Shown: in pieces, positions 1 through 64,000 of the stretch
Layout: each line of letters begins with the position of its first letter
Position numbering within the stretch: the first letter of the stretch is position 1
From: Taibaiella koreensis
GTDB taxonomy: Bacteria; Bacteroidota; Bacteroidia; Chitinophagales; Chitinophagaceae
Direction: 5' to 3'
Length of the DNA stretch: 64,000 nt
Assembly: GCF_003545715.1 (NCBI RefSeq)
Contig: NZ_QVNU01000001.1
Location: 1,481,962 to 1,545,961 of the forward strand
The notes under the pieces: generated by a model
Database searches by the model: none
Told to the model about the DNA's origin: nothing
What the model saw: only the letters and a program-made list of their open reading frames with translations
Position numbers and translations under genes: made by a program

Positions 1-1
1 C

Positions 2-3000
2 GATTATAATTCGGGGTTGAATCAGAAGCAGTCGATAAGCGAAAATGCCGGGAAGCAGGTGCTTATCGGTACTACTGGTCTGGCCAATACCAATGCGTTG
101 AACACGACCGCATTTTCAACAGATAAGCAATTTTTGGTATGGGGCGATAACGGCCTGGAAAGGTCCCCGGCAGTTGCCATTGCGGGCGTTTCCGGTGCCA
201 ACTACCGCTTCAAGGCGATCTGGAAGGTACAAAACACCGGTACGGTTGGAACGGTGCGTGTCGCCTGGCCGAAGAATTGGGACAACATAACACTCATCCA
301 GAGCGCTGATACCACTTTTGACGGAGGCGATGTGGCTACGGATATGAGCACTCATACCCAGACCATTAATGGTGTAGCCTACAATTATGCCGATGTGACC
401 TTTACCAATGGTCAATATTTTACTTTTGCTATCCAGGCACAGTCTCCCGGTGGCATTGCTGCGCTGCCCGCAGTCTGGTACCGTCCTGATAATGCGGATT
501 CTTCCCAATGGAAAGATGCTTCCATCAACAGCCTGGATTTGACCAGCGAAAACGGAGCAACGGTAAAGAACGGCGATCAGGCGCATAACTTCCACAGCTG
601 GACTACCCGTTATTCGGCAACCAGCTACTATAATTATCTCGATCCCGCTGCAACCAATACAGACCTTGAAGTCAATCCTGTCTTTGGTAATTTTAATACC
701 AATAGCTTTTCCTATATGCCGTTAACGATCTTCGGTGTTGCCCGCGACACGTTAACTACCGGTGGGTCGGGATTGATTACGGGGATAGATAACGAAAAAG
801 CTAATGCTTCCGAACCTGGTTTTGGCGTATATGGCGCGCAGCAACGGTTTTACCGGTTCAGCTATGGTGCTGCCGTTTCGGGTGCTGCTGCTCCGGTTGA
901 TATGTCTGCCGTTTATATGTGGCGTCCGACCACAGGCGGCGCAACCGCCGGGGGCACAGATACGCTTTTAATGGGATTGAATGGTGTGTACACTACCTCA
1001 CAGATCAATAAGGTGGGCAGTGTTGTCGGCCCTTATCTGAAAATCGGTTACTCTGCATCCGATTGGGGTGCATTTCCCGGAGATATCCAGGAAGTGATAT
1101 GGTATAAAGACTCCCTCGGTTACAGCGATATCCAAAAGGTAGAAACTTATCTTGCGCTGAAATATGGCACCACGCTGGGCCATAATTATGTGGCAGCATC
1201 GGGCGCTACTATTTACAACCTGAGCTCAGATACTACTTACCGCTATAATATTGCCGGGATCGGCCGTGAGGCTGCTAACGGCGGATTGGATCAGCGCCAG
1301 AGCAATTCTGTCCGGACGGGAAAGCAGGTATTGATCGGCACGACAGGTTTGAGCAATACCAATGACAGCAACGCTGTTCAATTGACAGATGCGCAATACC
1401 TTGTATGGGGCGATAACGGTCGGGCCAAGTCTCCCTCTGTTTATATGCCCGGAATGGCCAATGTGAACGTACGGTTCAAGTCGATATGGAAAGTGCAGAA
1501 TACCGGCAGCATAGGTACCGTACGTGTTGCCTGGCCGGCAACAGATTTGAACAACCTGTCGTTGATCCAAAGCGCCGATACCACATTCGATGCTTCTGAC
1601 GTGGTGACCGGTATGCAGGCCAATACCCAAACCATCAACGGTGTGACCTATAACTATGCAGATGTGACCTTGTCCAACGGACAGTACTTCACCTTCGCCG
1701 GTCATATCGCGCATGCACCGGGAGGCGTTTTTGCAGGCTTGTCCTATTGGTACAGGGCCGATAAAGATGCCGTAAATACAGGAGATAGCACCAGTGTGAC
1801 CTCATGGACAGACTATGCTATGGGAACTGTGGCTAGCCAGGTAGGCGCCAACCCCTATCCTTTATATCATGTGGGCGCTGCCACTTACTTCAACTTTAAT
1901 CCGGGAATCAACTTCACCGACGGAAATCAATCCCTGGGTAATCTGGTGGCGCAGGCTGTAGCCGATACTGCCTATGATATCTTTACCCTGACCAAGGAAG
2001 GTATTACTGCAGGTGGCGCAAATCCACGTGTCTTCAGTGTACTGGCCAACAGATCGCTGGCTACCGGCAATATCCATTACTGGGATGGCGTAGGGATCAA
2101 TTTCGACGGTCGTCTGGAGCGGTACAACAGCACATCGGGGCTCGCTTATCTGGCCAACCCCGGCAATGTCGACTTCCCGTCCAATAGTCCCGGTATTATG
2201 TATCATAACTTCACCAATAATGCCGTTTCAAAAGGCTTGAACGGCGCGCGTAAAGGTGCTTCGGGTGTTTCGGGACCTTATGGCATGATCAATGGCGGCT
2301 TTACTTTTGGCTCTACGGTATTCTCCGGCAACGGATCGGATAACTATAGCTTTAAAGGTCATTTGGGAGAAACCATTATCTACGGTTCCAATAACCTATC
2401 GCCTGCCGACCGGAATAGGGTAGATGCTTACCTGGCGATCAAATATGGTATTACCCTGGATACCGCCGAAAGCTACCTGAGCTCAGCTTCAGCGGTGATA
2501 TGGGATAAGAACGCCAGCAAGCCCTACTACCATAACGTAGCAGGCGTAGGAAGGGATGATCTTTCGGCATTGTTCCAGAAGCAAAGCAGGAGCCAGGTAA
2601 CCAATAACCCTAATAACCAGGTTATCATGGGGCTGGGAGATATCTATACGGCCAACCTGAACAACCCCGATTCTATTGCCGATGGACAGTTCCTTATCTG
2701 GGGCGACAATGGCAATACGCAGGCCATGACCAATACAGCGGCTACTTATACGGTATTCGCGTACAATGGCAGCAGCGACAGCCGCAGGATGAAGCGGACC
2801 TGGAAGGTGCAGAACACCAATGTGGCGCCGGCGCTTAAGATCCGGTTCCCTGCAGCATCGGTAGGTACTACTACGCTGCCCGATGAGTCCTGCGCGCAAT
2901 ACGTGATCCTGTTTGCCGACGATTCGGCTTTTACCAGCAATGTAACGGCAGCGGCCCTTACGGTAAACGGGACCAACTATGATGCCCTACACAATTTCCC

Positions 3001-4120
3001 GGCCGGGGCCAGCTATTTTACCTTTGCCAGATTGAGCAGCTTTACGCCAGGTATCGTATATCTCCCTGGTATTACAGAAGCGACAGATGAGTTTGGCAGC
3101 TGCACCTCGGGCGCCTGGACCTATTTTCATAAGACCGGGGATAACAGCCGTAAGGTGCTGGCTACTTCAGGTTTGAATACGGCGCAGGTAAGCAATCTCA
3201 CCGTTACCGTAACGCCCGAAGGCGCCGGATACAGCAACGGCACAAGCGTGACCAAACTAATGGACCGTATCACCACCATTGCCGATGGCAGCAACGGAAC
3301 CTATGCAGGAGCGCGGATAAGGGTGTACTACAGCAGCAGCGAGATGGCAGCAGCAGCGGTGCCTGGTGCGCAGACACAAGGCTGGTTCCGGTACGATAGC
3401 TATAATGCCGATACGATAAAGACGGATATACAGACTGACGGCGTATTTAACCCTGGTAAGGCTATAGCCCTTACACCCAGCGGCTCGGGTACAGAAGATG
3501 GTGTTCCTTATGTGGAATTCCTCAATGCTTCGCCGTTTGCCAGCTTTGTGTATGTGTCTTCTACCGAAGCCGTAGGAGTAGTGCTCCCGGTAACATTCGT
3601 CAGCTTTACAGCCAGGAAGCAAGGCGCCGCAGCATTGCTCAACTGGGCTACCGCCAGCGAGACAAATAGCAAAGGCTTCTCCGTAGAACGCAGCGCCGAT
3701 AGCAAAGCCTGGAATAGCATTGGCTTCGTCAACAGTGCGGCGCCCAATGGTAACAGTAGCCGGAAGCTGGATTATAGCTATACCGATAAGGCACCACTGA
3801 GCAGTATGAACTACTACCGCCTGAAACAGACCGACCTCGACGGGCAATATGTGTACAGCGTAGTGCGGCAGGTTTCCTTTAGCAATGGCCATATCAGCAT
3901 ACATCCCAACCCCGCCAGCGACTACGTAACCATAGACGGGCTGAGCGGTGGTGAGTCGATAAGCATGTACGATGCCACCGGCCGGATAATAAAGGAAATA
4001 AAGCCGGTACAAGCCTCTGTTACGATTGACCTGGATGGCCTGAGCGGCGGCTTATATCATATTCACATCACCGGGAACAATGGCACAGTTGTTTCGCAGA
4101 AGGTAGTGAAAGTGAACTAG
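2..4120 (+). CDS. large T9SS type A surface protein with DUF8202-like repeats (5' partial)
   Basis: The frame is already open at base 2, and the text just inside the window matches an internal repeat of the same protein, so the N-terminus lies outside the window. Three related modules are visible. Each carries a phrase close to GKQVLIGTTGL, then a WGDNG motif, then WKVQNT with a strand-rich tail (about bases 50-440, 1310-1700 and 2600-3030). Between them lie LamG/concanavalin-like stretches ending in (A/V)DAYLAIKYG-type motifs, the pattern of DUF8202 proteins. The last 80 or so residues form a T9SS type A sorting domain (HPNPASDYVTI, GLYHI). Such proteins are exported by Sec and anchored or released by the T9SS. 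It is probably an adhesin or a surface layer protein; no enzyme motif was seen. A strong terminator follows. Confidence 0.85.
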   Translation, partial: DYNSGLNQKQSISENAGKQVLIGTTGLANTNALNTTAFSTDKQFLVWGDNGLERSPAVAIAGVSGANYRFKAIWKVQNTGTVGTVRVAWPKNWDNITLIQSADTTFDGGDVATDMSTHTQTINGVAYNYADVTFTNGQYFTFAIQAQSPGGIAALPAVWYRPDNADSSQWKDASINSLDLTSENGATVKNGDQAHNFHSWTTRYSATSYYNYLDPAATNTDLEVNPVFGNFNTNSFSYMPLTIFGVARDTLTTGGSGLITGIDNEKANASEPGFGVYGAQQRFYRFSYGAAVSGAAAPVDMSAVYMWRPTTGGATAGGTDTLLMGLNGVYTTSQINKVGSVVGPYLKIGYSASDWGAFPGDIQEVIWYKDSLGYSDIQKVETYLALKYGTTLGHNYVAASGATIYNLSSDTTYRYNIAGIGREAANGGLDQRQSNSVRTGKQVLIGTTGLSNTNDSNAVQLTDAQYLVWGDNGRAKSPSVYMPGMANVNVRFKSIWKVQNTGSIGTVRVAWPATDLNNLSLIQSADTTFDASDVVTGMQANTQTINGVTYNYADVTLSNGQYFTFAGHIAHAPGGVFAGLSYWYRADKDAVNTGDSTSVTSWTDYAMGTVASQVGANPYPLYHVGAATYFNFNPGINFTDGNQSLGNLVAQAVADTAYDIFTLTKEGITAGGANPRVFSVLANRSLATGNIHYWDGVGINFDGRLERYNSTSGLAYLANPGNVDFPSNSPGIMYHNFTNNAVSKGLNGARKGASGVSGPYGMINGGFTFGSTVFSGNGSDNYSFKGHLGETIIYGSNNLSPADRNRVDAYLAIKYGITLDTAESYLSSASAVIWDKNASKPYYHNVAGVGRDDLSALFQKQSRSQVTNNPNNQVIMGLGDIYTANLNNPDSIADGQFLIWGDNGNTQAMTNTAATYTVFAYNGSSDSRRMKRTWKVQNTNVAPALKIRFPAASVGTTTLPDESCAQYVILFADDSAFTSNVTAAALTVNGTNYDALHNFPAGASYFTFARLSSFTPGIVYLPGITEATDEFGSCTSGAWTYFHKTGDNSRKVLATSGLNTAQVSNLTVTVTPEGAGYSNGTSVTKLMDRITTIADGSNGTYAGARIRVYYSSSEMAAAAVPGAQTQGWFRYDSYNADTIKTDIQTDGVFNPGKAIALTPSGSGTEDGVPYVEFLNASPFASFVYVSSTEAVGVVLPVTFVSFTARKQGAAALLNWATASETNSKGFSVERSADSKAWNSIGFVNSAAPNGNSSRKLDYSYTDKAPLSSMNYYRLKQTDLDGQYVYSVVRQVSFSNGHISIHPNPASDYVTIDGLSGGESISMYDATGRIIKEIKPVQASVTIDLDGLSGGLYHIHITGNNGTVVSQKVVKVN

Positions 4121-4186
4121 GGCCAACGTGTGGATGCCGTTTAAAAGCGCTGAAGACTGAATTCTCAGGATCGGCGTGAAGTATAG

Positions 4187-4226
4187 AGCAGCAGCGGGCA
4201 AACACCTGCTGCTGTTTCTTTTTTAG
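4187..4226 (+). terminator. intrinsic terminator of the large T9SS gene
   Basis: AGCAGCAG (4187-4194) pairs with CTGCTGCT (4206-4213) across an 11-nt loop, followed by GTTTCTTTTTT. It lies 66 nt after the stop of the upstream gene. Confidence 0.75.
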
Positions 4227-4399
4227 ACCAGTGCCTGTAATGTAGCAGGCTGTTCTCGCCTGAGATGGAAATTGACTATCCCGATATCGAGGCCATAGGC
4301 CAGATTGGCCCCAATATAGTTGCTGTGCTTGTCGAAGTACCATTTTATAGCTGTCCATTCAACATACTCCGGGACCAACGCGTTTTGTTTCCTGCTCCT
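4223..4399 (-). pseudogene. possible gene remnant (C-terminal fragment)
   Basis: On the minus strand the stretch from 4399 to the TAA at 4223-4225 reads as a protein-like sequence (for example KWYFDKHSNYIGANLAYGLD, then GIVNFHLRREQPATLQALV). It has no ATG and is preceded in frame by a TAA at 4400-4402. Further upstream (4520-4410) another minus frame reads IPETAKKTCEEECSRYFPNN, again without a continuous gene. This fits a decayed gene broken by indels, but chance cannot be excluded. No family was recognised. The plus-strand terminator overlaps its stop. The rest of 4121-4533 holds nothing else I can support. Confidence 0.3.
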
Positions 4400-4533
4400 T
4401 TAAAGCAAGGTATCACGATCGGCGGAGAAGAAGCCCTTATGCTTAAAATGGCTTTCGGGTTATTGGGAAAATAACGGCTGCATTCCTCTTCGCAGGTTTT
4501 CTTTGCTGTTTCAGGTATCATCTTCGGTGGGCG

Positions 4534-5313
4534 TTACTCTTTTATCACCTTTGCCCACGCACTGTTTTGCCCGTCGATGTACCGGATAAAATAAGTGCCG
4601 CCGGCTAAGCCGTCCAGGTCAATTTCGGTAGTAATGGCTGTCAATTTAAGGAACTTTATTTCCTTGCCGCTGATATCATTGATCTGAAGAAAAGACTGGT
4701 CTGTGATAGAAGCTACTGAAAAATATACCTTCCCTTTGGTAGGATTAGGCGACAACGTAAAGCCGGACTGCTGCGTGTTTGTGTGATCCAGGCTGATGAT
4801 AAAAGAATAACTGGATTGGCCATCTCTATCCACCTGTTTCAGGCGGTAATAATTAGTGCCGGCAGGCATGGTTTTATCCGGGAAAGTATAAGCCCTCTTT
4901 TCGTTGCTGCTGCCATTGACCGCGCTGCTGTATACGCGGCCTATGCTCCGAAAGGCAATACCATCCTGGCTTCTTTCCACATCGAAATAGTCGCTGTTTT
5001 TTTCCTGGGCAGTGTGCCAGATGAGGAAGTTGTATTCGTTTCTTGCAATACCGCTGAAATCGAGTAGGTGTACCGGTAGCGGTGTGCCTGAGGTGCTTGG
5101 CTGCTGAAAACCTTGCGTAAACCTGGGATTGGCGCCTATAGTGGCAACAAAAGGTTCTCCCAGGGTAAAATTAAGTGTAGCGCCGCCCGGCATCGTTCCG
5201 CCGCCGCCAGTACTCGCCAGCACATAAGGAAGCGCCGATTGTGCCTGCGCTATGAAACCGCAGGCGATAAGCGAAATGAAAACTGCTGCCGGTTTGCGTA
5301 GTGTTGCTTTCAT
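4534..5313 (-). CDS. small secreted T9SS type A sorting-domain protein
   Basis: 259 residues with a signal peptide of about 24 residues ending ...FIAQAQ. An N-terminal glycine-rich segment contains a GEPF motif and GFQQPSTSG. A middle fibronectin-like region (QEKNSDYFDVERSQDG, TNYYRLKQVDRDGQ) follows. The C-terminus is a T9SS type A sorting domain (LSPNPTKGKVYFSV, GGTYFIRY). It lies 90 nt downstream of the C1q-like gene on the same strand and is probably co-transcribed. It is clearly paralogous over its full length to the gene at 8465-9241, which holds the same position in the mirrored cassette. The role is unknown; a partner or anchor for the neighbouring stalk protein is possible but is inference. 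Confidence 0.85.
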   Translation of the reverse strand: MKATLRKPAAVFISLIACGFIAQAQSALPYVLASTGGGGTMPGGATLNFTLGEPFVATIGANPRFTQGFQQPSTSGTPLPVHLLDFSGIARNEYNFLIWHTAQEKNSDYFDVERSQDGIAFRSIGRVYSSAVNGSSNEKRAYTFPDKTMPAGTNYYRLKQVDRDGQSSYSFIISLDHTNTQQSGFTLSPNPTKGKVYFSVASITDQSFLQINDISGKEIKFLKLTAITTEIDLDGLAGGTYFIRYIDGQNSAWAKVIKE

Positions 5314-5403
5314 AAAATGAATATTTTAAAGTGGGCTAACGGGGAAAATTGCTGTTGTAAACGGTTGCCGGGCGGCGCCCTGGCCAGAACAGGCAAAACA
5401 TCG

Positions 5404-6465
5404 CTACAATTTCCTGATGGCAAATGAACTGTAAAAAATCTGGACGGGAAGGGTCATGCCATCGTTATTATAGTAAAGTGCTAGCTGGTCGCCGGCGGCT
5501 AAAACTACTGTTCCGGTTACATTGACAGTGGCTCCTTCCAGGGGAGCCCTGATGGGCAGGGTACCAATGGTCAGCGAATAGTTAATATTGAAGACGGGTA
5601 TGTAGCCCAGAGCCATTATGTTTGGCGGGGATACCGTCCTGACTTCAAATGATGGGAACTGACCAGCACCTATATTGTTGGTAACAGGTCCTGTCAATGT
5701 ATAATTAACTACTGCTGAAATAGCGTAAGTGCCGGCTGAAGGGACGGTATAGACACCCGTAGCGATATTGAAATTGCCGTCGCTGTAGTAGGGACTATTG
5801 ACGCTATAGCCATTCAACTGATAACTGGTGCTCATCTGAGGGTAAAAGGACAGATACGCCGAAAATCCTACGGTATTACCGCCGCCGGCAGTGGGAGCCT
5901 GCCAGGCGGTATTACCGTTGCCGTCTGCTGTCAGCACTTGTCCGTTAGGGGCCGTTCCCGAGCTTATCTTGGCATTGGTCACTGCATTATTGGCAATGGT
6001 GGGATTAGGATAAGTACCGGTAAGATTACCACCTGCCGCGCCGGTTGGGGGTGCTCCGCCTGCTGAGCCGGCGTACAAGGCGTAAGGCGTCGATACCATT
6101 TCTACCGTGGAGAGATCGGTATAGTTATTGCCGCCGGTAATGTCCGCTTCTATCTTAAGAAACTTAGCGGCCGAGTTCCAGGTAATGGCGGCAAAAGTGC
6201 CGGTTACCGGTGTTCCGGCCCCGAGCTGGACAGTTGCCAGGCCGAAAGCATTGGTCGTTGTCGCATGGGTTTCCGTGTACAGGGTGGCGCCGCCTGCCGA
6301 TCCTTCAAGGATGCTGAACCGGAGCGAAACGTTCTGGTTGATCACGGGAGCGCCGCCGGCGTTGCGGACTACAGTCTGGTAATTGATCTTTTGCGGGGCT
6401 TGCTGCGCCGCAGCAGCCAGCGCGAAGATCAGCAAGGCGATCAATAGCATGTTGCACTTTTTCAT
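5404..6465 (-). CDS. secreted stalk protein with tail-fibre-like repeat and C1q-like head
   Basis: 353 residues. I chose the ATG at 6465 because MKKCNMLLIALLIFALAAAAQ is a good signal peptide; a longer reading adds 11 polar residues. The N-terminal domain begins QQAPQKINYQTVVRNAGG and is shared with the protein at 7229. A short glycine/proline segment contains NLTGTYPNPTIANNAVTNAK, a repeat typical of tail-fibre-like and collagen-like proteins of Bacteroidota. The C-terminal 150 residues (YTVPSAGTYAISAVVNY and following strands) look like a C1q/TNF-type jelly roll. It is probably a trimeric surface or secreted adhesin. It has no T9SS sorting domain of its own, unlike the gene after it. Not identified beyond domain level. 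Confidence 0.75.
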   Translation of the reverse strand: MKKCNMLLIALLIFALAAAAQQAPQKINYQTVVRNAGGAPVINQNVSLRFSILEGSAGGATLYTETHATTTNAFGLATVQLGAGTPVTGTFAAITWNSAAKFLKIEADITGGNNYTDLSTVEMVSTPYALYAGSAGGAPPTGAAGGNLTGTYPNPTIANNAVTNAKISSGTAPNGQVLTADGNGNTAWQAPTAGGGNTVGFSAYLSFYPQMSTSYQLNGYSVNSPYYSDGNFNIATGVYTVPSAGTYAISAVVNYTLTGPVTNNIGAGQFPSFEVRTVSPPNIMALGYIPVFNINYSLTIGTLPIRAPLEGATVNVTGTVVLAAGDQLALYYNNDGMTLPVQIFYSSFAIRKL

Positions 6466-6802
6466 AAAGTCGTTTTGCCGGCGTTGTTGATTCTTCACTC
6501 ATCTTTGCCGGTGGTGATTTATTATATTACACCGCAAAATTGTTTCAACTCCGTCAATTCATTCCTAAGGGTTTCCCCTTAGATTGACAGGTTGATCAAT
6601 GCTTCAGTATGGCAACGCAGATAAGGGATAACAATTTCGGGACCCCTGAGGAGGATAGGATAGCAATGCCTGTGACTACAGAAAAAGATAGCAGGGCTTT
6701 GTGGCCGTATAGCATCTTGGATCACGTGCCTTGGGGAGAGCCACGTCCAACGGGAAAATCCAGGCTAACAAAAAAGCCTGCAAAATTTGCAGGCTTTACT
6801 CG
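6466..6802. other. noncoding gap upstream of the C1q-like gene
   Basis: It holds the promoter region of the minus-strand cassette and the terminator of the tRNA. An open frame crossing this gap into the tRNA is not credible as a gene. No further structure was seen. Confidence 0.5.
6770..6797 (-). terminator. intrinsic terminator of tRNA-Glu
   Basis: The near-perfect hairpin AAAGCCTGCAAA / TTTGCAGGCTTT (6773-6797) is followed on the minus strand by a run of six T residues. It starts only 6 nt after the tRNA 3' end. Confidence 0.85.
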
Positions 6803-6874
6803 TACCACGTACGGGAATCGAACCCGTGATTCCTCCGTGAAAGGGAGGCGTCTTAACCCCTTGACCAACGCGGC
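6803..6874 (-). tRNA. tRNA-Glu (anticodon TTC)
   Basis: On the minus strand a 72-nt cloverleaf can be drawn. The acceptor arms are GCCGCGT and ACGTGGT (two G-T pairs), the anticodon stem is CCTCC/GGAGG around the loop CTTTCAC (anticodon TTC), and the T arm is ACGGG-TTCGATT-CCCGT. The discriminator base is A and CCA is not encoded. It is a single tRNA gene with its own terminator. It sits exactly between two mirrored surface-protein cassettes. Confidence 0.95.
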
Positions 6875-7181
6875 ATTTTTGGATGGGTTGCAAAAGTACA
6901 TTTATTTTTGACTTCAGCAAATTCTACTCGCTCTTTTTCAGCCTGTTGCTCATATTTTTTTCTTTTTCAGCTCTGTCCAGGCAAAAACCTGCACGTATTT
7001 CAGGTTTGTTTTTGGTGGCAGTTTAATTTATGCAGTGCATGCTAAGAGCCGTTATCCTACACTGGTACAGTGCGCCCAGTAAAAATATATTTATATTATT
7101 ATTATAAATCATAAAAACGACGATTGAAATATAGCTATTGATATTATATGATTGTCATTTTTTAAACTAGCTTCTTACTTT
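6875..7181. other. AT-rich noncoding gap with promoter
   Basis: No gene was seen. From about 7080 the sequence is very AT-rich (runs such as TATATTTATATTATTATTA) and leads into the promoter at 7152-7182. The tRNA promoter must lie in the first part. Confidence 0.5.
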
Positions 7182-7182
7182 G
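7152..7182 (+). promoter_or_regulatory. Bacteroidota-type promoter for the BclB-like gene
   Basis: A TTG at 7152-7154 is followed by 20 nt and TTACTTTG (7175-7182), which matches the TAnnTTTG -7 box at 7 of 8 positions with the usual spacing to a -33 TTG. The start codon lies 47 nt downstream. Confidence 0.5.
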
Positions 7183-7228
7183 GTTGTATCCTATCCAATT
7201 TCATTCTCTAACCAACCAAAGCTTTTTT

Positions 7229-8419
7229 ATGAAAAAATTTACCAGTCTACTCATGCTGGCCTGTTTGCTCAGCCTTACCCTGATGGCCCAGCAGGCGCCC
7301 CAGAGGATCAATTACCAGGCCGTGGTGCGCAATGCATCCGGTACGCCGGTGATCAACCAGAATGTCTCGCTGCGCTTCAGCATCCTGGATGTCTCTGCCA
7401 GCGGCACCGTTCTCTATTCAGAAACCCAGTCGGCGACCACCAACGCTTTCGGTTTGGCCAATGTGCAGATCGGTTCGGGAACCATTGTCAGCGGCACCTT
7501 TAACACCATCGCCTGGAATTCGGCCAGCAAATTCCTGAAGGTCGAAGCCGACATCACCGGCGGTACTACTTATGCCAACCTGGCTACCGTAGAGATGATC
7601 TCCGTGCCCTTTGCGCTCAATGCCCAAAGCAGCAACGACAACCGCTGGACGCTCAATACGGCCGATATTACCAGCAATAATACCGGCAGTGTGGGCATCG
7701 GCGGTGCGCCCAACGCCAATGCCAGGCTCGATGTTTCGGCCACCAATAAGGGTATCCTGATTCCCAGGATAACCCTGGCCAATCGTCCCGCTACTCCCGT
7801 CGATGGTCTGCTGATCTATCAAACCGACAATACACCGGGCTTCTACTACTACAATAGCGGTAGCTGGAAGCGTGTAGCCAACAGCAACGATATTGTCAGC
7901 GGTGGTACCATTATACCGTTCTCTTCTGGTCTTCCGGTAACCCTTACGACTATCGCGGGCGGCCTTGTAGGCACCAGCGCCTTGCTGGGCTTTGGTAGCT
8001 CGGCAAACGGTGTAGCGCTGGTAGGTGCCAATATCGACCTTACAGGAGCCGGCGGTACCCTTCTTAATTTCGGTTTTGTATCACCGAGGGCAGGTACGAT
8101 CACGGCTATGTCGGCCCAATTCAGCACTACGCTGGCCTTGTCGCTACTAGGATCGAATGTTACGATTACAGCACAATTGTATACCGCGCCATCCGGCAGC
8201 AATACCTTTGCACCGGTGCCGGGCGCTGTGGTAACGTTGGCTCCTTCGCTAGGTGGCGTGCTGGCATTGGGGGCAGTTTCCAGCGGTACCACTACCGGCC
8301 TCGCCATACCAATAACCGCGGGCAACCGTTATCTCATGGTTTGCTCTGCTACTGCTTCTGGTATTAGTTTGGCCAATAGCATAGTCGGCTATGCCAGTGC
8401 GGGCGTGAATATCAATTAA
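7229..8419 (+). CDS. secreted protein with BclB-like (exosporium glycoprotein) C-terminal domain
   Basis: 396 residues. The ATG at 7229 starts a clean signal peptide (MKKFTSLLMLACLLSLTLMA); a TTG start at 7184 would spoil it. The N-terminal domain (QQAPQRINYQAVVRNASGTP) is shared with the protein at 5404-6465. The middle contains GSVGIGGAPNANARLDVS and GILIPRITLANR, a tail-fibre or adhesin-like module common in Bacteroidota. The last 180 or so residues (IIPFSSGLPVTLTTIAGGLV, GFGSSANGVAL, DLTGAGGTLLNFGFVSPRAG) closely recall the C-terminal domain of Bacillus exosporium protein BclB. That domain is expected to form a trimeric head. The gene is followed 45 nt later by a T9SS type A gene, probably in one transcript. 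Confidence 0.8.
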   Translation: MKKFTSLLMLACLLSLTLMAQQAPQRINYQAVVRNASGTPVINQNVSLRFSILDVSASGTVLYSETQSATTNAFGLANVQIGSGTIVSGTFNTIAWNSASKFLKVEADITGGTTYANLATVEMISVPFALNAQSSNDNRWTLNTADITSNNTGSVGIGGAPNANARLDVSATNKGILIPRITLANRPATPVDGLLIYQTDNTPGFYYYNSGSWKRVANSNDIVSGGTIIPFSSGLPVTLTTIAGGLVGTSALLGFGSSANGVALVGANIDLTGAGGTLLNFGFVSPRAGTITAMSAQFSTTLALSLLGSNVTITAQLYTAPSGSNTFAPVPGAVVTLAPSLGGVLALGAVSSGTTTGLAIPITAGNRYLMVCSATASGISLANSIVGYASAGVNIN

Positions 8420-8464
8420 CCCCGTTTACAAAAATTCAATGCTTATGCTAAAAATACTTCCAAC

Positions 8465-9241
8465 ATGAAACGAATCTTGATTTCATCGCTTCCGGCACTG
8501 GTCCTGTTGCTAACCGGCCAGCTTCCTGCGGCTGCACAGTCGGTGCTTCCCTATGTGCTGGCCAGCTCCGGAAACAGTGCCACCGCGCCCGGTGGCGCGA
8601 TCGTAAACTTCACCATCGGCGAACCGTTTACGTCCACCATCGGCAGCAATCCCCAGTTCACACAGGGATTTCAGCAGCCCAGCACTTCGGGCAACCCGCT
8701 GCCGGTGCAGCTGCTCGACTTCAGCGGGATAGCCAAAGGCGGCTACAACCTGCTGCAATGGCAAACAGTCCAGGAAAAGAATAACGATTACTTCAGCCTC
8801 GAGCGAAGCGCCGATGGCGGCCGCTTCCAGCCTATAGGCCAGGTGTACAGCAAAGCACCCGGCGGCAACAGCAGCGATAAGCTGGGCTATAGCTATGCCG
8901 ACCAGACCATGCCCGCCGGGACCAATTACTACCGTCTGCGGCAAGTCGACCGCGACGGGCAATTCAGCTACTCCAAGGTAGTGGCGCTGACAAATGCAGG
9001 CGCTACGCAACAATTCAGCGTATCGCCCAACCCTACCAAGGGAAAGGTCTTCTTCTCCGTCAGCACGCTGTCGAACGAGGCTGTACTGACTATCGCGGAC
9101 CTGTATGGGCGTGAGCTGAAACGTATGAAGCCGGTAGCAACCGTGACGGAGATCGATCTCTCTGCCTGGACTGCCGGTACCTATTTTTTACATTATAGCG
9201 ACGGACTGTACCGCGAATCGGTGAAAGTAGTAAAAGACTAA
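8465..9241 (+). CDS. small secreted T9SS type A sorting-domain protein (paralog)
   Basis: 258 residues with a signal peptide (MKRILISSLPALVLLLTG...AAAQ). It aligns along its whole length with the protein at 4534-5313: SVLPYVLASSG, GEPF, QFTQGFQQPSTSG, TNYYRLRQVDRDGQ, and a C-terminal sorting domain VSPNPTKGKVFFSV. It is the second gene of the plus-strand cassette and a terminator follows. Export by Sec followed by T9SS is expected. The biochemical role is unknown. Confidence 0.85.
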   Translation: MKRILISSLPALVLLLTGQLPAAAQSVLPYVLASSGNSATAPGGAIVNFTIGEPFTSTIGSNPQFTQGFQQPSTSGNPLPVQLLDFSGIAKGGYNLLQWQTVQEKNNDYFSLERSADGGRFQPIGQVYSKAPGGNSSDKLGYSYADQTMPAGTNYYRLRQVDRDGQFSYSKVVALTNAGATQQFSVSPNPTKGKVFFSVSTLSNEAVLTIADLYGRELKRMKPVATVTEIDLSAWTAGTYFLHYSDGLYRESVKVVKD

Positions 9242-9264
9242 ATCAGGAGCGGGAACCAAAGCAC

Positions 9265-9299
9265 AAGGGATCGTTCACCCGAACGGTCCCTTGCCTTTT
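9265..9299 (+). terminator. intrinsic terminator after the plus-strand cassette
   Basis: AAGGGA-T-CGTTC pairs with GAACG-G-TCCCTT around ACCC, followed by GCCTTTTG. It starts 24 nt after the stop codon. Confidence 0.75.
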
Positions 9300-9337
9300 G
9301 TATATAGCGCCCTGGTACAGCGAGGTCTCAGGTTTGC

Positions 9338-9439
9338 TTAAGCCTGTTTGGGTTTAAAGGTGAAGCCCAGCCGGCCACTATTCCAGATATAGATCTTGTC
9401 CGCCTTAATCTTTGTTCGTTTTTCTGTTCTTCCTGTCAA
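9338..9439 (-). other. possible small ORF or gene remnant
   Basis: A minus-strand frame from a TTG at 9439 to the TAA at 9338-9340 gives 33 residues (TGRTEKRTKIKADKIYIWNS, then GRLGFTFKPKQA). The frame is open back to 9478 and the composition looks coding. It lies after the last gene of the minus-strand operon. There is no ATG and no recognised family. It could be a real small basic protein or the tail of a lost gene. Confidence 0.25.
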
Positions 9440-9503
9440 AATACCCCTCGCAGAGCAGTAGCAACAAATGGTATTATCTTAATCATACAGCTTTATGTTT
9501 TGC

Positions 9504-10094
9504 TCAGAAATCATAGCTGAGTACAACAGGAAGCGCGAGGTTGAGGTCGGTTGCCTTGGTGGAAAAGCTGAGCTTGAGCTCGGCGCCCAGGGTAAAATCC
9601 CTGCCGATACGCCTCTGGTAGCCCACACAAAAGCTCCCGTCGGCCAGCGACAGCACTTTGTTGAGCACGTGGTTCTCCAGTGTTTCGCTGGAGGCTGCGT
9701 TCAGCAGTAGGGAAGGGCCGAAGCTGAAAAGGGTATATACCGACTTCGTAAGGCGCATGCCAATGACCAGGTGCATCGGTATGGCTGCAAGCGAGGCCCT
9801 GATGGCGTCGTTTTCATATCCGTTTACCCGGTAGAATTTATTGTATCCCGTTTCAATACCCAACGATACGCGGTAGCGCGAGTGCCATATAATACGGCCG
9901 AAAAAGCTGTAGTTAAACGGCTTTACATGATCGCCGAAGGTTTTGATATTGTTGAAATAGAAGTTGGGCCCTGCAGAGATGGAGCCTGTGAAATGGGCCT
10001 CCCGCGGGCGGTGTTGGTCGCCGGGCTGTGCCTGTACCCAAGGGGCTGTACCGGCCAGTAGCAATAGCAGCATCAGTTTGTAGTAAGAGGACAT
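9504..10094 (-). CDS. putative outer-membrane beta-barrel protein
   Basis: 196 residues from the ATG at 10094 (a TTG six bases upstream is less likely). The signal peptide is SSYYKLMLLLLLAGTAPWVQAQ. The rest is a series of alternating amphipathic strands (FTGSISAGPNFYFNN, FFGRIIWHSRYRVSLGIETG, FTLGAELKLSF) ending in SYDF. A terminal aromatic residue is typical of outer-membrane barrels inserted by BamA. The length suits an 8- to 10-strand PorT/OmpW-like barrel. It is the last gene of a four-gene minus-strand operon, 18 nt after the phosphodiesterase gene. The specific function is unknown. Confidence 0.65.
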   Translation of the reverse strand: MSSYYKLMLLLLLAGTAPWVQAQPGDQHRPREAHFTGSISAGPNFYFNNIKTFGDHVKPFNYSFFGRIIWHSRYRVSLGIETGYNKFYRVNGYENDAIRASLAAIPMHLVIGMRLTKSVYTLFSFGPSLLLNAASSETLENHVLNKVLSLADGSFCVGYQRRIGRDFTLGAELKLSFSTKATDLNLALPVVLSYDF

Positions 10095-10112
10095 GAGCAA
10101 AGCTGGTTGTTA

Positions 10113-11363
10113 TTATTCCTGGCTGTAAAAAGTATAAGCCAGCATGGATGGATAATTGGTAAGAATACCGTCGTAACGGCTTTGGGTGATCACTTCGCTC
10201 ATGCCGCCGGGATCGTCCAGCGTCCAGGTCACTACTTTTATATCGTGGGCATGGGCATCTGCCGTCTCGGCTTCCAGCAGGCCCAGTGTCCAACGGGGGG
10301 CAAATACCCTGGAGCCTGCATTTTTCGCTTCGTCCAGCCCGATCTCACATAGGGAAGGTAATTGCTGGTGCCCGGGAAAAGCGATGAAATTGTCATAGGC
10401 TTCTTTTGATGGCAATCCCAGCAGCATCCCGATATTCCTGTTCCGGGATTGGGCGTAGCTCCGGGCTTTCTGCAGTACCGGTACCACATAATTGAAAAAG
10501 CCGTCTTCCCCGCCGTCTTTGCAATCCAGCCATACATTGGGTATATCGGTAGCATCGATAATGGTCGTTAGCATTTCGTCGAGTGTAGGAATCGACTGGC
10601 CATCTACAAGCTTGATATACGCGCGCAGGAAATCGGCATTGAACTGGTGGATATCGCCCACCAGGGGGCTTTTACGGGTAAGCCTGGTATTAATGTCCGG
10701 ATCGTGGTATATGATGGGAACCTTATCCTTCGTGAGCCTGATGTCGATTTCGATACCCGTAGCGCCAAACTGGCCCACATGCTTTACCAGGTCCAGGGAA
10801 TTCTCGGCATAAGGCAGGTTATCCGAGTTTCTGCCGCCACCACGATGGGCGGCAATGATGAACGGCCGTGTGCTTACGGCTGCAGAGAACGGCCGCTTGT
10901 ACCGGATGCTGATCGTTTTGCCAGGATCATTTTCCAGGTATCCACGTAGCACGATCCCGTTGCTTTTGTGGGCAAAAACAGAATCTACACCATCGGTTTT
11001 GATCATGGTCAGCTGTATCTGTCCCTGCTGCGGCTGTATCGGGTCGCGCCAGAATCCCGCCATGCGGAAGCTGCTGTCCGATGGCTTATAACCTACTTCC
11101 AGGTTGATGAAGCGACCGTCGCGGGCGCCGAAAAGACAGAGATAGCCATTGGCCCATTTGCCGGCAAATTGTTGCCCGAAGCCGTCGTCGCCTTCCGATA
11201 GTTCATAAATGCCTTCGAAAACCGCTTTATAGACCGTGTCGAAAGGTTCGGTGTTTTCCAGGTTAGCGGTAGTGTAGGTGGATAAGGGCTCGAACCGGTC
11301 CTTAATGCAGGCGGTCCAGGCCAGCATTGTTAGCAGCAGCAATAAGAGGTAATGCTTTTTCAT
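10113..11363 (-). CDS. glycerophosphodiester phosphodiesterase family lipoprotein
   Basis: 416 residues. The N-terminus looks like a lipoprotein signal with Cys19 (LAWTAC). Residues 25-160 form an unknown beta-rich domain. The GDPD TIM barrel starts near residue 168 and carries the family motifs HRGG (H173, R174), EN (187-188), EIDIR (E205, D207) and HD (H220, D221), plus late barrel strands (VVTWTLDD, YDGILTNYP). The family cleaves glycerophosphodiesters to an alcohol and glycerol 3-phosphate in a metal-dependent reaction. Here it should act in the periplasm or on a membrane surface. Its start codon overlaps the previous stop (ATGA), so translation is probably coupled to the upstream barrel-like gene. 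Confidence 0.88.
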   Translation of the reverse strand: MKKHYLLLLLLTMLAWTACIKDRFEPLSTYTTANLENTEPFDTVYKAVFEGIYELSEGDDGFGQQFAGKWANGYLCLFGARDGRFINLEVGYKPSDSSFRMAGFWRDPIQPQQGQIQLTMIKTDGVDSVFAHKSNGIVLRGYLENDPGKTISIRYKRPFSAAVSTRPFIIAAHRGGGRNSDNLPYAENSLDLVKHVGQFGATGIEIDIRLTKDKVPIIYHDPDINTRLTRKSPLVGDIHQFNADFLRAYIKLVDGQSIPTLDEMLTTIIDATDIPNVWLDCKDGGEDGFFNYVVPVLQKARSYAQSRNRNIGMLLGLPSKEAYDNFIAFPGHQQLPSLCEIGLDEAKNAGSRVFAPRWTLGLLEAETADAHAHDIKVVTWTLDDPGGMSEVITQSRYDGILTNYPSMLAYTFYSQE

Positions 11364-12073
11364 AGTTTAAAGCCGATATTGATCTCCGGGATAAAATATT
11401 GGTGATCGACGATCATCAATGCCGGCCATCCGAGAATATGAAATTTATTGAAGCCGGCGATGAAGCCGAAACAGATCGAATGCCGCCGGGTAAGCCGTTG
11501 TTCTATAAAACAGGCAATGGAATAGCCGTTGAACATGGAGCCCGTAATGTTACTGGTAGCATAATCCTGCAGGCCCAGACGGGTATTGATCATCCAGTCT
11601 AATTTACCCTGGAAGGTAAACGCTATATTTTTGAAGTTGAAGCCCGCCCGCAGTATGGGGTGATGTTCCCATACCCGTATCGTATTGTTGTACCCGAACG
11701 ACCGCAGGAAGCCGAAACTGAAGCCCAGCTGATAACCGACGCTTATATGCAGCTGGTCGCTTAAGGAATAGCTCCAGGAGGGCCCCAGGCGCACATCATT
11801 GGCCAGCACGAGTGTTTTTACATTGCCGTTCAGGGCAAAGCTTCCGGGCAAGGCATAATTGGCTTTGTAGTCTATCATAGGCCCACTGATGGGCTGCTCC
11901 AGCCATTGATCGGGGAGATAGATCTGGGCAAGGGTAATGGAGTGGTCGTATTTACCCGGGCGCTGCGGGGCCGGCAGGTACATCGAATGCTCCCGGATAT
12001 CGAAGTCCGGTTGTTGGGCATAAGCGCCCTGGCCAAGCAGCCACAGCGATGTTGTAAGCCATTTCCACATCAT
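11360..12073 (-). CDS. putative outer-membrane protein of unknown function
   Basis: 237 residues with a short signal peptide ending near GQGAYAQ. The mature part has many alternating polar/hydrophobic strands with aromatic girdle residues (HISVGYQLGFSFGFLRSFG, IAFTFQGKLDWMINTRLGLQ, HSICFGFIAGFNKFHILGW) and ends in INIGFKL. This suggests an outer-membrane barrel, without a named family. Its stop overlaps the start of the phosphodiesterase gene by four bases, and it lies 119 nt downstream of the metallophosphoesterase gene. Confidence 0.6.
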   Translation of the reverse strand: MMWKWLTTSLWLLGQGAYAQQPDFDIREHSMYLPAPQRPGKYDHSITLAQIYLPDQWLEQPISGPMIDYKANYALPGSFALNGNVKTLVLANDVRLGPSWSYSLSDQLHISVGYQLGFSFGFLRSFGYNNTIRVWEHHPILRAGFNFKNIAFTFQGKLDWMINTRLGLQDYATSNITGSMFNGYSIACFIEQRLTRRHSICFGFIAGFNKFHILGWPALMIVDHQYFIPEINIGFKL

Positions 12074-12192
12074 ATAAAGGCATATGCGGCCGGCATGGGC
12101 CAGGCGCTATCAGCATCAACAGGTTACCGGGGAAATCGTTCATTGGTAAGTTGCAATTCTCTGCAGATGGGGTGCTCAGGGTATAGGAACGA

Positions 12193-13182
12193 TTATTGAT
12201 GTGGCGCCTGAGCGGCATAGACTGTAAACGAAAGGATGTTCCCAAAGCCGCTCAGGTCGTCCTTCAGCGCCCTGCAGGTGACGAGCAGCGTATCCGCGTT
12301 ACGTTTGACCATCAGGTAGTGGAACGCAGGGTGGCAGTCGTCATCCTCGCATTCGATGCGGCCGGCGCCGGTATTCAGGCGCTGACGGATGCCGCCGCCG
12401 CCGCCGATGACCAGAAAGGTTTTACCTCCTGTTTTAAAGTGCTCGAAGTTGTGGGAATGGCCGCTGAGGAAAAGCATTCCTTTAGCCGTTTTTATAAAAG
12501 GCGCTGCAAACAAGGTCCGCACCTTCAGGTTGCTGCCCACTACCTTGCTATTGGAGTAGGGAGCGTGATGACAGGCTACGATGATAACCTTTACCGAGTC
12601 ATTGTGGTCGAGCGCTGCAAGCGTTCTGGTATAGAATCGGGCTTGTTGCTCTTGCTCCGCTGTGCTCAGCCTGGAAAAGTTGGAATTCAGCAGCAGGATG
12701 GCCACGGAATCTTTGATTATGTAGTAGCCGGTCTTATTGTGCTGTGGAAAGCGTTTTTGAAAGGCGTTTACACCCGATCTGGCATTGTAAAGATACTCAT
12801 GGTTGCCCAGGCAGGCCCATACCTGGCTTCCGTCTTTTCTCATACTATCCAGGAAGTGGTCCACGCCGGTCCAGCGCGCGGGCTTGGAACCTGCCGCCAC
12901 CACATCACCCAGTAGGAATACAATTTGTGGCTGCTTGCGGAGGATATCGTCGAAGATCAGTCCCGTAGCCGTCCGGTTGAAGGGTGTACGGTGAATTAGC
13001 CTTTCCACGAACAGCGGGGCTTGTGTATCGCTCACAAAGACCAGCGTATCGTTGCCGGTAGCCATTGCTTCGGTAGCTTGTGCATGTGTAGTCGCCGGGA
13101 TCATGGCGAAGCTGGACAACAGTAGCTGGAACCACAGCCGGTGGCTAATCCTTGTGCTCTTTACATAACGGCGCTGCTTCAT
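12193..13182 (-). CDS. secreted calcineurin-like metallophosphoesterase
   Basis: 329 residues with an N-terminal hydrophobic signal (about residues 15-35, ...ATTHAQ). The metallophosphoesterase signature is complete except that the usual DxH is DTQ (SDTQ, 51-54). The others are GD (92-93), GNHE (126-129), HH (205-206) and GHSH (241-244). These residues coordinate a dinuclear metal centre. Q in place of H in the first motif is known in several secreted members of this superfamily. The substrate cannot be read from sequence; phosphomono- or diesters in the periplasm are likely given the neighbouring glycerophosphodiesterase. It is the first gene of the minus-strand operon. Confidence 0.85.
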   Translation of the reverse strand: MKQRRYVKSTRISHRLWFQLLLSSFAMIPATTHAQATEAMATGNDTLVFVSDTQAPLFVERLIHRTPFNRTATGLIFDDILRKQPQIVFLLGDVVAAGSKPARWTGVDHFLDSMRKDGSQVWACLGNHEYLYNARSGVNAFQKRFPQHNKTGYYIIKDSVAILLLNSNFSRLSTAEQEQQARFYTRTLAALDHNDSVKVIIVACHHAPYSNSKVVGSNLKVRTLFAAPFIKTAKGMLFLSGHSHNFEHFKTGGKTFLVIGGGGGIRQRLNTGAGRIECEDDDCHPAFHYLMVKRNADTLLVTCRALKDDLSGFGNILSFTVYAAQAPHQ

Positions 13183-13969
13183 AAAAGATTGTTGCTATAC
13201 AGTTCCAGACAGACTGATAACAAAATACCGGCGCAAAAGATCAGAGCGTTTTATTTTATCTGAATATGTGATATCAATGTCATTTAGTTAAGAAACAAGG
13301 TATCTATGGCATTTTAAGATTTCGTCCCGTGAAGGCGATCTCTTGAGCTAAGGGAATAGCCTTCTTTTAATCTATACTGATATCCTTTTTCAACAGGAAG
13401 AGATCCTTCATTCGCAAGCTGCGCAAGCGATTGAGGATGACAATAGCGAGTTTACGGTTACGGTAGCCCAAACCATAAACATACCATTGTCATCTGACAT
13501 CTATGGGGCCATGGAAGCATCTCAATACCCTTGAACAACTTAAGACATTGCCCCGATAAGCGCAGATGATCAAGGCCCGCTATTCGCTACCGGCATATGC
13601 CTTTAGCGGGAGAGATATTCTAAGGAAGCATCGGTACCAAATCTTTGCAACCTTTGCGTCGGCTTGGCGACCTCAGCGGTTAACTACATACCTATTTCCT
13701 TAAATGCTTAACTAAACGACATTGATATGTGCTATAGGAAACGCCTGACTTATTTCTCCCATATCGGTTGCTGTGCCTGTCGAAGCGCCAATGCATCATC
13801 GCCCTTTCGACAAGCTCAAGGACCGGTGGGTATTTTGCTTCCTATGTCGGCAAGTTGGCTTATTTAATATGGGAAAAGGCATAACTCCGGGCCAGGAATG
13901 CTCAAAGTCTCTTTTATACGAAAGAGCCATTTAATCATATTGGTTCCATTGAAGCACTTCCAGTGTTTT
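13183..13969. other. noncoding region with degenerate intergenic repeats
   Basis: A 787-nt stretch without a supportable gene. It contains phrases that recall common dispersed intergenic repeats: GAGATCCTTCATTCGCAAG followed by GAGGATGACA (13399-13442), CAACCTTTGCGTCGGCTTGG (13649-13668) followed by GCGGTTAA, and TTTCGACAAGCTCAAGGACC (13805-13824). A hairpin GAAGGC / GCCTTC (13331-13364) is followed by TTTT but has no plus-strand gene before it. The methyltransferase gene on the left strand ends into this region's right border. Confidence 0.5.
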
Positions 13970-14908
13970 CTATTTACTGGTAAAGCGGCATAGACTGTAA
14001 GGATTGTTCGCATTACCCTCACAAAGGTCCAGCCAGCTTTGGGCGGCTATGACCACAGAACAGGGCCCATAGGTAAAGATACGGATAGCTCTCCTTGCTG
14101 CTTCATGTTTTAAAAGCAGCAGTACTTGTTGCAGCATCCCGCCTTCAAAGGGGGTGTACATAAAGAACACGGTGCCACCGCTGTAGTCGGCCTTACGGGC
14201 ATCCTGGTTAATAAAAGTGACGGCGGGAAGATCCAATTGCTGTGCGCAGACCGTAGCATAGCGGCAGCAAGCCGGCTCGTACTCGATGCCCGTTGCCGGT
14301 ACACCGGTCAGCAGGTGCACGAGTATACACACCTGTCCCAGCCCGGAACCCAGGTCGAAAAAGACATCGTTTTTGCTAAAGGCTGCCTGCTGTGTCAGCT
14401 GCAGGATGACCCTTGCCGGGGTCTTTTGGTAAAACACCATCCCGGTCTCTCTTTCTGAGTGGACTTCAGGCAATATCTGTTCCGATAACAGCGCGTTAAA
14501 GAAGAAATCCATTTCGTCGTAGCCCGGCTCTTTTGACTGTGTCAGATCAAGTATCCTTTCAGCTCCCAGATAATCGTTGACAGTTTGAAGAAAAGTTGCC
14601 GGTGTATATTTCCTGTTGCAGATCGCTTCGCGCAGCCCCCGGAATAAGGCCTTGTCTACCTGCTCCAGCTTTGCTTTGATCCGCAAGGCTTCGTCTTTCA
14701 AAGCGATCAGTTCCGGATGAGATATGGGGGTGTTCAGACTTTCCATCCGGTCCAGGACATGGAACTCAAGAAAGTCGATGGCCGCTGCCCGGCCGGAAAA
14801 ATGACGGGGAGCTTCAAGGCCGGGTCTGGCCTGCACCTGCTGCAGGTCAGACCGTATATCGGTCAGGATAGAAAGGAGAATGGGGGTATCGGTTGTCCTG
14901 GTTTGCAT
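13970..14908 (-). CDS. class I SAM-dependent methyltransferase
   Basis: 312 residues from the ATG at 14908. A start at 15052 is open but would leave only 5 nt to the divergent gene, with no room for promoters, so the shorter form is preferred. The N-terminal 170 residues are helical. The SAM-binding motif I is FFDLGSGLGQ (183-192), followed by an acidic residue after strand 2 (GIEYEP) and a motif with INQDARKADY. The spacing resembles the Dot1-like/Rossmann methyltransferases of bacteria. The substrate is unknown. No signal peptide, so it is cytoplasmic. It stands alone on the minus strand. Confidence 0.75.
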   Translation of the reverse strand: MQTRTTDTPILLSILTDIRSDLQQVQARPGLEAPRHFSGRAAAIDFLEFHVLDRMESLNTPISHPELIALKDEALRIKAKLEQVDKALFRGLREAICNRKYTPATFLQTVNDYLGAERILDLTQSKEPGYDEMDFFFNALLSEQILPEVHSERETGMVFYQKTPARVILQLTQQAAFSKNDVFFDLGSGLGQVCILVHLLTGVPATGIEYEPACCRYATVCAQQLDLPAVTFINQDARKADYSGGTVFFMYTPFEGGMLQQVLLLLKHEAARRAIRIFTYGPCSVVIAAQSWLDLCEGNANNPYSLCRFTSK

Positions 14909-14993
14909 ATGGCCGGTTACATAAGGCAAGTTATCAAACCTGGGCGGGATGGCAAAAGCAGATTTTCCGATCCTCTGTGTAAGATACCTGTTG

Positions 14994-15024
14994 TTGTTCG
15001 CATTGACCCTTTTCTGTAATTTCG
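14994..15024 (+). promoter_or_regulatory. promoter for the secreted protein at 15058
   Basis: TTG at 14994-14996, a 20-nt spacer, then TAATTTCG (15017-15024), 7 of 8 matches to TAnnTTTG. The ATG lies 33 nt after the box. Confidence 0.5.
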
Positions 15025-15057
15025 AATTAAAGGGAACTGCTGCCCGGAACAACGCCC

Positions 15058-15819
15058 ATGAAAAGCCTTTTTTTAATCGCCTTCCTTTTTGCTGGCTCCT
15101 TTGTCTACGCTCAGGATGCTGCTAAGGTTGAGCATAAGCTTCTGTCGCTTTTTAGCAATATCAAAGATTACAGGGTAGACGAAGACGTCTCTGGCGATTC
15201 GGTCGCGGATGCCAATGTGCGTTTTGAGCAAGCGCTGGTCAATGCGTTGCGGCGACAGCCCGCGCTCATTCATTTTCCATTTAGCAAGCTGAGCCGGGAG
15301 CATTTGAAGATACTTACCAGCAAAGACGGGAAGCTCAGGCTCTATAATTGGGACGATAACCTGGGCGGTACCATGCGGGGCTTTCGCACCGTCGCCCAGT
15401 TGGAGTCTGCCGACGGAAAGCAGTCTGTGGTTGCCTGGGGCGAAGACCAATCCCGGATCAACGAAGTGTATACCGTAAACAGCCCTTCGGGTGCTACCTA
15501 TTACCTGCTTTCAACGACCTTCATAGGTAGCACGGCCTTGTTCGGGGAGGAGATCACGATCTACGCTGCCGGCCATGATGGACGTCTGACCAAGGCGCCT
15601 GTTATCAAAACGAGCACACGTCTCAGCAGCAGCATAGGCTGCGAACTCGACTACAGCGCTTCCGTAAACAGGAATAGAAAGCTGCCACGTGCCCAACCGG
15701 CCGGTTATGATGCCACCCGGCAGGAAATTTCGATCCCGCTGGTGCTTGAAGATGGCACTATCACCTCCCGTCGCATCAGGTATCGCTTTAACGGCACCTT
15801 GTTTGAAAAAGTTAAGTAA
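15058..15819 (+). CDS. secreted protein of unknown function
   Basis: 253 residues with a signal peptide (MKSLFLIAFLFAGSFVYAQ). The mature part has a helical start (HKLLSLFSNIKDYRV, FEQALVNALRRQPALIHF), then beta strands with a tryptophan-rich segment (RLYNWDDNLGGTMRGF) and a GATYYLLST motif. No domain was recognised. It has no T9SS sorting domain, so the protein is probably periplasmic. It is divergent from the methyltransferase and convergent with the type B giant that ends 12 nt downstream. Confidence 0.75.
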   Translation: MKSLFLIAFLFAGSFVYAQDAAKVEHKLLSLFSNIKDYRVDEDVSGDSVADANVRFEQALVNALRRQPALIHFPFSKLSREHLKILTSKDGKLRLYNWDDNLGGTMRGFRTVAQLESADGKQSVVAWGEDQSRINEVYTVNSPSGATYYLLSTTFIGSTALFGEEITIYAAGHDGRLTKAPVIKTSTRLSSSIGCELDYSASVNRNRKLPRAQPAGYDATRQEISIPLVLEDGTITSRRIRYRFNGTLFEKVK

Positions 15820-15831
15820 GATCTACGAGGG

Positions 15832-18444
15832 TTAACGGATCAATGTAACGTTGCCCTGGTAACGTTCCTGCCGTCTGCCGTCGATCTCGGCTTCGATCTG
15901 GTAGATGTATACGCCCTGCGGCTGGTCTTTATCGTTGAAGCGGCCATCCCATCCTTTTCCGTCTATACGTTCCGTAACAAAAACCACCTGTCCCCAGCGG
16001 TTAAGCAGCTGCATATGGAACCTGGTTACCCGGCGCGACAACAATTGCCTGGGAAAGAAATAATCGTTGACCCCGTCGCCATTGGGTGTAAAGGCATTGG
16101 GAATATCGATATAGCAATCTTTGCCGATAACCACGCTCTCTGTAGCGCTGCAGCCTAATGGGAGCAGGCTTAGTGTTAGGCTATACCGGCCAGGATGCAC
16201 TACCTTAAGCAGAGCGCTGGTATCGCCGGTGCTCCATACCCTTTGGTAAGGGCCCTGGGGCGCAGGACCAAGGGCCTGTAGGTATAGTGGATTGCCGTCA
16301 AGGCAAAGCGACGAGTCGGGGCCCAGGTCCACATGGGGTAGGGGATACACCATGATTGGCTTGCTGAAAGCATTGTCGGGACAGGCCCTGAAATGGAAGG
16401 TTACCTGCACCTGCTGCCGGCCTTCGCGATCGAAAGCATGACTGATCCTTTCGTTGGCGGTGATCCTGTTATCTTCGTCGCCGAACTGCCAAGATAGGTT
16501 CAATGCTGTACTGTCGATAAGTGGTGTAAAGAGAATCGCTTCGCCCGTACAGATACTGTCCCTGCTGGTAAGAAAGCTGCCGGCCAGCAACGAATCGACA
16601 ATGACACTTGCCATAGCAGTATCATAGCAGGGATGGCCGGTGCCGGCGATCAGCCGGACCTCATAGCGGCCGGGATGCGGATACAGATGTGCCGGGTTTT
16701 CCAGCGTGGCGCCACTGCCATCGCCAAACTGCCAGATCCATGAAACCATGTCCCCGGTAGAAGTGTTGGTAAACGAAATGCTTTCCCCCATACAAATCAC
16801 CGTGTCCGATAGCCGTATGCCTGCCTGGTAAGGTGACGGTGGGGGAACGGCAATGCTTAAGAAGGTGCTGCAATCATTGCTGGTGCTAACCTCCAGACGG
16901 TACTGCCCTGCGGTGATATGATTCAGCGTATCACCATGATTGGTTGTCAGGGGGCCGCGTAATACCAAGCTGCCGGTGCCGTTGTACCAGGTGTAGGTAT
17001 AGGTAGTGGTATCGCCGGGCGCCGGGGTTGCCCAGGCCATGGCATTCGTATCGTTACGGCAGCCAGCTTCCGCATGCCATTGCGGGCGCTGTCCTTCGAA
17101 GCTTACCCTGAAGGTATCTATATGGAACACACAGGGCGGCGTATGATAGCTTACCCAGTACATGCCGGGATCGCTTACCGGTGCGGAAGGGCCCGCGGGG
17201 CCATGGCTCCATTGGTAATCCCAGCCGGAGGCGTTGTTTGCCGTCAACGTATGACTGGTGCTGAAACAAGGTGCTTTGCTGAGCTGGCTGCTGTAGAGTG
17301 AATCTCTCCTGATCTCCGGCACCACGCTGGGCAGGCCGAAGATCAGGTTGGTATTGGGCTGCAGGAGTATGGCATTGCCGACTAAGGTGCTGGCAGTGCC
17401 GGCAAGATTGGGGTGCAGGATCATACTGAGCGCACCGGTACCACCACAATAGACCTTTCCGTCAGGGCCCCTCCTGATCGCACCGGCGCCGGCCGCGCCG
17501 ATATTCGTCTTTGAGCTCACGATAGCCGGAAAGCTACCGGCATTCAGGTTGTACTGCTCGATCCCTGCGGTGGTTACTGCGTTGGTATATAGCTTGGAGT
17601 TATCAGGTGAGAAGCAGGCGCTGTAGCGGCCCAGGGAATCCAGTATCCGCTGGTTCGAGACCTGCCCGGTAGCAGGATCGAAGGCAAACAGCTCCAGCGC
17701 GCCGCCGAAGGAAGAGAACGGCACTGCCCGTGTCATAGCCAGCATTTTCCGGTCAGGCGATACATCCATCTGTCCGTAATTGCTGCCTGTCGTTAACGGG
17801 ATACTGAAGGTGGAGACGACGGGGATGGATTGCACACCGGCATCGTTTACCTCAAACGCCTTAATGTGTTCTGTTGTAGCATTGCTCACCGACAGCGTGA
17901 GCACCCATATATTGCAATGGTCGCCTGCTACGCCTGTCATATGCTCGGTATTCATCGAGTCCAGCAAAGTACCCTTTCCTGCAGCCACCACATCGCCCAT
18001 GCCGCCATTGAGGCTCATATCGACCACGCTGTAATAGAGCCTGCCGCTGTTGCCGCCCAGTTCGATGGAGGTAAGCGAAAAAATATAATACCGCGATGGC
18101 TGGCCGGGCATGGGGACAATAAGGGCGCCCTGGGCAGTGCTGGAAGTAGGGCCGTAAGCGGGATAGGAAATATCGCTGATCAAAGCAGCGCCGTTAGGCA
18201 TGACCAGGTGGCTGCGGTTCCACACCGTATTGCCTTCGGTATAAAAAAGCAGCTGCCCGCCGGGATCGCATACACTGGCGCAGGCCTCATTAGCATGTAT
18301 CTTGCTGCGCAGTGATAAGGGTGGCGTGCTGTTGAAGCTTACGCCGGCGCTGTCGCCGAATATCCATACTTGTTCGCGCTGGGCATATCCCTTGCCCCAT
18401 AGCAATAGAAAGGCTAGCAGAAAAATGGCATAACGTCTGATCAT
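15832..18444 (-). CDS. T9SS type B (gliding-motility-associated) protein with PKD domains
   Basis: 870 residues if the ATG at 18444 is used (MIRRYAIFLLAFLLLWGKGYAQ is a good signal peptide); an ATG at 18471 adds nine residues. The first 400 residues resemble a seven-bladed propeller-like domain shared with the proteins at 18492 and 37202 (LLFYTEGNTVWNRSHLVMPN, SVVDMSLNGGMGDVV, DVSPDRKMLAMTRA). Two PKD domains follow (WIWQFGDGSGATLENPAHLY; LSWQFGDEDNRITANERISH). The end is a T9SS type B sorting domain (IPNAFTPNGDGVNDYFFP, LLNRWGQVVF, GVYIYQIEAE). It starts 20-47 nt after the previous gene and is likely co-transcribed with it. Confidence 0.85.
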   Translation of the reverse strand: MIRRYAIFLLAFLLLWGKGYAQREQVWIFGDSAGVSFNSTPPLSLRSKIHANEACASVCDPGGQLLFYTEGNTVWNRSHLVMPNGAALISDISYPAYGPTSSTAQGALIVPMPGQPSRYYIFSLTSIELGGNSGRLYYSVVDMSLNGGMGDVVAAGKGTLLDSMNTEHMTGVAGDHCNIWVLTLSVSNATTEHIKAFEVNDAGVQSIPVVSTFSIPLTTGSNYGQMDVSPDRKMLAMTRAVPFSSFGGALELFAFDPATGQVSNQRILDSLGRYSACFSPDNSKLYTNAVTTAGIEQYNLNAGSFPAIVSSKTNIGAAGAGAIRRGPDGKVYCGGTGALSMILHPNLAGTASTLVGNAILLQPNTNLIFGLPSVVPEIRRDSLYSSQLSKAPCFSTSHTLTANNASGWDYQWSHGPAGPSAPVSDPGMYWVSYHTPPCVFHIDTFRVSFEGQRPQWHAEAGCRNDTNAMAWATPAPGDTTTYTYTWYNGTGSLVLRGPLTTNHGDTLNHITAGQYRLEVSTSNDCSTFLSIAVPPPSPYQAGIRLSDTVICMGESISFTNTSTGDMVSWIWQFGDGSGATLENPAHLYPHPGRYEVRLIAGTGHPCYDTAMASVIVDSLLAGSFLTSRDSICTGEAILFTPLIDSTALNLSWQFGDEDNRITANERISHAFDREGRQQVQVTFHFRACPDNAFSKPIMVYPLPHVDLGPDSSLCLDGNPLYLQALGPAPQGPYQRVWSTGDTSALLKVVHPGRYSLTLSLLPLGCSATESVVIGKDCYIDIPNAFTPNGDGVNDYFFPRQLLSRRVTRFHMQLLNRWGQVVFVTERIDGKGWDGRFNDKDQPQGVYIYQIEAEIDGRRQERYQGNVTLIR

Positions 18445-18491
18445 CACAGGAATTTTATTTAGGATAGCCATACAGTTTGGGAAAGTGCGGT

Positions 18492-20759
18492 TTAATGTAT
18501 GAGGGTTACGTCGCCCTTGCGATAATACTTTACTTCTTTGGCGCCGCCCAGGAAGCTTAGCTCATACATATAAGTGCCCGCATCAGCCGGTTGTCCACCC
18601 GGGTATGTCCCGTTCCAGCCGCCCGAGGGATCGGCACTGCTGTAGACCCTGCTGCCGTAGCGGTTATAGATATTGAACACATATTGCCGCACGGGACAGC
18701 CGCTGGCGATCACGGGATGCAGCACATCGTTGAGGCCGTCGGCATTGGGCGAAAAGGCATTGGGCATATTCACTACACAGGCGCATATCTGTCCGGTGAT
18801 CTTCAGGGTATCGGCGCCGGTACAGGTATTGTCGGTGACCTGCACCCAGTAGATGCCGGTATCCGAAACCGGTAGCTGTGGCGCATGGCTGCCGTCGGAC
18901 CAGAGGATAGCTGCACCAGAGGGTGCATTGGCCTGCAGCGTTACGGTTGTATGGACAGCTTCTTCCAAGCATAGCGTGATGTCGTCTCCGAGCGCCTGCC
19001 TGACATCAGTCACATTCACCTTAATACTATCGCTTACGGTGCAGCCCTGCGCTATTACACTTACCCAATACTGGCCGGTCTCCGATACGGTGTAACGGCT
19101 GCCGTTACTGCCGTCCTGCCAACGGTAATTCCCGCCGGGAACGGTAGCGTTAAGTGTCAGCGTATTGCCGCCACAGAGCAGGGTGTCGTTGCCAAGTGTC
19201 AGCGGAATATCAGACCCGGGGCTTACGATAAAAGTATCGATAAGCGGATGGCAGCTATCGCGGCATAACACCCAATAAGTACCGGTGGCGCCTACACTAA
19301 GGCTGCTACCGGTGCTGCCATCGCTCCAGGTGTAGGCATCATAGCCGGAAGGGGCCGTCAGGGTTGCCGGTTCCGGAATGCCGTTAAGCCGACATACGAT
19401 CGTATCTTCCCTGGTATAAGTGGTATCCGGTGGAAAAGCATAAACCACTTCGGGCGGAAGAGAAGATACAGGTGCGCCGTAAGCAAAGCCGGAATAGTGA
19501 AAATTGCAGGCAGTGCCAGCGAGATCAGGCTGCCCGATTATCCAAAGCGAATCGGACATGGAGAAAGGTGTGATCATGTAGATCTTGCCGTCGTACAAGC
19601 GCATACAGGCCCATGGCGGCGATGCCTGGCTGATGGAGATCTGGGTCCCGGCAATCACGGTTGAATCGTGCGCCGAGATGTCATATTGCAGCAGCGAAGC
19701 GGGGCCGAAAATATCCACCGGATCGGGCTTCACCACGTAAAGCCGGCTGTTGTTCTGGGAAAAAGCCACGGAATAGGCATCCAGCGACTGACCTACCTGT
19801 ACGGCATCGCTTACCTGTCCGGTTCCGGGATCGAAACGCGACAGCAGCACACCGGTGGTGGGGCCGGCGCCCATGCCGGAAGAGCAGCTTGTAATGGCCA
19901 GCAATTTCCGGTCTGGCGATACGGCCATGGCACCCACACGATAAGCACCCGGGCCCGCGGGACCCTGTATCTGCGCACCGGCGGTAGTGATCACAGGATT
20001 GGGATCCACGCCGTTGCGCGTAATGTGGAAAGCCCTGAATACGGGATTGAGAAAGTCGTGCACCATCAGCCATATATCGCAGTTGTCACCGGGAACGGCG
20101 ATCATGCTTTCGCTCAACGGCTCCACGCCGCCCAGGGGAATATTTTTCTGACCCGGTACAACACCCCCGAGCCCCCCGTCGAGCGACATGTCCACCACGG
20201 AGTAGAAAAGAAAGGTTGTCGGTGGTGGCGGATTGCCCGTAAGCCACGAGGTGGGGCCGCACAACGAAAACACATAGTATTTGCCGGGCTGGTTAATAAA
20301 GGGAACAATACACACGCCCTGATTGGTGCTGCCGCTGCCCCCGCTTTGCTCCCAACTGCCCATCCATTGTGTATTGCCAAACAATGTATCGCCATTGAGC
20401 ATAATATTGAAGCTGGCGTTCCAGCAGGTGCGCCCGTTGGAATAGAACAACAATGTACCCGTGACCGGATCGGCCACGGAAGCAATACCTTCGTCAAAAG
20501 AGAACATGCTTGCCGGCGTCATGGTCAGCGGAAGGGTATTAAAGTTGAGGGCGCAAGGCGGGTTGTCTATATTGAGCGTCCATACGCTGTTGGCTTTGAG
20601 AAAGCCGGGTCGTTGGTTATAGCTTTGGCTGTGACCCAATGCGGGTAAAAAGCAGCAGAATAATGCCGGCAGCAACCTGATTAAGATACCGGTTATCCAG
20701 GAGTTCAGGCTTCGCGCATACAGGCCCGGTGTACGGGAGGAAGGGTGGTAGTATTGCAT
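18492..20759 (-). CDS. T9SS type B (gliding-motility-associated) protein
   Basis: 755 residues. The N-terminus is long before a hydrophobic signal core (ILIRLLPALFCCFLPALGHSQ). The propeller-like N-terminal domain has the same landmarks as its neighbours (LLFYSNGRTCWNASFNIMLN, YSVVDMSLDGGLGGVVPG, AVSPDRKLLAITSC). Three short Ig-like or gingipain-type repeats follow, each containing a phrase like YTWSDGSTGSSLSVGATGTY. The last 90 residues are a type B sorting domain (MPNAFSPNADGLNDVLHP, IYNRYGSRVY). It is first in a two-gene transcript with the paralog at 15832. The 5' leader is about 95 nt. Surface adhesion or gliding is a guess from family habit. Confidence 0.85.
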   Translation of the reverse strand: MQYYHPSSRTPGLYARSLNSWITGILIRLLPALFCCFLPALGHSQSYNQRPGFLKANSVWTLNIDNPPCALNFNTLPLTMTPASMFSFDEGIASVADPVTGTLLFYSNGRTCWNASFNIMLNGDTLFGNTQWMGSWEQSGGSGSTNQGVCIVPFINQPGKYYVFSLCGPTSWLTGNPPPPTTFLFYSVVDMSLDGGLGGVVPGQKNIPLGGVEPLSESMIAVPGDNCDIWLMVHDFLNPVFRAFHITRNGVDPNPVITTAGAQIQGPAGPGAYRVGAMAVSPDRKLLAITSCSSGMGAGPTTGVLLSRFDPGTGQVSDAVQVGQSLDAYSVAFSQNNSRLYVVKPDPVDIFGPASLLQYDISAHDSTVIAGTQISISQASPPWACMRLYDGKIYMITPFSMSDSLWIIGQPDLAGTACNFHYSGFAYGAPVSSLPPEVVYAFPPDTTYTREDTIVCRLNGIPEPATLTAPSGYDAYTWSDGSTGSSLSVGATGTYWVLCRDSCHPLIDTFIVSPGSDIPLTLGNDTLLCGGNTLTLNATVPGGNYRWQDGSNGSRYTVSETGQYWVSVIAQGCTVSDSIKVNVTDVRQALGDDITLCLEEAVHTTVTLQANAPSGAAILWSDGSHAPQLPVSDTGIYWVQVTDNTCTGADTLKITGQICACVVNMPNAFSPNADGLNDVLHPVIASGCPVRQYVFNIYNRYGSRVYSSADPSGGWNGTYPGGQPADAGTYMYELSFLGGAKEVKYYRKGDVTLIH

Positions 20760-20783
20760 AGTGTCATGAGATTGCCGCTAAGG

Positions 20784-20797
20784 GCATTATATAATGC
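20784..20797. promoter_or_regulatory. perfect palindrome in the leader of the type B gene
   Basis: GCATTATATAATGC reads the same on both strands and lies between the predicted start of transcription and the ATG at 20759. It could be an operator or chance. Confidence 0.3.
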
Positions 20798-20855
20798 TTA
20801 AATTGCTTACGCCTTCAAATGGGGCCTGGTAGTGGTGTTTGGGCAGGAGGTACTA

Positions 20856-20863
20856 CAAATCTA
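20856..20863 (-). promoter_or_regulatory. -7 box of the type B gene at 20759
   Basis: On the minus strand TAGATTTG is a perfect TAnnTTTG match. The surrounding phrase TTAGATTTGTAG is repeated at the promoter of the gene at 25322. Confidence 0.5.
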
Positions 20864-20900
20864 ATTCAAGAGACAGGATAATGCTTCACCGGGTATAGGG

Positions 20901-20942
20901 ATGAAAGCATCCATTTCCCGGAAAATGAATGAAAACATCCAT
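20901..20942 (+). repeat. direct repeat upstream of the kinase promoter
   Basis: ATGAAAGCATCCAT (20901-20914) and ATGAAAACATCCAT (20929-20942) differ at one base and have a 28-nt period. They lie 33 nt before the -7 box of the kinase gene and could be a regulator binding site. Confidence 0.4.
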
Positions 20943-20975
20943 GCCGCCGCTGCGCTACCTCGCCGGGGATCGTCG

Positions 20976-20983
20976 TACTTTTG
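20976..20983 (+). promoter_or_regulatory. -7 box directly before the kinase start codon
   Basis: TACTTTTG matches TAnnTTTG perfectly and ends only six bases before the ATG at 20990, so the transcript would have almost no leader. Confidence 0.45.
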
Positions 20984-20989
20984 AAAAAA

Positions 20990-22972
20990 ATGAAGAAGCG
21001 CTTTTACGGGCTGTGGACCGGTAAGCCGGTAGCGATCTTATGGGTTGTGGTGCTGTGCTGTGCCTGCCACCAAAGCCTCCATGCGCAGCAGGAATACCGG
21101 AAAGTAAGCGACTCGGCAGCGATCGCTTCACTGATACGGACATCCATGCAGATCCAGTTTCACTTCCCCGACAGTGCCCTGGCTTTGTCCCGGGAGGCTT
21201 TGTCGCTCAGCAGGCAAGCGCAGAACAACCGCTATATCATGCGGGCGCTGATAGCGGTTGGGGCCTGTCTGCACAATGTTAAAGCCGATTATCCCGCAGC
21301 AAAGGTCTATTTCCTGGAAGCGCTCGCTTATGTAGGAAAAGTGCCTGCGGAAGGCCGGGTGCTGACTCGCTTATACAACAACCTGGGCAATGCCTACATG
21401 GCCGAGAACAAATACGATACCGCCGTTCAGTACTACTTCAAATCGCTGGACGTGCTGAAAAAGGAAAAGAAAGCAGATACGCAATCCCTGATGCTCAGTT
21501 ATGGCGGCGTTGGCAGCGCTTTTGCCGAAATGGCTAAGCTGAGGCTGGCCTTGCATTATCTCGGGCTACTGGAACAGCTTGCTCTTAAGGTGGGCGACAC
21601 TGGCCTGGTAGCTGCGGCATATACCGGTATGGGTAATGCCTATGGCAACCAGAAGACGGCCGAAGGTATTGACTCGGCGGCAAAATATTTCCGGAAGTCT
21701 TTGCCGCTGTACTTGTCCTTAGGACGCAAAGGCTATGCTTTTATGACCTATCTCAGCCTGGGGCAGGCCAGTGTGGACAAGGGGCAGCTGGAACTGGCAA
21801 AACGTTACTACGATTCGGCGCTGGTGCTGGACCGTGATCAGGCATTCAGCAACCCCGACTTTTTTAAGGGGGTAGGAGGGCTTGAATATAAAGCAGGACA
21901 TTACAGGGAGTCAATACCTTATCTCAAAAAAGCCCTGCTGCTCAGCAAGGAAAGCGGTTCCCGTCAGAACCGGCTCGATATACTGGAGTACCTCACGGGT
22001 GTTTATAAGGAGCTGGCCGATTACAGGCAGGCATTTGCGTACCAGAGTGATTATGTGCGGCTGCGCGACAGCGCTTTGAACGAGGAAATGGTTCACGCCA
22101 TCAGCCAGCTGGAGGTCAGGTACCGCACTTCGGAAAAGGACAGGGAGCTGGTGGCAAGCAAGCTTCAGCTAGCCCTCGCGCAGGCGCGGTTAAGCCGTAA
22201 CCAAAGCTTGTTTATAGGCATTGTTGCTGCTGTGCTGGTGATCATCGTCTCGATGGTGATCGTGTTCCAGAAGCAAAGGCTGCAGCTGCAGAAGGCCAAA
22301 GTTTCGGAGCAGGAGCAAAGGGTTGAACAACTTAAAGCCGTAATTGACGGGGAGGAAAGGGAACGCAGCAGGATCGGGCGGCAATTGCATGATGATATTA
22401 TGGTAGAGCTTTCGATTGTGAAAATGGGCCTGAATGCCCTGCCGATCCAGTATCCCGATGTGAAACATTCGGGCAGCTATACCAACCTGGTGCAACAGCT
22501 CGACCATACCAGCCGGAAGCTGAGGCAATCGGCGCACAACCTGATGCCGGATGCTCTGCTCACGGAGGGCCTGGTGCCGGCCATCAGCTATTTCTGCAAC
22601 AATATTATCCGGATGACAGGACTGCGTATCCATTTCCAGCACTATGGTCATATTCCGCGGCTGTCGCCCGATATGGAGATCAGTATTTATCGTATCGTGC
22701 AGGAGCTAGTGCAGAATACGATCAAGCATGCCAAGGCGACGAATACGTTGGTGCAGCTGAATTGCAGGGAGCATATCCTGAGCATTACGGTAGAAGACGA
22801 CGGCATCGGTTTCCTGCCCGGGCACGATACAACGGAAAATAAAATGGGCCTGAAGAGTATACAGACACGACTGAAAGCGCTCAACGGTATGATCGATATC
22901 CATGCCTGCGATCCCCATGGTACGTCGGTCAATGTCTCCCTCACGATTCCGGCGCCGGATGAAAAAATATAA
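20990..22972 (+). CDS. TPR-containing sensor histidine kinase (NarL-partner type)
   Basis: 660 residues. The start at 20990 begins a signal-like segment (MKKRFYGLWTG..., VAILWVVVLCCACHQS). Residues 35-390 are tetratricopeptide repeats (for example RLYNNLGNAYMAENKYDTAV), expected in the periplasm. A single membrane helix spans about residues 407-427 and a coiled coil follows. The dimerisation region is of the HisKA_3 type with phospho-acceptor H467 in RIGRQLHDDI. The ATPase domain has an N box (IVQELVQNTIKHAKATN) and a DDGIGF loop. The gene pairs with the response regulator four bases downstream. It is paralogous to the kinase at 32063. The stimulus is unknown. Confidence 0.88.
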   Translation: MKKRFYGLWTGKPVAILWVVVLCCACHQSLHAQQEYRKVSDSAAIASLIRTSMQIQFHFPDSALALSREALSLSRQAQNNRYIMRALIAVGACLHNVKADYPAAKVYFLEALAYVGKVPAEGRVLTRLYNNLGNAYMAENKYDTAVQYYFKSLDVLKKEKKADTQSLMLSYGGVGSAFAEMAKLRLALHYLGLLEQLALKVGDTGLVAAAYTGMGNAYGNQKTAEGIDSAAKYFRKSLPLYLSLGRKGYAFMTYLSLGQASVDKGQLELAKRYYDSALVLDRDQAFSNPDFFKGVGGLEYKAGHYRESIPYLKKALLLSKESGSRQNRLDILEYLTGVYKELADYRQAFAYQSDYVRLRDSALNEEMVHAISQLEVRYRTSEKDRELVASKLQLALAQARLSRNQSLFIGIVAAVLVIIVSMVIVFQKQRLQLQKAKVSEQEQRVEQLKAVIDGEERERSRIGRQLHDDIMVELSIVKMGLNALPIQYPDVKHSGSYTNLVQQLDHTSRKLRQSAHNLMPDALLTEGLVPAISYFCNNIIRMTGLRIHFQHYGHIPRLSPDMEISIYRIVQELVQNTIKHAKATNTLVQLNCREHILSITVEDDGIGFLPGHDTTENKMGLKSIQTRLKALNGMIDIHACDPHGTSVNVSLTIPAPDEKI

Positions 22973-22975
22973 GCT

Positions 22976-23626
22976 ATGAAAAATATCCATATTGCTATCG
23001 CCGACGATCATCCTATGGTGATCAGTGGCCTGATCGCGCTCCTGCAGCCTTACCGGCATATACTGGTGCTTACCACACATACCAATGCCGCTCAGTTGAT
23101 GGAAGGGCTCGATTACTACAGGCCCGATGTGTTGTTACTGGACATTCTGTTGCCCGATCGCTCGGGGAAGGACCTGGCGCCGGAACTGAGAGAGAAATAC
23201 CCCGATATGAAAATACTGGTGCTCACCAGCTTGGATGCACCCTCAATGGTAACTACTATGATGCGGCGCGGTTGTACGGGTTACCTGCTCAAGGGGGCCG
23301 AGCCGGAGACACTGCTGGAAGCCATTGAGACTGTATCCGAAGGCAAAGAATACATAGATGCTTCGCTTAAGGAGCAACTGATGCAGAATATGCTGCACTT
23401 TAAGCAACAGTCACAAACCAAAGGAATTGTTCCGGAGCTGACCCAGCGCGAAAAGGAAGTGCTCGGGCTCATCGCCGCCGAATATACCACGCGGGAGATC
23501 GCGGAGAAATTATTTGTCAGCTATCATACGGCGGAAAATCACCGGAACAACCTGATCCAGAAGCTTGATGTGAAAAATACCGTCGGGCTGATCAGGGTGG
23601 CGATCCAGCTGGGTCTGGTGAAGTGA
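22976..23626 (+). CDS. NarL/FixJ-type response regulator
   Basis: 216 residues. The receiver domain has the acidic pair D10-D11, the phosphorylation site D56 (LLLDILLPD), a conserved T/S and K (LVLTS, YLLKG). The output domain is a LuxR-type helix-turn-helix (ELTQREKEVLGLIAAEYTT, HTAENHRNNLIQKL). It starts three bases after the kinase stop, so the two are co-transcribed and form a cognate pair. Targets are unknown; the T9SS genes on both sides are natural candidates, and this is inference. A strong terminator follows. Confidence 0.92.
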   Translation: MKNIHIAIADDHPMVISGLIALLQPYRHILVLTTHTNAAQLMEGLDYYRPDVLLLDILLPDRSGKDLAPELREKYPDMKILVLTSLDAPSMVTTMMRRGCTGYLLKGAEPETLLEAIETVSEGKEYIDASLKEQLMQNMLHFKQQSQTKGIVPELTQREKEVLGLIAAEYTTREIAEKLFVSYHTAENHRNNLIQKLDVKNTVGLIRVAIQLGLVK

Positions 23627-23642
23627 ACCGATGCCGGAAGGG

Positions 23643-23693
23643 AAGGGCTGTCTCCTGCATTTGACAATGCAAATAGAGGAGACAGCCCTTTTA
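23643..23693. terminator. bidirectional terminator between convergent genes
   Basis: AAGGGCTGTCTCCT (23643-23656) pairs perfectly with AGGAGACAGCCCTT (23677-23690), with a nested ATTTG/CAAAT pairing inside the loop. T runs occur on both strands, so it serves the regulator gene and the T9SS gene ending at 23715. Confidence 0.85.
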
Positions 23694-23714
23694 ATGTATG
23701 TTTATTTTGTAAGT

Positions 23715-25322
23715 TTACCGGCTTGCCCGGCTCACTTTAGTCTTGAAATCGATACCCGCTTCTGCTGAATGGATATGCAGCATATACAGGCCGTTGGGAA
23801 AGCGGCTAGTGAAAATGCGCAGCGGGGCGCCGGCTTCACAGTACCGGTTATCTGTATAGACGATCTTGCCGTCCAGCCCGGTTATCGTTAGCTCATATCG
23901 ACCCCTTGCCGGGATACCAATGTCCAGGAAATCGCCGAAAGGATTAGGGTATATGGAGGGTACATCCGATGGCACCGGGCCGGCAAGCTCGGCTGTGGCC
24001 TTAAAGGTTACGCTGGGCCAGAGTTTGCTCTTGTAACGCATAAAGGTAGCGCCGCTCCATTGTGAGAAAGCGGCGTACAAGCCGTTGACACCGCTGCTCA
24101 GGTTCTGGCCTGAAAAGGAAAGCGTGCTGACCGATAAGCTGGGCACGTAATCGATAAAACAATAGGTGTTGGGTATCGTATCCGGAGGGGTACCGTTGAC
24201 ATCTCGCATTTTTTTGCTGAGGTACCGGCCGTTGTTGCCCGTTGAGCCGTAGGCCACAGACATATGCCGCGACATCCAGCCGATCTGGAGCTCCGAGGCA
24301 TCGGGGGTATAGCTGAGTACCGGTAGCGATAGGATATTGTTATAGGGTATAGGCGTGGTTGTGTAACGGTGCACGGTCTTTGAATAGGGGCTGGTCGCGG
24401 TAGCCCTGTTCATGATCAATGCCCGGATATTTTCAGTGGTGCCGCCGGTGGTATGCTCTACATCGCCGAAGACGACCGCCCATTTCTTAAATGTATATTT
24501 ATCCGGACAGTCGATGCGCGGTGCATCGATGCTGAAAGTAGGCGGTGAGGTATAGCTGCCTTCCGTGGCAGGTATTGCTGTAGCCGTAGTGACAATATTA
24601 TCGAAGGGCAGACTGATCACACGGATCACCCCCGGGTTGTTGCGGGCGCAGAGATAAATGTTCCTGCCGGCTCCCAGCGCACCTGAATATTGCCCCAGGC
24701 TTACATCAGGAGCGAAATAGCCGCTCAGGCCCGGTACAGTATACCGGGGTCCGAATACCGCATCATACCGGGCGGCTCTCACATATACGCCGGAGTCAGG
24801 CTTGGCCCAGGTGATTACAAGTCCCATATCTTCAATATTGGCGTCTACATTCACCCCGCCGCAATAATAGCTTGGACTGGCAAGCCATTGGTCGGTTGCA
24901 ATGGGTGTCAGCACGCCGGAAACTATCTTGTAGGTATTGTAAAAGTACCCCAGGGTAGCCCTGAAATAAGCCGCCAGTACTTTAACCGTGTCGTGATCGG
25001 TATAGAGGGCCACATCGATATCGCAGCCGGTAAGCGGCACATTGCCCTGGTTAATGAGCGCGCCGGAAGGATCGGTGACCCGCCAGGCAATACCGCCTGC
25101 GCTGATGCCATATTGATCGCCCTCATCCCAGCAATGCACATAGAAATTGTTAAGCGCCATACCCATAGTCGCATCGCGGGTTTGTTGCAGACTACTGGCC
25201 CCGGAGTTGTAAGGCGATACAGGTGTTGCGGGTAACGGGAATTCGGGCGTCGTCGCGGGTGCCTGTGCCTGAGCGCCGGCGAGGGTCAGCAAGGTACAGG
25301 CTAATAGCAGTACTTTCTTCAT
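23715..25322 (-). CDS. secreted T9SS type A sorting-domain protein
   Basis: 535 residues with a signal peptide (MKKVLLLACTLLTLAGAQAQ). The 400-residue middle is beta-rich with repeated short strands (YFAPDVSLGQYSGALGAGRN, KKWAVVFGDVEHTTGG) and may be a propeller, but no named family was recognised. The last 80 residues form a type A sorting domain (SIYPNPFGDFLDIG, PNGLYMLHIH). It converges on the regulator gene with a shared terminator. Its promoter carries a perfect inverted repeat (see 25347-25383), which suggests repression or activation by a DNA-binding protein. Confidence 0.8.
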   Translation of the reverse strand: MKKVLLLACTLLTLAGAQAQAPATTPEFPLPATPVSPYNSGASSLQQTRDATMGMALNNFYVHCWDEGDQYGISAGGIAWRVTDPSGALINQGNVPLTGCDIDVALYTDHDTVKVLAAYFRATLGYFYNTYKIVSGVLTPIATDQWLASPSYYCGGVNVDANIEDMGLVITWAKPDSGVYVRAARYDAVFGPRYTVPGLSGYFAPDVSLGQYSGALGAGRNIYLCARNNPGVIRVISLPFDNIVTTATAIPATEGSYTSPPTFSIDAPRIDCPDKYTFKKWAVVFGDVEHTTGGTTENIRALIMNRATATSPYSKTVHRYTTTPIPYNNILSLPVLSYTPDASELQIGWMSRHMSVAYGSTGNNGRYLSKKMRDVNGTPPDTIPNTYCFIDYVPSLSVSTLSFSGQNLSSGVNGLYAAFSQWSGATFMRYKSKLWPSVTFKATAELAGPVPSDVPSIYPNPFGDFLDIGIPARGRYELTITGLDGKIVYTDNRYCEAGAPLRIFTSRFPNGLYMLHIHSAEAGIDFKTKVSRASR

Positions 25323-25346
25323 AGTTGTTGGATGTTTGATGAGCTA

Positions 25347-25383
25347 CAAATCTAACTACAGGTACTGCAGGATCGCTGCAGTA
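25347..25383 (-). promoter_or_regulatory. promoter with operator-like palindrome
   Basis: On the minus strand TAGATTTG (25347-25354) is a perfect -7 box, 25 nt before the ATG. Upstream, where the -33 element should be, lies TACTGCAG-N5-CTGCAGTA (25363-25383), a perfect 8-bp inverted repeat. Confidence 0.5.
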
Positions 25384-25484
25384 GCGGCCAGCGCATTTTC
25401 CGGCACAGGTAGCGCTTATTAAAATATAGTCCGCGTTTTCCTAATCAACCCGGTCTTTACCATATCTATGCTTAACTCTGCAGC

Positions 25485-26780
25485 ATGATCAGGAACATTC
25501 TATGCCTTTTTGCTGTGGTTCTGCTGCTGCAGCCTTGCTATGCACAAAGCCGTCCCGTTAAGCAAAAGCGATCCGGAGTAAGAAAAGAGATTGCCGTCGA
25601 CACAGCCGGAGGGCCTGCGATATCGGCTCCTGCGGAAAACGACGCCAATCGCTATTCCAATAACCAGGTGGCCACAAGCGATAATATTCTGGTCACCCGT
25701 GTAAGGCCGGAGACAGTTCCTCCCGCAGCTATACTGAAGGACGCGCTGATCATCTATGCGACAAACGGCAGCATTCTTTCCTGGGATATGGAACAGAAAA
25801 AGACCAACTGGACTTATAAGGAGAAAGAGGTAGCTGACAATGGTGGTAATCGTTTCAGCGTAGATGGCGCTTTGCTCTATATACCCTTTGTCAACGGAGC
25901 CATCACTGCGCTGGACGCAAACACCGGTAAGACTTTTTGGGCAGATAAGATAGGGCTGGAAAAAAATGAGGCTCTGTTGACAGGGCAGGCCGCCCCAATC
26001 AGCGGTGACAAAGTGTTTATTGCTGCCCGCAATAATAACCTGTATGCTATCGACAAGCGCACCGGCGCTATGGTATGGAACTACCGGCTGGAATATCCAT
26101 ACAATATCTATTCGCCTTTGCTGGTGAACGATGCGCTTTTTATCAATAATGCACCCTATATCTATAAATTCATTGCGGAAAGCGGTCAGGCCATCTGGCA
26201 ACGGGGCTTCAGCAAGGCTATGTACAGCGCGATAGTGAGCGATGGACGTCGTGTTTATGCCGGTGACGAAGATAAAACCCTATACGCGATCAATCCGGCC
26301 GATACTTCCCGTATTGATTGGAAATTCAGCCTTGAAGACGAACAGTTCCACATCGATGAAAACCTGATCGCAGGCGAGGGGGTGCTATACCTGGCCGGTA
26401 AGGCCAATCCCGGCTCCACAGCCTCGTCGGTCTATGCTGTGCGCATGTCGGATGGTAAAAAGCTATGGCGCTCCGATCTGCCGGCGAGCGGGATTGCCGA
26501 TCTGTGCCTGAGCGGTAAGCTCCTTTACGGCTATATAGACGAAACTATTTTTGTTCTGGATGCTGCTACCGGTGAGCAAATGATCATGATACCGACGGAG
26601 GAAGTCCCGGTTTCCAATATTATCGCTGAAGAAGATGGGGAAACCATGCTTTACCTGAGCAATAAAGGGCTGGTCCGGTACAATCATACTAAGGGCACGT
26701 TTGTCACCACACCGATACCAGGCTTACAAACAGTAGCCGACTATAAAGCGATAATTGCCCGGGTAAAGGCAAGCAAATAA
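25485..26780 (+). CDS. secreted PQQ-like beta-propeller repeat protein
   Basis: 431 residues with a signal peptide (MIRNILCLFAVVLLLQPCYAQ). After a basic linker (SRPVKQKRSGVRKE), residues 75-430 contain about seven blades with the PQQ-like phrase pattern: GSILSWDMEQKKTNWTYK, GAITALDANTGKTFWADKIG, NNLYAIDKRTGAMVWNYRLE, KTLYAINPADTSRIDWKFS, SSVYAVRMSDGKKLWRSDLP. These repeats usually form scaffolds (as in BamB) or bind PQQ in dehydrogenases. No catalytic dehydrogenase residues were identified, so a scaffold role is more likely. It stands alone on the plus strand. Confidence 0.8.
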   Translation: MIRNILCLFAVVLLLQPCYAQSRPVKQKRSGVRKEIAVDTAGGPAISAPAENDANRYSNNQVATSDNILVTRVRPETVPPAAILKDALIIYATNGSILSWDMEQKKTNWTYKEKEVADNGGNRFSVDGALLYIPFVNGAITALDANTGKTFWADKIGLEKNEALLTGQAAPISGDKVFIAARNNNLYAIDKRTGAMVWNYRLEYPYNIYSPLLVNDALFINNAPYIYKFIAESGQAIWQRGFSKAMYSAIVSDGRRVYAGDEDKTLYAINPADTSRIDWKFSLEDEQFHIDENLIAGEGVLYLAGKANPGSTASSVYAVRMSDGKKLWRSDLPASGIADLCLSGKLLYGYIDETIFVLDAATGEQMIMIPTEEVPVSNIIAEEDGETMLYLSNKGLVRYNHTKGTFVTTPIPGLQTVADYKAIIARVKASK

Positions 26781-26806
26781 ACAACGCTTTTGTGAAAGCA
26801 ATGGAA

Positions 26807-26828
26807 ACGGCCCGGTCATCCGGGCCGT
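26807..26828. terminator. GC-rich hairpin between convergent genes
   Basis: ACGGCCCGG / CCGGGCCGT around a TCAT loop, between the ends of genes at 26780 and 26856. There is no clear T run, so it may act as a weak or bidirectional terminator. Confidence 0.55.
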
Positions 26829-26855
26829 CGGTGCATTAAGGGTAAGAGGCGGTCG

Positions 26856-27752
26856 CTATATCTTTTCGTTTACGGGTAATGCTGCCAGTATACATTGCAG
26901 GCTTTCCGTTTCGGATCCGGTCAGGGGCTGCAGCGGGCTGCGCAGGTAACCGCTTTCGACCCCCATCAGCTTCAGGCCCTGGTGGATGGTCCTCGGTAAC
27001 CCTTTGGCGACAACGAATTGTAATAACTCGCTTTGCCGGTAAAACAAAGTACGGGCTTCGTCCAGGTCATTAGCTTGTATCGCCTGGTATAGTGCAAGAT
27101 TCAGCTCAGGTATCAGGTTGGGCGCCGCCGTACACCAGCCCGTAGCGCCTGCCGCAAAAGCCGCCAGGGCCAATGGGTTTGAACCGTTATAAAAGGCGAC
27201 TTCCTCACCGAGCATGCGACGCAGGTAATGCATACGTTGCACATCGCCGGTGCTTTCTTTGATCATAGTGATATTGGGTATTTCCAATAGTCGTTTCAGC
27301 AGTTGCGGCGACATGTCCAGCCCGCCTGTGGCCGGGTTGTTATAAGCCATGATCGGAATGGAAATAGCAGCGGCTACCTGGTCATAATGCTTCATTATCT
27401 CCTCGTCGGTAAGCTTCCAGTAGCTCATTGGCAGGATCATGACCGCATCGGCGCCGGCGCGCTCTGCAAACCGGGCATAGCGTATCGTCTGGGCCATGGT
27501 CAGGTGAGAAACACCGATGAGCGTGGGGATGCGGCGATCTACCTGGGTTATTGCCGCCAGGATAAGAGCCTCCTTTTCCTCATCGTTAAGATAAGGCAGT
27601 ACACCGGTGCTGCCCAATGGCGCGATGCCTTGTACGCCGGATCCGACCAGCCTTTCCACCAGTTGCCGGAACAAAGGAATGTCGACCTGCTCTGAAGCAT
27701 CGAACGGCGTGATGGGATAAGCGATCACGCCTTTAAACGGAACATGTTTCAT
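26856..27752 (-). CDS. dihydrodipicolinate synthase family aldolase/lyase
   Basis: 298 residues, the usual length for the DapA/N-acetylneuraminate lyase family. Motifs seen are GSTGV (47-51), the catalytic tyrosine in YNNP (Y137) and the Schiff-base lysine in MIKESTGD (K165). The family condenses or cleaves pyruvate-containing substrates through the lysine. The sequence does not reveal whether this one makes dihydrodipicolinate or acts on another keto acid; its place after a cupin and near a MocR regulator favours a catabolic lyase rather than the housekeeping DapA. It starts 44 nt after the cupin gene. Confidence 0.85.
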   Translation of the reverse strand: MKHVPFKGVIAYPITPFDASEQVDIPLFRQLVERLVGSGVQGIAPLGSTGVLPYLNDEEKEALILAAITQVDRRIPTLIGVSHLTMAQTIRYARFAERAGADAVMILPMSYWKLTDEEIMKHYDQVAAAISIPIMAYNNPATGGLDMSPQLLKRLLEIPNITMIKESTGDVQRMHYLRRMLGEEVAFYNGSNPLALAAFAAGATGWCTAAPNLIPELNLALYQAIQANDLDEARTLFYRQSELLQFVVAKGLPRTIHQGLKLMGVESGYLRSPLQPLTGSETESLQCILAALPVNEKI

Positions 27753-27796
27753 TGTTGAACGATTTAATGTTTGTGAAAATGAGTGCGTAGCATGGG

Positions 27797-28258
27797 CTAC
27801 AGATCGCGGCCTTCCTCTTCTCTTAAAGCTACGCCCAGGTTCTGGAGCTGGGGCGCATTTTCGCAGGCAATGTAGCGTGCCGGCTCACTATCGCTGGTAT
27901 TCTGATGCCTGTGCCAGGCCCAGGAAGGAATATAGACAGCGTCGCCGGCTTCCCATTCGACACGTTCGTCTTCTACCTCCGTCCATCCTTTTCCTTCGAG
28001 TACAAACAGTACGGTCTCGTAAGTGTGACGATGCCGGTTGGTCAGCTGACCGGGTAAGAGGCCGCCGATGGTCATGCTTACATTTTTACTGGGAAGGTCG
28101 ACGAAGAAGACGGGGTGCTTTCTTTCGGTAGAGAATTGATCATGTTCTCCGGCCTGCTCTACCTTGCGGTGAATGAGTTTTCCGGGCTTAACGAACCGGG
28201 GGCGTGCAAAGGTTTCGTGAAAGTCCTTTGAGCTGAACTGCTTTTCCTTAGTTTCCAT
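27797..28258 (-). CDS. cupin-domain protein
   Basis: 153 residues. Cupin motif 1 is HRHTYE (H76, H78, E81) and motif 2 is GDAVYIPSWAWHRHQN (H116 as metal ligand). The fold therefore binds a metal and may be an isomerase, dioxygenase or sensor. The N-terminal 45 residues are charged and unassigned. It is the first gene of a two-gene operon with the DapA-like gene, and has a perfect -7 box upstream. No signal peptide. Confidence 0.8.
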   Translation of the reverse strand: METKEKQFSSKDFHETFARPRFVKPGKLIHRKVEQAGEHDQFSTERKHPVFFVDLPSKNVSMTIGGLLPGQLTNRHRHTYETVLFVLEGKGWTEVEDERVEWEAGDAVYIPSWAWHRHQNTSDSEPARYIACENAPQLQNLGVALREEEGRDL

Positions 28259-28298
28259 TTTTGCTTGATATTTTTAACGTCCTTGCAGGATTGCGATA

Positions 28299-28306
28299 CA
28301 AAAGTA
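28299..28306 (-). promoter_or_regulatory. -7 box of the cupin-DapA operon
   Basis: The minus strand reads TACTTTTG, a perfect TAnnTTTG match, ending 40 nt before the cupin ATG. Confidence 0.5.
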
Positions 28307-28312
28307 TTTCCC

Positions 28313-28333
28313 TTATGGACTACCTTTATGACT
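28313..28333. repeat. short direct repeat in the MocR/cupin intergenic space
   Basis: TTATGGACT (28313-28321) and TTATGACT (28326-28333) repeat with a 13-nt period, between the divergent cupin and MocR genes. MocR regulators often bind direct repeats, so this is a candidate operator. Confidence 0.35.
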
Positions 28334-28360
28334 CAGTTTTAACATAAATACCTGGTCCAG

Positions 28361-29784
28361 ATGCTCAGACCCTGGAAATTAGAAATACAGCTGGACGGTC
28401 AATCGGATAAGGCCATCTATCTCCAGATCGCCGACGCGGTGATTGCTGCGATCCGCACGGGCCGGTTAAAAGGCGGAGATGCCCTGCCGGGCGGCCGGCA
28501 GCTGGCGGCCTTACTCCATGTTAACCGGAATACCATAGTAGAGGCCCTGAATGTGCTGCAGCAGGAGGAGTGGATCGTCGCTATACCACGCAGGGGCGTC
28601 TTTGTAGCAGAAGCCCTGCCCCGCCTGCCGCAGGCTAAGGGTAAAACCAGCCCTCGCCGGCCAAACCCTCAGCCGGAGAAGCATCCCGGCATGATCGTGT
28701 TCGACGATGGGCATCCCGATAGCAAAATTGCCCCGGTAGCCGGTTTGGCACGGGCCTATCGCCAACTGTTCCAGCAACAGGCCCGCTGGCAGATGATGGG
28801 TTATAGTGAAGCCACCGGCACACCGGCGTTCCGTATGGCTATGGCCCAAATGCTGAACCAGCAAAGAGGGATGCGGCTGGACCAAGATCAGCTGTGCATT
28901 ACCCGGGGAAGCCAGATGGCGCTCTATCTGGCAGCGCACAGCCTGCTGGAAAAGGAGATTATGTCCTGGTCGAAGACCCCGGCTACCGTCCTGCATGGGA
29001 AGTCTTCACGCAGGCCGGGGCCCGGCTGTTGCCGGTAGCCCTGGATGGGGAAGGTATTTCGGTAGCAGTGGTCGAACGGTTGCTGAAGCGACACAAGCGG
29101 ATCAAAGCCCTGTATCTTACACCGCATCATCAGTATCCCACCACGGTTACCCTGAGCCTGCAGCGGCGATTGGCGCTGGTAGCGCTCTCACAGCAATATG
29201 GGCTTACCATCATTGAAGATGATTATGATAATGAGTTTCATTTCGGCTATCGTCCGGTCTTGCCTTTGTCCAGCTTCGCCGGGATGGAACGGTATCTGTA
29301 TATCGGTACTTTGAGCAAGATCGTCGCACCCGCATTGCGTATCGGTTACCTGGCCGGAGACCCGAGGTTAGTTGCCCGGGCCGGTGTACTACGCAAGCTT
29401 ATCGATGTACAGGGCGACAACATCATGGAACAAGCGGTACAGCAGTTGATACAGGATGGTACCCTGAGAAAGCACCTGAGAAAGGCGACCGCTTATTATC
29501 AATCCAGGAGGGACTTGTGCGGAACGCTGATAGCGCATTACCTGGAGGATATTGCGACATGCACTTTGCCTGAGGGTGGCCTGGCCTGCTGGCTGCAGTT
29601 CAGAGAAGGCATAGATATGTCATCATTACACAAGCGATTGCTGAATAAAGGTGTGTCTGTTATTCCTGCTTCCCGTTTCGACTTCAGGGGCCGGTATATT
29701 CCGGCGATGCGCCTGGGCTATGGTTCTCTGGCTGCGGCCGATCTTGAAGAAGGGATCAGAATGATGGCCCGTCTGGTACGCTGA
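28361..29784 (+). pseudogene. MocR-type regulator (GntR HTH plus aminotransferase), frameshifted
   Basis: A winged-helix GntR domain (about residues 18-75: LKGGDALPGGRQLAALLHVN, NRNTIVEALNVLQQEEW) is fused to a class I/II aminotransferase-like domain that should bind pyridoxal phosphate via the lysine in YIGTLSKIVAPALRIGYL. The frame breaks at the run GGAAAAGG near 28948-28955: the first frame reads to SLLEK, and the sequence continues in the -1 frame from 28954 as GDYVLVEDPGYRP. A single missing base explains it. The remaining frame is intact to 29784. It is divergent from the cupin-DapA operon, its probable target. It is either a recent pseudogene or a sequencing error. Confidence 0.8.
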
Positions 29785-29810
29785 GTGTTTTGAACAAAAG
29801 CTTGTATCAG

Positions 29811-29858
29811 GACATATCCGGAAACACCCATAGTGACATTGTCGGGAAATGCCCTTAG
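29811..29858 (+). repeat. imperfect tandem direct repeat upstream of the hydrolase
   Basis: Two copies, 29811-29833 and 29835-29858, share the pattern GACAT...TC.GGAAA..CCC.TAG. They lie about 40 nt upstream of the -7 box at 29899, a typical place for an activator site. Confidence 0.4.
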
Positions 29859-29898
29859 AATGTCAGGTTCAACCCCTCTCGTTTGATGCCGGCATCGT

Positions 29899-29906
29899 TA
29901 CTTTTG
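29899..29906 (+). promoter_or_regulatory. -7 box of the alpha/beta hydrolase
   Basis: TACTTTTG, a perfect TAnnTTTG match, ends 69 nt before the start codon at 29976. Confidence 0.5.
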
Positions 29907-29975
29907 TAAAAAAGCAGGGCAACTGAACGGGCTGTTCCCGGGCTGCCTGAGGATAACTTAAACCTAAACAACATA

Positions 29976-30776
29976 ATGATGCAAGAAGCGATAACGGCTG
30001 CTTATGCGCCGGTGAACGGGATCAGTATGTATTACGAGATCCACGGCAGTGGCGATATACCTCTGGTGCTGATCCATGGCGGCGGCTCGACCATCGATAC
30101 TACTTTTGGTGAAATACTACCGTTGCTCGCGGCGCAGGGAAAAGTAATCGCCGTGGAGATGCAGGCACATGGCCGCAGCTCCGATCGTGAGGCGCCCGAA
30201 AGCTTTGAACAGGATGCGGCCGATATTATAGGTCTGCTCGATCATCTGGGCGTAACAAAGGCCAATATACTGGGTTTTAGCGATGGTGGCTGTACCGCGC
30301 TGGAGCTGGGACATAGCTATCCCGGCCGTGTGCATAAGCTGATTGCGATCTCCTGCAACTATCTCAGATCCGGGATGATCGACGGTTTTTTTGAAGGCCT
30401 CGGGAAGGCAACGCTGAACGACATGCCCGAAATGTTCCGTAATGCCTTCCTGGAACTGACGCCGGATAGGAACCGTTTGCAGACAATGTTTGAAAAAGAT
30501 GTAACGCGGCGGCTTCAGTTCAGGGATAGGGACGACGACTATATCAGCAGTATCCAGGCGCCAGCTTTCATTATGGCCAGCGACAAAGATGTGATCAGGC
30601 TGGAACATATCGTTAGGATAGCGCGTCTGCTTCCCGATAGCCGGCTGGTGATATTGCCCGGACTGCATGGATCTGTGCTGGGCGCCATCGAATCGGGGCC
30701 CGTAGCGCAAGCGCCGGAAGGAAAGACACTTCCCGCGATCACTGCCGGAATGATCGCCGCCTTTCTGCAGGAATGA
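29976..30776 (+). CDS. alpha/beta hydrolase
   Basis: 266 residues, no signal peptide. The hydrolase landmarks are the oxyanion turn HGGG (H34-G37), the nucleophile elbow GFSDGG (S102), an acid in SDKDVI (D205 or D203) and the catalytic histidine H231 in GLHGS. The family includes esterases, lactonases and haloperoxidases; the substrate is not evident. The start is one of two adjacent ATGs (29976 or 29979). It stands alone, with a tandem repeat and a -7 box upstream. Confidence 0.85.
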   Translation: MMQEAITAAYAPVNGISMYYEIHGSGDIPLVLIHGGGSTIDTTFGEILPLLAAQGKVIAVEMQAHGRSSDREAPESFEQDAADIIGLLDHLGVTKANILGFSDGGCTALELGHSYPGRVHKLIAISCNYLRSGMIDGFFEGLGKATLNDMPEMFRNAFLELTPDRNRLQTMFEKDVTRRLQFRDRDDDYISSIQAPAFIMASDKDVIRLEHIVRIARLLPDSRLVILPGLHGSVLGAIESGPVAQAPEGKTLPAITAGMIAAFLQE

Positions 30777-30983
30777 TGATGTTACAGATATTGTTGCCGT
30801 ACATTTCCTGTGCCAGTATCTGCCAGGTGATTAAAGCAATTTGGGAACAGTTTGGCGCCGCCCTTACTCCAATTCCGGGTCCCTGCCCATTTTAAGGTCA
30901 TATTTTTCTGAAGATCTGATTTTGCCGATAAGCCGGCTTAGCTGTTCCTCGATATTGCCATCCTGGCTTTTATTTCGGAGCAA

Positions 30984-31010
30984 CAAAAAGCCCCTAAAGA
31001 AATAGGGGCT
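30984..31010 (-). terminator. intrinsic terminator of the small gene at 30994
   Basis: On the minus strand AGCCCCTA-N6-TAGGGGCT is followed by TTTTTG. The stop codon of the gene lies inside the stem. The following 30777-30983 holds a short minus-strand frame (IEEQLSRLIGKIRSSEKYDL) without a convincing start. Confidence 0.75.
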
Positions 31011-31317
31011 TGCTGCATACTGGTATCGTTTGGTTGGCTGTGTTTCGTCTTTGTTCAAATAAATATCCCGGGAGAATAAGGCCTGGGTACCCCTGCTTGC
31101 GAAGCTGCTGTTTAAAGGCTTCAACTGCGACTTCTACGTCTGTCATCATGCCGGCAGGAATAGATAGCGTCAGCGACCGTCCGTGCCAGTCGAGCGTACA
31201 TTCATAGTGCATACCGTCCTGCCGGGGACGATAACGCCAGGTGAAACGGATGAAATCCAACGCGATCCAGGACTTGAATACTGTTCTGATCTTACCGGCC
31301 AGTTCATTCTGTTTCAT
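30994..31317 (-). CDS. small protein of unknown function
   Basis: 107 residues. The sequence is basic and amphipathic (KIRTVFKSWIALDFIRFTWR, MTDVEVAVEAFKQQLRKQGY) and has no signal peptide or membrane helix. No family was recognised. The last dozen residues (NQTIPVCSKPLFL) are encoded by the terminator stem and probably are not conserved. The gene is isolated, with the response regulator ending 92 nt upstream of its start. Confidence 0.55.
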   Translation of the reverse strand: MKQNELAGKIRTVFKSWIALDFIRFTWRYRPRQDGMHYECTLDWHGRSLTLSIPAGMMTDVEVAVEAFKQQLRKQGYPGLILPGYLFEQRRNTANQTIPVCSKPLFL

Positions 31318-31409
31318 ATTTTAGAAATAAACAAAAACCGTGCCAATTTTTTAGAATTCAAAGGGCTGTTGGGCCGGCGTGCTTTTCCGGTGGCATTTGT
31401 TGTCGCCCG

Positions 31410-32048
31410 TTATTGCGCCAGGCCCAGTTTCAAGGCCTTTTTGACGAGCACGGCGGTGTTTTCCGCATCGAGCTTCAGCATGATATTGTTACGGTAATTC
31501 TTAACGGTTCCCGGACTGAGAAAAAGCTTTGCTCCGATCTCTGCAGCGGTATAGCCATCCACGATCAGTTGCAGGACCTCCTTTTCCCGTAGGGTGAGCG
31601 CCGTTTTGGAGAAGCCGGAAGCGCGGTGCTGCTGGTTCATTTTCCCGATCTTCTCCTGCATTTCCGTTTCGATAAAAGTCCCGCCTTCATACACGGTTTT
31701 GATAGCGGCTATAAGGGTTTCCGTTTCCGCCGTTTTCAGGATATAGCCCTTTGCGCCTCTCCTGAACATATTGTTGGCATAAAGCGCGCTGTCAAAATTG
31801 GTGAGCACGAGCACCTTTATCCCCGGATATTTCTTAAGGATGACAGGCAATAGCTCATCGCCGGTAATATCGGGCATTTGAATATCGAGCAGCAGCACAT
31901 CAGGTGCATGGCCTTCGAGACCAGCCATGAGCGCCTCACCGGTAGCATAATGCCCTATCAGGCAAATATCCTGGTGATAAACCAATACCCGTTGCAACCC
32001 GTCGATCACGATCGGGTGGTCGTCTGCAATAATGAGGTTGATCGTCAT
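31410..32048 (-). CDS. NarL/FixJ-type response regulator
   Basis: 212 residues. Receiver domain with D9-D10, phospho-acceptor D55 (LLLDIQMPD), LVLTN and YILKT. The output domain is LuxR-type (LTLREKEVLQLIVDGYTAAE, GTVKNYRNNIMLKL). It starts 14 nt after the kinase stop and forms a cognate pair with it. It is clearly paralogous to the regulator at 22976. Nearby T9SS genes are plausible targets. Confidence 0.92.
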   Translation of the reverse strand: MTINLIIADDHPIVIDGLQRVLVYHQDICLIGHYATGEALMAGLEGHAPDVLLLDIQMPDITGDELLPVILKKYPGIKVLVLTNFDSALYANNMFRRGAKGYILKTAETETLIAAIKTVYEGGTFIETEMQEKIGKMNQQHRASGFSKTALTLREKEVLQLIVDGYTAAEIGAKLFLSPGTVKNYRNNIMLKLDAENTAVLVKKALKLGLAQ

Positions 32049-32062
32049 AAAAATTGCCTGAA

Positions 32063-34048
32063 TTAAAGATGTTCCAGTTTATCCGAATCGAATTGCAGCT
32101 GTACTATCGTGCCCCTTCCCCTGGTCGAATCGATCAGGAGATTGCCATGGAGAGCTGCCACCCGGGCTTGTATATTTTCCAGGCCGCTGCCATAGGAAGC
32201 TTCGGTATGGTCAAATCCTTTCCCGTTATCCTCTACCGTAATGCCCAGTATATTCTCATGCAAGATGATCTGTATGGCAGCATAGCTCGCTTCAGCATGC
32301 TTTAATATATTCTGCAGCAGCTCCTGGACGATACGGTAGAGGAACAGCTCGGCCGATTTCTTCAGGACTATAGGAACATGATATTGAAACTCCAGCTGAA
32401 GGTTGTTGTGATTGTGCTGTTCACAGTAGATCAGCAAGGCCTCCTTCAGATTTCTCCTGTTCAAAGCATCGGGCATCAGGTTATGGGCCGTTCTGCGTAC
32501 TTCCGAAGCCGTTCCCGAGATCATGCCGGTAATCCGTTGCAGCGTCGCAGCCGCCTGTAAGGCCGGATACTCTTCTTTGAAGACGGCTATATTCATTTTG
32601 ATCGAGGCGAGCATGCCGCCGATACCGTCGTGCAATTCCCTGGCGATACGTATCCGTTCCTTTTCTTCACCATCCATCATGGCCTTCAGCTGGTTGATCT
32701 CCTGTCCCCGTTCCAGGTTGAGCAACCTTTGTGAAAAAAAACGTTGCTTATGCTTATTGATCCGGTACAGCAGGAGTACGATCGCCATCAGGAACAGCGT
32801 GCCGCAGGCAATAAGGATGATCCATTGATTCTTCTGCCGGATCTCGGCAAGCTGTTTATTGATGCGGAGCTCTTTTTCGACCAGGGATTTATCTTTCTGC
32901 GCCGTCTGGTACCGTATTTCGAGCTGATTGAGGTTCTGCCGGGTATTCTGGTTGTCTATACTGTCGTGGAGCCTTGTATAAGTATTCTGAAACGCCAGCG
33001 CCTGCCGGTAAGCGCCGGTACGCTCGTATAATTGGGCCAGTATCCGGCTGTTCTCCATCTGTTCCCTTGCTATCCCGAGCGTCGATGTTTCCTTGAACGA
33101 TTGCAACAGGTAAGTTTCCGCCCGCTTGTAGCGCTGCAGGTCAAAATAAACCCTTCCCAGCAGGGAGGTGGTGAGATTCCGGTACCGCGGGTCCACATCG
33201 CCCTTCAGGCTTGTAGCTTGCTGTAGATAGGTAAGGGCTTCAGCATACCGCTTTTGCTCATGCCTTGCGCCGGCCAGGTTATTCAAAGCCAGGTACTGCC
33301 ATTGAATGTAATGATGCGCCTGGGCAATGTTTAAGGCTCGCTGAAGGTTGGCAACGCTCTGATCCAGGCTATCCATGTTCCGGTAGGCGCTGCCCTTGTT
33401 GATGAGGATAAGTGTTAGCAGGCGGGTATTGCCTGCCTTTTGGGCCGCAACTTCGGCTTTCAGCAGGTAGCCGATTGCCTTGGTGTAATCGCCGGCCGAG
33501 CTCAGCACGCTGCTGAGGTTGGTATAGAATGTCGGTAATGCTGACCGGATCGGATAGGCGGCATTTTTTTCCACAACCGCAATAGCCTGGTAGTAATACA
33601 GAAGAGAAGAATCGAGCTTACCTATGCGCTGGTAACGATTGCCCATGCTATTATACACTACAGGAAGCAGCGCCTCCATATGGTTGGCCTGTGCTTGTGC
33701 CAGCATCTCCTTCATGGCTTCGAATGCCTCGGCATACTGCCCCCGGCTATTGTAAATCGTAATGCTATTGGCAAAGGCCTCTGAAGCTACCGAGGGCATT
33801 TTTTGTGAAAGCGCCCGGCCAATCACCCGGCGAAGTAATTGTATGGCTTTTTCAGGATCGTCGTGCGAAATGTTCACAGCTGCGGTGATGTTGTTACCGA
33901 ACGCGATACTATCCCTGAACCGGAGGGCTGGGGCAGCGCGCGATATATCCTGCGGCAGGGGAAAGACCTGTGCCGAAAGGGTTGAAGCGCCGATCAGCAG
34001 CAATAGCAGTAACAGGAAAGGAGGGACTTGCCGGCGATGGAGCAGCAT
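32063..34048 (-). CDS. TPR-containing sensor histidine kinase (paralog)
   Basis: 661 residues from the ATG at 34048, which starts a good signal peptide (MLLHRRQVPPFLLLLLLLIG...SAQ). Tetratricopeptide repeats cover about residues 60-390 (VYNSMGNRYQRIGKLDSSLL). One membrane helix follows (WIILIACGTLFLMAIVLLLY). The HisKA_3 region has the acceptor H473 (IARELHDGIG). The ATPase domain has IVQELLQNILKHAEAS and VEDNGKGF. The order matches the kinase at 20990. It is divergent from the SBBP-repeat T9SS gene, 144 nt away, so the two may share control. Confidence 0.88.
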   Translation of the reverse strand: MLLHRRQVPPFLLLLLLLIGASTLSAQVFPLPQDISRAAPALRFRDSIAFGNNITAAVNISHDDPEKAIQLLRRVIGRALSQKMPSVASEAFANSITIYNSRGQYAEAFEAMKEMLAQAQANHMEALLPVVYNSMGNRYQRIGKLDSSLLYYYQAIAVVEKNAAYPIRSALPTFYTNLSSVLSSAGDYTKAIGYLLKAEVAAQKAGNTRLLTLILINKGSAYRNMDSLDQSVANLQRALNIAQAHHYIQWQYLALNNLAGARHEQKRYAEALTYLQQATSLKGDVDPRYRNLTTSLLGRVYFDLQRYKRAETYLLQSFKETSTLGIAREQMENSRILAQLYERTGAYRQALAFQNTYTRLHDSIDNQNTRQNLNQLEIRYQTAQKDKSLVEKELRINKQLAEIRQKNQWIILIACGTLFLMAIVLLLYRINKHKQRFFSQRLLNLERGQEINQLKAMMDGEEKERIRIARELHDGIGGMLASIKMNIAVFKEEYPALQAAATLQRITGMISGTASEVRRTAHNLMPDALNRRNLKEALLIYCEQHNHNNLQLEFQYHVPIVLKKSAELFLYRIVQELLQNILKHAEASYAAIQIILHENILGITVEDNGKGFDHTEASYGSGLENIQARVAALHGNLLIDSTRGRGTIVQLQFDSDKLEHL

Positions 34049-34192
34049 AACGATAGAAATTGATATTAATTTATACAGAATGTATCTTTTGGCACTAACA
34101 CAGAGAGAACAAAAAGACAATCTTTGATCCTGATTCAAACGGCAAATGATCCATCACCATCAATTTGCGCCATAAACTTAAATAAAAATAGG

Positions 34193-37141
34193 ATGATGAA
34201 AAAAGTATTTACATTATTAATGACGGCATTTATGGCCGGCGGGCTGGGAGCCATCGTCTGTTTTGGAAAAAATGAGCGCAACGGAATACCTGGTATTGCC
34301 GATGGCCGCCAGCAGAATACGGGTACGCCTATGCTGCTGGTCGAGAATAAAGGGCAGATCGTGGATCAGCATGGTAAAGTGAGGAATGACATTGATTTCC
34401 GTACCGGTAATGACAGGGTGCAAGTCTTTATGGGCGAAGGCCTGGTGCATTACCAGTGGGCCGTTCCGGCCGGCGGCGCGTCGTCGAAAGGGCAGCCCGG
34501 CAGGATCCGGAGCTACCGGATGGATGTGGAGCTGCTTGGCTGCAATAAGCAGGCCAGGGTAGTGAGGGGAGCAGCTGGTAATTACGAAGAGCGGTATTAT
34601 GCCGGGAAGACGCCTGTAACAGCCGGCGCGTATGAACGAATCACTTATAAAGAAGTGCTTCCACATATCGACTGGACGTTCTATTGCAACCGGGATGGCA
34701 AGCTGGAATATGACTTCATCATTCATCCTGGTGGTAAGGTCTCCGACATACGGCTTCGCTACAACGGGACAAGCAGCCTGACGATAGATGGAAAGGGCAA
34801 CCTGGTCGCTGGAACGCCACAGGGCTCGGTCACCGAGGCGGCGCCTCGCAGCTATGCTCAGGATGGCGAAACGGTTGCGTCCGCTTTCGTGCTGGAACAC
34901 AACGTGCTGGGCTTTAAGACCGCACCGCATAGGGGTACGCTGGTGATCGACCCTACGGTCGAATGGGCTACCTATTACGGTGGCGATTCCAGCCCCGATA
35001 ATGCCTGGACCACTATAGACAAAATTGCAGTCGATCAGTTAGGCAACACTTATATTGCGGGAAGAACCAGCTCGACGAATAATATTGCTACCACCGGGGC
35101 ATACCAGACAGTGCTCGATGGCAACCTGAATATTTATATTGCCCGGATCAATACCGCCGGCCAGCAGGTATGGGGCACCTATTATGGCAGCGATAATGCT
35201 ACCTATCTCGGGGGCATGGCCTGCGATAAGGACAACAATGTTTACCTCGTGGGTACCAGTAAAGATGCCTTACCCGGCTTTGCCTCTCCCGGGGCTCATC
35301 AGGAGGCCATCCGGGGCGGCAGCGGCGATGCTTTCCTGATTAAGTTGTCTTCCGGTGGTACGCGCTTATGGGCCACTTTTTATGGAGGCAGCTATGGTAC
35401 CCAGGGTACAAAAGTGGCCTGTGATCCCTGGGGAAATGTATACCTCTCCGGTATTACCTATTCCCCCGACAATACCATTTACCCCAATGCTATCGCGACA
35501 CCCGGAACCCATAAAACAGTATATGATGATAGCCCGAATCCTAATGATCAAGGCGATGCGTTCCTGGCCAAGTTTGATAGCCAGGGGCACAGGCTCTGGG
35601 GTACTTACTTCGGCGGTAGCAAAAAGGAGAATTTTACACCTAATGATGGTGATTGCAGCTACGGCGGCCTTGCCTGTGATAAGGCAGGGAATGTATATCT
35701 GGCAGGTACTACGAGCAGCACCGATCAGATCGCTTATGGCAACAGCCACCAGGCCATTTTTGGCGGAACAGGTCCAAACATCTTTTTAGGTGATGGTTTC
35801 CTCGCAAAATTCGACAGCAGCGGCCAGGTGATATGGGGCACCTATTATGGCGGAAGCAAGAGTGACCAGGTGGCCGATCTGACCATCGACGCCAATAACA
35901 ATCTTTACCTGTTGGGAAAGACCGGAAGTGTCAACGCTATTGCCAGTGCAGGAGCCTTTAAGGCCAATTATGGAGCTGTACCCTCCGATGCCAGCCTTAT
36001 TTTCATTGCCAGATTTGATACTGCCGGCGTACGGCAATGGGGTACTTATTACGGAGAATATGCCGCTTCATCTGCCTGGCATATTCTGCAAGCACAGGCT
36101 ATCACGACGGATATTCTGGGCAAATTATGGATTTCGGGTGTTACGGATTCTGACTCCGGCATTGTAACCAGCAATGGATTGCATACCGATTTTACCGGGA
36201 CGAGCTCTCCTTATCTGGTACAGTTCAACCCACAGAACGGCTACCCCGTTTGGGGCAGCTATTACGGCGACGGTCCAGCCTGGGGAACAGGCAACGTACG
36301 TTGCGATCCCTTCGGCGGTATTCATTTTTCCTGTGCTTCTATAGCCAATGGCTGGGCCACCCCCAATAGCCATCAGAGCACCTATCTTACTTCAGCCTCC
36401 GAAATGGGATTGCTGGTTAAGTTTGAAGATTGCGACAGTACCCTGGGCAGTATTGTTTTGCCAGCTATAGCTGGTGATACGCTTATATGTCCGGGAGCAC
36501 AGGTGACCTATTCGGTTGCTGATGTAGCGGGCTCCTACAACTGGTCGCTGCCTCCGGGATGGACGGGTAGCAGTGATAGTGCAAAAATCATCGTCACTGC
36601 CGGTACCGTCGCCGGTAATGTAAGTGTCTCTGCTAACTTTACCTGCGGCAGCAGCAATCAGCGTATCCTGCACATAGGCCTCTATCCCCTGCCTGCGCCG
36701 GTGATCAGCCGTACGGGCAATACCCTTACTACAGGATCTTTTTCCAGTTATCAATGGTATCTCAATGGTACTGCGATTAATGCAGCGACCGGCGCCAGCT
36801 TCAGTCCCACGCAAAGCGGAAGCTATACCGTAAAGGTGACTAGTGATAAGGGGTGTGAGGCTACCTCCCCGGCCTTCAGCTACGAAAACGTTGGAATCGA
36901 CGGACGGAGCGCTGCTGGCGATATTTCCCTGTATCCCAATCCGGCACAGGATAAAATACACATCCGGACGCCATACCCGGTCAATGTCAGCATAGACGAC
37001 CTTAGCGGAAGGCAGCTGAAATGGCAACGCAGGGCCGAAACCGTAATGCTTGGTGATCTGCCTGCAGGATTGTACCTGGTTAAGGTATGGAGCACTGGTG
37101 GTCGTTTGCTATATGTAGAAAAACTGGTCAAAAACCGGTAG
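34193..37141 (+). CDS. SBBP-repeat T9SS type A surface protein
   Basis: 982 residues; the ATG at 34193 or 34196 gives a signal peptide (MKKVFTLLMTAFMAGGLGAI). The N-terminal domain (MLLVENKGQIVDQHG..., DWTFYCNRDGKLEYDFII) is of the DUF7948 type that precedes SBBP repeats. About seven SBBP beta-propeller repeats follow, each with W(G/A)T(Y/F)YGG and a YLAGTTSS-like phrase. After that come a PKD-like domain (TLICPGAQVTYSVADVAGSY) and an Ig-like segment (SYQWYLNGTAINAATGASFS), then a type A sorting domain (SLYPNPAQDKIHI, PAGLYLVKVW). Export and surface attachment by T9SS are expected. Confidence 0.88.
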   Translation: MMKKVFTLLMTAFMAGGLGAIVCFGKNERNGIPGIADGRQQNTGTPMLLVENKGQIVDQHGKVRNDIDFRTGNDRVQVFMGEGLVHYQWAVPAGGASSKGQPGRIRSYRMDVELLGCNKQARVVRGAAGNYEERYYAGKTPVTAGAYERITYKEVLPHIDWTFYCNRDGKLEYDFIIHPGGKVSDIRLRYNGTSSLTIDGKGNLVAGTPQGSVTEAAPRSYAQDGETVASAFVLEHNVLGFKTAPHRGTLVIDPTVEWATYYGGDSSPDNAWTTIDKIAVDQLGNTYIAGRTSSTNNIATTGAYQTVLDGNLNIYIARINTAGQQVWGTYYGSDNATYLGGMACDKDNNVYLVGTSKDALPGFASPGAHQEAIRGGSGDAFLIKLSSGGTRLWATFYGGSYGTQGTKVACDPWGNVYLSGITYSPDNTIYPNAIATPGTHKTVYDDSPNPNDQGDAFLAKFDSQGHRLWGTYFGGSKKENFTPNDGDCSYGGLACDKAGNVYLAGTTSSTDQIAYGNSHQAIFGGTGPNIFLGDGFLAKFDSSGQVIWGTYYGGSKSDQVADLTIDANNNLYLLGKTGSVNAIASAGAFKANYGAVPSDASLIFIARFDTAGVRQWGTYYGEYAASSAWHILQAQAITTDILGKLWISGVTDSDSGIVTSNGLHTDFTGTSSPYLVQFNPQNGYPVWGSYYGDGPAWGTGNVRCDPFGGIHFSCASIANGWATPNSHQSTYLTSASEMGLLVKFEDCDSTLGSIVLPAIAGDTLICPGAQVTYSVADVAGSYNWSLPPGWTGSSDSAKIIVTAGTVAGNVSVSANFTCGSSNQRILHIGLYPLPAPVISRTGNTLTTGSFSSYQWYLNGTAINAATGASFSPTQSGSYTVKVTSDKGCEATSPAFSYENVGIDGRSAAGDISLYPNPAQDKIHIRTPYPVNVSIDDLSGRQLKWQRRAETVMLGDLPAGLYLVKVWSTGGRLLYVEKLVKNR

Positions 37142-37201
37142 GCTGATTCTTTTTCTTATCGCCGGCTTCTGTGAGGAGGCCGGTGATCTTAATCCTTCTG
37201 T

Positions 37202-39409
37202 ATGAAAACCCCGATTACCCTCCTTATCTTACTGTTGGCGGTGCTGCCGGTGATGGCGCAGAATAACGTATGGATCTTCCCCAGGCAGAATGGTATGAAC
37301 TTTGACGGTGGCACCGCGCAGACGTTCACCTTTAGTCAGGCAGCTGCTGATAATTTCACCGGCCGGGGCTGTGCTGCATCGGTCAGCGATGGCAACGGAG
37401 GATTGCTGTTCTATACCGATGGCAGGAAGATATGGAACCGGCATCACGCCGTGATGCCTGATGGCAGCCTGGCGCCGAACCTCGAGCTAGCCGACCGGCA
37501 AGGGTGCCTGATCGTACCGGTGCCCAACGATACTAACTTGTATTATGTTTTTTCGTTGATGAAGTCATACAACCAACTTTCCAACACCAGGCTATTCTAT
37601 TCGGTAGTCGACCGGCGTCTGGACAATGGGCTTGGCGATGTGGTGCCCGGTCAGAAATGGCTGCAACTGGATGAATTCCTGGCCGAAAAGATGCTCGCTG
37701 TGGAAGGGGACCGGTGCAATATCTGGCTGATTGTTCGCGATAAGCAAAGTAATCATTATAAAGCTTACGAGATCAACAGGGGAGGGATCATGCCCAACCC
37801 GGTTTTGTCCAACTGTGGTACTATGCCGCTGGCATCCTATCTATTTCGTCCGCTGAAGAGCTCACCCGATCGCAAGACGCTGGCGGCCTCGCTGTCACCC
37901 TCGGACTTCAATAATAACCAGGGTGTGGGTATCGAATTGTACGATTTCAATGCGGCTACGGGACAGATATCCAATCCCAGGATGATTGATGCCGGCCTTA
38001 CCGGCGCCTCGATCACAACACACTTCTATTCTGATATCTGTTTTTCTCCCGATGGCAGCAAGCTATATGCTAATGCGGTAACTGCCGCTTCTATGGATCC
38101 TCCGCAGTACATTTTTCAATATAACCTAACCCTTCCTACAGCTGCGGCTATACAGGCTTCCCGGCAGGTGGTCGCTTTTTCGCAGGCGCCCAGTTTCTCC
38201 GATCCTGGTTTCTTTCGCTTCTGGGACCTGGAAAATGGCGGCGATGGCAAGATCTACTGCGTTACAGAATTTTCCTGGGAACCCATTATTTCCCCGAGAC
38301 CCCTGGCCGTCATCCAACAGCCCAATCTTGCCGGTATGGCCTGTAATGTCCAGATCGATGCCCGGCCGCTGTCCAATACCATCGACTTTCCCATCGGGCG
38401 CTATAGTTTGTCCAGTAGGGTTGTTCAAAGGCCTATGTTTTCGCCGGATACACTCAAAGGAAGGAAAGATACATTGATCTGCAGCCGGGAAGACACGGTC
38501 CTTCTGAATGCAGGTCCCTACAGTCCATTCTACCATTGGGATAATGGCGATACGGGCCGGTCCCGGCGTATAACGGCGTCTGGTACCTATATCGTCCGGT
38601 ATATGGCCGATGCCTGTACCGATAAGATCGATTCAATCCATGTCAGGTGGGAGCATCTGCCTGTGGTGGCCTGGGATAGTGCAGGCTGTACCGCTCCCCG
38701 TACGGCTAAAGCCTACGGTATGGCACAAGACAGTACACTGGTCACTTATACCTGGAGCGATGCTGCAGGGATATTTCAAACCGGACAAAGCCGTAACGGC
38801 GATACAGTGTCCGGGCTGTTGCCTGGAAATTACTCCGTGCATTTGCGTACAGCCAGCGGTTGCGATACCACAGTCGCGTTTACGATACAGGCCTACCCGG
38901 AGCCGGTGGTTACTGTAGCGCCGTCTGCAGCCAGGCTGCGTTACGGCGATAGTCTTCAGCTATCAGCAACAGGCGCGCTGTTCTATGCCTGGTGGCCTTC
39001 CGGTACGGTAAGTAACGATACCAGCGCGCAGCCTTATGTACGCCCCCTTGCGCCTGTCGTATACACGGTAATGGGCTTGAACGAATACGGCTGCCGGGAT
39101 ACTGCTACGGCAAACATTGATATCGATTACGGGATGCCGCAGCTTATTCCCAATGCTTTTTCACCCAATGGCGATGGCCGTAATGATATCTTCAAAATTG
39201 AGGGGATCACCTACCAGAAGCTGGTCAGCTTTCGCATATTCAATCGCTGGGGGCAGCAAGTGTTTGAAACATCCGATCCCGGAAGGGGTTGGGACGGGAG
39301 CATGAAAGGGAGGCCTTGTAATACCGATACTTATTACTACGTGGTGAGCCTCGGTTATCCCGATGGTGCGCTGAAGACTTTCAAAGGAGACTTGGTCCTG
39401 GTCCGCTAA
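37202..39409 (+). CDS. T9SS type B (gliding-motility-associated) protein, third paralog
   Basis: 735 residues with a signal peptide (MKTPITLLILLLAVLPVMAQ). The propeller-like N-terminal domain matches those of the proteins at 15832 and 18492 (NNVWIFPRQNGMNFDGGTA, LLFYTDGRKIWNRHHAVMPD, SPDRKTLAASLSP). Ig-like repeats follow and then a type B sorting domain (LIPNAFSPNGDGRNDIFK, IFNRWGQQVFETSDPGRGWD). It lies 60 nt after the SBBP gene on the same strand and may be co-transcribed. The function is unknown. Confidence 0.85.
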   Translation: MKTPITLLILLLAVLPVMAQNNVWIFPRQNGMNFDGGTAQTFTFSQAAADNFTGRGCAASVSDGNGGLLFYTDGRKIWNRHHAVMPDGSLAPNLELADRQGCLIVPVPNDTNLYYVFSLMKSYNQLSNTRLFYSVVDRRLDNGLGDVVPGQKWLQLDEFLAEKMLAVEGDRCNIWLIVRDKQSNHYKAYEINRGGIMPNPVLSNCGTMPLASYLFRPLKSSPDRKTLAASLSPSDFNNNQGVGIELYDFNAATGQISNPRMIDAGLTGASITTHFYSDICFSPDGSKLYANAVTAASMDPPQYIFQYNLTLPTAAAIQASRQVVAFSQAPSFSDPGFFRFWDLENGGDGKIYCVTEFSWEPIISPRPLAVIQQPNLAGMACNVQIDARPLSNTIDFPIGRYSLSSRVVQRPMFSPDTLKGRKDTLICSREDTVLLNAGPYSPFYHWDNGDTGRSRRITASGTYIVRYMADACTDKIDSIHVRWEHLPVVAWDSAGCTAPRTAKAYGMAQDSTLVTYTWSDAAGIFQTGQSRNGDTVSGLLPGNYSVHLRTASGCDTTVAFTIQAYPEPVVTVAPSAARLRYGDSLQLSATGALFYAWWPSGTVSNDTSAQPYVRPLAPVVYTVMGLNEYGCRDTATANIDIDYGMPQLIPNAFSPNGDGRNDIFKIEGITYQKLVSFRIFNRWGQQVFETSDPGRGWDGSMKGRPCNTDTYYYVVSLGYPDGALKTFKGDLVLVR

Positions 39410-39458
39410 AGGGCTTTTACCCGGATCATAGTAATACGTTTTGCCAACCACCGAAATT

Positions 39459-39746
39459 ATGATGCAAATTCAATTTCAGTCAGCCTATTATGTTTATGTA
39501 GTAACAGATCATCACCGGCAGTCCCTGTCCGTCGGTATTACGACCAATCTTGCCCAGCGGAGGGACAGCCTGGTAGCAGGCTTGTCGCATCTCGTGTACT
39601 ACGAACGTTATACCGGGGCTAAGGAGACGATTCTCAGGGAATCCCGGTTGCAATGTTACTCACAGCGGAAGCTTAGAAAGCTGGTTACCCGCAAAAATCC
39701 CGGCCTCCTGTTCCTGGACCCTGTAGGGTCATCGGAGTTATCTTAG
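39459..39746 (+). CDS. GIY-YIG endonuclease-like small protein
   Basis: 95 residues (94 if the second ATG at 39462 is used). It has the GIY-YIG layout of the UPF0213 group: YYVYVV for the first motif, SVGITTNLAQRR for the second, then YYERYTGAKETILRESRLQ with the catalytic glutamate, and KKLxxLxxxxNP-like text (LRKLVTRKNPGLLFLD). Such proteins are single-domain nucleases or nuclease relatives of unclear role. The 3' end overlaps the convergent ABC gene by nine bases. Confidence 0.75.
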   Translation: MMQIQFQSAYYVYVVTDHHRQSLSVGITTNLAQRRDSLVAGLSHLVYYERYTGAKETILRESRLQCYSQRKLRKLVTRKNPGLLFLDPVGSSELS

Positions 39747-41297
39747 GTTCCGGACGAGATCCGAGATCCGGCTTATGCCGAGCGCCTTCGCCTGTTCCCG
39801 GCGCATCATCAGGGCATAAGCATTGTTAAAGCCTATAGGCGATAGCCAGCGGATCTGGTAGCGTTGCTGAAAGGCCTGCTTCACGAAATGGTATAGCGTA
39901 TCCTTATTTGCGGTAAACCGGCTAACGGTTTTCGCATCGGGCTGCAGCATTACCAAGAGACCGGTACCGGTATATTCCGGGTAGAGGTCGAGCTGGCCGT
40001 TGGTCAGTGCATCGAAGCATATTTTGGTGCCGCCCAGGCCGGTTTTGGTAGCAACATCCAGGTCGGTATAGCCTTTGATCAGCATGCTGTACATACTGAC
40101 CAGTATGTATTGTTCGGCAAATATTTTGGAACCGATACGGATCGTCCCCTTGTGCCCTTCACGGGAGGGGCGCCATAGGCCACGTGATCTGAGGAAATCG
40201 GCAGCAATCCGTTCAGGGCTCTGATGTTCGTGATCGGCGCGGTAATTCAATTCCGTCATCATGGAATCATTGATCTGGCCGGCAAGCTTTTCCAGCGTGC
40301 CTTCCAATTCGGGATACTGATCGAGCACGGCTTGCCTTACGATGGGTGCTGCATAGTAAGGCGGAAAGATACCTTTGTCATCGGCAAGGGTCACCAGGTC
40401 AAAGGCCTTGATACGGCCATCGGTGCTGTACCCGCTGATCACGTCGAGCTGCTTTTCAAAGGCTGCCTGGTACATAACCGCGTCACTGATCACCACGGTA
40501 CGTATGTTCAGTCCATAATACTGTCTCAGTCCGGGATAGCCATCCTGCCGTCCCATAAATTCGGGTGTAAAGCCGGCCAGCAAGCCTTTATGGTACATGG
40601 CCGGCAGCATATAAAAGGAGGAAAGTGTGAGCAGGCATATGAGCGGTAATACTACCGCTTTGGTTTTCTTCAGGCGCAGCCGTTGCAGGCGGGATAACAG
40701 GAAGTCGAAGAGCAGCGCCAGCAGTGCCGCGGGTATGGCCCCGGCCAGGATCATTTTGGTATTGTTGAGCGAAATGCCACCGAAAATGAATTCGCCCAGG
40801 CCGCCGGCAGCAATATAGGCTGCCAGGGTAGCAACACCCACATTGATCACGGTAGCGGTCCTGATACCGGCCAGGATCACGGGCATAGCCAGGGGTAGCT
40901 CTACCTTGAACAGCGATTGCCGGCTGCTCATACCCAATCCCTGCGCCGCCTCCCTGATGTTAGGGTCTACACCCCTGATGCCGGTATAGGTATTGCGGAT
41001 CACCGGGAGCAGGGCGTACAGGAACAATGCGATGATCGCCGGCTTGGGGCCGATGCCGAATAACGGGATCATAAAGCCCAGCAAAGCAATGCTGGGAATG
41101 GTCTGCAGAATGCCGGCAAAGCCGAGCACTACGCCCGAAAGCTTCTCTTTGCGGGCGATAGCGATGCCAAGCGGCAAGCCTATGAGCACCGCGATCAGCA
41201 GGGAGATGAACGTGAGCCCGATATGTTGCAGGGTTTGGTCCAGCAACTTGTCGCTCTGCTGCTGCATAAAAGCCCATAGTGTCGGTTGTTCCTGCAT
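39738..41297 (-). CDS. osmoprotectant ABC transporter, fused permease and substrate-binding domains
   Basis: 519 residues. Residues 1-215 form an OpuCB-like inner-membrane permease with about six helices and the EAA loop (REAAQGLGMSSRQSLFKVEL). Residues 230-519 are a periplasmic binding domain of the glycine betaine/choline (OpuAC/ProX) type (RIGSKIFAEQYILVSMYSML, DVATKTGLGGTKICFDALTN, GQLDLYPEYTGTGLLVML). The fusion is known in this family. It imports compatible solutes with the ATPase encoded directly upstream; the stop and start of the two overlap by one base (TAATG). Confidence 0.88.
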   Translation of the reverse strand: MQEQPTLWAFMQQQSDKLLDQTLQHIGLTFISLLIAVLIGLPLGIAIARKEKLSGVVLGFAGILQTIPSIALLGFMIPLFGIGPKPAIIALFLYALLPVIRNTYTGIRGVDPNIREAAQGLGMSSRQSLFKVELPLAMPVILAGIRTATVINVGVATLAAYIAAGGLGEFIFGGISLNNTKMILAGAIPAALLALLFDFLLSRLQRLRLKKTKAVVLPLICLLTLSSFYMLPAMYHKGLLAGFTPEFMGRQDGYPGLRQYYGLNIRTVVISDAVMYQAAFEKQLDVISGYSTDGRIKAFDLVTLADDKGIFPPYYAAPIVRQAVLDQYPELEGTLEKLAGQINDSMMTELNYRADHEHQSPERIAADFLRSRGLWRPSREGHKGTIRIGSKIFAEQYILVSMYSMLIKGYTDLDVATKTGLGGTKICFDALTNGQLDLYPEYTGTGLLVMLQPDAKTVSRFTANKDTLYHFVKQAFQQRYQIRWLSPIGFNNAYALMMRREQAKALGISRISDLVRNLR

Positions 41298-42256
41298 TAT
41301 CTGTTCTTTTGGTAGTGGTTCAATGCGGTTAACAGTCCTTCCAGTGAAACGCTTTTCTCCGAAGCTTCATGGCGGATGCGGAGCCGCAGCGTGCGGTCAT
41401 TCTTATCCGGAACGGCAGTAATGGCATCCCATACCGTATTTTTTCCTGAAAAAATGTTACCGCTATCCTGTCCATCGCTATCCTGCTGCAGCCAGGACCA
41501 GAGGTCCGACAGGTGGACCACGGTATAGATGAGCTGGGTGTAAGCACCCGATAAAAAGTCCCGGACAAAGGCATTCGCCGGCCGGAACAGCAGCTCCGCG
41601 GGGCTTCCGGTCTGCATGACACGCCCTGCGTCCATAAGGCATATCGTATCGCCCAGTTCGAAGGCTTCCTGTACATCATGGGTTACCATCATTATCGTTT
41701 TGGCCTTCAACTCATCGAGGTCCAGGAATTCCCTGCGGATCGCCGCACGGGTAATCGTATCCAGCGCGCCGAAGGGTTCGTCCATCAACAGCAGGGGCGG
41801 ATCGGCGGCCAGGGCCCTGGCCAGGTTCACGCGTTGGGCTTCGCCGCCACTCAGCCGGCCGGGATAGCCGGGCAGGCAGGATTCGGGCAGGCGCAGCTTA
41901 GCCGCCAACTGTCGGCTGCGTTCATCGATCTTCGGCTTGGCCCATCCCAGCAGGCGCGGTACCACGGCGATGTTTTCGGCAACGGTATAATGAGGAAACA
42001 GGCTGCTGTGCTGCAGCACATAGCCGATGCGCCTGCGCAGCTGTTCTACATGCTGCCCCGCAATGTCTTCCCCGTCAAGACGCACAGTACCAGTATCGGG
42101 GCTTACCAACCGGTTGATCATCTTAAGCGTTGTGGTTTTACCGCAGCCGCTGGTGCCCAGCAGAATGAAGTTTTCGCCTTCCTTCACGGCAAAGTTCAGG
42201 TCGTCGATCACTTTGCGTTGATGATAGGTCTTGCTTACGTGGTTGAACTCGATCAT
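41297..42256 (-). CDS. osmoprotectant ABC transporter ATP-binding subunit
   Basis: 319 residues. ABC motifs: Walker A GTSGCGKT (K40), Q loop (LQHSSLF), signature LSGGEAQR (135-142), Walker B LLLMDE (155-160) and the H loop MMVTHD. The C-terminal 75 residues (SLEGLLTALN) replace the CBS domains of longer ProV/OpuCA proteins, so regulation by CBS is not obvious here. It is co-transcribed with the fused permease after it and the DUF488 gene one base before it. Confidence 0.88.
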   Translation of the reverse strand: MIEFNHVSKTYHQRKVIDDLNFAVKEGENFILLGTSGCGKTTTLKMINRLVSPDTGTVRLDGEDIAGQHVEQLRRRIGYVLQHSSLFPHYTVAENIAVVPRLLGWAKPKIDERSRQLAAKLRLPESCLPGYPGRLSGGEAQRVNLARALAADPPLLLMDEPFGALDTITRAAIRREFLDLDELKAKTIMMVTHDVQEAFELGDTICLMDAGRVMQTGSPAELLFRPANAFVRDFLSGAYTQLIYTVVHLSDLWSWLQQDSDGQDSGNIFSGKNTVWDAITAVPDKNDRTLRLRIRHEASEKSVSLEGLLTALNHYQKNR

Positions 42257-42257
42257 G

Positions 42258-42617
42258 CTATGTTGCTTTTCGCTGCCGGCCGAGGAAGGTGTTCAGCGCA
42301 ACGGCCTGGTTATGTTCCTCGTCCTTTGCGCTAAACAGCAGGGTCACTGTTTTGTGTTCTTTGATCAGCGCTTTGAGCGACTGCAGGGCTTCGGAGCCTT
42401 CCAGCTCGCTGCGGTATTTTTCCTTGAAGGCCTGCCATCGTTCCGGGTCATGGTTGAACCATTGCCGTAACGCTGTGGAAGGTGCTACTTCTTTGAGCCA
42501 TACATCGATCGCAGCGGCTGTTTTCTTCAGTCCCCGCGGCCAGAGCCGGTCTACCAGTACACGAAAGCCATCGCCTGGCGCCGGTTCTTCGTATGCTCTT
42601 TTTATTTTGACATTCAT
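42258..42617 (-). CDS. DUF488 family protein
   Basis: 119 residues with the YeaO/DUF488 core: VLVDRLWPRGLKK at residues 20-32, then WLKEVAPSTALRQWFNHDPE, RWQAFKEKYRSEL and a TLLFSAKDEEHNQAVAL. The role is unknown, although DUF488 proteins are widespread. It is between the glycosylase gene (12 nt upstream) and the ATPase gene in a compact operon. Confidence 0.85.
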   Translation of the reverse strand: MNVKIKRAYEEPAPGDGFRVLVDRLWPRGLKKTAAAIDVWLKEVAPSTALRQWFNHDPERWQAFKEKYRSELEGSEALQSLKALIKEHKTVTLLFSAKDEEHNQAVALNTFLGRQRKAT

Positions 42618-42629
42618 AAGCTCTTCCGG

Positions 42630-43322
42630 TTAAAGAGGACTTTTCAGCGCCTGCAGGTATTTTTCGATGTATTGTGCTTTGCTTGCCGTTTTGTATTGCA
42701 TAATGTACCGTGGATGTTCCAGCGCAATGATCTTTCCGAAGAAACGGTGCTGCGCATTCAGCCGGTTGAGGTGTTGCTCATTCTTACCCGTGCCCAGGCA
42801 AAAGCAAACATCCGTTTTTACATTCATAGCGATCAATTGCCGGAGGCTATCCAGCATGAAATTTTGAGTCGCCTCCAATAAGGCCTTGCTGTCGTAATAG
42901 TTATAGTTCTTTTCCTTGCCTGTTGCGTCGACGGTGGTGAAGCCCAGCGGGCAGGGAGAGCTGATGTAATAGTCTTTATAAAAGGCTTCCGGTCCACCGT
43001 AGGCGGCTATCATTTCGTAGATGAATACCGAAGAAGGCTCATGTGTTACTTTACCTTCGTAAGGGATGTTACACACCTGTACCAGCCGTTTGGGATCGGT
43101 AAAAGGAATGCCCGTAAGTCCGCCGCCAAAGCGCCCCGGGTTAATACCCAGGATAAGCCGCCGGGGCTGATTGTCGTTGTAATATTTATGATAGAATATC
43201 CGGACCAGATTCATGACTGCAGGATCGGTAAAAGGATTCATAATTCTGATGCCCTCAGGAAGGGGCGCTCCGGTATAGTGCAGCAGCTCGTTGAAACGTA
43301 TGGCTTGGTCGGCAAAAGTCAT
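42630..43322 (-). CDS. SMUG2-like uracil-DNA glycosylase family protein
   Basis: 230 residues. The uracil-glycosylase fold motif GINPG (59-63) is followed by RFGGGLTGIPFTDPKRL, and a late EHPRYIMQY corresponds to the second active-site motif. This matches the SMUG2/DUF4918 group, predicted to remove damaged bases such as uracil. The first motif resembles that of SMUG1 (GMNPG). It leads the minus-strand operon with DUF488 and the osmoprotectant importer, an unusual combination. It is divergent from the UvrA-like gene, which is also a DNA repair type. Confidence 0.75.
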   Translation of the reverse strand: MTFADQAIRFNELLHYTGAPLPEGIRIMNPFTDPAVMNLVRIFYHKYYNDNQPRRLILGINPGRFGGGLTGIPFTDPKRLVQVCNIPYEGKVTHEPSSVFIYEMIAAYGGPEAFYKDYYISSPCPLGFTTVDATGKEKNYNYYDSKALLEATQNFMLDSLRQLIAMNVKTDVCFCLGTGKNEQHLNRLNAQHRFFGKIIALEHPRYIMQYKTASKAQYIEKYLQALKSPL

Positions 43323-43356
43323 AGGGTAAATAAAGGTAAGGGTTTTAGAAATATGT

Positions 43357-43364
43357 TATGTTTG
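43357..43364 (+). promoter_or_regulatory. -7 box of the UvrA-like gene
   Basis: TATGTTTG is a perfect TAnnTTTG match, 67 nt before the ATG at 43432. Confidence 0.45.
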
Positions 43365-43431
43365 GGTATGTGGCTGTGCCAGCATGAACAAATAAAAGCA
43401 TTAAATGGTTGAAGCTAGCTAAACGGCGGCT

Positions 43432-45693
43432 ATGGAACCCATAATTGTTACACATGCGCATGGAAATAACCTGAAGAATATATCGCTGAAGATACCCAAG
43501 AATAAAATCACGGTGTTTACCGGTGTATCCGGTTCGGGGAAATCCTCACTTGTTTTTGATACCATAGGCGCTGAGGCGCAACGGGAGCTGAATGAAACCT
43601 ATGACAGCTATATCCGCAATCGCCTGCCGCATAGCGGAAGAGCGGAGGTGGAAAGTATTCAGCACCTGAATGTAGCTATTCTTATCAATCAAAAAAAGAT
43701 CGGGGGCAATGCCCGTTCGACGCTGGGAACAGCCACCGATATCTATGCCTTGCTGCGGTTGCTGTTCTCCCGGGCAGGAAAACCGTTTGTCGGCTATTCG
43801 AACGTATTCTCCTTCAATAACCCACAGGGGATGTGCCCCGAATGTGAAGGCCTGGGAAAAGTGGCCCGTGTATCTATTGACCGGATGCTGGACAAAAAGC
43901 TTTCGCTCAACGAAGGCGCGATCCGCTTCCCAACCTTTCAGCCCGGATCGTTCCGGTGGCTTCGCTATGTACATTCGGGATATTTTGACAATGATAAGAA
44001 GCTGGCAGATTATACACCTGAAGAGTGGGACCTGCTGCTGCATGCCCCGCCGCATAAGCCTCCTGCTCCTTCGCGGGAATGGGGGAAAACGGTAAAATAT
44101 GAAGGATTGATTCCCCGTATCGAAAGAAGCTTTCTGAAGCGCGAGTCAAAAACCTTCTCCCGGAACGAAGACATGATAAAGGAAGTGGTTGTGCAGCAGC
44201 TATGCCCTTCCTGTAAAGGCGCCCGCCTGAACAAGGAAGTGCTGCGGTGCCATATAGAGGGGAAGAACATCGCCGAGTGCGCTGCCATGCAGATCGATGC
44301 GCTCACAACGTTTATCTGTGCCGTAAAAGTAAAAGCGCTCAACTCTTTGAAGGAAGAGCTGCTGCGTAAGCTGGGCCACTTGCGTGATATCGGCTTGTCG
44401 TACCTGAGCCTGGACCGGGAAACGGGTACCTTATCCGGCGGGGAATCGCAGCGGATCAAAATGGTCAAGCACCTGGGCAGCAGCCTTACAGGGCTGGTCT
44501 ATATTTTTGATGAGCCGAGCACTGGTCTGCATCCCGGCGATGTAGACCGGCTGAACCGCCAGATGATCCAGCTCCGGGATAAAGGCAATACGATCCTTAT
44601 TGTGGAGCATGATCCCGATGTGATCGAAATTGCTGATCACATTGTCGATATGGGACCCGGTGCAGGCAAGCTGGGCGGTGAGATCGTTTTTGAAGGGACC
44701 TTGACAGGGCTAAAGCGTTCAAAGGGACTTTCAGGACAGTTCTTTTGGCAGCAGCGACGGCTGAATGAGCATCCCTTACCGGCCAAGAGCTTTATTAATA
44801 TTGCAGGAGCCAGTGTACACAATCTGAAGAACGTGTCTGTGCAGATACCAGAAAGGATACTGACTGTAGTTACCGGTGTGGCAGGCTCAGGTAAGAGCAG
44901 CCTGGTCAATTATGTGCTGCCGGAGTATGTGCCCGGTATACGGATCATTGACCAGAAGCCACTCAGGGGATCACGGCGCTCGCATTTGGCTTCTTACTCC
45001 GGTATTTTTGATGAGATCAGGGCATTGTTCGGCACGGCCAATAAGGTAAGTCCTTCGTTGTTCAGCGCCAATGCAGAAGGTGCCTGCCCGGAATGCCGGG
45101 GTCTGGGCGAGATCACGCTGGACCTGGCTTTTATGGATGAGGTAGTAGAAATATGCGAGCTGTGCAAGGGTAGCGGATACAGGAATGAGGTGCTGCATTA
45201 TAGATACCAGGGAAAGAATATCAGCGAAGTGCTGCGCATGGATGTCACAGAAGCCGGGTCTTTTTTCAAAGGAAGCCGGATCGCGACGACGCTTGCTCAG
45301 GTCATACGGACAGGGCTGGGGTATATGAGCCTGGGACAATCGCTGGATACCTTTTCCGGCGGTGAACGTCAGCGCCTGAAGCTGGCAACCGAGATGTCGG
45401 AAGAAGGCGGCTTTTTTGTTTTCGATGAACCCACCAGCGGTTTACATCCCTCTGATGTAGAAAAGCTGATGACCATATTCCGCGAGTTGGTTGCGAGGCA
45501 GAACTCGGTGCTGATCATCGAGCACAACCTCGATGTGATCCGTCAGGCCGACTGGATTATTGACATGGGGCCTGGCGCCGGTATTGAAGGTGGAGAAGTG
45601 GTTTTTGAAGGGACGCCGGAACAACTCATTCGCCATAAAACATCGCTCACGGGCAAATATCTCAAAAAATATATCCATGAAGCGATTGCGTAG
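43432..45693 (+). CDS. uvrA2: UvrA-like (UvrA2-type) twin ABC ATPase
   Basis: 753 residues, shorter than housekeeping UvrA (about 940-1000). There are two ABC modules. Walker A is GVSGSGKSS (31-39) in the first and GVAGSGKSS in the second. Signatures are LSGGESQR and FSGGERQR. Zinc-binding CPEC pairs (CPECEGLG, LCPSCKG, CPECRGLG, CELCKG) are present. The short insert suggests loss of the UvrB-binding domain, as in class II UvrA proteins, which may act on DNA damage or antibiotic tolerance without UvrB. It stands alone on the plus strand. The symbol is a family label and not proven orthology. Confidence 0.82.
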   Translation: MEPIIVTHAHGNNLKNISLKIPKNKITVFTGVSGSGKSSLVFDTIGAEAQRELNETYDSYIRNRLPHSGRAEVESIQHLNVAILINQKKIGGNARSTLGTATDIYALLRLLFSRAGKPFVGYSNVFSFNNPQGMCPECEGLGKVARVSIDRMLDKKLSLNEGAIRFPTFQPGSFRWLRYVHSGYFDNDKKLADYTPEEWDLLLHAPPHKPPAPSREWGKTVKYEGLIPRIERSFLKRESKTFSRNEDMIKEVVVQQLCPSCKGARLNKEVLRCHIEGKNIAECAAMQIDALTTFICAVKVKALNSLKEELLRKLGHLRDIGLSYLSLDRETGTLSGGESQRIKMVKHLGSSLTGLVYIFDEPSTGLHPGDVDRLNRQMIQLRDKGNTILIVEHDPDVIEIADHIVDMGPGAGKLGGEIVFEGTLTGLKRSKGLSGQFFWQQRRLNEHPLPAKSFINIAGASVHNLKNVSVQIPERILTVVTGVAGSGKSSLVNYVLPEYVPGIRIIDQKPLRGSRRSHLASYSGIFDEIRALFGTANKVSPSLFSANAEGACPECRGLGEITLDLAFMDEVVEICELCKGSGYRNEVLHYRYQGKNISEVLRMDVTEAGSFFKGSRIATTLAQVIRTGLGYMSLGQSLDTFSGGERQRLKLATEMSEEGGFFVFDEPTSGLHPSDVEKLMTIFRELVARQNSVLIIEHNLDVIRQADWIIDMGPGAGIEGGEVVFEGTPEQLIRHKTSLTGKYLKKYIHEAIA

Positions 45694-45838
45694 ATCCCGA
45701 TGAGTATATAGTATCATCCGTTGTGTCTTTCCATCACGGGCATACTGATAAAGCAAAAAAAATTTTTAAAAAGAGGCTGTTCCAGAAGGTTTCAGGCCTG
45801 TCGCCTTGAGCGATTCGAAATGTAAACGGGCTTGGAAT

Positions 45839-45884
45839 GTAATTTTTGTCGTGCTGAGCAGAGTCGAAGCACGACAAAAATTAC
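45839..45884. repeat. 17-bp perfect inverted repeat (intergenic hairpin)
   Basis: GTAATTTTTGTCGTGCT (45839-45855) pairs perfectly with AGCACGACAAAAATTAC (45868-45884) around a 12-nt loop that contains GAGTCGA. It lies between convergent genes and could terminate both; its GTCGTGCTGAGC-type core recalls dispersed intergenic repeats. Confidence 0.7.
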
Positions 45885-45921
45885 TGCTTTAATTGACAGC
45901 ATCTTTTTATGACATTGGTCG

Positions 45922-46809
45922 CTAATGAAGCCGTTCATCGGCCCATGCGCCTTCAGCAGCAGCCTTCCGGGCAAAGTCGGCAAAGTCGGTGGCTTTTCGA
46001 CCCAGCGCCCGCTCTACGCCATCGCAGATCTTTTCGTTGCGGCCATCAAGCACTTCCGTGAACAGGTAAGTAATGAGCCATATCAGGTCTTCTGGAAGCG
46101 CGTAGGCCGCCAGCTCTGCCGCATAAGCTTCCATGGTAATCCGCTGGTAATGTATAGGCCTGCCGGTGGCTTCTTCTATAGTGGCTACGGCCTCCCGGAA
46201 GGTAAGCAGGCGTGGACCGGTAACTTCGTAGATCTCGCCGTCGTGACCGGTTTCGGTAATGGCCGCGACAGCCACCGCCGCGATGTCGTCGGCGTCGATA
46301 AATGGCTCGCCTACATTACCCGCGGGGAGTGCTACATGACCGGCCATTATGGGCTCGTAAAAGCTACCCTCGCTGAAGTTCTGGCAAAACCAGCTCGCCC
46401 GGACGATGGTCCAGTCCAGCCCGGAACCCATAATGATCTGCTCGCATTCCTGGGCTTCCTGCTCACCCCTGCCCGAGAGCAATACCAGTTTCTTTACACC
46501 GGCTTGTGCCGCGGTGGTGACCAGGTAGCCGATGGCTTCTGTAGCACCGGGAACGGCGAGATCGGGTTGGTAGGTAATGTATACCGATTGCATACCTTGT
46601 AAAGCTGCGGCCCAGGTACGGGTATCGTGCCAGTCGAAGCGGATATCGCCCGAGCGGGAGGCATTCTTTACCGGCCAGTCCATAGCTTCCAGATGTTGCA
46701 TGACCTTGCGGCCGGTCTTACCGTTACCCCCGATCACCAATACGGGATGTTTTTCTTTTGCGGTTTTGATGCGGCCGTTTGCCTGGCGCGCTGTTGCTGT
46801 TGCTTCCAT
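45922..46809 (-). CDS. NmrA-like NAD(P)H-binding oxidoreductase
   Basis: 295 residues from the ATG at 46809; a TTG start at 46824 is possible. The nucleotide-binding motif is GGNGKTG (27-33), then text of the NmrA/SDR type (YITYQPDLAVPGATEAIGYL, WTIVRASWFCQNFSEG, PFIDADDIAAVAVAAI, YEVTGPRLLTFREAV). These proteins reduce small carbonyls or sense the redox state. The gene follows an AraC-family regulator by 66 nt on the same strand, which probably controls it. Confidence 0.82.
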   Translation of the reverse strand: MEATATARQANGRIKTAKEKHPVLVIGGNGKTGRKVMQHLEAMDWPVKNASRSGDIRFDWHDTRTWAAALQGMQSVYITYQPDLAVPGATEAIGYLVTTAAQAGVKKLVLLSGRGEQEAQECEQIIMGSGLDWTIVRASWFCQNFSEGSFYEPIMAGHVALPAGNVGEPFIDADDIAAVAVAAITETGHDGEIYEVTGPRLLTFREAVATIEEATGRPIHYQRITMEAYAAELAAYALPEDLIWLITYLFTEVLDGRNEKICDGVERALGRKATDFADFARKAAAEGAWADERLH

Positions 46810-46875
46810 TGCTTTTTTATTCAAAAGTAGCTCCGGAGCCAGGGCAGAAATAGAACAAAACCGACAAAGCCGGAT

Positions 46876-47742
46876 TTACCTATCGTTTTCTTTGAGCCGG
46901 TAATATTCTACCGAACCTACGAGGGGATCTTTTGCCGACAGGTCGCCCAGCTCATCGACAATGGCTGAAGTCTGTTTCAGGTATTGCGCCGGTGTAGCGC
47001 CGGTAAACTCCTTAAACGTTCGGATCAGGTGTGATTGATCGGCAAACTCATTGTCGTAGGCCAGGTCAGAAAGCTTGTTGAAATCGTATTGCCTCAGCTG
47101 GCTCAGCGAAGCCTGGAACCGGCAGATACGTGTAAACAATTTGGGTGACATGCCTATATATTGCTGAAAGCGCCGCTCCATACTTCTTTCCGACAAGCGA
47201 AGCTGTTCCTGCATCTCTTTGATGGATATCTTGCCACTTGCCTTTACAATATGTGCCAATAAGTATTCCATGCTTTGGTGCGCCGGATGACTATGCTTCC
47301 GCACCAGGAAGAAAAGATATTGCGATAGTAAGGCAATCTTTTCAGCCGCAGGGATGCGGGCGGCCATTTGCTCCGCAAGCAGGAACCCCTGCTGCCGGGA
47401 AATGAGATCGAAGTCGATGCTGATATCGGTGAGCTCACCTGCATCAATGCCGAAGACAGATTTGATAGCATGCGGGAAAAAATGGGCGCCTATGGTGCTG
47501 AACCCGCCATAAAGCGTTACGGTAGCATGCTGCGTAGAGAGTCCATAGAGGAAAAGCGGCCCCATATGGTCGCCGTTTTGCAGGTAACGGCCCTGATCGG
47601 GATGCTGGAATACGAGGCCGGGGCCGCCGTCCGGTATCGTGGTGAAAGAATAGGGCCCTTTGTCGCCATCATTTTCCGATATCCAGAAGTACCGGACATG
47701 ATGCGCAAGATAAGGTGGTGGCGGGACCTGTTGGTATTTCAT
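46876..47742 (-). CDS. AraC-family transcriptional regulator
   Basis: 288 residues. The N-terminal 140 residues are the DUF6597-like domain (YLAHHVRYFWISEN, PDGGPGLVFQ), and the C-terminal region carries two helix-turn-helix motifs of the AraC type (LSERSMERRFQQYIGMSPKL, QSHLIRTFKEFTGATPAQYL). It is likely to be an activator of the downstream NmrA-like gene or of itself. The ligand is unknown. Confidence 0.85.
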   Translation of the reverse strand: MKYQQVPPPPYLAHHVRYFWISENDGDKGPYSFTTIPDGGPGLVFQHPDQGRYLQNGDHMGPLFLYGLSTQHATVTLYGGFSTIGAHFFPHAIKSVFGIDAGELTDISIDFDLISRQQGFLLAEQMAARIPAAEKIALLSQYLFFLVRKHSHPAHQSMEYLLAHIVKASGKISIKEMQEQLRLSERSMERRFQQYIGMSPKLFTRICRFQASLSQLRQYDFNKLSDLAYDNEFADQSHLIRTFKEFTGATPAQYLKQTSAIVDELGDLSAKDPLVGSVEYYRLKENDR

Positions 47743-48087
47743 GCCCGATGTATGCTGGTTGTAAGCGTATAGACGGTCACGGAAGCATTAATGTTTGTTA
47801 CCGGAAGTTTAATTTTTCAGTAGCAGGGCGAATGCTTCGGAACATGCGATAATAGCCGGGAGCAGGTATCCTGTTTGCTCAGGTTTCCCTTTCCGGATGG
47901 CGATGCCAGGTAAGCAACGAGCACACGCTGTAAAGATGTGTTTCTTGCCGTAATGCCCTGTAATGCCTGCCGGAAGGTGTTTTCACGGGGTACGCCAGAA
48001 AAAAAATACAAGCAAAATGATACACCTGGAGCAAGATAGGTACTATTTTCAACGCCAGAAACCAAATTGATAACCAAAACACGATCC
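47743..48087. other. intergenic region with a possible minus-strand small ORF
   Basis: The promoters of the AraC gene and of the lipoprotein gene must be here. A minus-strand frame ending at 47817 reads like protein (ENTFRQALQGITARN, LQRVLVAYLASPSGKGNL) from about 48015, with only a TTG as start. It may be a small gene or a remnant. Confidence 0.3.
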
Positions 48088-49878
48088 ATGTACAACATTA
48101 CAAAAACTACTTTCTCCCTTCTCGTTTCCGGTGTCCTGTTATGGGGTTGCGGCAACGAGCCGCATTCCGGAAAAGAGGCGGTAAGTACCGGGGGAGCCAT
48201 CGGTCTGCCACAGGATGTCAAAGCCTCCTGTGTCGTTACTGCCGATTCGTTCAATGCCTGGTTTGCCTCTGGCAATGCTACAGCGAATGGCTTGGTTACG
48301 CCGGCCAATAGTGTAGCCTTCCCTCATCAAGATAATTGTGATTTTTACCAATGGGCCAACCGGATGTTTCTTTGGATCACCTCTCCCTCTTCCGGTATCT
48401 ATGGTCAGGCCAATACGATACTGGAATCGCCCACCTTTTTCAGCGTTTCTCCTCCCGATTCCACCGGACATAGGGTGTTGATACCCCATGCGGCCAATAC
48501 GCTGTTGCGGATGAGCGGTGGTCTGCAAAAGAACGGTCCCAACCGCTTGCCGGTGATCAGGAGCCGGAATGGCGGCCTGTACGAAATTGAGAATGCCCGA
48601 TCGCTTCCCGGCAAGATGCTGGTAAAAGGCGCCGCAAACAATCCGGTTGAAGTGGATCATGTGGAGCGGGATGCTTCCGGCAAGGTCGTGTTCCTGGATA
48701 AAGCAGGCAAGCCGATCGAGCACCCCCGGGCCATCATACAGCACAAGGCCAAGCGGGATCATATTGTTCACCGGTTCGCAGTAGGCAAAGGGTTCGTTTT
48801 CCTGGATCAGGAGGGCAATATAATCGAGTCTGAGGAAGGCCAGGCTACAGGCGATGCATTGATGGCTAAGAACGGCTCCCTGGTATATTACCTGAGCTTT
48901 GTCAACGATGTATATGCCTATTACCTCACTGGTGTAAGCAACGGCCAGCTGAACGGCGCCCGGTTTCCTACTACCGCCGGTGCCCGCGACAGCATCTGTG
49001 CCTTTGCGAGAGCCAACAACGTCACGCTGCCCGACTCCAATGCGCTGGCCATGGAGCTGAAGACTTCCTGGGTAGAAGCTGCAGGCCTATCCGACGCCGA
49101 CCAATACATTACGGTAATGGCTACGATACCGGTATATGATACATCCAGCCCCGGACAATGGATTCCTACAGGCGAGCGGACAGCCAAAATGGCCCTGGTG
49201 GGCGTCCATATTGTAGGCAGTGTAGCGGGACACCCGGAAATGGTATGGGCTACCTTCGAGCATAAAAATAACACGCCGAATGCAGCCTATAGCTATGTCG
49301 ACAGCACCGGTAATACAAAAACGGTAGCACAGGATCAGGGAACACACTGGCTCTTTAACACCAATGCCGCCGATACACCCTATAATGTTTCTCATATGAG
49401 CGCTTCGGGCGATACGATCAGGGCCAATGCCGGCTTCGGTATCAGTCCGAGCAATACTTTGCGGGCTATGCCCTGGGGTAGTGCGATGGATTCTCTGACG
49501 AATCAGCAGGATCTCAGCTCGGCTGCTTCCAATAGCGAGATCCTGTCGATCAATAATGTGATGCAGCGTTTGCTGGTAGGTAATGATATACGGAAAAACT
49601 ACCTGTTCATTGGTGCTACCTGGACCTTCGGTGGTGCTGCCCCCAACGGTGGTACCTATGGCGCCGATACCACGGTGGGTGTATCTATAGGTACCAATGT
49701 GCTTGCCAACAGTACGATGGAGACTTATCTGCAAACCACTTCATCTTCCTGCTTCAGCTGCCATAGCGGCTTCAACGGGCCTTCGCTGCTTCCCGGCGAC
49801 CTGAGCCATATCTTCAACCACCTGAAACCCCTGATTAACGCATACGATAGTCGCAGAAAAGCACCTGCTAAGAAATAA
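48088..49878 (+). CDS. lipoprotein with a C-terminal C-type haem motif
   Basis: 596 residues. The start at 48088 gives a lipoprotein signal with Cys21 (LLWGC). The mature protein is mixed alpha/beta over 500 residues with no recognised domain (QWANRMFLWITSPSSG, PGKMLVKGAANNPVEVDHVE). A single haem-binding CxxCH is present near the end (C555, C558, H559 in SCFSCHSGF), with no obvious distal Met motif near it except that the next residues continue PSLLPGDLSHIFNHLKPL. It could be an electron carrier domain attached to an unknown surface protein. It is membrane-anchored in the periplasm or exposed on the surface. Confidence 0.7.
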   Translation: MYNITKTTFSLLVSGVLLWGCGNEPHSGKEAVSTGGAIGLPQDVKASCVVTADSFNAWFASGNATANGLVTPANSVAFPHQDNCDFYQWANRMFLWITSPSSGIYGQANTILESPTFFSVSPPDSTGHRVLIPHAANTLLRMSGGLQKNGPNRLPVIRSRNGGLYEIENARSLPGKMLVKGAANNPVEVDHVERDASGKVVFLDKAGKPIEHPRAIIQHKAKRDHIVHRFAVGKGFVFLDQEGNIIESEEGQATGDALMAKNGSLVYYLSFVNDVYAYYLTGVSNGQLNGARFPTTAGARDSICAFARANNVTLPDSNALAMELKTSWVEAAGLSDADQYITVMATIPVYDTSSPGQWIPTGERTAKMALVGVHIVGSVAGHPEMVWATFEHKNNTPNAAYSYVDSTGNTKTVAQDQGTHWLFNTNAADTPYNVSHMSASGDTIRANAGFGISPSNTLRAMPWGSAMDSLTNQQDLSSAASNSEILSINNVMQRLLVGNDIRKNYLFIGATWTFGGAAPNGGTYGADTTVGVSIGTNVLANSTMETYLQTTSSSCFSCHSGFNGPSLLPGDLSHIFNHLKPLINAYDSRRKAPAKK

Positions 49879-49906
49879 CCGCCAATAAACCAACCACAGC
49901 GTGTAC

Positions 49907-49940
49907 GGAGCCGCCTTTTTTAGGGTGGCTCCTCTCTTTT
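49907..49940 (+). terminator. intrinsic terminator of the haem lipoprotein gene
   Basis: GGAGCCGCC / GGGTGGCTCC with one G-T pair, and TCTCTTTT after the stem. Confidence 0.65.
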
Positions 49941-50092
49941 CCGGAATAGCATGAAGGCCATCATCTTGCAGCGGCTCATGTTTCGATCGCTATAGGCAAT
50001 TCGGGGTACGGCGTTCGGCCCGCCGTTTTTTATTAAGTTTGCCGGCCGGGCAGTTGCCCTTTTGTACCGATAATCAAAATGAAGCGGCAATA

Positions 50093-50299
50093 ATGAAACA
50101 GGATTACTGGAATGTAAGCGATGAGCAAGTGATGGAGAAAACCGGGAAGCCTCTGGCAGATTGGCTCAGGATACTTGATGCCTTCGGGGCGGCCGGACGG
50201 AAATCGAATGATGTGGTCGCCTATCTGCAGCGGGAATTTCAGGTGCCGCGCTATTGGGCCCGCACGTTGACCACACACTATCTTAAACGTATAGGCTGA
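50093..50299 (+). CDS. DUF4287-like small protein
   Basis: 68 residues from the ATG at 50093 (an upstream reading at 50039 adds a poor N-terminus). The sequence EKTGKPLADWLRILDAFGAA followed by RKSNDVVAYLQREFQVPRYW recalls DUF4287, a helical domain found alone or fused to DUF5655. The function is unknown. It stands alone between the lipoprotein gene and the giant operon. Confidence 0.6.
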   Translation: MKQDYWNVSDEQVMEKTGKPLADWLRILDAFGAAGRKSNDVVAYLQREFQVPRYWARTLTTHYLKRIG

Positions 50300-50716
50300 G
50301 CGCCCGCCTTTATGTTTCCTATGGCTTTCTAGTAATGCATATGGCATGCTGACGGGCGGTCGTGCCATGCGCTGTCATTTCTCTTTAATCCCATAAATGC
50401 CCTTCTGCTACACAGCAGAAACCTGGGTTCGCTGCCCGTTTTTCTCCTTCCGCATCCGCGTGTTTCTACGTGTTTTTGAAAAGGGGGCTTTGTACGCTAG
50501 TTTAAGCGCCTGTTTTTCTGTCATTTTACGGTATAAAACCAAGCCGCCGGAATTGCTGGCCATTGCTGCCTGAACCGTTGTAAAGATAAAGATGCTTTGC
50601 TGATCATTGCCTTGTCCGGTCCGGACCGGCTGTAACCCGGTTTTATATATTGAAGGTCTCTGTATACTGTTAGCAGTGTGCAGTGCCTATTTCAAACCGT
50701 ATCAAAAAGCAGGGTT
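50300..50716. other. long leader region of the giant-protein operon
   Basis: No gene was seen. It contains a hairpin TTCTGCT-ACAC-AGCAGAA (50403-50420), a 14-bp perfect palindrome CCGGTCCGGACCGG (50616-50629) and an AT-rich stretch (TTTTATATATTGAAGG at 50641-50656) that may contain the promoter. No perfect TAnnTTTG was found. Confidence 0.5.
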
Positions 50717-53700
50717 ATGCCGACCACAACAACCATAGGCCCCAACGCGATCAACCCGATAGCCATGCAGATCGGCACCTTGATCGGGTTGTTCATCAAG
50801 GATAAGGACAGCTATGCGCTCAATACCGAATGGTTTAAGAATCCCTGGTCCTACATCAGCGCGATCCCTTCCAAACCTGAGCTGTTTGAGCTGCTCACTA
50901 CGCTGATGGGAAGTGCCGGTGGCGATGCTCTGGGTGCGCCCAGGGAAGCGATGAACCGGATCTGGTACCCGATACTCAATCCCATAACACAAGGCAACGA
51001 ACTGCCCAAGCCTACAGGCGTTTATATCGTAACCAGCAAGCCGGTTGACGGCTTACCCACAGAGTTGGGGCTGGGCGCCTTGTACGACTGGGAATACGAG
51101 TCTTTTTCTATTCTTCCTTTTGCTTACTTCCCCATGATCAGCCTGCCTGCGACAGCAGGGGGCAGCTTTCAGTTCATTCTGGGGCAGGATAAGCATCCTG
51201 TTGAAACGGGCATCAACATTACCGGCGCCGATGGCGTGTTCAACACAGGGGGCGGTGATGCCAGCTTGTCTTTCGATGGTTTCCTTGCTGCCAGTAAGAT
51301 ATATTTTGCAGCAGGTCAGTATCCTTCGCTGGACCTTTGTTTCCTCAACCTGAAGCTGCCGGGCGAAAAGCAGGGCAGCAACCGTTCTTTATTTGACCTG
51401 ATCCAGAATGCCTCCGTACAACAAAGCATTACCGTGGCATTGTCGGTATTGGGCAGTCAGCTATGCCAGCTTGAGGGCGTCGCACAGACTGCAGGTAAAA
51501 TGGTGCATTCGCTCATGGAGCTGCTGGGCTTGTTGGGGCCGGTGCCTGGTATCGATTGGGATGCCCTGGTAAAAGATCCATCGAAAGTAGTGGCGATCTT
51601 TACCCAATGGTTACAGAATATCAGCAGCGATCAGGCCATACTCCGGTCCTGGCTCAACGACTGGTATTGCCTGTTTAAAGGTCTGGATGCTACTGATGAT
51701 AAAAACTATGTTACCGGTACCGGCACTCGTATCGATCCGCTTACGGCGAACCTGCTCACGTTTGACTTCGGACAAAACCTTTCGGTATTGTTCAACCTTA
51801 GCTTTGCCACAGTAAAGACAGAGGACGGCACTTTGGAACTCTATCCCGGCTTTAGCATCAGCACATCGCCGATTACACCGGTAAGCAGCGTTCCTGAATT
51901 TGGCGTACAAGTGCTGGCAGCGGCTGAAGTGCTTTGCTATCATATACCCGGTAAGGGAAAAGCCAATACGATCAGCTTTTTCCCGCGCTATAGCATCATG
52001 GCTTCTGCAGCCAATATTGTTGCCGGCAAACCGCTGTTTGCTGTGGCCGACGCTGTCGGGGATGGCGCTGCCGACGAGGCAAACCCCGCGGGTTTCAGCA
52101 TAGGCCGTATGGAAGTCGGTTTCACCTACGATAGCCTGGTCGCGGAGAGCAAGGTGCCCACACCCAATTTCAGACTGGTGGAGGTGCAAACGGCTATAGG
52201 CGCCTGGCCATTGGTCGACCTGTCCAACTTCAACGTTGAGACGCTACAGCAGGCGATAGGCCCCGTGGTGAGCAGCGCGATAAAAACCTTCTTCGGAGAA
52301 AATAATGCCTATGCGGAGGCAATGACGGCTGTGCTGGGCATCGATCCGCCGAAAGACTACCCCGGCGAGTGGCCCTTGAAAGATAAAATGCTGCTGTCGC
52401 CGCAAGAGCTGCCCTTGCTGATCAAAAATCCGTTTGCTGCGCTCGGCGCTTACTATTCGCGTTGCCTCAGCACCGACGATACAGAAGGCAATCCCTTGTT
52501 CCAACACCTGGTGTCTGCCTTTTCGATCCTCCTGGGTAGCGACAATACTACGGTTACCGGAGATGGTACCGAGCTTCACCCCTGGAGGATTCCCATGTTT
52601 ACGATCGGCACGGCGACGATCAACCTTGACATATGGAAGCCCGGCGACGAGCTGCTGGGCATTGCATTCGACTTTACCATACCCTTACCAATCGACGCTG
52701 TAGCGGCGACATTCAGTCTTAACGCTGCGATGATGGTGCTGCAGCTGCCGGGCAACGATGGCGCCGGTACCTGGAATGCGGCCTGGATGCAGGCACTTAC
52801 AGGCAGGTTGCAGATCAAAGATGCCAAAGAAGAGCGGCTGCAAACACCGCAGATCGGTGGTGTTGCTATTGCCGCAGCTGATGTATATGTCGAAGGCGGA
52901 TGGAAAAATACAGAGAGCTTCTTTGTAAAAGCCGGTATCGACAGCGTGGAATTGATATCCAGTGCGACAACGATCGACCTGGGCAATATTGAAATCGGCA
53001 CAGCCGGATGGAGCGTCGACCAGCTGAAGCAGTTTGCGCCGGCTATCGTGAACGGCCTCGGCCTGTTGCTGCTGGAGAATGGCGGTACGGTAGGCGTATG
53101 CCTGACCATAGCCCTGGGCCTGTTGCCTAATCTGCCGGAAGTATTCGATGGTTACAAGCATGAAGGTTATAACTTCCCAGTACCGGAATACCTGGTGCTT
53201 CCCGAAGGCTGGCCTGTGCTGGAAATAAAGCATTTCGACAATCCCTGGACAGATATTGTAACGCAGCTGAGCAACCTCTACGCTAACGAAGAGTTTATGA
53301 TCAGCCTGATGCAGGTGATCGGCTGGGGTATTACCGGCATCACACCCGGTGCGCCCGATATACAGCCGGTGGGCACCATGACCGATCCCTGGATCGTGAA
53401 CCTGCCCAATGTATTTGATATCGATCTGCTGACCTGGAAGGAAGGCAATCAAACCGGTATCGGTGCTCAGAAACAGTTTGCCATCAATGCCGCTGAAGGG
53501 GTGCAGATCGCTACCATCGTCCGCATTGATGTACCCGGTGTTAAGCTCGATGGCTTCACCGGTCCGGTAGATACCTATCCCGGCATAGCCCTGGTGACCA
53601 ATATACAGAATCCTGATGTGACCCTTCCGCTGGTCAACATCAACGATGAGCTGATCATTAATAAAGTACAATTGGGCGCCTTTTTACAGCTGCAGAATGG

Positions 53701-56700
53701 CGAATTGAAGCTGATCCCGGTGTTCCGTTTCCAGGGCGCACGTCTGCGCAAGGACGAAGTATTCAGGGATATCGAACTGATACCCGTAGATGGGAAACCC
53801 CAGTTTACGAGCAGCGATACCATGGCAGTATTCAATACGCTGCTGAATGCGATGATGAACGAATTGTCCGCTGCGGTACAGCAGCCGGGCTTTGTGCAAC
53901 TGCAATCGCTATTGGACATACTCGGATTACTTGGCGTGCTGGACGTTGCGATAGACAGTAAGACCAAACTAAAAGAATATTCGTTCAACCCCGGCGCCTG
54001 GGCCTCGATACTGGCCAATCCCGGCGGTTATTTCATGGCCAGGGTGCAGGCCGTGCTGAACAGCGACCAGCTGTGTGCAGCGTTGATCCAGTCGCTTGCG
54101 CAGCTGATGGGTTATAACAACTTCGATCTGCCTTTGTCCTGGCAAGGTGTGCAATTCCTGTTGCAGTCCCTGATGCTGGCAAAAGATTACAATGGCCAGT
54201 TTGTGCCGGTGTTTGATAATTGGCTCGCCCTTTTCAAAGATCCGGTAACCTACTTGCAGCAAAATGTAGCAGCACTGTTCAATAGCCCGGCGCTGATCCA
54301 GCAATTGGTGACCAGCGTCAGCAAGCTGCTGACCTTACCTGCCGCCGGTCTGGAAAAGTATTTCAGTGTCGATACCAGCGGTAAAATACTAACCGTTCAG
54401 ATTCCTACGGACAAGATATTCAAGATAGGCGACGAGCTGCGCCTTTACGCCAGCGTGGTGATCGATGTTAATTCCTATACGCTGACGAACAGCATAGCCC
54501 TGGGCTCACGTACACTCGATTCTGCTGTGACCTTTTTGTATGCACCCAGCTTTAAAGAGGGCAAGCTGAGTCATGACTATGGTATCTACCTGACCGGTAT
54601 ACCAGGCATGCCGCAAGCTTTCGCCCCCTTACCGCTATGGCCTTTCCCTGCAGATACGGCGCAATACCTGAAGCAGATAGGCTTCCAGGTACCCGTGACC
54701 TTACTCAGCTCTTTTGCCGTAAAATACCTGAATGAATACATCGTGCCGGTTAACCCGGCGGTCAACAACATCTTCCAGGTACTGGGGCTGACGACCGAGG
54801 TAGAGGGCGCCAAACAGATTGTACCGCTTACCGGCATCTTCATGAATCCTGCTGACTGGCTGCTGGGGCCCGATGTGTTGGGCGATGGCCAGGGCAATGT
54901 CGATCTTACCCGCCTGGGCAATCTACTATACGCTATCACCGATGCGGCAGGTATTAAGGTGGGTGATGTGACGCTGAAAGCATACAGTCATGATGGGAAG
55001 AACGATGGTGTAGAACTAACAGGCCTGCCCTGGGGCGTAACCTTTACCTTGTTTGCCAACAGGGAAGAAGGTGCGAACCTGAAGGGCAGCTTTAAACCGC
55101 CTTTGCCCGCTGCCGCGCCCAACATAACACTCGGTGCAGGCGTGGCCTTTGGTACGGCAAACGGCGTCAATGTGGACGGCGTTATCGACATGAGCTACGA
55201 TCTTGGGGACAACAATACCCTGGGCATTACAGCAGCATATGCCAAGCGGAAATTTACGCTTAATGCCCGGGCCAATACATCTGAATTCCTGCTGCTGCCT
55301 TTCGGAGGATTGAACCAGTTCCTGAACGAAGGAACTGCAGGTGTGTTGCTTACTATCATCGGGGATAAGCTTTTCAGTACCTACGATGCGTATGCGAAGA
55401 AAAATCCAGGCTCAGCTTTGATCCCGTTTGTGCAAAGTATAGAAACGCTTACCGGCATCAAAAGCGGGACAGACCTGTTCAATTTCTTTAATACTATCTA
55501 CCAGGATCCGCTCGGTCAGTTTACAGAAGCCAATATTACACAGGCACTCTCCAATATCAATGACTTTGTAACCGGTATACTCACTTTACAGGGCTTTAGC
55601 CTCAGTGCCAGCAAACAGATACTTCAGTACGAGCATACTTTTGGTATCGCGAAAGTGCTGATCGATATAGGCATCCGGGATATAGAAGGTACAAAGGTCT
55701 TCGGACTGTGGCTGAATCCTGTCGCCTCCTTTAGCTGGATGTCCCTCGGCCTGAACCAGACCGGAGTAGGTATTGCCTTACCTTTCGATTATAAGCAGCC
55801 TGATCTCCGGTATGAAGTAAACATCGCATTGGGAACGGATTTCAGCGCGTTTAAGATACCCAATGCACCACAACCGACACTCCTGTTCGGTCTGAAGGGT
55901 ACCTTGCAAGGCATGCAGGGCCCCATTCTGGAATGCTATCCGGTGAAAGTATCGGATGCCGACGGAACGCTGAAAATAGCCTTGCTGCCTACACCGGCCC
56001 TGCTGATCACAGGAAGGGCCAACGTGACCCTGGCACAATGGATGATCAATTTCGGAACGGAGTTCCTCATACCTTTTGCCGCCAATACCGCGCTGGGTGT
56101 GTCGGCTGTCAAGAACTGGCTCGACAAGACCAAGATCGGCACTATCGAAGGCGCTCCAGGCCTTGTGCTTACCGATTGGGGACTGCTGGTGAAGCAGGAT
56201 GGCAACTACTATCTTGCCAACCTGAGAGAAGCTTTTAATATCAATGATCCGGTGAGCATTGTTACCAAACTTATCTTCTCGGCGCTGAACCTGCTCGACG
56301 GGCAATGTGTAGTGCCGATAAAGGATCATGGCATTTATGTGCAAAGCAGCACCGAAGGCGACCTGAAGCGTTATGGCTTACGTATACAGATCACCGATAT
56401 AGAAGTGACCAGCGCGCTCAATAGCGATGGCGCCAAGCTGCTGTTCCAGATCGGCAAATACTATGGCGACCAGACAAAAGATGATAACTGGACAGGGCTG
56501 AAGAGCGATCCCGGCTTCGTGGCATACTTTATCAACCGGAACAGCAAAACCAGCGCACTGAGCTTCCAGCCTAAATTTGATCTCATTAGCGTAGGCCTGG
56601 ATTTTGCCGGCGCCAATGCGCAGAGTCCGCTGATCAATACCAAGGGGGTTACGATACAGTCCATTGAGCCACGGGCTTATGTCTCACTTGACTTCAACGG

Positions 56701-59700
56701 TACGCTGCGCACCGATTTTGGCGCGGGCATGATGCTGTATAGCCTTGGCGTACCCTTAGGGCCTGGCTTTGGTAACCAGGGCGGCAACAGCAACCCTGTA
56801 GCGCAAAACCTGCTTACTTCCGGTGGCAATCCCGGCAAGACCGATGCGATCAATCCTTCGTTCTCTATCTCCGCTTCTTATGTCTATAATGCAGGATCCT
56901 TCGACCTGCAGCTGTACGATGCCAACGGACTGCAGACCGACAAAATATGGATATCTATTATGCGGGCTTTCGGGCCGCTGCAATGCCGCAAAGTTGGCAT
57001 CGGCTGGAAAGGCGACAAAGAGCCGAAGCGGCTCGACTTCCTGTTTGATGGTCAGGTATCGCTTGCCGGCCTGATGGCCAACCTGGTGGAACTGGATATC
57101 GGTATCCCGATCACTGATCCTACTAATTACGGCGCTTACTCACTGGATCTCGCAGGACTGGACGTGTCCTATAATGCCGGGGCGGTTACCATCGGCGGCG
57201 GATTCCTGAAGGACGATTCCGCGGGCTATATCCAGTATACCGGGCAGGCCATGATCCAGACGGCCAGCTTCGGCATCGGCGCTTTCGGCTCTTATGCGCT
57301 CATCGATGGTCACCCCTCGTTATTTATTTTCGCCTACCTGAATGCGCCGCTGGGAGGCCCTCCCTGCTTCTTTATCAAGGGACTTTCAGGTGGCTTTGGG
57401 TACAATCGGACTATAAATATTCCCCCGGCCAACCAGATCGAGAATTTTCCTTTCGTGGCCGGTATACAAAAGCCCGCGGCGCTGGGTGGGGTAGATGGCA
57501 AAGCGCCCACCAATGAGCAGGCGCTCAAGGCGCTGGGCACTAAGATCGTACCGCCACAGCTGGGTTCCTATTGGGTTGCCGCAGGTATTATGTTCTCCTC
57601 GTTTGAGCTCATCGATTCCAAGGCTGTGCTGATGGTGATCTTCGGCAACGATTTCGAGATTGCCTTGCTGGGGCTGTCGGGCCTGTTGCTGCCAAAGACC
57701 GGCCGCACATACGTAGGCGCGCAGATCGCTTTCAAGGTAACCTATAAAGTTTCGACCGGCTTGCTGGCGATGGAAGCCGTGCTCACCTCCAATTCCTATG
57801 TAATCGATCCCAATTGCCGGCTCACCGGCGGCCTGGCCTTCTATGTATGGTTCAAGGATCAGCCCGATACCGGGGCCAGGGCAGGGGATTTTGTCTTTAC
57901 CCTGGGTGGCTATCACCCGGCCTTCAAAAAGCCGGCATACTATCCCGACGTGCCACGGTTAGGCTTCAGTTGGGCAGTAGGTGGCAACGTAAGCATCAAG
58001 GGTGGCGCTTACTTTGCGCTGACACCTTCGGCCGTAATGGCTGGCGGTTCGCTCGAAGCAGTATACCAGAGCGGCAACCTGAAAGCCTGGTTCACGGCTT
58101 ATGCCGATTTCCTGATCATGTGGAACCCGTTCTACTATGATATCAGGGTGGGGGTCAGCGTCGGGGCTTCCTATACGGTTCATTTCATCTGGACCACGAC
58201 GTTTAAAGTAGAGCTGGGCGCAGATGTTCACATCTGGGGACCGCCTATGGCCGGCAGCGTAACCGTACACTGGTGGGTGATCTCCTTTACGGTGAACTTC
58301 GGTGCTACCGATACGAAACCTAACGATACCCGTATTATAGATTGGAACGAATTCCAACCCTACTTCCTGCCCTCGGATAAGGCGCCGGCGACAGCGCCGC
58401 AACAGGAGCCGGAGCCGGAACCGGAAAAGACAACAAAGCAGCTTAAACGCGATGCCGCCGGCGTACAAACGGTACCAGTGCAGCAGGTGACCAATATTAA
58501 GCAGGTTACAGGTCTTATTAAAGAAATCCCGAACCCCGATACAAAAGTCAATACTGTCAGTCCTGTCCTATGGCGGGTAGGCGCCGATGGCTTCTCCTTT
58601 ACAGTAAGCACAGTAGTGCCACTTAATGAGATCAGCATAACGGGTGTACAGCAGAAGATCAGCAGCAATGTGAAGTTCGGTATCAGGCCTATGGGAAATG
58701 TCGTGTTCGGCACTAAAGATGCCATGTCTACGCTAAGCCTTTCCTTTAAGTATTACGATGCGCCTTACGACAAGCTGGACAACTGGAACATTAGCGGCGA
58801 TACCAACGGTATACCGGAATCGCTCTGGGGTACGAAGAACAACGGTAAAACGGAGATCAGTGCTGAGATCATTCCCGGCGCCCTCGTAGGACTCTCCGCA
58901 AGGATTGCTTCGGCGAGCGATGATCTTCCCCAGGACGGACCGCCGATGTTCCCCTTGTCAAACCTGGGCTATGCGGCCTGGGCCTGGCGTAAGCTCACCC
59001 TGGCCAATAATCCCTGGCTGCATCCCACTCAGCCTGCCGTCGCTTCGGATCAGTCCCTTATCATTATAGAAGATACCGTAATGGCGCCGGCTATCGCTAC
59101 CGTTCGTACCGCTATCCTGGAAGCTGTGGTGGGTGCCGGCATTAATGTAGGCACCGATGGACGGCTGGATCAAATGGCTGCTTATGCCAGCGATACGTTC
59201 CAGTCGTACCCGATGCTGGGCGAGCTGGGTAGCCTCGGTTACCAGCAGGCGCCACCACAAAGGATGTTGCAGGCGAAAACCCTTAGCCGTTCCGTTGCCC
59301 CTGCAGCCTTTAAAGCAAAGATACGCTCCGCTGCAGAGCCGGTTAAAATAAGGGCCGTAATGACGCAATATTCCCGTCCCGACCTGCCGTCTCCCGTATT
59401 CATGGCGGCCTCCCCCGATGAAGTGAAAATGATCCACCCGGTTAAGGGCAAGATGTACAGCGCCGATAAGTTGCCGCAAGGGCAGGCAGCCGCAATGGTA
59501 CAGGGACGCAACCTGGAAGCCGCGGCTGGTGGCAAGCCGGGACTGGAGCTGTTCCCCGGTGTCGCGGCCTTGCTGGACCTTGATCCCCTGGCTGCCGCGC
59601 CTTATCTGGATATTAGTGGTGACACGCCAGTGTTTGCAGCCTGGTTCGATGAAGATTATCAGCTTATCGGCAGCCGGGTATTGACAGGAAGCATAGCCTT

Positions 59701-60355
59701 GCCGCAGGGCGTCGCTGAGCTTTATGTAGCCGGCATCAGCACGGCTTCGCTGGAAATGCCCTATGCTTTTGGCTGGCATGTAACAGCGCAGCTCACTTTG
59801 GTAAATCCCAATGCGCTTACCGGTATTGGCGCCATTGTGGTCCCCGACAGTCCCATACGGGTGAAATACCTGCGCAGCTCCAGCGGCTTCGGCCTGCTGT
59901 CGGGTCAGACTTTTGTCAACGACAACCTGGTCAAGATAGGAGAACAGAGTGTGCCGGCCGGTATCAAAACTGTATTGCCGGGACAGGTGAATACCCTGGC
60001 TGTGCTGTCGAAGAAGCGATCGAAAAATACGCCCCTGGATCCCGCTTCCATCAAAGCCAGGATAAAGATCGATACCGGCGATGGTCCGGCGTATCAGGAT
60101 CTTACACCGGTACAAGTAGTTGACGGTGCTTATGAAGCTGCAGTGCTGTATACGCTGCCCGGGAATACCGGTTACGATGCCAGGATCATTTATACAACAT
60201 CGGATGCCGACACCTGGATATCGGGCGTGATGGGCCTGGCCGAAGAAGTGACCTACGTAGCGGAGAACTGGCAAAAAGTAGTGTTACAGCCTGCGCTGCC
60301 TTATCCTTATCCCGAAGCCGGAAGCGGTACACATATTTCCATAGGACCACAATAA
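50717..60355 (+). CDS. giant 3212-residue protein, DUF6603-like; first gene of an unknown system
   Basis: From the ATG at 50717 the protein has no signal peptide and no membrane anchor ([20 protein letters not shown]). The first 2000 residues alternate leucine-rich helical blocks ([37 protein letters not shown]) with amphipathic strands. Phrases such as [22 protein letters not shown] and [11 protein letters not shown] mark three repeated units near residues 345, 625 and 890. Residues about 2090-2530 resemble DUF6603 ([46 protein letters not shown]). A proline/glutamate linker ([18 protein letters not shown]) follows near residue 2555. The C-terminal 600 residues are a separate strand-rich region. 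The next gene starts 25 nt downstream. Function unknown. Confidence 0.8.
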
Positions 60356-60380
60356 TCCTAACCCAAACGAACCAGCGATC

Positions 60381-61910
60381 ATGAGAAATTCAGAATTCAT
60401 CATAAAGACGGCGGTTGCAGATCCGCAGGAACAGGAGCAGATGCGTTTGTATGATTTCTGCGCACCGCCGCTCAGCTCCGGCACCTATACCATCGAGACG
60501 ACGCAAAAGCTGGTTTGGGTAGATAAAAGCCTGAACCAGGAGTACAATAAAGTGCAGCAGTTCCTGGTCGATGGGCCGCGGTTTGCGTTGGATCCTTCGA
60601 CAGTATACTCCATTTTTCCGCCGGCTAACAAGCAGGGCCATTACGAGCTGTATGTGCCTAATATTGTGCTTACCCGGCGTACGCTTCCCTGGGAACGTAC
60701 GATAGATGGTAAGCAGCCTGCAGATCCGCCGGAGCCCTGGGTTGCGCTGATGATCTTTACAGAGGACGAAGTAGCCAAAGTAAGAAATGGTACAGTATCG
60801 GAGGTGGTAAGTCCATCCGATACCAAGGTGATGGGGCCGCAAGGTCTTCAGGTTACCGAAGAGGAAAAGGCGACACAATGTCTTATCGTAGACATTCCAA
60901 AGGCCACCTTTAGTGCTGTAGTGCCCGCCAGGACAGAATTGCGTGACCTGTCGCATTGCCGCGAGGTGGATATGGCCAACAAAGAGCTGCGCTCCGACGT
61001 TGTCGACGGATGGTTCTCCGTAGTGGTGGCTAATCGCTTTCCCACGCCGGGAAAGCTCAATTACGCTTGTCTCGTGTCCTTGGAAGGTTTCTCTGCTTAC
61101 CTCTATGGTGGAACGGCAATACCGGCGCAATACGATACCGTACGGATGGCTGTGCTGGCCAGCTGGAGCTTCACCGCGCTGGAAGTACAGGGCGAAACGT
61201 TTAAAGACCTGGTGCAAAATATCAATACTTGTTCCCTGCATCTTCCTAATAAGCCTGCCCAGGCGGATACAGATGCCGGTAAGCTGGTCGCAGCGGCCTT
61301 CCATGACGGATATGTAGCCATGAACTACCGGACCCGCCAGGGAGAGCAAACGGCTGCCTGGTATCGCGGCGCTTTCACACCGGTACAGCTGAGTGCCGTA
61401 AAAATGGAGCCTTTCTTTAGTTCTGAGTCGGGCATGATTTATGATCAGAAGACCGGCCTGTTCGATATGTCTTATGCGGTTGCCTGGCAGATCGGGCGGC
61501 TGCTTGCGCTGTCCGACACCGAGTTTTCAGTAGGGTTGATGAAATGGCGCAAAGAGCAAAAGGCAGCTCAGAACCTGAAGCTGGAACAGCATAACACCCT
61601 AAACCGTATGAAAGGTTTGTTTGCTGAGGCTGGTCCGCACCTGCTGGAAGCCGGCGATAAGCACGTGATAGCAGATCTTATTCATCAATTCCTGTCGACA
61701 GACTTTGCTACGCTTGTGCGTCCCAGGGAAGCGGCGGCAGCACCACTTATCCGTACCGGCGATCCTGGCGGCACAAAAGGGAAGACCGGCGATATGCCTG
61801 GATTGCTTTCCGAAGAGCAGGTTGCCGATCTGCTTCATTACGGTCCCCGGATGAAGGACCGCTTACAACAATTGATCATGGCCTCCGCAGGAGGTGATAA
61901 AGCCGAGTAA
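60381..61910 (+). CDS. 509-residue protein of unknown function, second gene of the giant operon
   Basis: No signal peptide or membrane helix. Residues 20-350 are mostly beta-rich with landmarks [34 protein letters not shown] and [34 protein letters not shown]; residues 350-440 are helical ([32 protein letters not shown]). The C-terminal tail is basic and helical. No family was recognised. It lies 25 nt after the giant gene and one base before the next start codon, so it is in the same transcript and probably the same complex. Confidence 0.75.
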
Positions 61911-61911
61911 C

Positions 61912-62862
61912 ATGAAAAAGAACTTGCCGGAAGCCGGTCAATATATTAACGCCCTTAAGGGGACTACACAGGTAAAGACCTTGCGTCTTTCGATGAATTT
62001 CCAGGAGAGTGTATTGCCGCCCGCATTGGAAGACTGGCTGGGCCGCCTTTCGCTGCTATACGGCGTGCCATTTGAGCACCTGGTACCCAATGCCGCTATG
62101 CTGCCCCTGGAGTCGCTGCGGTTTTTCTATGTTGATCCCAACTGGACCAGCTCGCTGGTAGATGGCGCCTTGAGTGTAGGTGCACAATCGTCGCGGGATA
62201 CGGCTTTGATTCGGTCGGTATATGAACAGGTGCAGCATAGCCTCGAAGCATCGATGCAATTGGTGCGGCGCCGGCTGGCGGGCGCCGAATTGCCGGAACA
62301 GGTGAATACCGGTATGGCGGTATCAGGACTGCTGATGCGGTCGCAGCTGGTATCTGGTTGGCCCGGCCTGGAGATTGCGGCATACGAGGATTACACCATC
62401 GATGGCAGACAGAATATTGTGCCGGTGGGTAAGATCGAAAATCTACGTATCCAAAGGCTGGCGCCCGATGTAATGCTTTGTCTCTATGGCAAAATGCCCA
62501 AGCTGGTGCAGTTAAACGAACCGAAGGAAGGGTTGGCCTTCGGCGTACGCAGCGACGGCAAGCTGGTGCCCCGGTATATGGGCTATCAGTCCGATCAGCC
62601 GGTAGGCGCTTTCGTGACGGGCAACCCCAAACCGGAGGATGAAACAGCAGTAGCGCGCAGAAGCGGCGGCCTCAACGTGATCGATGTCGCGGCCACCAAG
62701 GCCGGCCTGGTCACTATCCTGAACCGGTACAACGCTATGGGGCCTTCGGGTACGCTTACGCCTGCCGATTTTGGCATACAGCTGATCAAATCGGCGGAGC
62801 AGCAATCTTTCCTGAGTGGTACAGATACACAGCCCAATCCTAACGATTGCACCGATTATTAA
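61912..62862 (+). CDS. 316-residue protein of unknown function, third gene of the giant operon
   Basis: The ATG at 61912 is one base after the stop of the previous gene; a start at 61894 would overlap it. No signal peptide. Landmarks are LPPALEDWLGRLSLLYGVPF, PLESLRFFYVDPNWTSSLVD, GALSVGAQSSRDTALI and a C-terminal KSAEQQSFLSG. The phrase RFFYVDPNWTSSLVDGALS looks strongly constrained and should be a good search seed. No enzyme motif. The tight spacing suggests coupled translation with the 509-residue protein. Confidence 0.75.
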   Translation: MKKNLPEAGQYINALKGTTQVKTLRLSMNFQESVLPPALEDWLGRLSLLYGVPFEHLVPNAAMLPLESLRFFYVDPNWTSSLVDGALSVGAQSSRDTALIRSVYEQVQHSLEASMQLVRRRLAGAELPEQVNTGMAVSGLLMRSQLVSGWPGLEIAAYEDYTIDGRQNIVPVGKIENLRIQRLAPDVMLCLYGKMPKLVQLNEPKEGLAFGVRSDGKLVPRYMGYQSDQPVGAFVTGNPKPEDETAVARRSGGLNVIDVAATKAGLVTILNRYNAMGPSGTLTPADFGIQLIKSAEQQSFLSGTDTQPNPNDCTDY

Positions 62863-62888
62863 ACTCTTTCAACGGTAAAAACAAGATC

Positions 62889-64000
62889 ATGGCAAAAGCG
62901 GTCAAAAATACAGCAGCGCCCTTACTCTGGAACGGTCCTTCGTTGCTGGTGCCGGTGGATGTGGAAGCCCTGGTGGTATCGAAGCTGTCGCTGAATTATC
63001 CCTGGGCGTATAACAGGATGAAGTATAACAATGCCGGTAAGTTCCTGGACGTACGGCCCTCCATGTTCCAGGGCGCCGAGCGTCCCGGTGTGGGGGTAAC
63101 ACTCCACTGGGCGCTTCCCGACGGGATCACCCACGGCAGGCAGGAGGGTGAGCAGATCACGTATCCTTATGCACCCAACCGCTGGCTCATTATCCGTTAC
63201 TATGAAGGGAAGTCGAAATCCTGGATATTGCAAAGTGATTATCTCGATCCGAAAGACGGCGCCAACCTTTTTCTGAAGCCCGATGCAGCAACACCGACCT
63301 TGACCCGCATCGGTAAAGTATGGCCGGCCGCGCAATGGCCGGGAGAAGCGGCGGTGAGCCAGCAGCAGTTCCTGATGGCGCTGGGGCCGGGCAATCCCGC
63401 ATTCGCAGCATATACAGCCAATATCAACAATGTATTTTCTTTCTACGACGATATGAGTGATATCGTCGACAAGGAAGTGCCGGTATCATACACCGTAATG
63501 GGTTGGTATGGCAGTGCGCAGGATGATCCGCTCAATAAATTCAACACATTGGACGAATGGCTGGTGTTGATGGACAGTCTGAACTGGACAGTGGGTGACA
63601 ACAACGATATTCAAAAGGCGGTGAACGACTGGATGGCCTGGGCAAAGGCGAGCGGTATTCCTGTTGATCCGGATAAAGCAAAGGACATTTACCCTTCGCG
63701 TACTTTATGCCAGGGTATGATCTATAAAGTGAACTGGCTGGGACAGAATGGCGTGCCGCAGAGTGGCGTGCCGCAATACGATCCTGAAATGCCGGCCGAA
63801 AAGCAACCCCGGATCGCTATAGCCAATACGGCTATCGATGCGCTGGCTGCGCTGGTAGCTTATGAGCTCGACCTTACGGGGCAGGATGGGGAGGCCGCAG
63901 CCGAGTTGCTGGAAGCCTTTAACTATAACCTGCTGACAAAGTACCAGGAGCAGGGCGGACAATACCAGCTATACCGCGAGATATTTAAAGCCTGGTTCGG
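62889..64000 (+). CDS. fourth gene of the giant operon (3' partial)
   Basis: The frame is open from the ATG at 62889 to the window edge (370 codons), so the end is missing. No signal peptide. Landmarks are PLLWNGPSLLVPVDVEALVV, ERPGVGVTLHWALPDGITHG, YAPNRWLIIRYYEGKSKSWI, GWYGSAQDDPLNKF. The pattern of a conserved GVTLHWALPDG followed by PNRWLIIRYY suggests a widespread but unnamed family. It starts 26 nt after the previous stop and clearly belongs to the same transcript. Confidence 0.75.
   Translation, partial: MAKAVKNTAAPLLWNGPSLLVPVDVEALVVSKLSLNYPWAYNRMKYNNAGKFLDVRPSMFQGAERPGVGVTLHWALPDGITHGRQEGEQITYPYAPNRWLIIRYYEGKSKSWILQSDYLDPKDGANLFLKPDAATPTLTRIGKVWPAAQWPGEAAVSQQQFLMALGPGNPAFAAYTANINNVFSFYDDMSDIVDKEVPVSYTVMGWYGSAQDDPLNKFNTLDEWLVLMDSLNWTVGDNNDIQKAVNDWMAWAKASGIPVDPDKAKDIYPSRTLCQGMIYKVNWLGQNGVPQSGVPQYDPEMPAEKQPRIAIANTAIDALAALVAYELDLTGQDGEAAAELLEAFNYNLLTKYQEQGGQYQLYREIFKAWF

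What the first reader, a model, noticed from the sequence alone, without database searches (positions are those of the whole stretch)
50717..64000. Four-gene operon with a giant DUF6603-like protein: candidate undescribed system
Four genes of 3212, 509, 316 and at least 370 residues run in one direction with gaps of 25, 1 and 26 nt. None has a signal peptide, membrane anchor or recognised enzyme motif, which stands out in a window full of exported proteins. The three partners each carry strongly patterned phrases ([52 protein letters not shown]) that look conserved. Proteins this long that stay in the cytosol and travel with dedicated partners often form large assemblies (particles, injection devices, lipid-handling bridges). 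That they act together is an inference from gene order.
Basis: partly seen in the sequence, partly recalled or inferred. Interest (0 to 1): 0.85.

Follow-up and report, generated by a model that had tools for sequence, protein, structure and literature searches.

The report
Undescribed DUF6603 four-gene core system
This bacterium carries a roughly ten-gene cluster built around a giant protein of unknown function and three unknown partners that recur together in distantly related bacteria and an archaeon, which points to an undescribed molecular machine, possibly one that targets and delivers enzymes, though its job is not shown.

Summary
Genes of 3212, 509, 316 and 1209 residues (the last cut by the window end) open a same-strand run that continues past base 64000 with six more: a Kelch protein, four proteins sharing a small domain, and a 160-residue protein. 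The giant contains Pfam DUF6603; g2, g3 and g4 have no convincing match in Pfam, NCBIfam, PHROGs, PADLOC or, by profile, the PDB. A scan of 84,980 species with g3 gave 55 loci in 11 bacterial phyla, one archaeon and one unplaced lineage; g2 is in 54, DUF6603 in 51, g4 in 47, and 41 keep the order DUF6603-g2-g3-g4. In 16 loci g2 and g3 are one protein. Two slots vary around the core: upstream genes (some defence-type MBL enzymes) and downstream recognition-type proteins (Kelch, Fib_succ_major, LamG, collar, S74, collagen). A second cluster type pairs DUF6603 with other large proteins and probably occurs in the same genome. DUF6603 appears in no paper of the searched library. I read it as a new modular complex, most likely carrying enzymes to a recognised target (0.35); intracellular defence and lipid handling are the main rivals. 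Assembly and function are not shown.

The parts
50717..60355 (+). g1, giant protein, 3212 aa; DUF6603 (PF20248) at residues 2083-2577 (window 56963-58447); N-terminal part with a diverged internal repeat
   Evidence: repeat 397-527 vs 931-1052, hhalign E 4.8e-5, the best of ten segment pairs; purifying selection
60381..61910 (+). g2, 509 aa, no known family; in the model of a fused homologue this part is mostly beta, followed by helices
61912..62862 (+). g3, 316 aa, no known family; conserved LPxESxRFFYxDxNW stretch; fused to g2 in 16 of 55 loci
62889..64000 (+). g4, 5' part in the window; full gene 1209 aa, window-equivalent end 66518; no known family

Best explanation
A modular multi-protein machine made in the cytosol. 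SHOWN: DUF6603, g2, g3 and g4 form a conserved, widely scattered core; around it lie an upstream slot with different, partly enzyme-like proteins and a downstream slot with recognition-type proteins, many of which share a region with the first 150 residues of g5. INFERRED: the long run of amphipathic strands in DUF6603 is the body, g2/g3 (one unit, sometimes one chain) and g4 complete it, the shared region docks the satellites, whose other parts (Kelch propeller, Fib_succ_major, LamG, collar, S74, collagen) bind a target, and the slot enzymes (MBL hydrolases, perhaps proteases and nucleases) are the cargo. As the window's proteins tested carry no export signal, the particle would be freed by lysis of some producers, as contractile injection particles are, but with a body that no search tied to phage tails; the amphipathic sheet would make the contact with, or passage through, the target membrane.
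For: Core order and presence; co-occurrence in samples not baited with g3 alone; g2+g3 fusion. Satellites: region shared with g5 in 46 ORFs, at least two of them duplicates, within 4.5 kb after g4 in 24 of 40 loci that could show it; Fib_succ_major 4, LamG 2, S74 2, lactonase propeller 2 of 55 and collar 3, collagen 2 of 138 neighbours; Kelch in the window's own g5. Upstream slot: six groups not linked to each other by jackhmmer plus singletons among 31 upstream ORFs; MBL in several; one HExxH protein with an M91 match below cut-off; in type-B loci PhoD and C15 matches over cut-off and a Nal1-like peptidase just below. Model of residues 1760-2820: mean pLDDT 79.5, about 83-96 in most blocks of DUF6603, 33 strands of 7 or more residues with alternating hydrophobicity, 0 of 2000 shuffles as high. 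eCIS particles use S74 and tail fibres, carry toxins and are freed by lysis (PMC8213781, passages).
Against: No sheath gene in the own genome and no PHROG hit for g2, g3 or DUF6603 (the middle of g5 does hit a virion structural family, E 8.7e-11), so nothing ties the core to a delivery device. I noticed no lysis or immunity gene in the window's operon, but did not search for them by name. The window and L014 have no slot gene directly before g1; the enzyme there would have to be g10, whose nuclease motif is recalled (Pfam gave only PapG_N, E 0.03). Eight of the 29 slot genes scanned are small (161-199 aa) and look like non-enzymes. Two collar-type satellites (L042, L043) start with a membrane or signal-like segment, against a purely cytosolic set. 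16 of 40 loci show no shared-region satellite. Five of 29 slot genes match defence MBLs, which fits an immune system as well. No assembly or delivery has been seen.
Confidence: 0.35

Rival explanations
1. Intracellular conflict or anti-phage system: the core with its satellites senses an invader and switches on the slot enzyme, which kills or arrests the cell.
For: Of 29 upstream genes, 5 match the MBL models LmuA (best 1.1e-19) and RTasMBL (3.8e-18) and 4 match Avs1a; one also hits NCBIfam Avs1a at 38 bits, far below its cut-off of 420. Related MBL nucleases move between unrelated immune systems (PMC12799240, abstract and passages). Scattered distribution; conflict-type genes a few kb away on a Streptomyces plasmid.
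Against: No NTPase, STAND or other known sensor family in the window's core; core proteins hit nothing in PADLOC except g3 at E 0.022; 24 of 29 slot genes do not match LmuA; satellites carry surface-recognition domains.
Confidence: 0.22
2. Lipid-handling assembly: DUF6603 is a soluble amphipathic beta-sheet that wraps or conducts lipid (like apolipoprotein B or bridge-like lipid transfer proteins), with g2-g4 as caps.
For: Among the 11 Foldseek matches at E 0.001 are LptD (best 6.2e-6) and ApoB100 (5.3e-4); amphipathic strands; YhdP-type genes a few kb after three Hydrogenophaga clusters.
Against: TM-scores of those 11 are 0.07-0.18 by query length and the list is otherwise porins, ushers and S-layer complexes, so it may say no more than 'long run of strands'. 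DUF6603 is the only Pfam match in g1. The enzyme slot and recognition satellites are not explained.
Confidence: 0.15
3. Cell-surface or matrix adhesion apparatus exported by an unrecognised route.
For: Collagen, LamG, Kelch and collar satellites; signal-like starts in two collar satellites; genes annotated BGTF surface domain, lamin tail and PQQ propeller in a haloarchaeal type-B cluster.
Against: No export signal in the eight window-operon proteins tested; enzyme-like genes in the upstream slot.
Confidence: 0.12
4. Unrelated genes kept together by chance or by a shared regulator.
For: None found beyond the scattered distribution.
Against: Order DUF6603-g2-g3-g4 in 41 of 55 loci, from eight bacterial phyla and an archaeon, fusions, co-occurrence.
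Confidence: 0.02

Closest known systems
Pfam PF20248 (DUF6603)
   Same: g1 holds a nearly full-length domain of this family
   Different: the family is named as of unknown function; partners g2, g3, g4 are in no library searched
Extracellular contractile injection systems (eCIS)
   Same: gene logic: no-export core, S74, collar and fibre-like proteins, variable enzymes, found in bacteria and archaea
   Different: no sheath in the own genome; core not tied to phage tail proteins by any search made
MBL effectors of AVAST type I, Lamassu and DRT-associated systems
   Same: MBL enzyme of this kind in 5 of 29 upstream slots
   Different: no NTPase partner in the window's genes; the window's operon has no MBL match
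Apolipoprotein B / bridge-like lipid transfer proteins
   Same: very large protein with a long run of amphipathic strands
   Different: no shared sequence family; only weak local structural matches

Membership tests
Pfam DUF6603 (PF20248) | match above the gathering score over most of the profile | tested here: met
   491.5 bits, cut-off 27, profile 3-479 of 502
eCIS / phage-tail-like particle | contractile sheath gene | tested here: not met
   PF17482 absent from the own genome (99.65% complete); the control rang in 3 of 14 genomes
eCIS / phage-tail-like particle | core proteins related to phage tail proteins | tested here: not met
   PHROGs: none for g2, g3, DUF6603; g4 one at E 0.089; predicted viral structures: none at E 0.001 for g2-g3; g4 not modelled
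eCIS / phage-tail-like particle | forms a particle released by lysis that delivers protein | not testable with these tools
   needs microscopy and assays
Bridge-like lipid transfer / AsmA family | chorein or AsmA sequence family (criterion recalled) | tested here: not met
   DUF6603 is the only Pfam family matched in g1 at E 1
Bridge-like lipid transfer / AsmA family | continuous hydrophobic groove | tested here: inconclusive
   amphipathic strands, low TM-scores; model coordinates could not be read
Outer-membrane beta-barrel | signal peptide for export | tested here: not met
   first 40 residues of g1 without a hydrophobic core (crude test); homologues also in Bacillota and an archaeon
AVAST / Lamassu defence systems | NTPase or other known sensor of the system (criterion recalled) | tested here: not met
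   no such family in the window's genes
AVAST / Lamassu defence systems | protection against phage | not testable with these tools
   needs plaque assays

The most novel reading that the evidence does not exclude
A new class of delivery particle, unrelated to phage tails, in bacteria and archaea: a giant amphipathic beta-sheet body (DUF6603) closed by dedicated proteins, with plug-in target-binding proteins and plug-in enzymes, in at least two lineages (type A: g2, g3, g4; type B: a 1071-1269-aa weakly g2-like protein, one of 1635-2221 aa and one of about 590 aa).
Probability: 0.2. Interest if true: 0.93.

Novelty: categorically new. Interest (0 to 1): 0.74.

Why it matters
Large protein families without known relatives, kept in one order in eight bacterial phyla and an archaeon, with a slot for swapped enzymes and a slot for swapped binders, make an undescribed system that can now be tested: the conserved core defines what to express, the fusions say which parts touch, and the slots say what to swap. 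If it delivers enzymes it would be a new kind of natural nanomachine; if it is an immune system it would be a new core around known effectors.

Tried and rejected
Rejected: a phage origin of the type-A core (no relative of g3 or DUF6603 in 50,697 phage records; none confirmed in viral contigs, the latter resting on one peptide pattern). Against that, the about 590-aa partner of type B has one relative in an unannotated 40-kb phage record from faeces (E 9e-24, 72% covered), so a phage link of type B is open. Rejected: eCIS membership. Considered weak: baseplate-V-like, DUF4280 and GH-E genes about 8 to 14 kb before the Paenibacillus polymyxa DUF6603 gene; no sheath gene is listed in the stretches read (the gene table is incomplete). 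For the other loci I cannot exclude such genes: print the top 25 of 82 and 128 families, and flanks were 10 kb at most. Led nowhere: profile searches of the PDB (g4 mostly helical proteins, best 0.006; DUF6603 one at 0.95; g2 and g3 none at E 1), Foldseek of g2-g3 (best 0.035 and 0.026), a Bacteroidota-type promoter consensus before g1 (none), papers on giant proteins and lipid bridges (listings and starts of abstracts only). Gene calls on loci are my own longest-ORF picks and go wrong in GC-rich loci; core counts therefore use six-frame profile searches. Those profiles hold rows of the same loci, so they match partly by construction, and the 55 loci were baited with g3, so g2 or g4 without g3 could not appear there; independent support is.
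Full report
What is there. The window is G000:C10:1481962-1545961, + strand, of a 5.94-Mb genome in 24 contigs. Its nearest named relative at this locus is Taibaiella helva (g3 89% identical), so I take it for a member of the Chitinophagaceae (inference). The fourth is cut by the window end; it is 1209 residues long. The same-strand run goes on, in window-equivalent coordinates, with g5 66527-68572 (681 aa, Kelch), g6 68613-69722 (369 aa), g7 69750-70679 (309 aa), g8 70742-71113 (123 aa), g9 71398-71778 (126 aa) and g10 71842-72324 (160 aa). g6 to g9 share a small domain. The part of g5 before the Kelch repeats looks Ig-like to me; the only library support is a virion-structural PHROG at residues 149-262 and a sub-threshold NEW3 match. 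g10 has a conserved RVDxLF...EIKCQS stretch in three species (one row reads ELKCQS); that this is a PD-(D/E)XK nuclease motif is recalled, no database hit supports it.

Families. g1 has one Pfam domain, DUF6603. g2 and g3 have no match at E 1 in Pfam; g4 only UBA_4 at 0.52 for its first part. In NCBIfam g1, g2 and g3 have none and g4 only chance-level hits (0.0043, 0.064); in PHROGs g4 has one at 0.089; in PADLOC g3 one at 0.022. Profiles of 47 (g3), 47 (g2), 51 (DUF6603) and 39 (g4) sequences found nothing convincing in the PDB.

Spread. A scan of 84,980 species with a four-row g3 alignment gave 55 loci: Pseudomonadota 18, Bacteroidota 12, Cyanobacteriota 8, Bacillota 6, Acidobacteriota 3, one each in six further bacterial phyla, one archaeon (Methanoculleus) and one unplaced. 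Many are metagenome bins and may hold stray contigs. Six-frame profile searches over the 55 found g3 in 55 (by choice), g2 in 54, DUF6603 in 51, g4 in 47; DUF6603>g2>g3>g4 in 41, DUF6603>g2>g3 in 8, g4>DUF6603>g2>g3 in 2, g2>g3>g4 in 3, g3>g4 in 1. The four without DUF6603 (L020, L033, L049, L066) begin at a contig end. The 41 come from eight bacterial phyla and the archaeon; none of the 8 cyanobacterial loci has the full order (6 lack g4 within the stretch, 2 have it upstream). Median gaps are 16 nt (47 pairs), 1 (29) and -1 (39) for DUF6603>g2, g2>g3 and g3>g4, with outliers from my gene calls. g2 and g3 are one protein in 16 of 55 loci, and also in G188 and two plasmid loci.

Co-occurrence tested apart from that scan. 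In an even draw of 247 genomes of the class, g3 occurs in 4, g4 in the same 4, g2 strongly in the same 4 and weakly (E 4e-9 to 8e-4) in 4 more, DUF6603 in 9, 8 of them over the cut-off, which include all 4. In 72,556 plasmid records g3 and g2 occur in the same 8, three of them Streptomyces clavuligerus records of nearly one length; DUF6603 in 9, seven shared (the Paenibacillus sonchi plasmid has g2 and g3 without it). The Streptomyces NBC_01276 record shows DUF6603, a g2+g3 protein and g4 in a row.

A second kind of cluster. The four sample genomes with strong DUF6603 but no g3 or g4, and a second locus in G111, show DUF6603 next to a protein of 1071 to 1269 aa with a weak g2-like match (E 2.9e-11 to 3.1e-4), then one of 1635 to 2221 aa and one of about 581 to 607 aa (two of these cut by the stretch; L078 is cut inside its third gene). 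A relative of the about 590-aa protein follows DUF6603 and large unnamed proteins on Streptomyces europaeiscabiei, Rhizobium and Salinigranum plasmids. The own genome has two more DUF6603 genes at contig ends and a type-B g2-like gene near another contig end, so it probably has type B too; the assembly breaks there. One relative of the about 590-aa protein lies in an unannotated 40-kb phage record.

Slots around the core. In 31 loci a same-strand ORF lies within 400 nt before the DUF6603 gene (one, L025, is probably false). jackhmmer links them in six groups: an MBL-linked one (L015, L047, L053, L059, L060, L074, with L063/L064 through L060), small 161-164-aa proteins (L016, L055, L057, L068), L040/L044, L051/L062, L054/L069, L065/L071, and singletons. 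Eight of the 29 that I scanned with PADLOC are under 200 aa and look like non-enzymes. Of the 29, 5 match LmuA, 5 RTasMBL, 5 a PDC-M48B model and 4 Avs1a. L038 has HExxH and an M91 match below cut-off, L061 DUF4135; seven of the ten upstream proteins have no match, or one only at E 0.028 or 0.033. Upstream of type-B DUF6603 genes lie a PhoD-like protein, a C15-peptidase-like protein (both in the own genome) and a Nal1-like peptidase just below cut-off. Downstream, a region related to the first 150 residues of g5 occurs in 46 ORFs, at least two of them duplicates of overlapping stretches (five jackhmmer rounds, position within each ORF not checked), and within 4.5 kb after g4 in 24 of 40 loci. 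I scanned 55 and 138 further same-strand neighbours with Pfam: Hom_end_hint 5, Fib_succ_major 4, MBL 3, LamG 2, S74 2, lactonase 2 of 55; collar 3, MBL 3, collagen 2 of 138. These sets also hold plain neighbours, and only the 25 commonest families of 82 and 128 are printed. That Fib_succ_major is a C-lectin-like fold is recalled.

Structure. The model of g1 residues 1760-2820 has mean pLDDT 79.5, most ten-residue blocks of DUF6603 at 83-96. It has 33 strands of 7 or more residues, hydrophobic on alternate residues (mean difference 2.56, shuffles 1.45, 0 of 2000 as high). I take the sheet for antiparallel; coordinates could not be read. Foldseek's 11 matches at E 0.001 are LptD (best 6.2e-6), SlpA, the SDBC complex and ApoB100 (5.3e-4), with TM-scores of 0.07 to 0.18 by query length. 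I read this as a large amphipathic run of strands, not as a family tie. The fused g2-g3 homologue of an Acidovorax bin (L038; the window's g2 and g3 are rows of its alignment) has pLDDT 82.8 and no match at E 0.001 among solved or predicted viral structures.

Evolution. dN/dS against Taibaiella helva is 0.040 to 0.056 for g1-g4 (g1: the 2805 codons held) and 0.042 to 0.130 for the six other genes (dS is above 1 throughout, so ratios are rough). A block inside DUF6603 is 98% identical, the most conserved of g1. The g3 tree needs 14 changes of phylum where 9 is the least, with well supported mixed pairs such as Methanoculleus with the genome G188 and Moorena with Azospirillum; phyla still cluster far more than in shuffles (25.9 changes, 0 of 200 as low), so transfer fits but is not proved.

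How it may work. See the best explanation. Shown: the conserved core, the fusions, the variable slots. Inferred by analogy with eCIS (PMC8213781, passages read): that the parts form a particle, that the enzymes are cargo, that it leaves the cell. The MBL genes give a second reading, an immune system, because related MBL nucleases serve AVAST and Hachiman (PMC12799240, abstract and passages read).

Novelty. DUF6603 and PF20248 appear in none of 5.39 million open papers, and a search with neighbour terms found none. Subscription papers and preprints are mostly not covered. With no relative found for three of four core proteins I rate it categorically new as a system, while its function stays open.

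Noticed in passing
L081 (NZ_CP133769.1 13179-44480), Paenibacillus polymyxa plasmid p-YT9A: Two genes annotated 'phage baseplate assembly protein V', a DUF4280 gene and a short GH-E nuclease gene lie about 8 to 14 kb before the DUF6603 cluster; no sheath gene is listed in the stretches read.
   Followed up: partly
L008 (G000:C4), L009 (G000:C19), L089 (G000:C1 end): Contig ends of the own genome fall inside DUF6603 genes or near a type-B partner, so similar DUF6603 copies probably broke the assembly.
   Followed up: partly
MT835531.1 30109-31815 (phage record, hit H26): An unannotated 40-kb phage record from faeces encodes a relative of the about 590-aa type-B partner (30% identity, 72% covered, E 9e-24).
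   Followed up: no
L032:16404-20903 and L039:16350-20825: An AMP-binding/ketosynthase/acyltransferase protein follows the Kelch satellite in Telmatospirillum, and a related protein in Paracoccus.
   Followed up: no
L034, L037, L041 (Hydrogenophaga): YhdP-type genes lie a few kb after g4; they may be plain neighbours.
   Followed up: no
L058, L063, L064, L065, L071 (Bacillota loci): Related 565-621-aa proteins near the core, one of them with a Hint match; 5 of 55 proteins of one batch match Hom_end_hint.
   Followed up: no
L088 (Salinigranum marinum plasmid): In a haloarchaeal type-B cluster the relative of the about 590-aa partner is part of a longer protein annotated 'lamin tail domain', followed by a PQQ-type propeller protein of about 1640 aa.
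   Followed up: no
window 48067-49878 (+): 603-aa protein with a lipoprotein-like start and a CxxCH motif near its end (both by eye), 838 nt before g1; no Pfam match. Probably separate from the operon.
   Followed up: no
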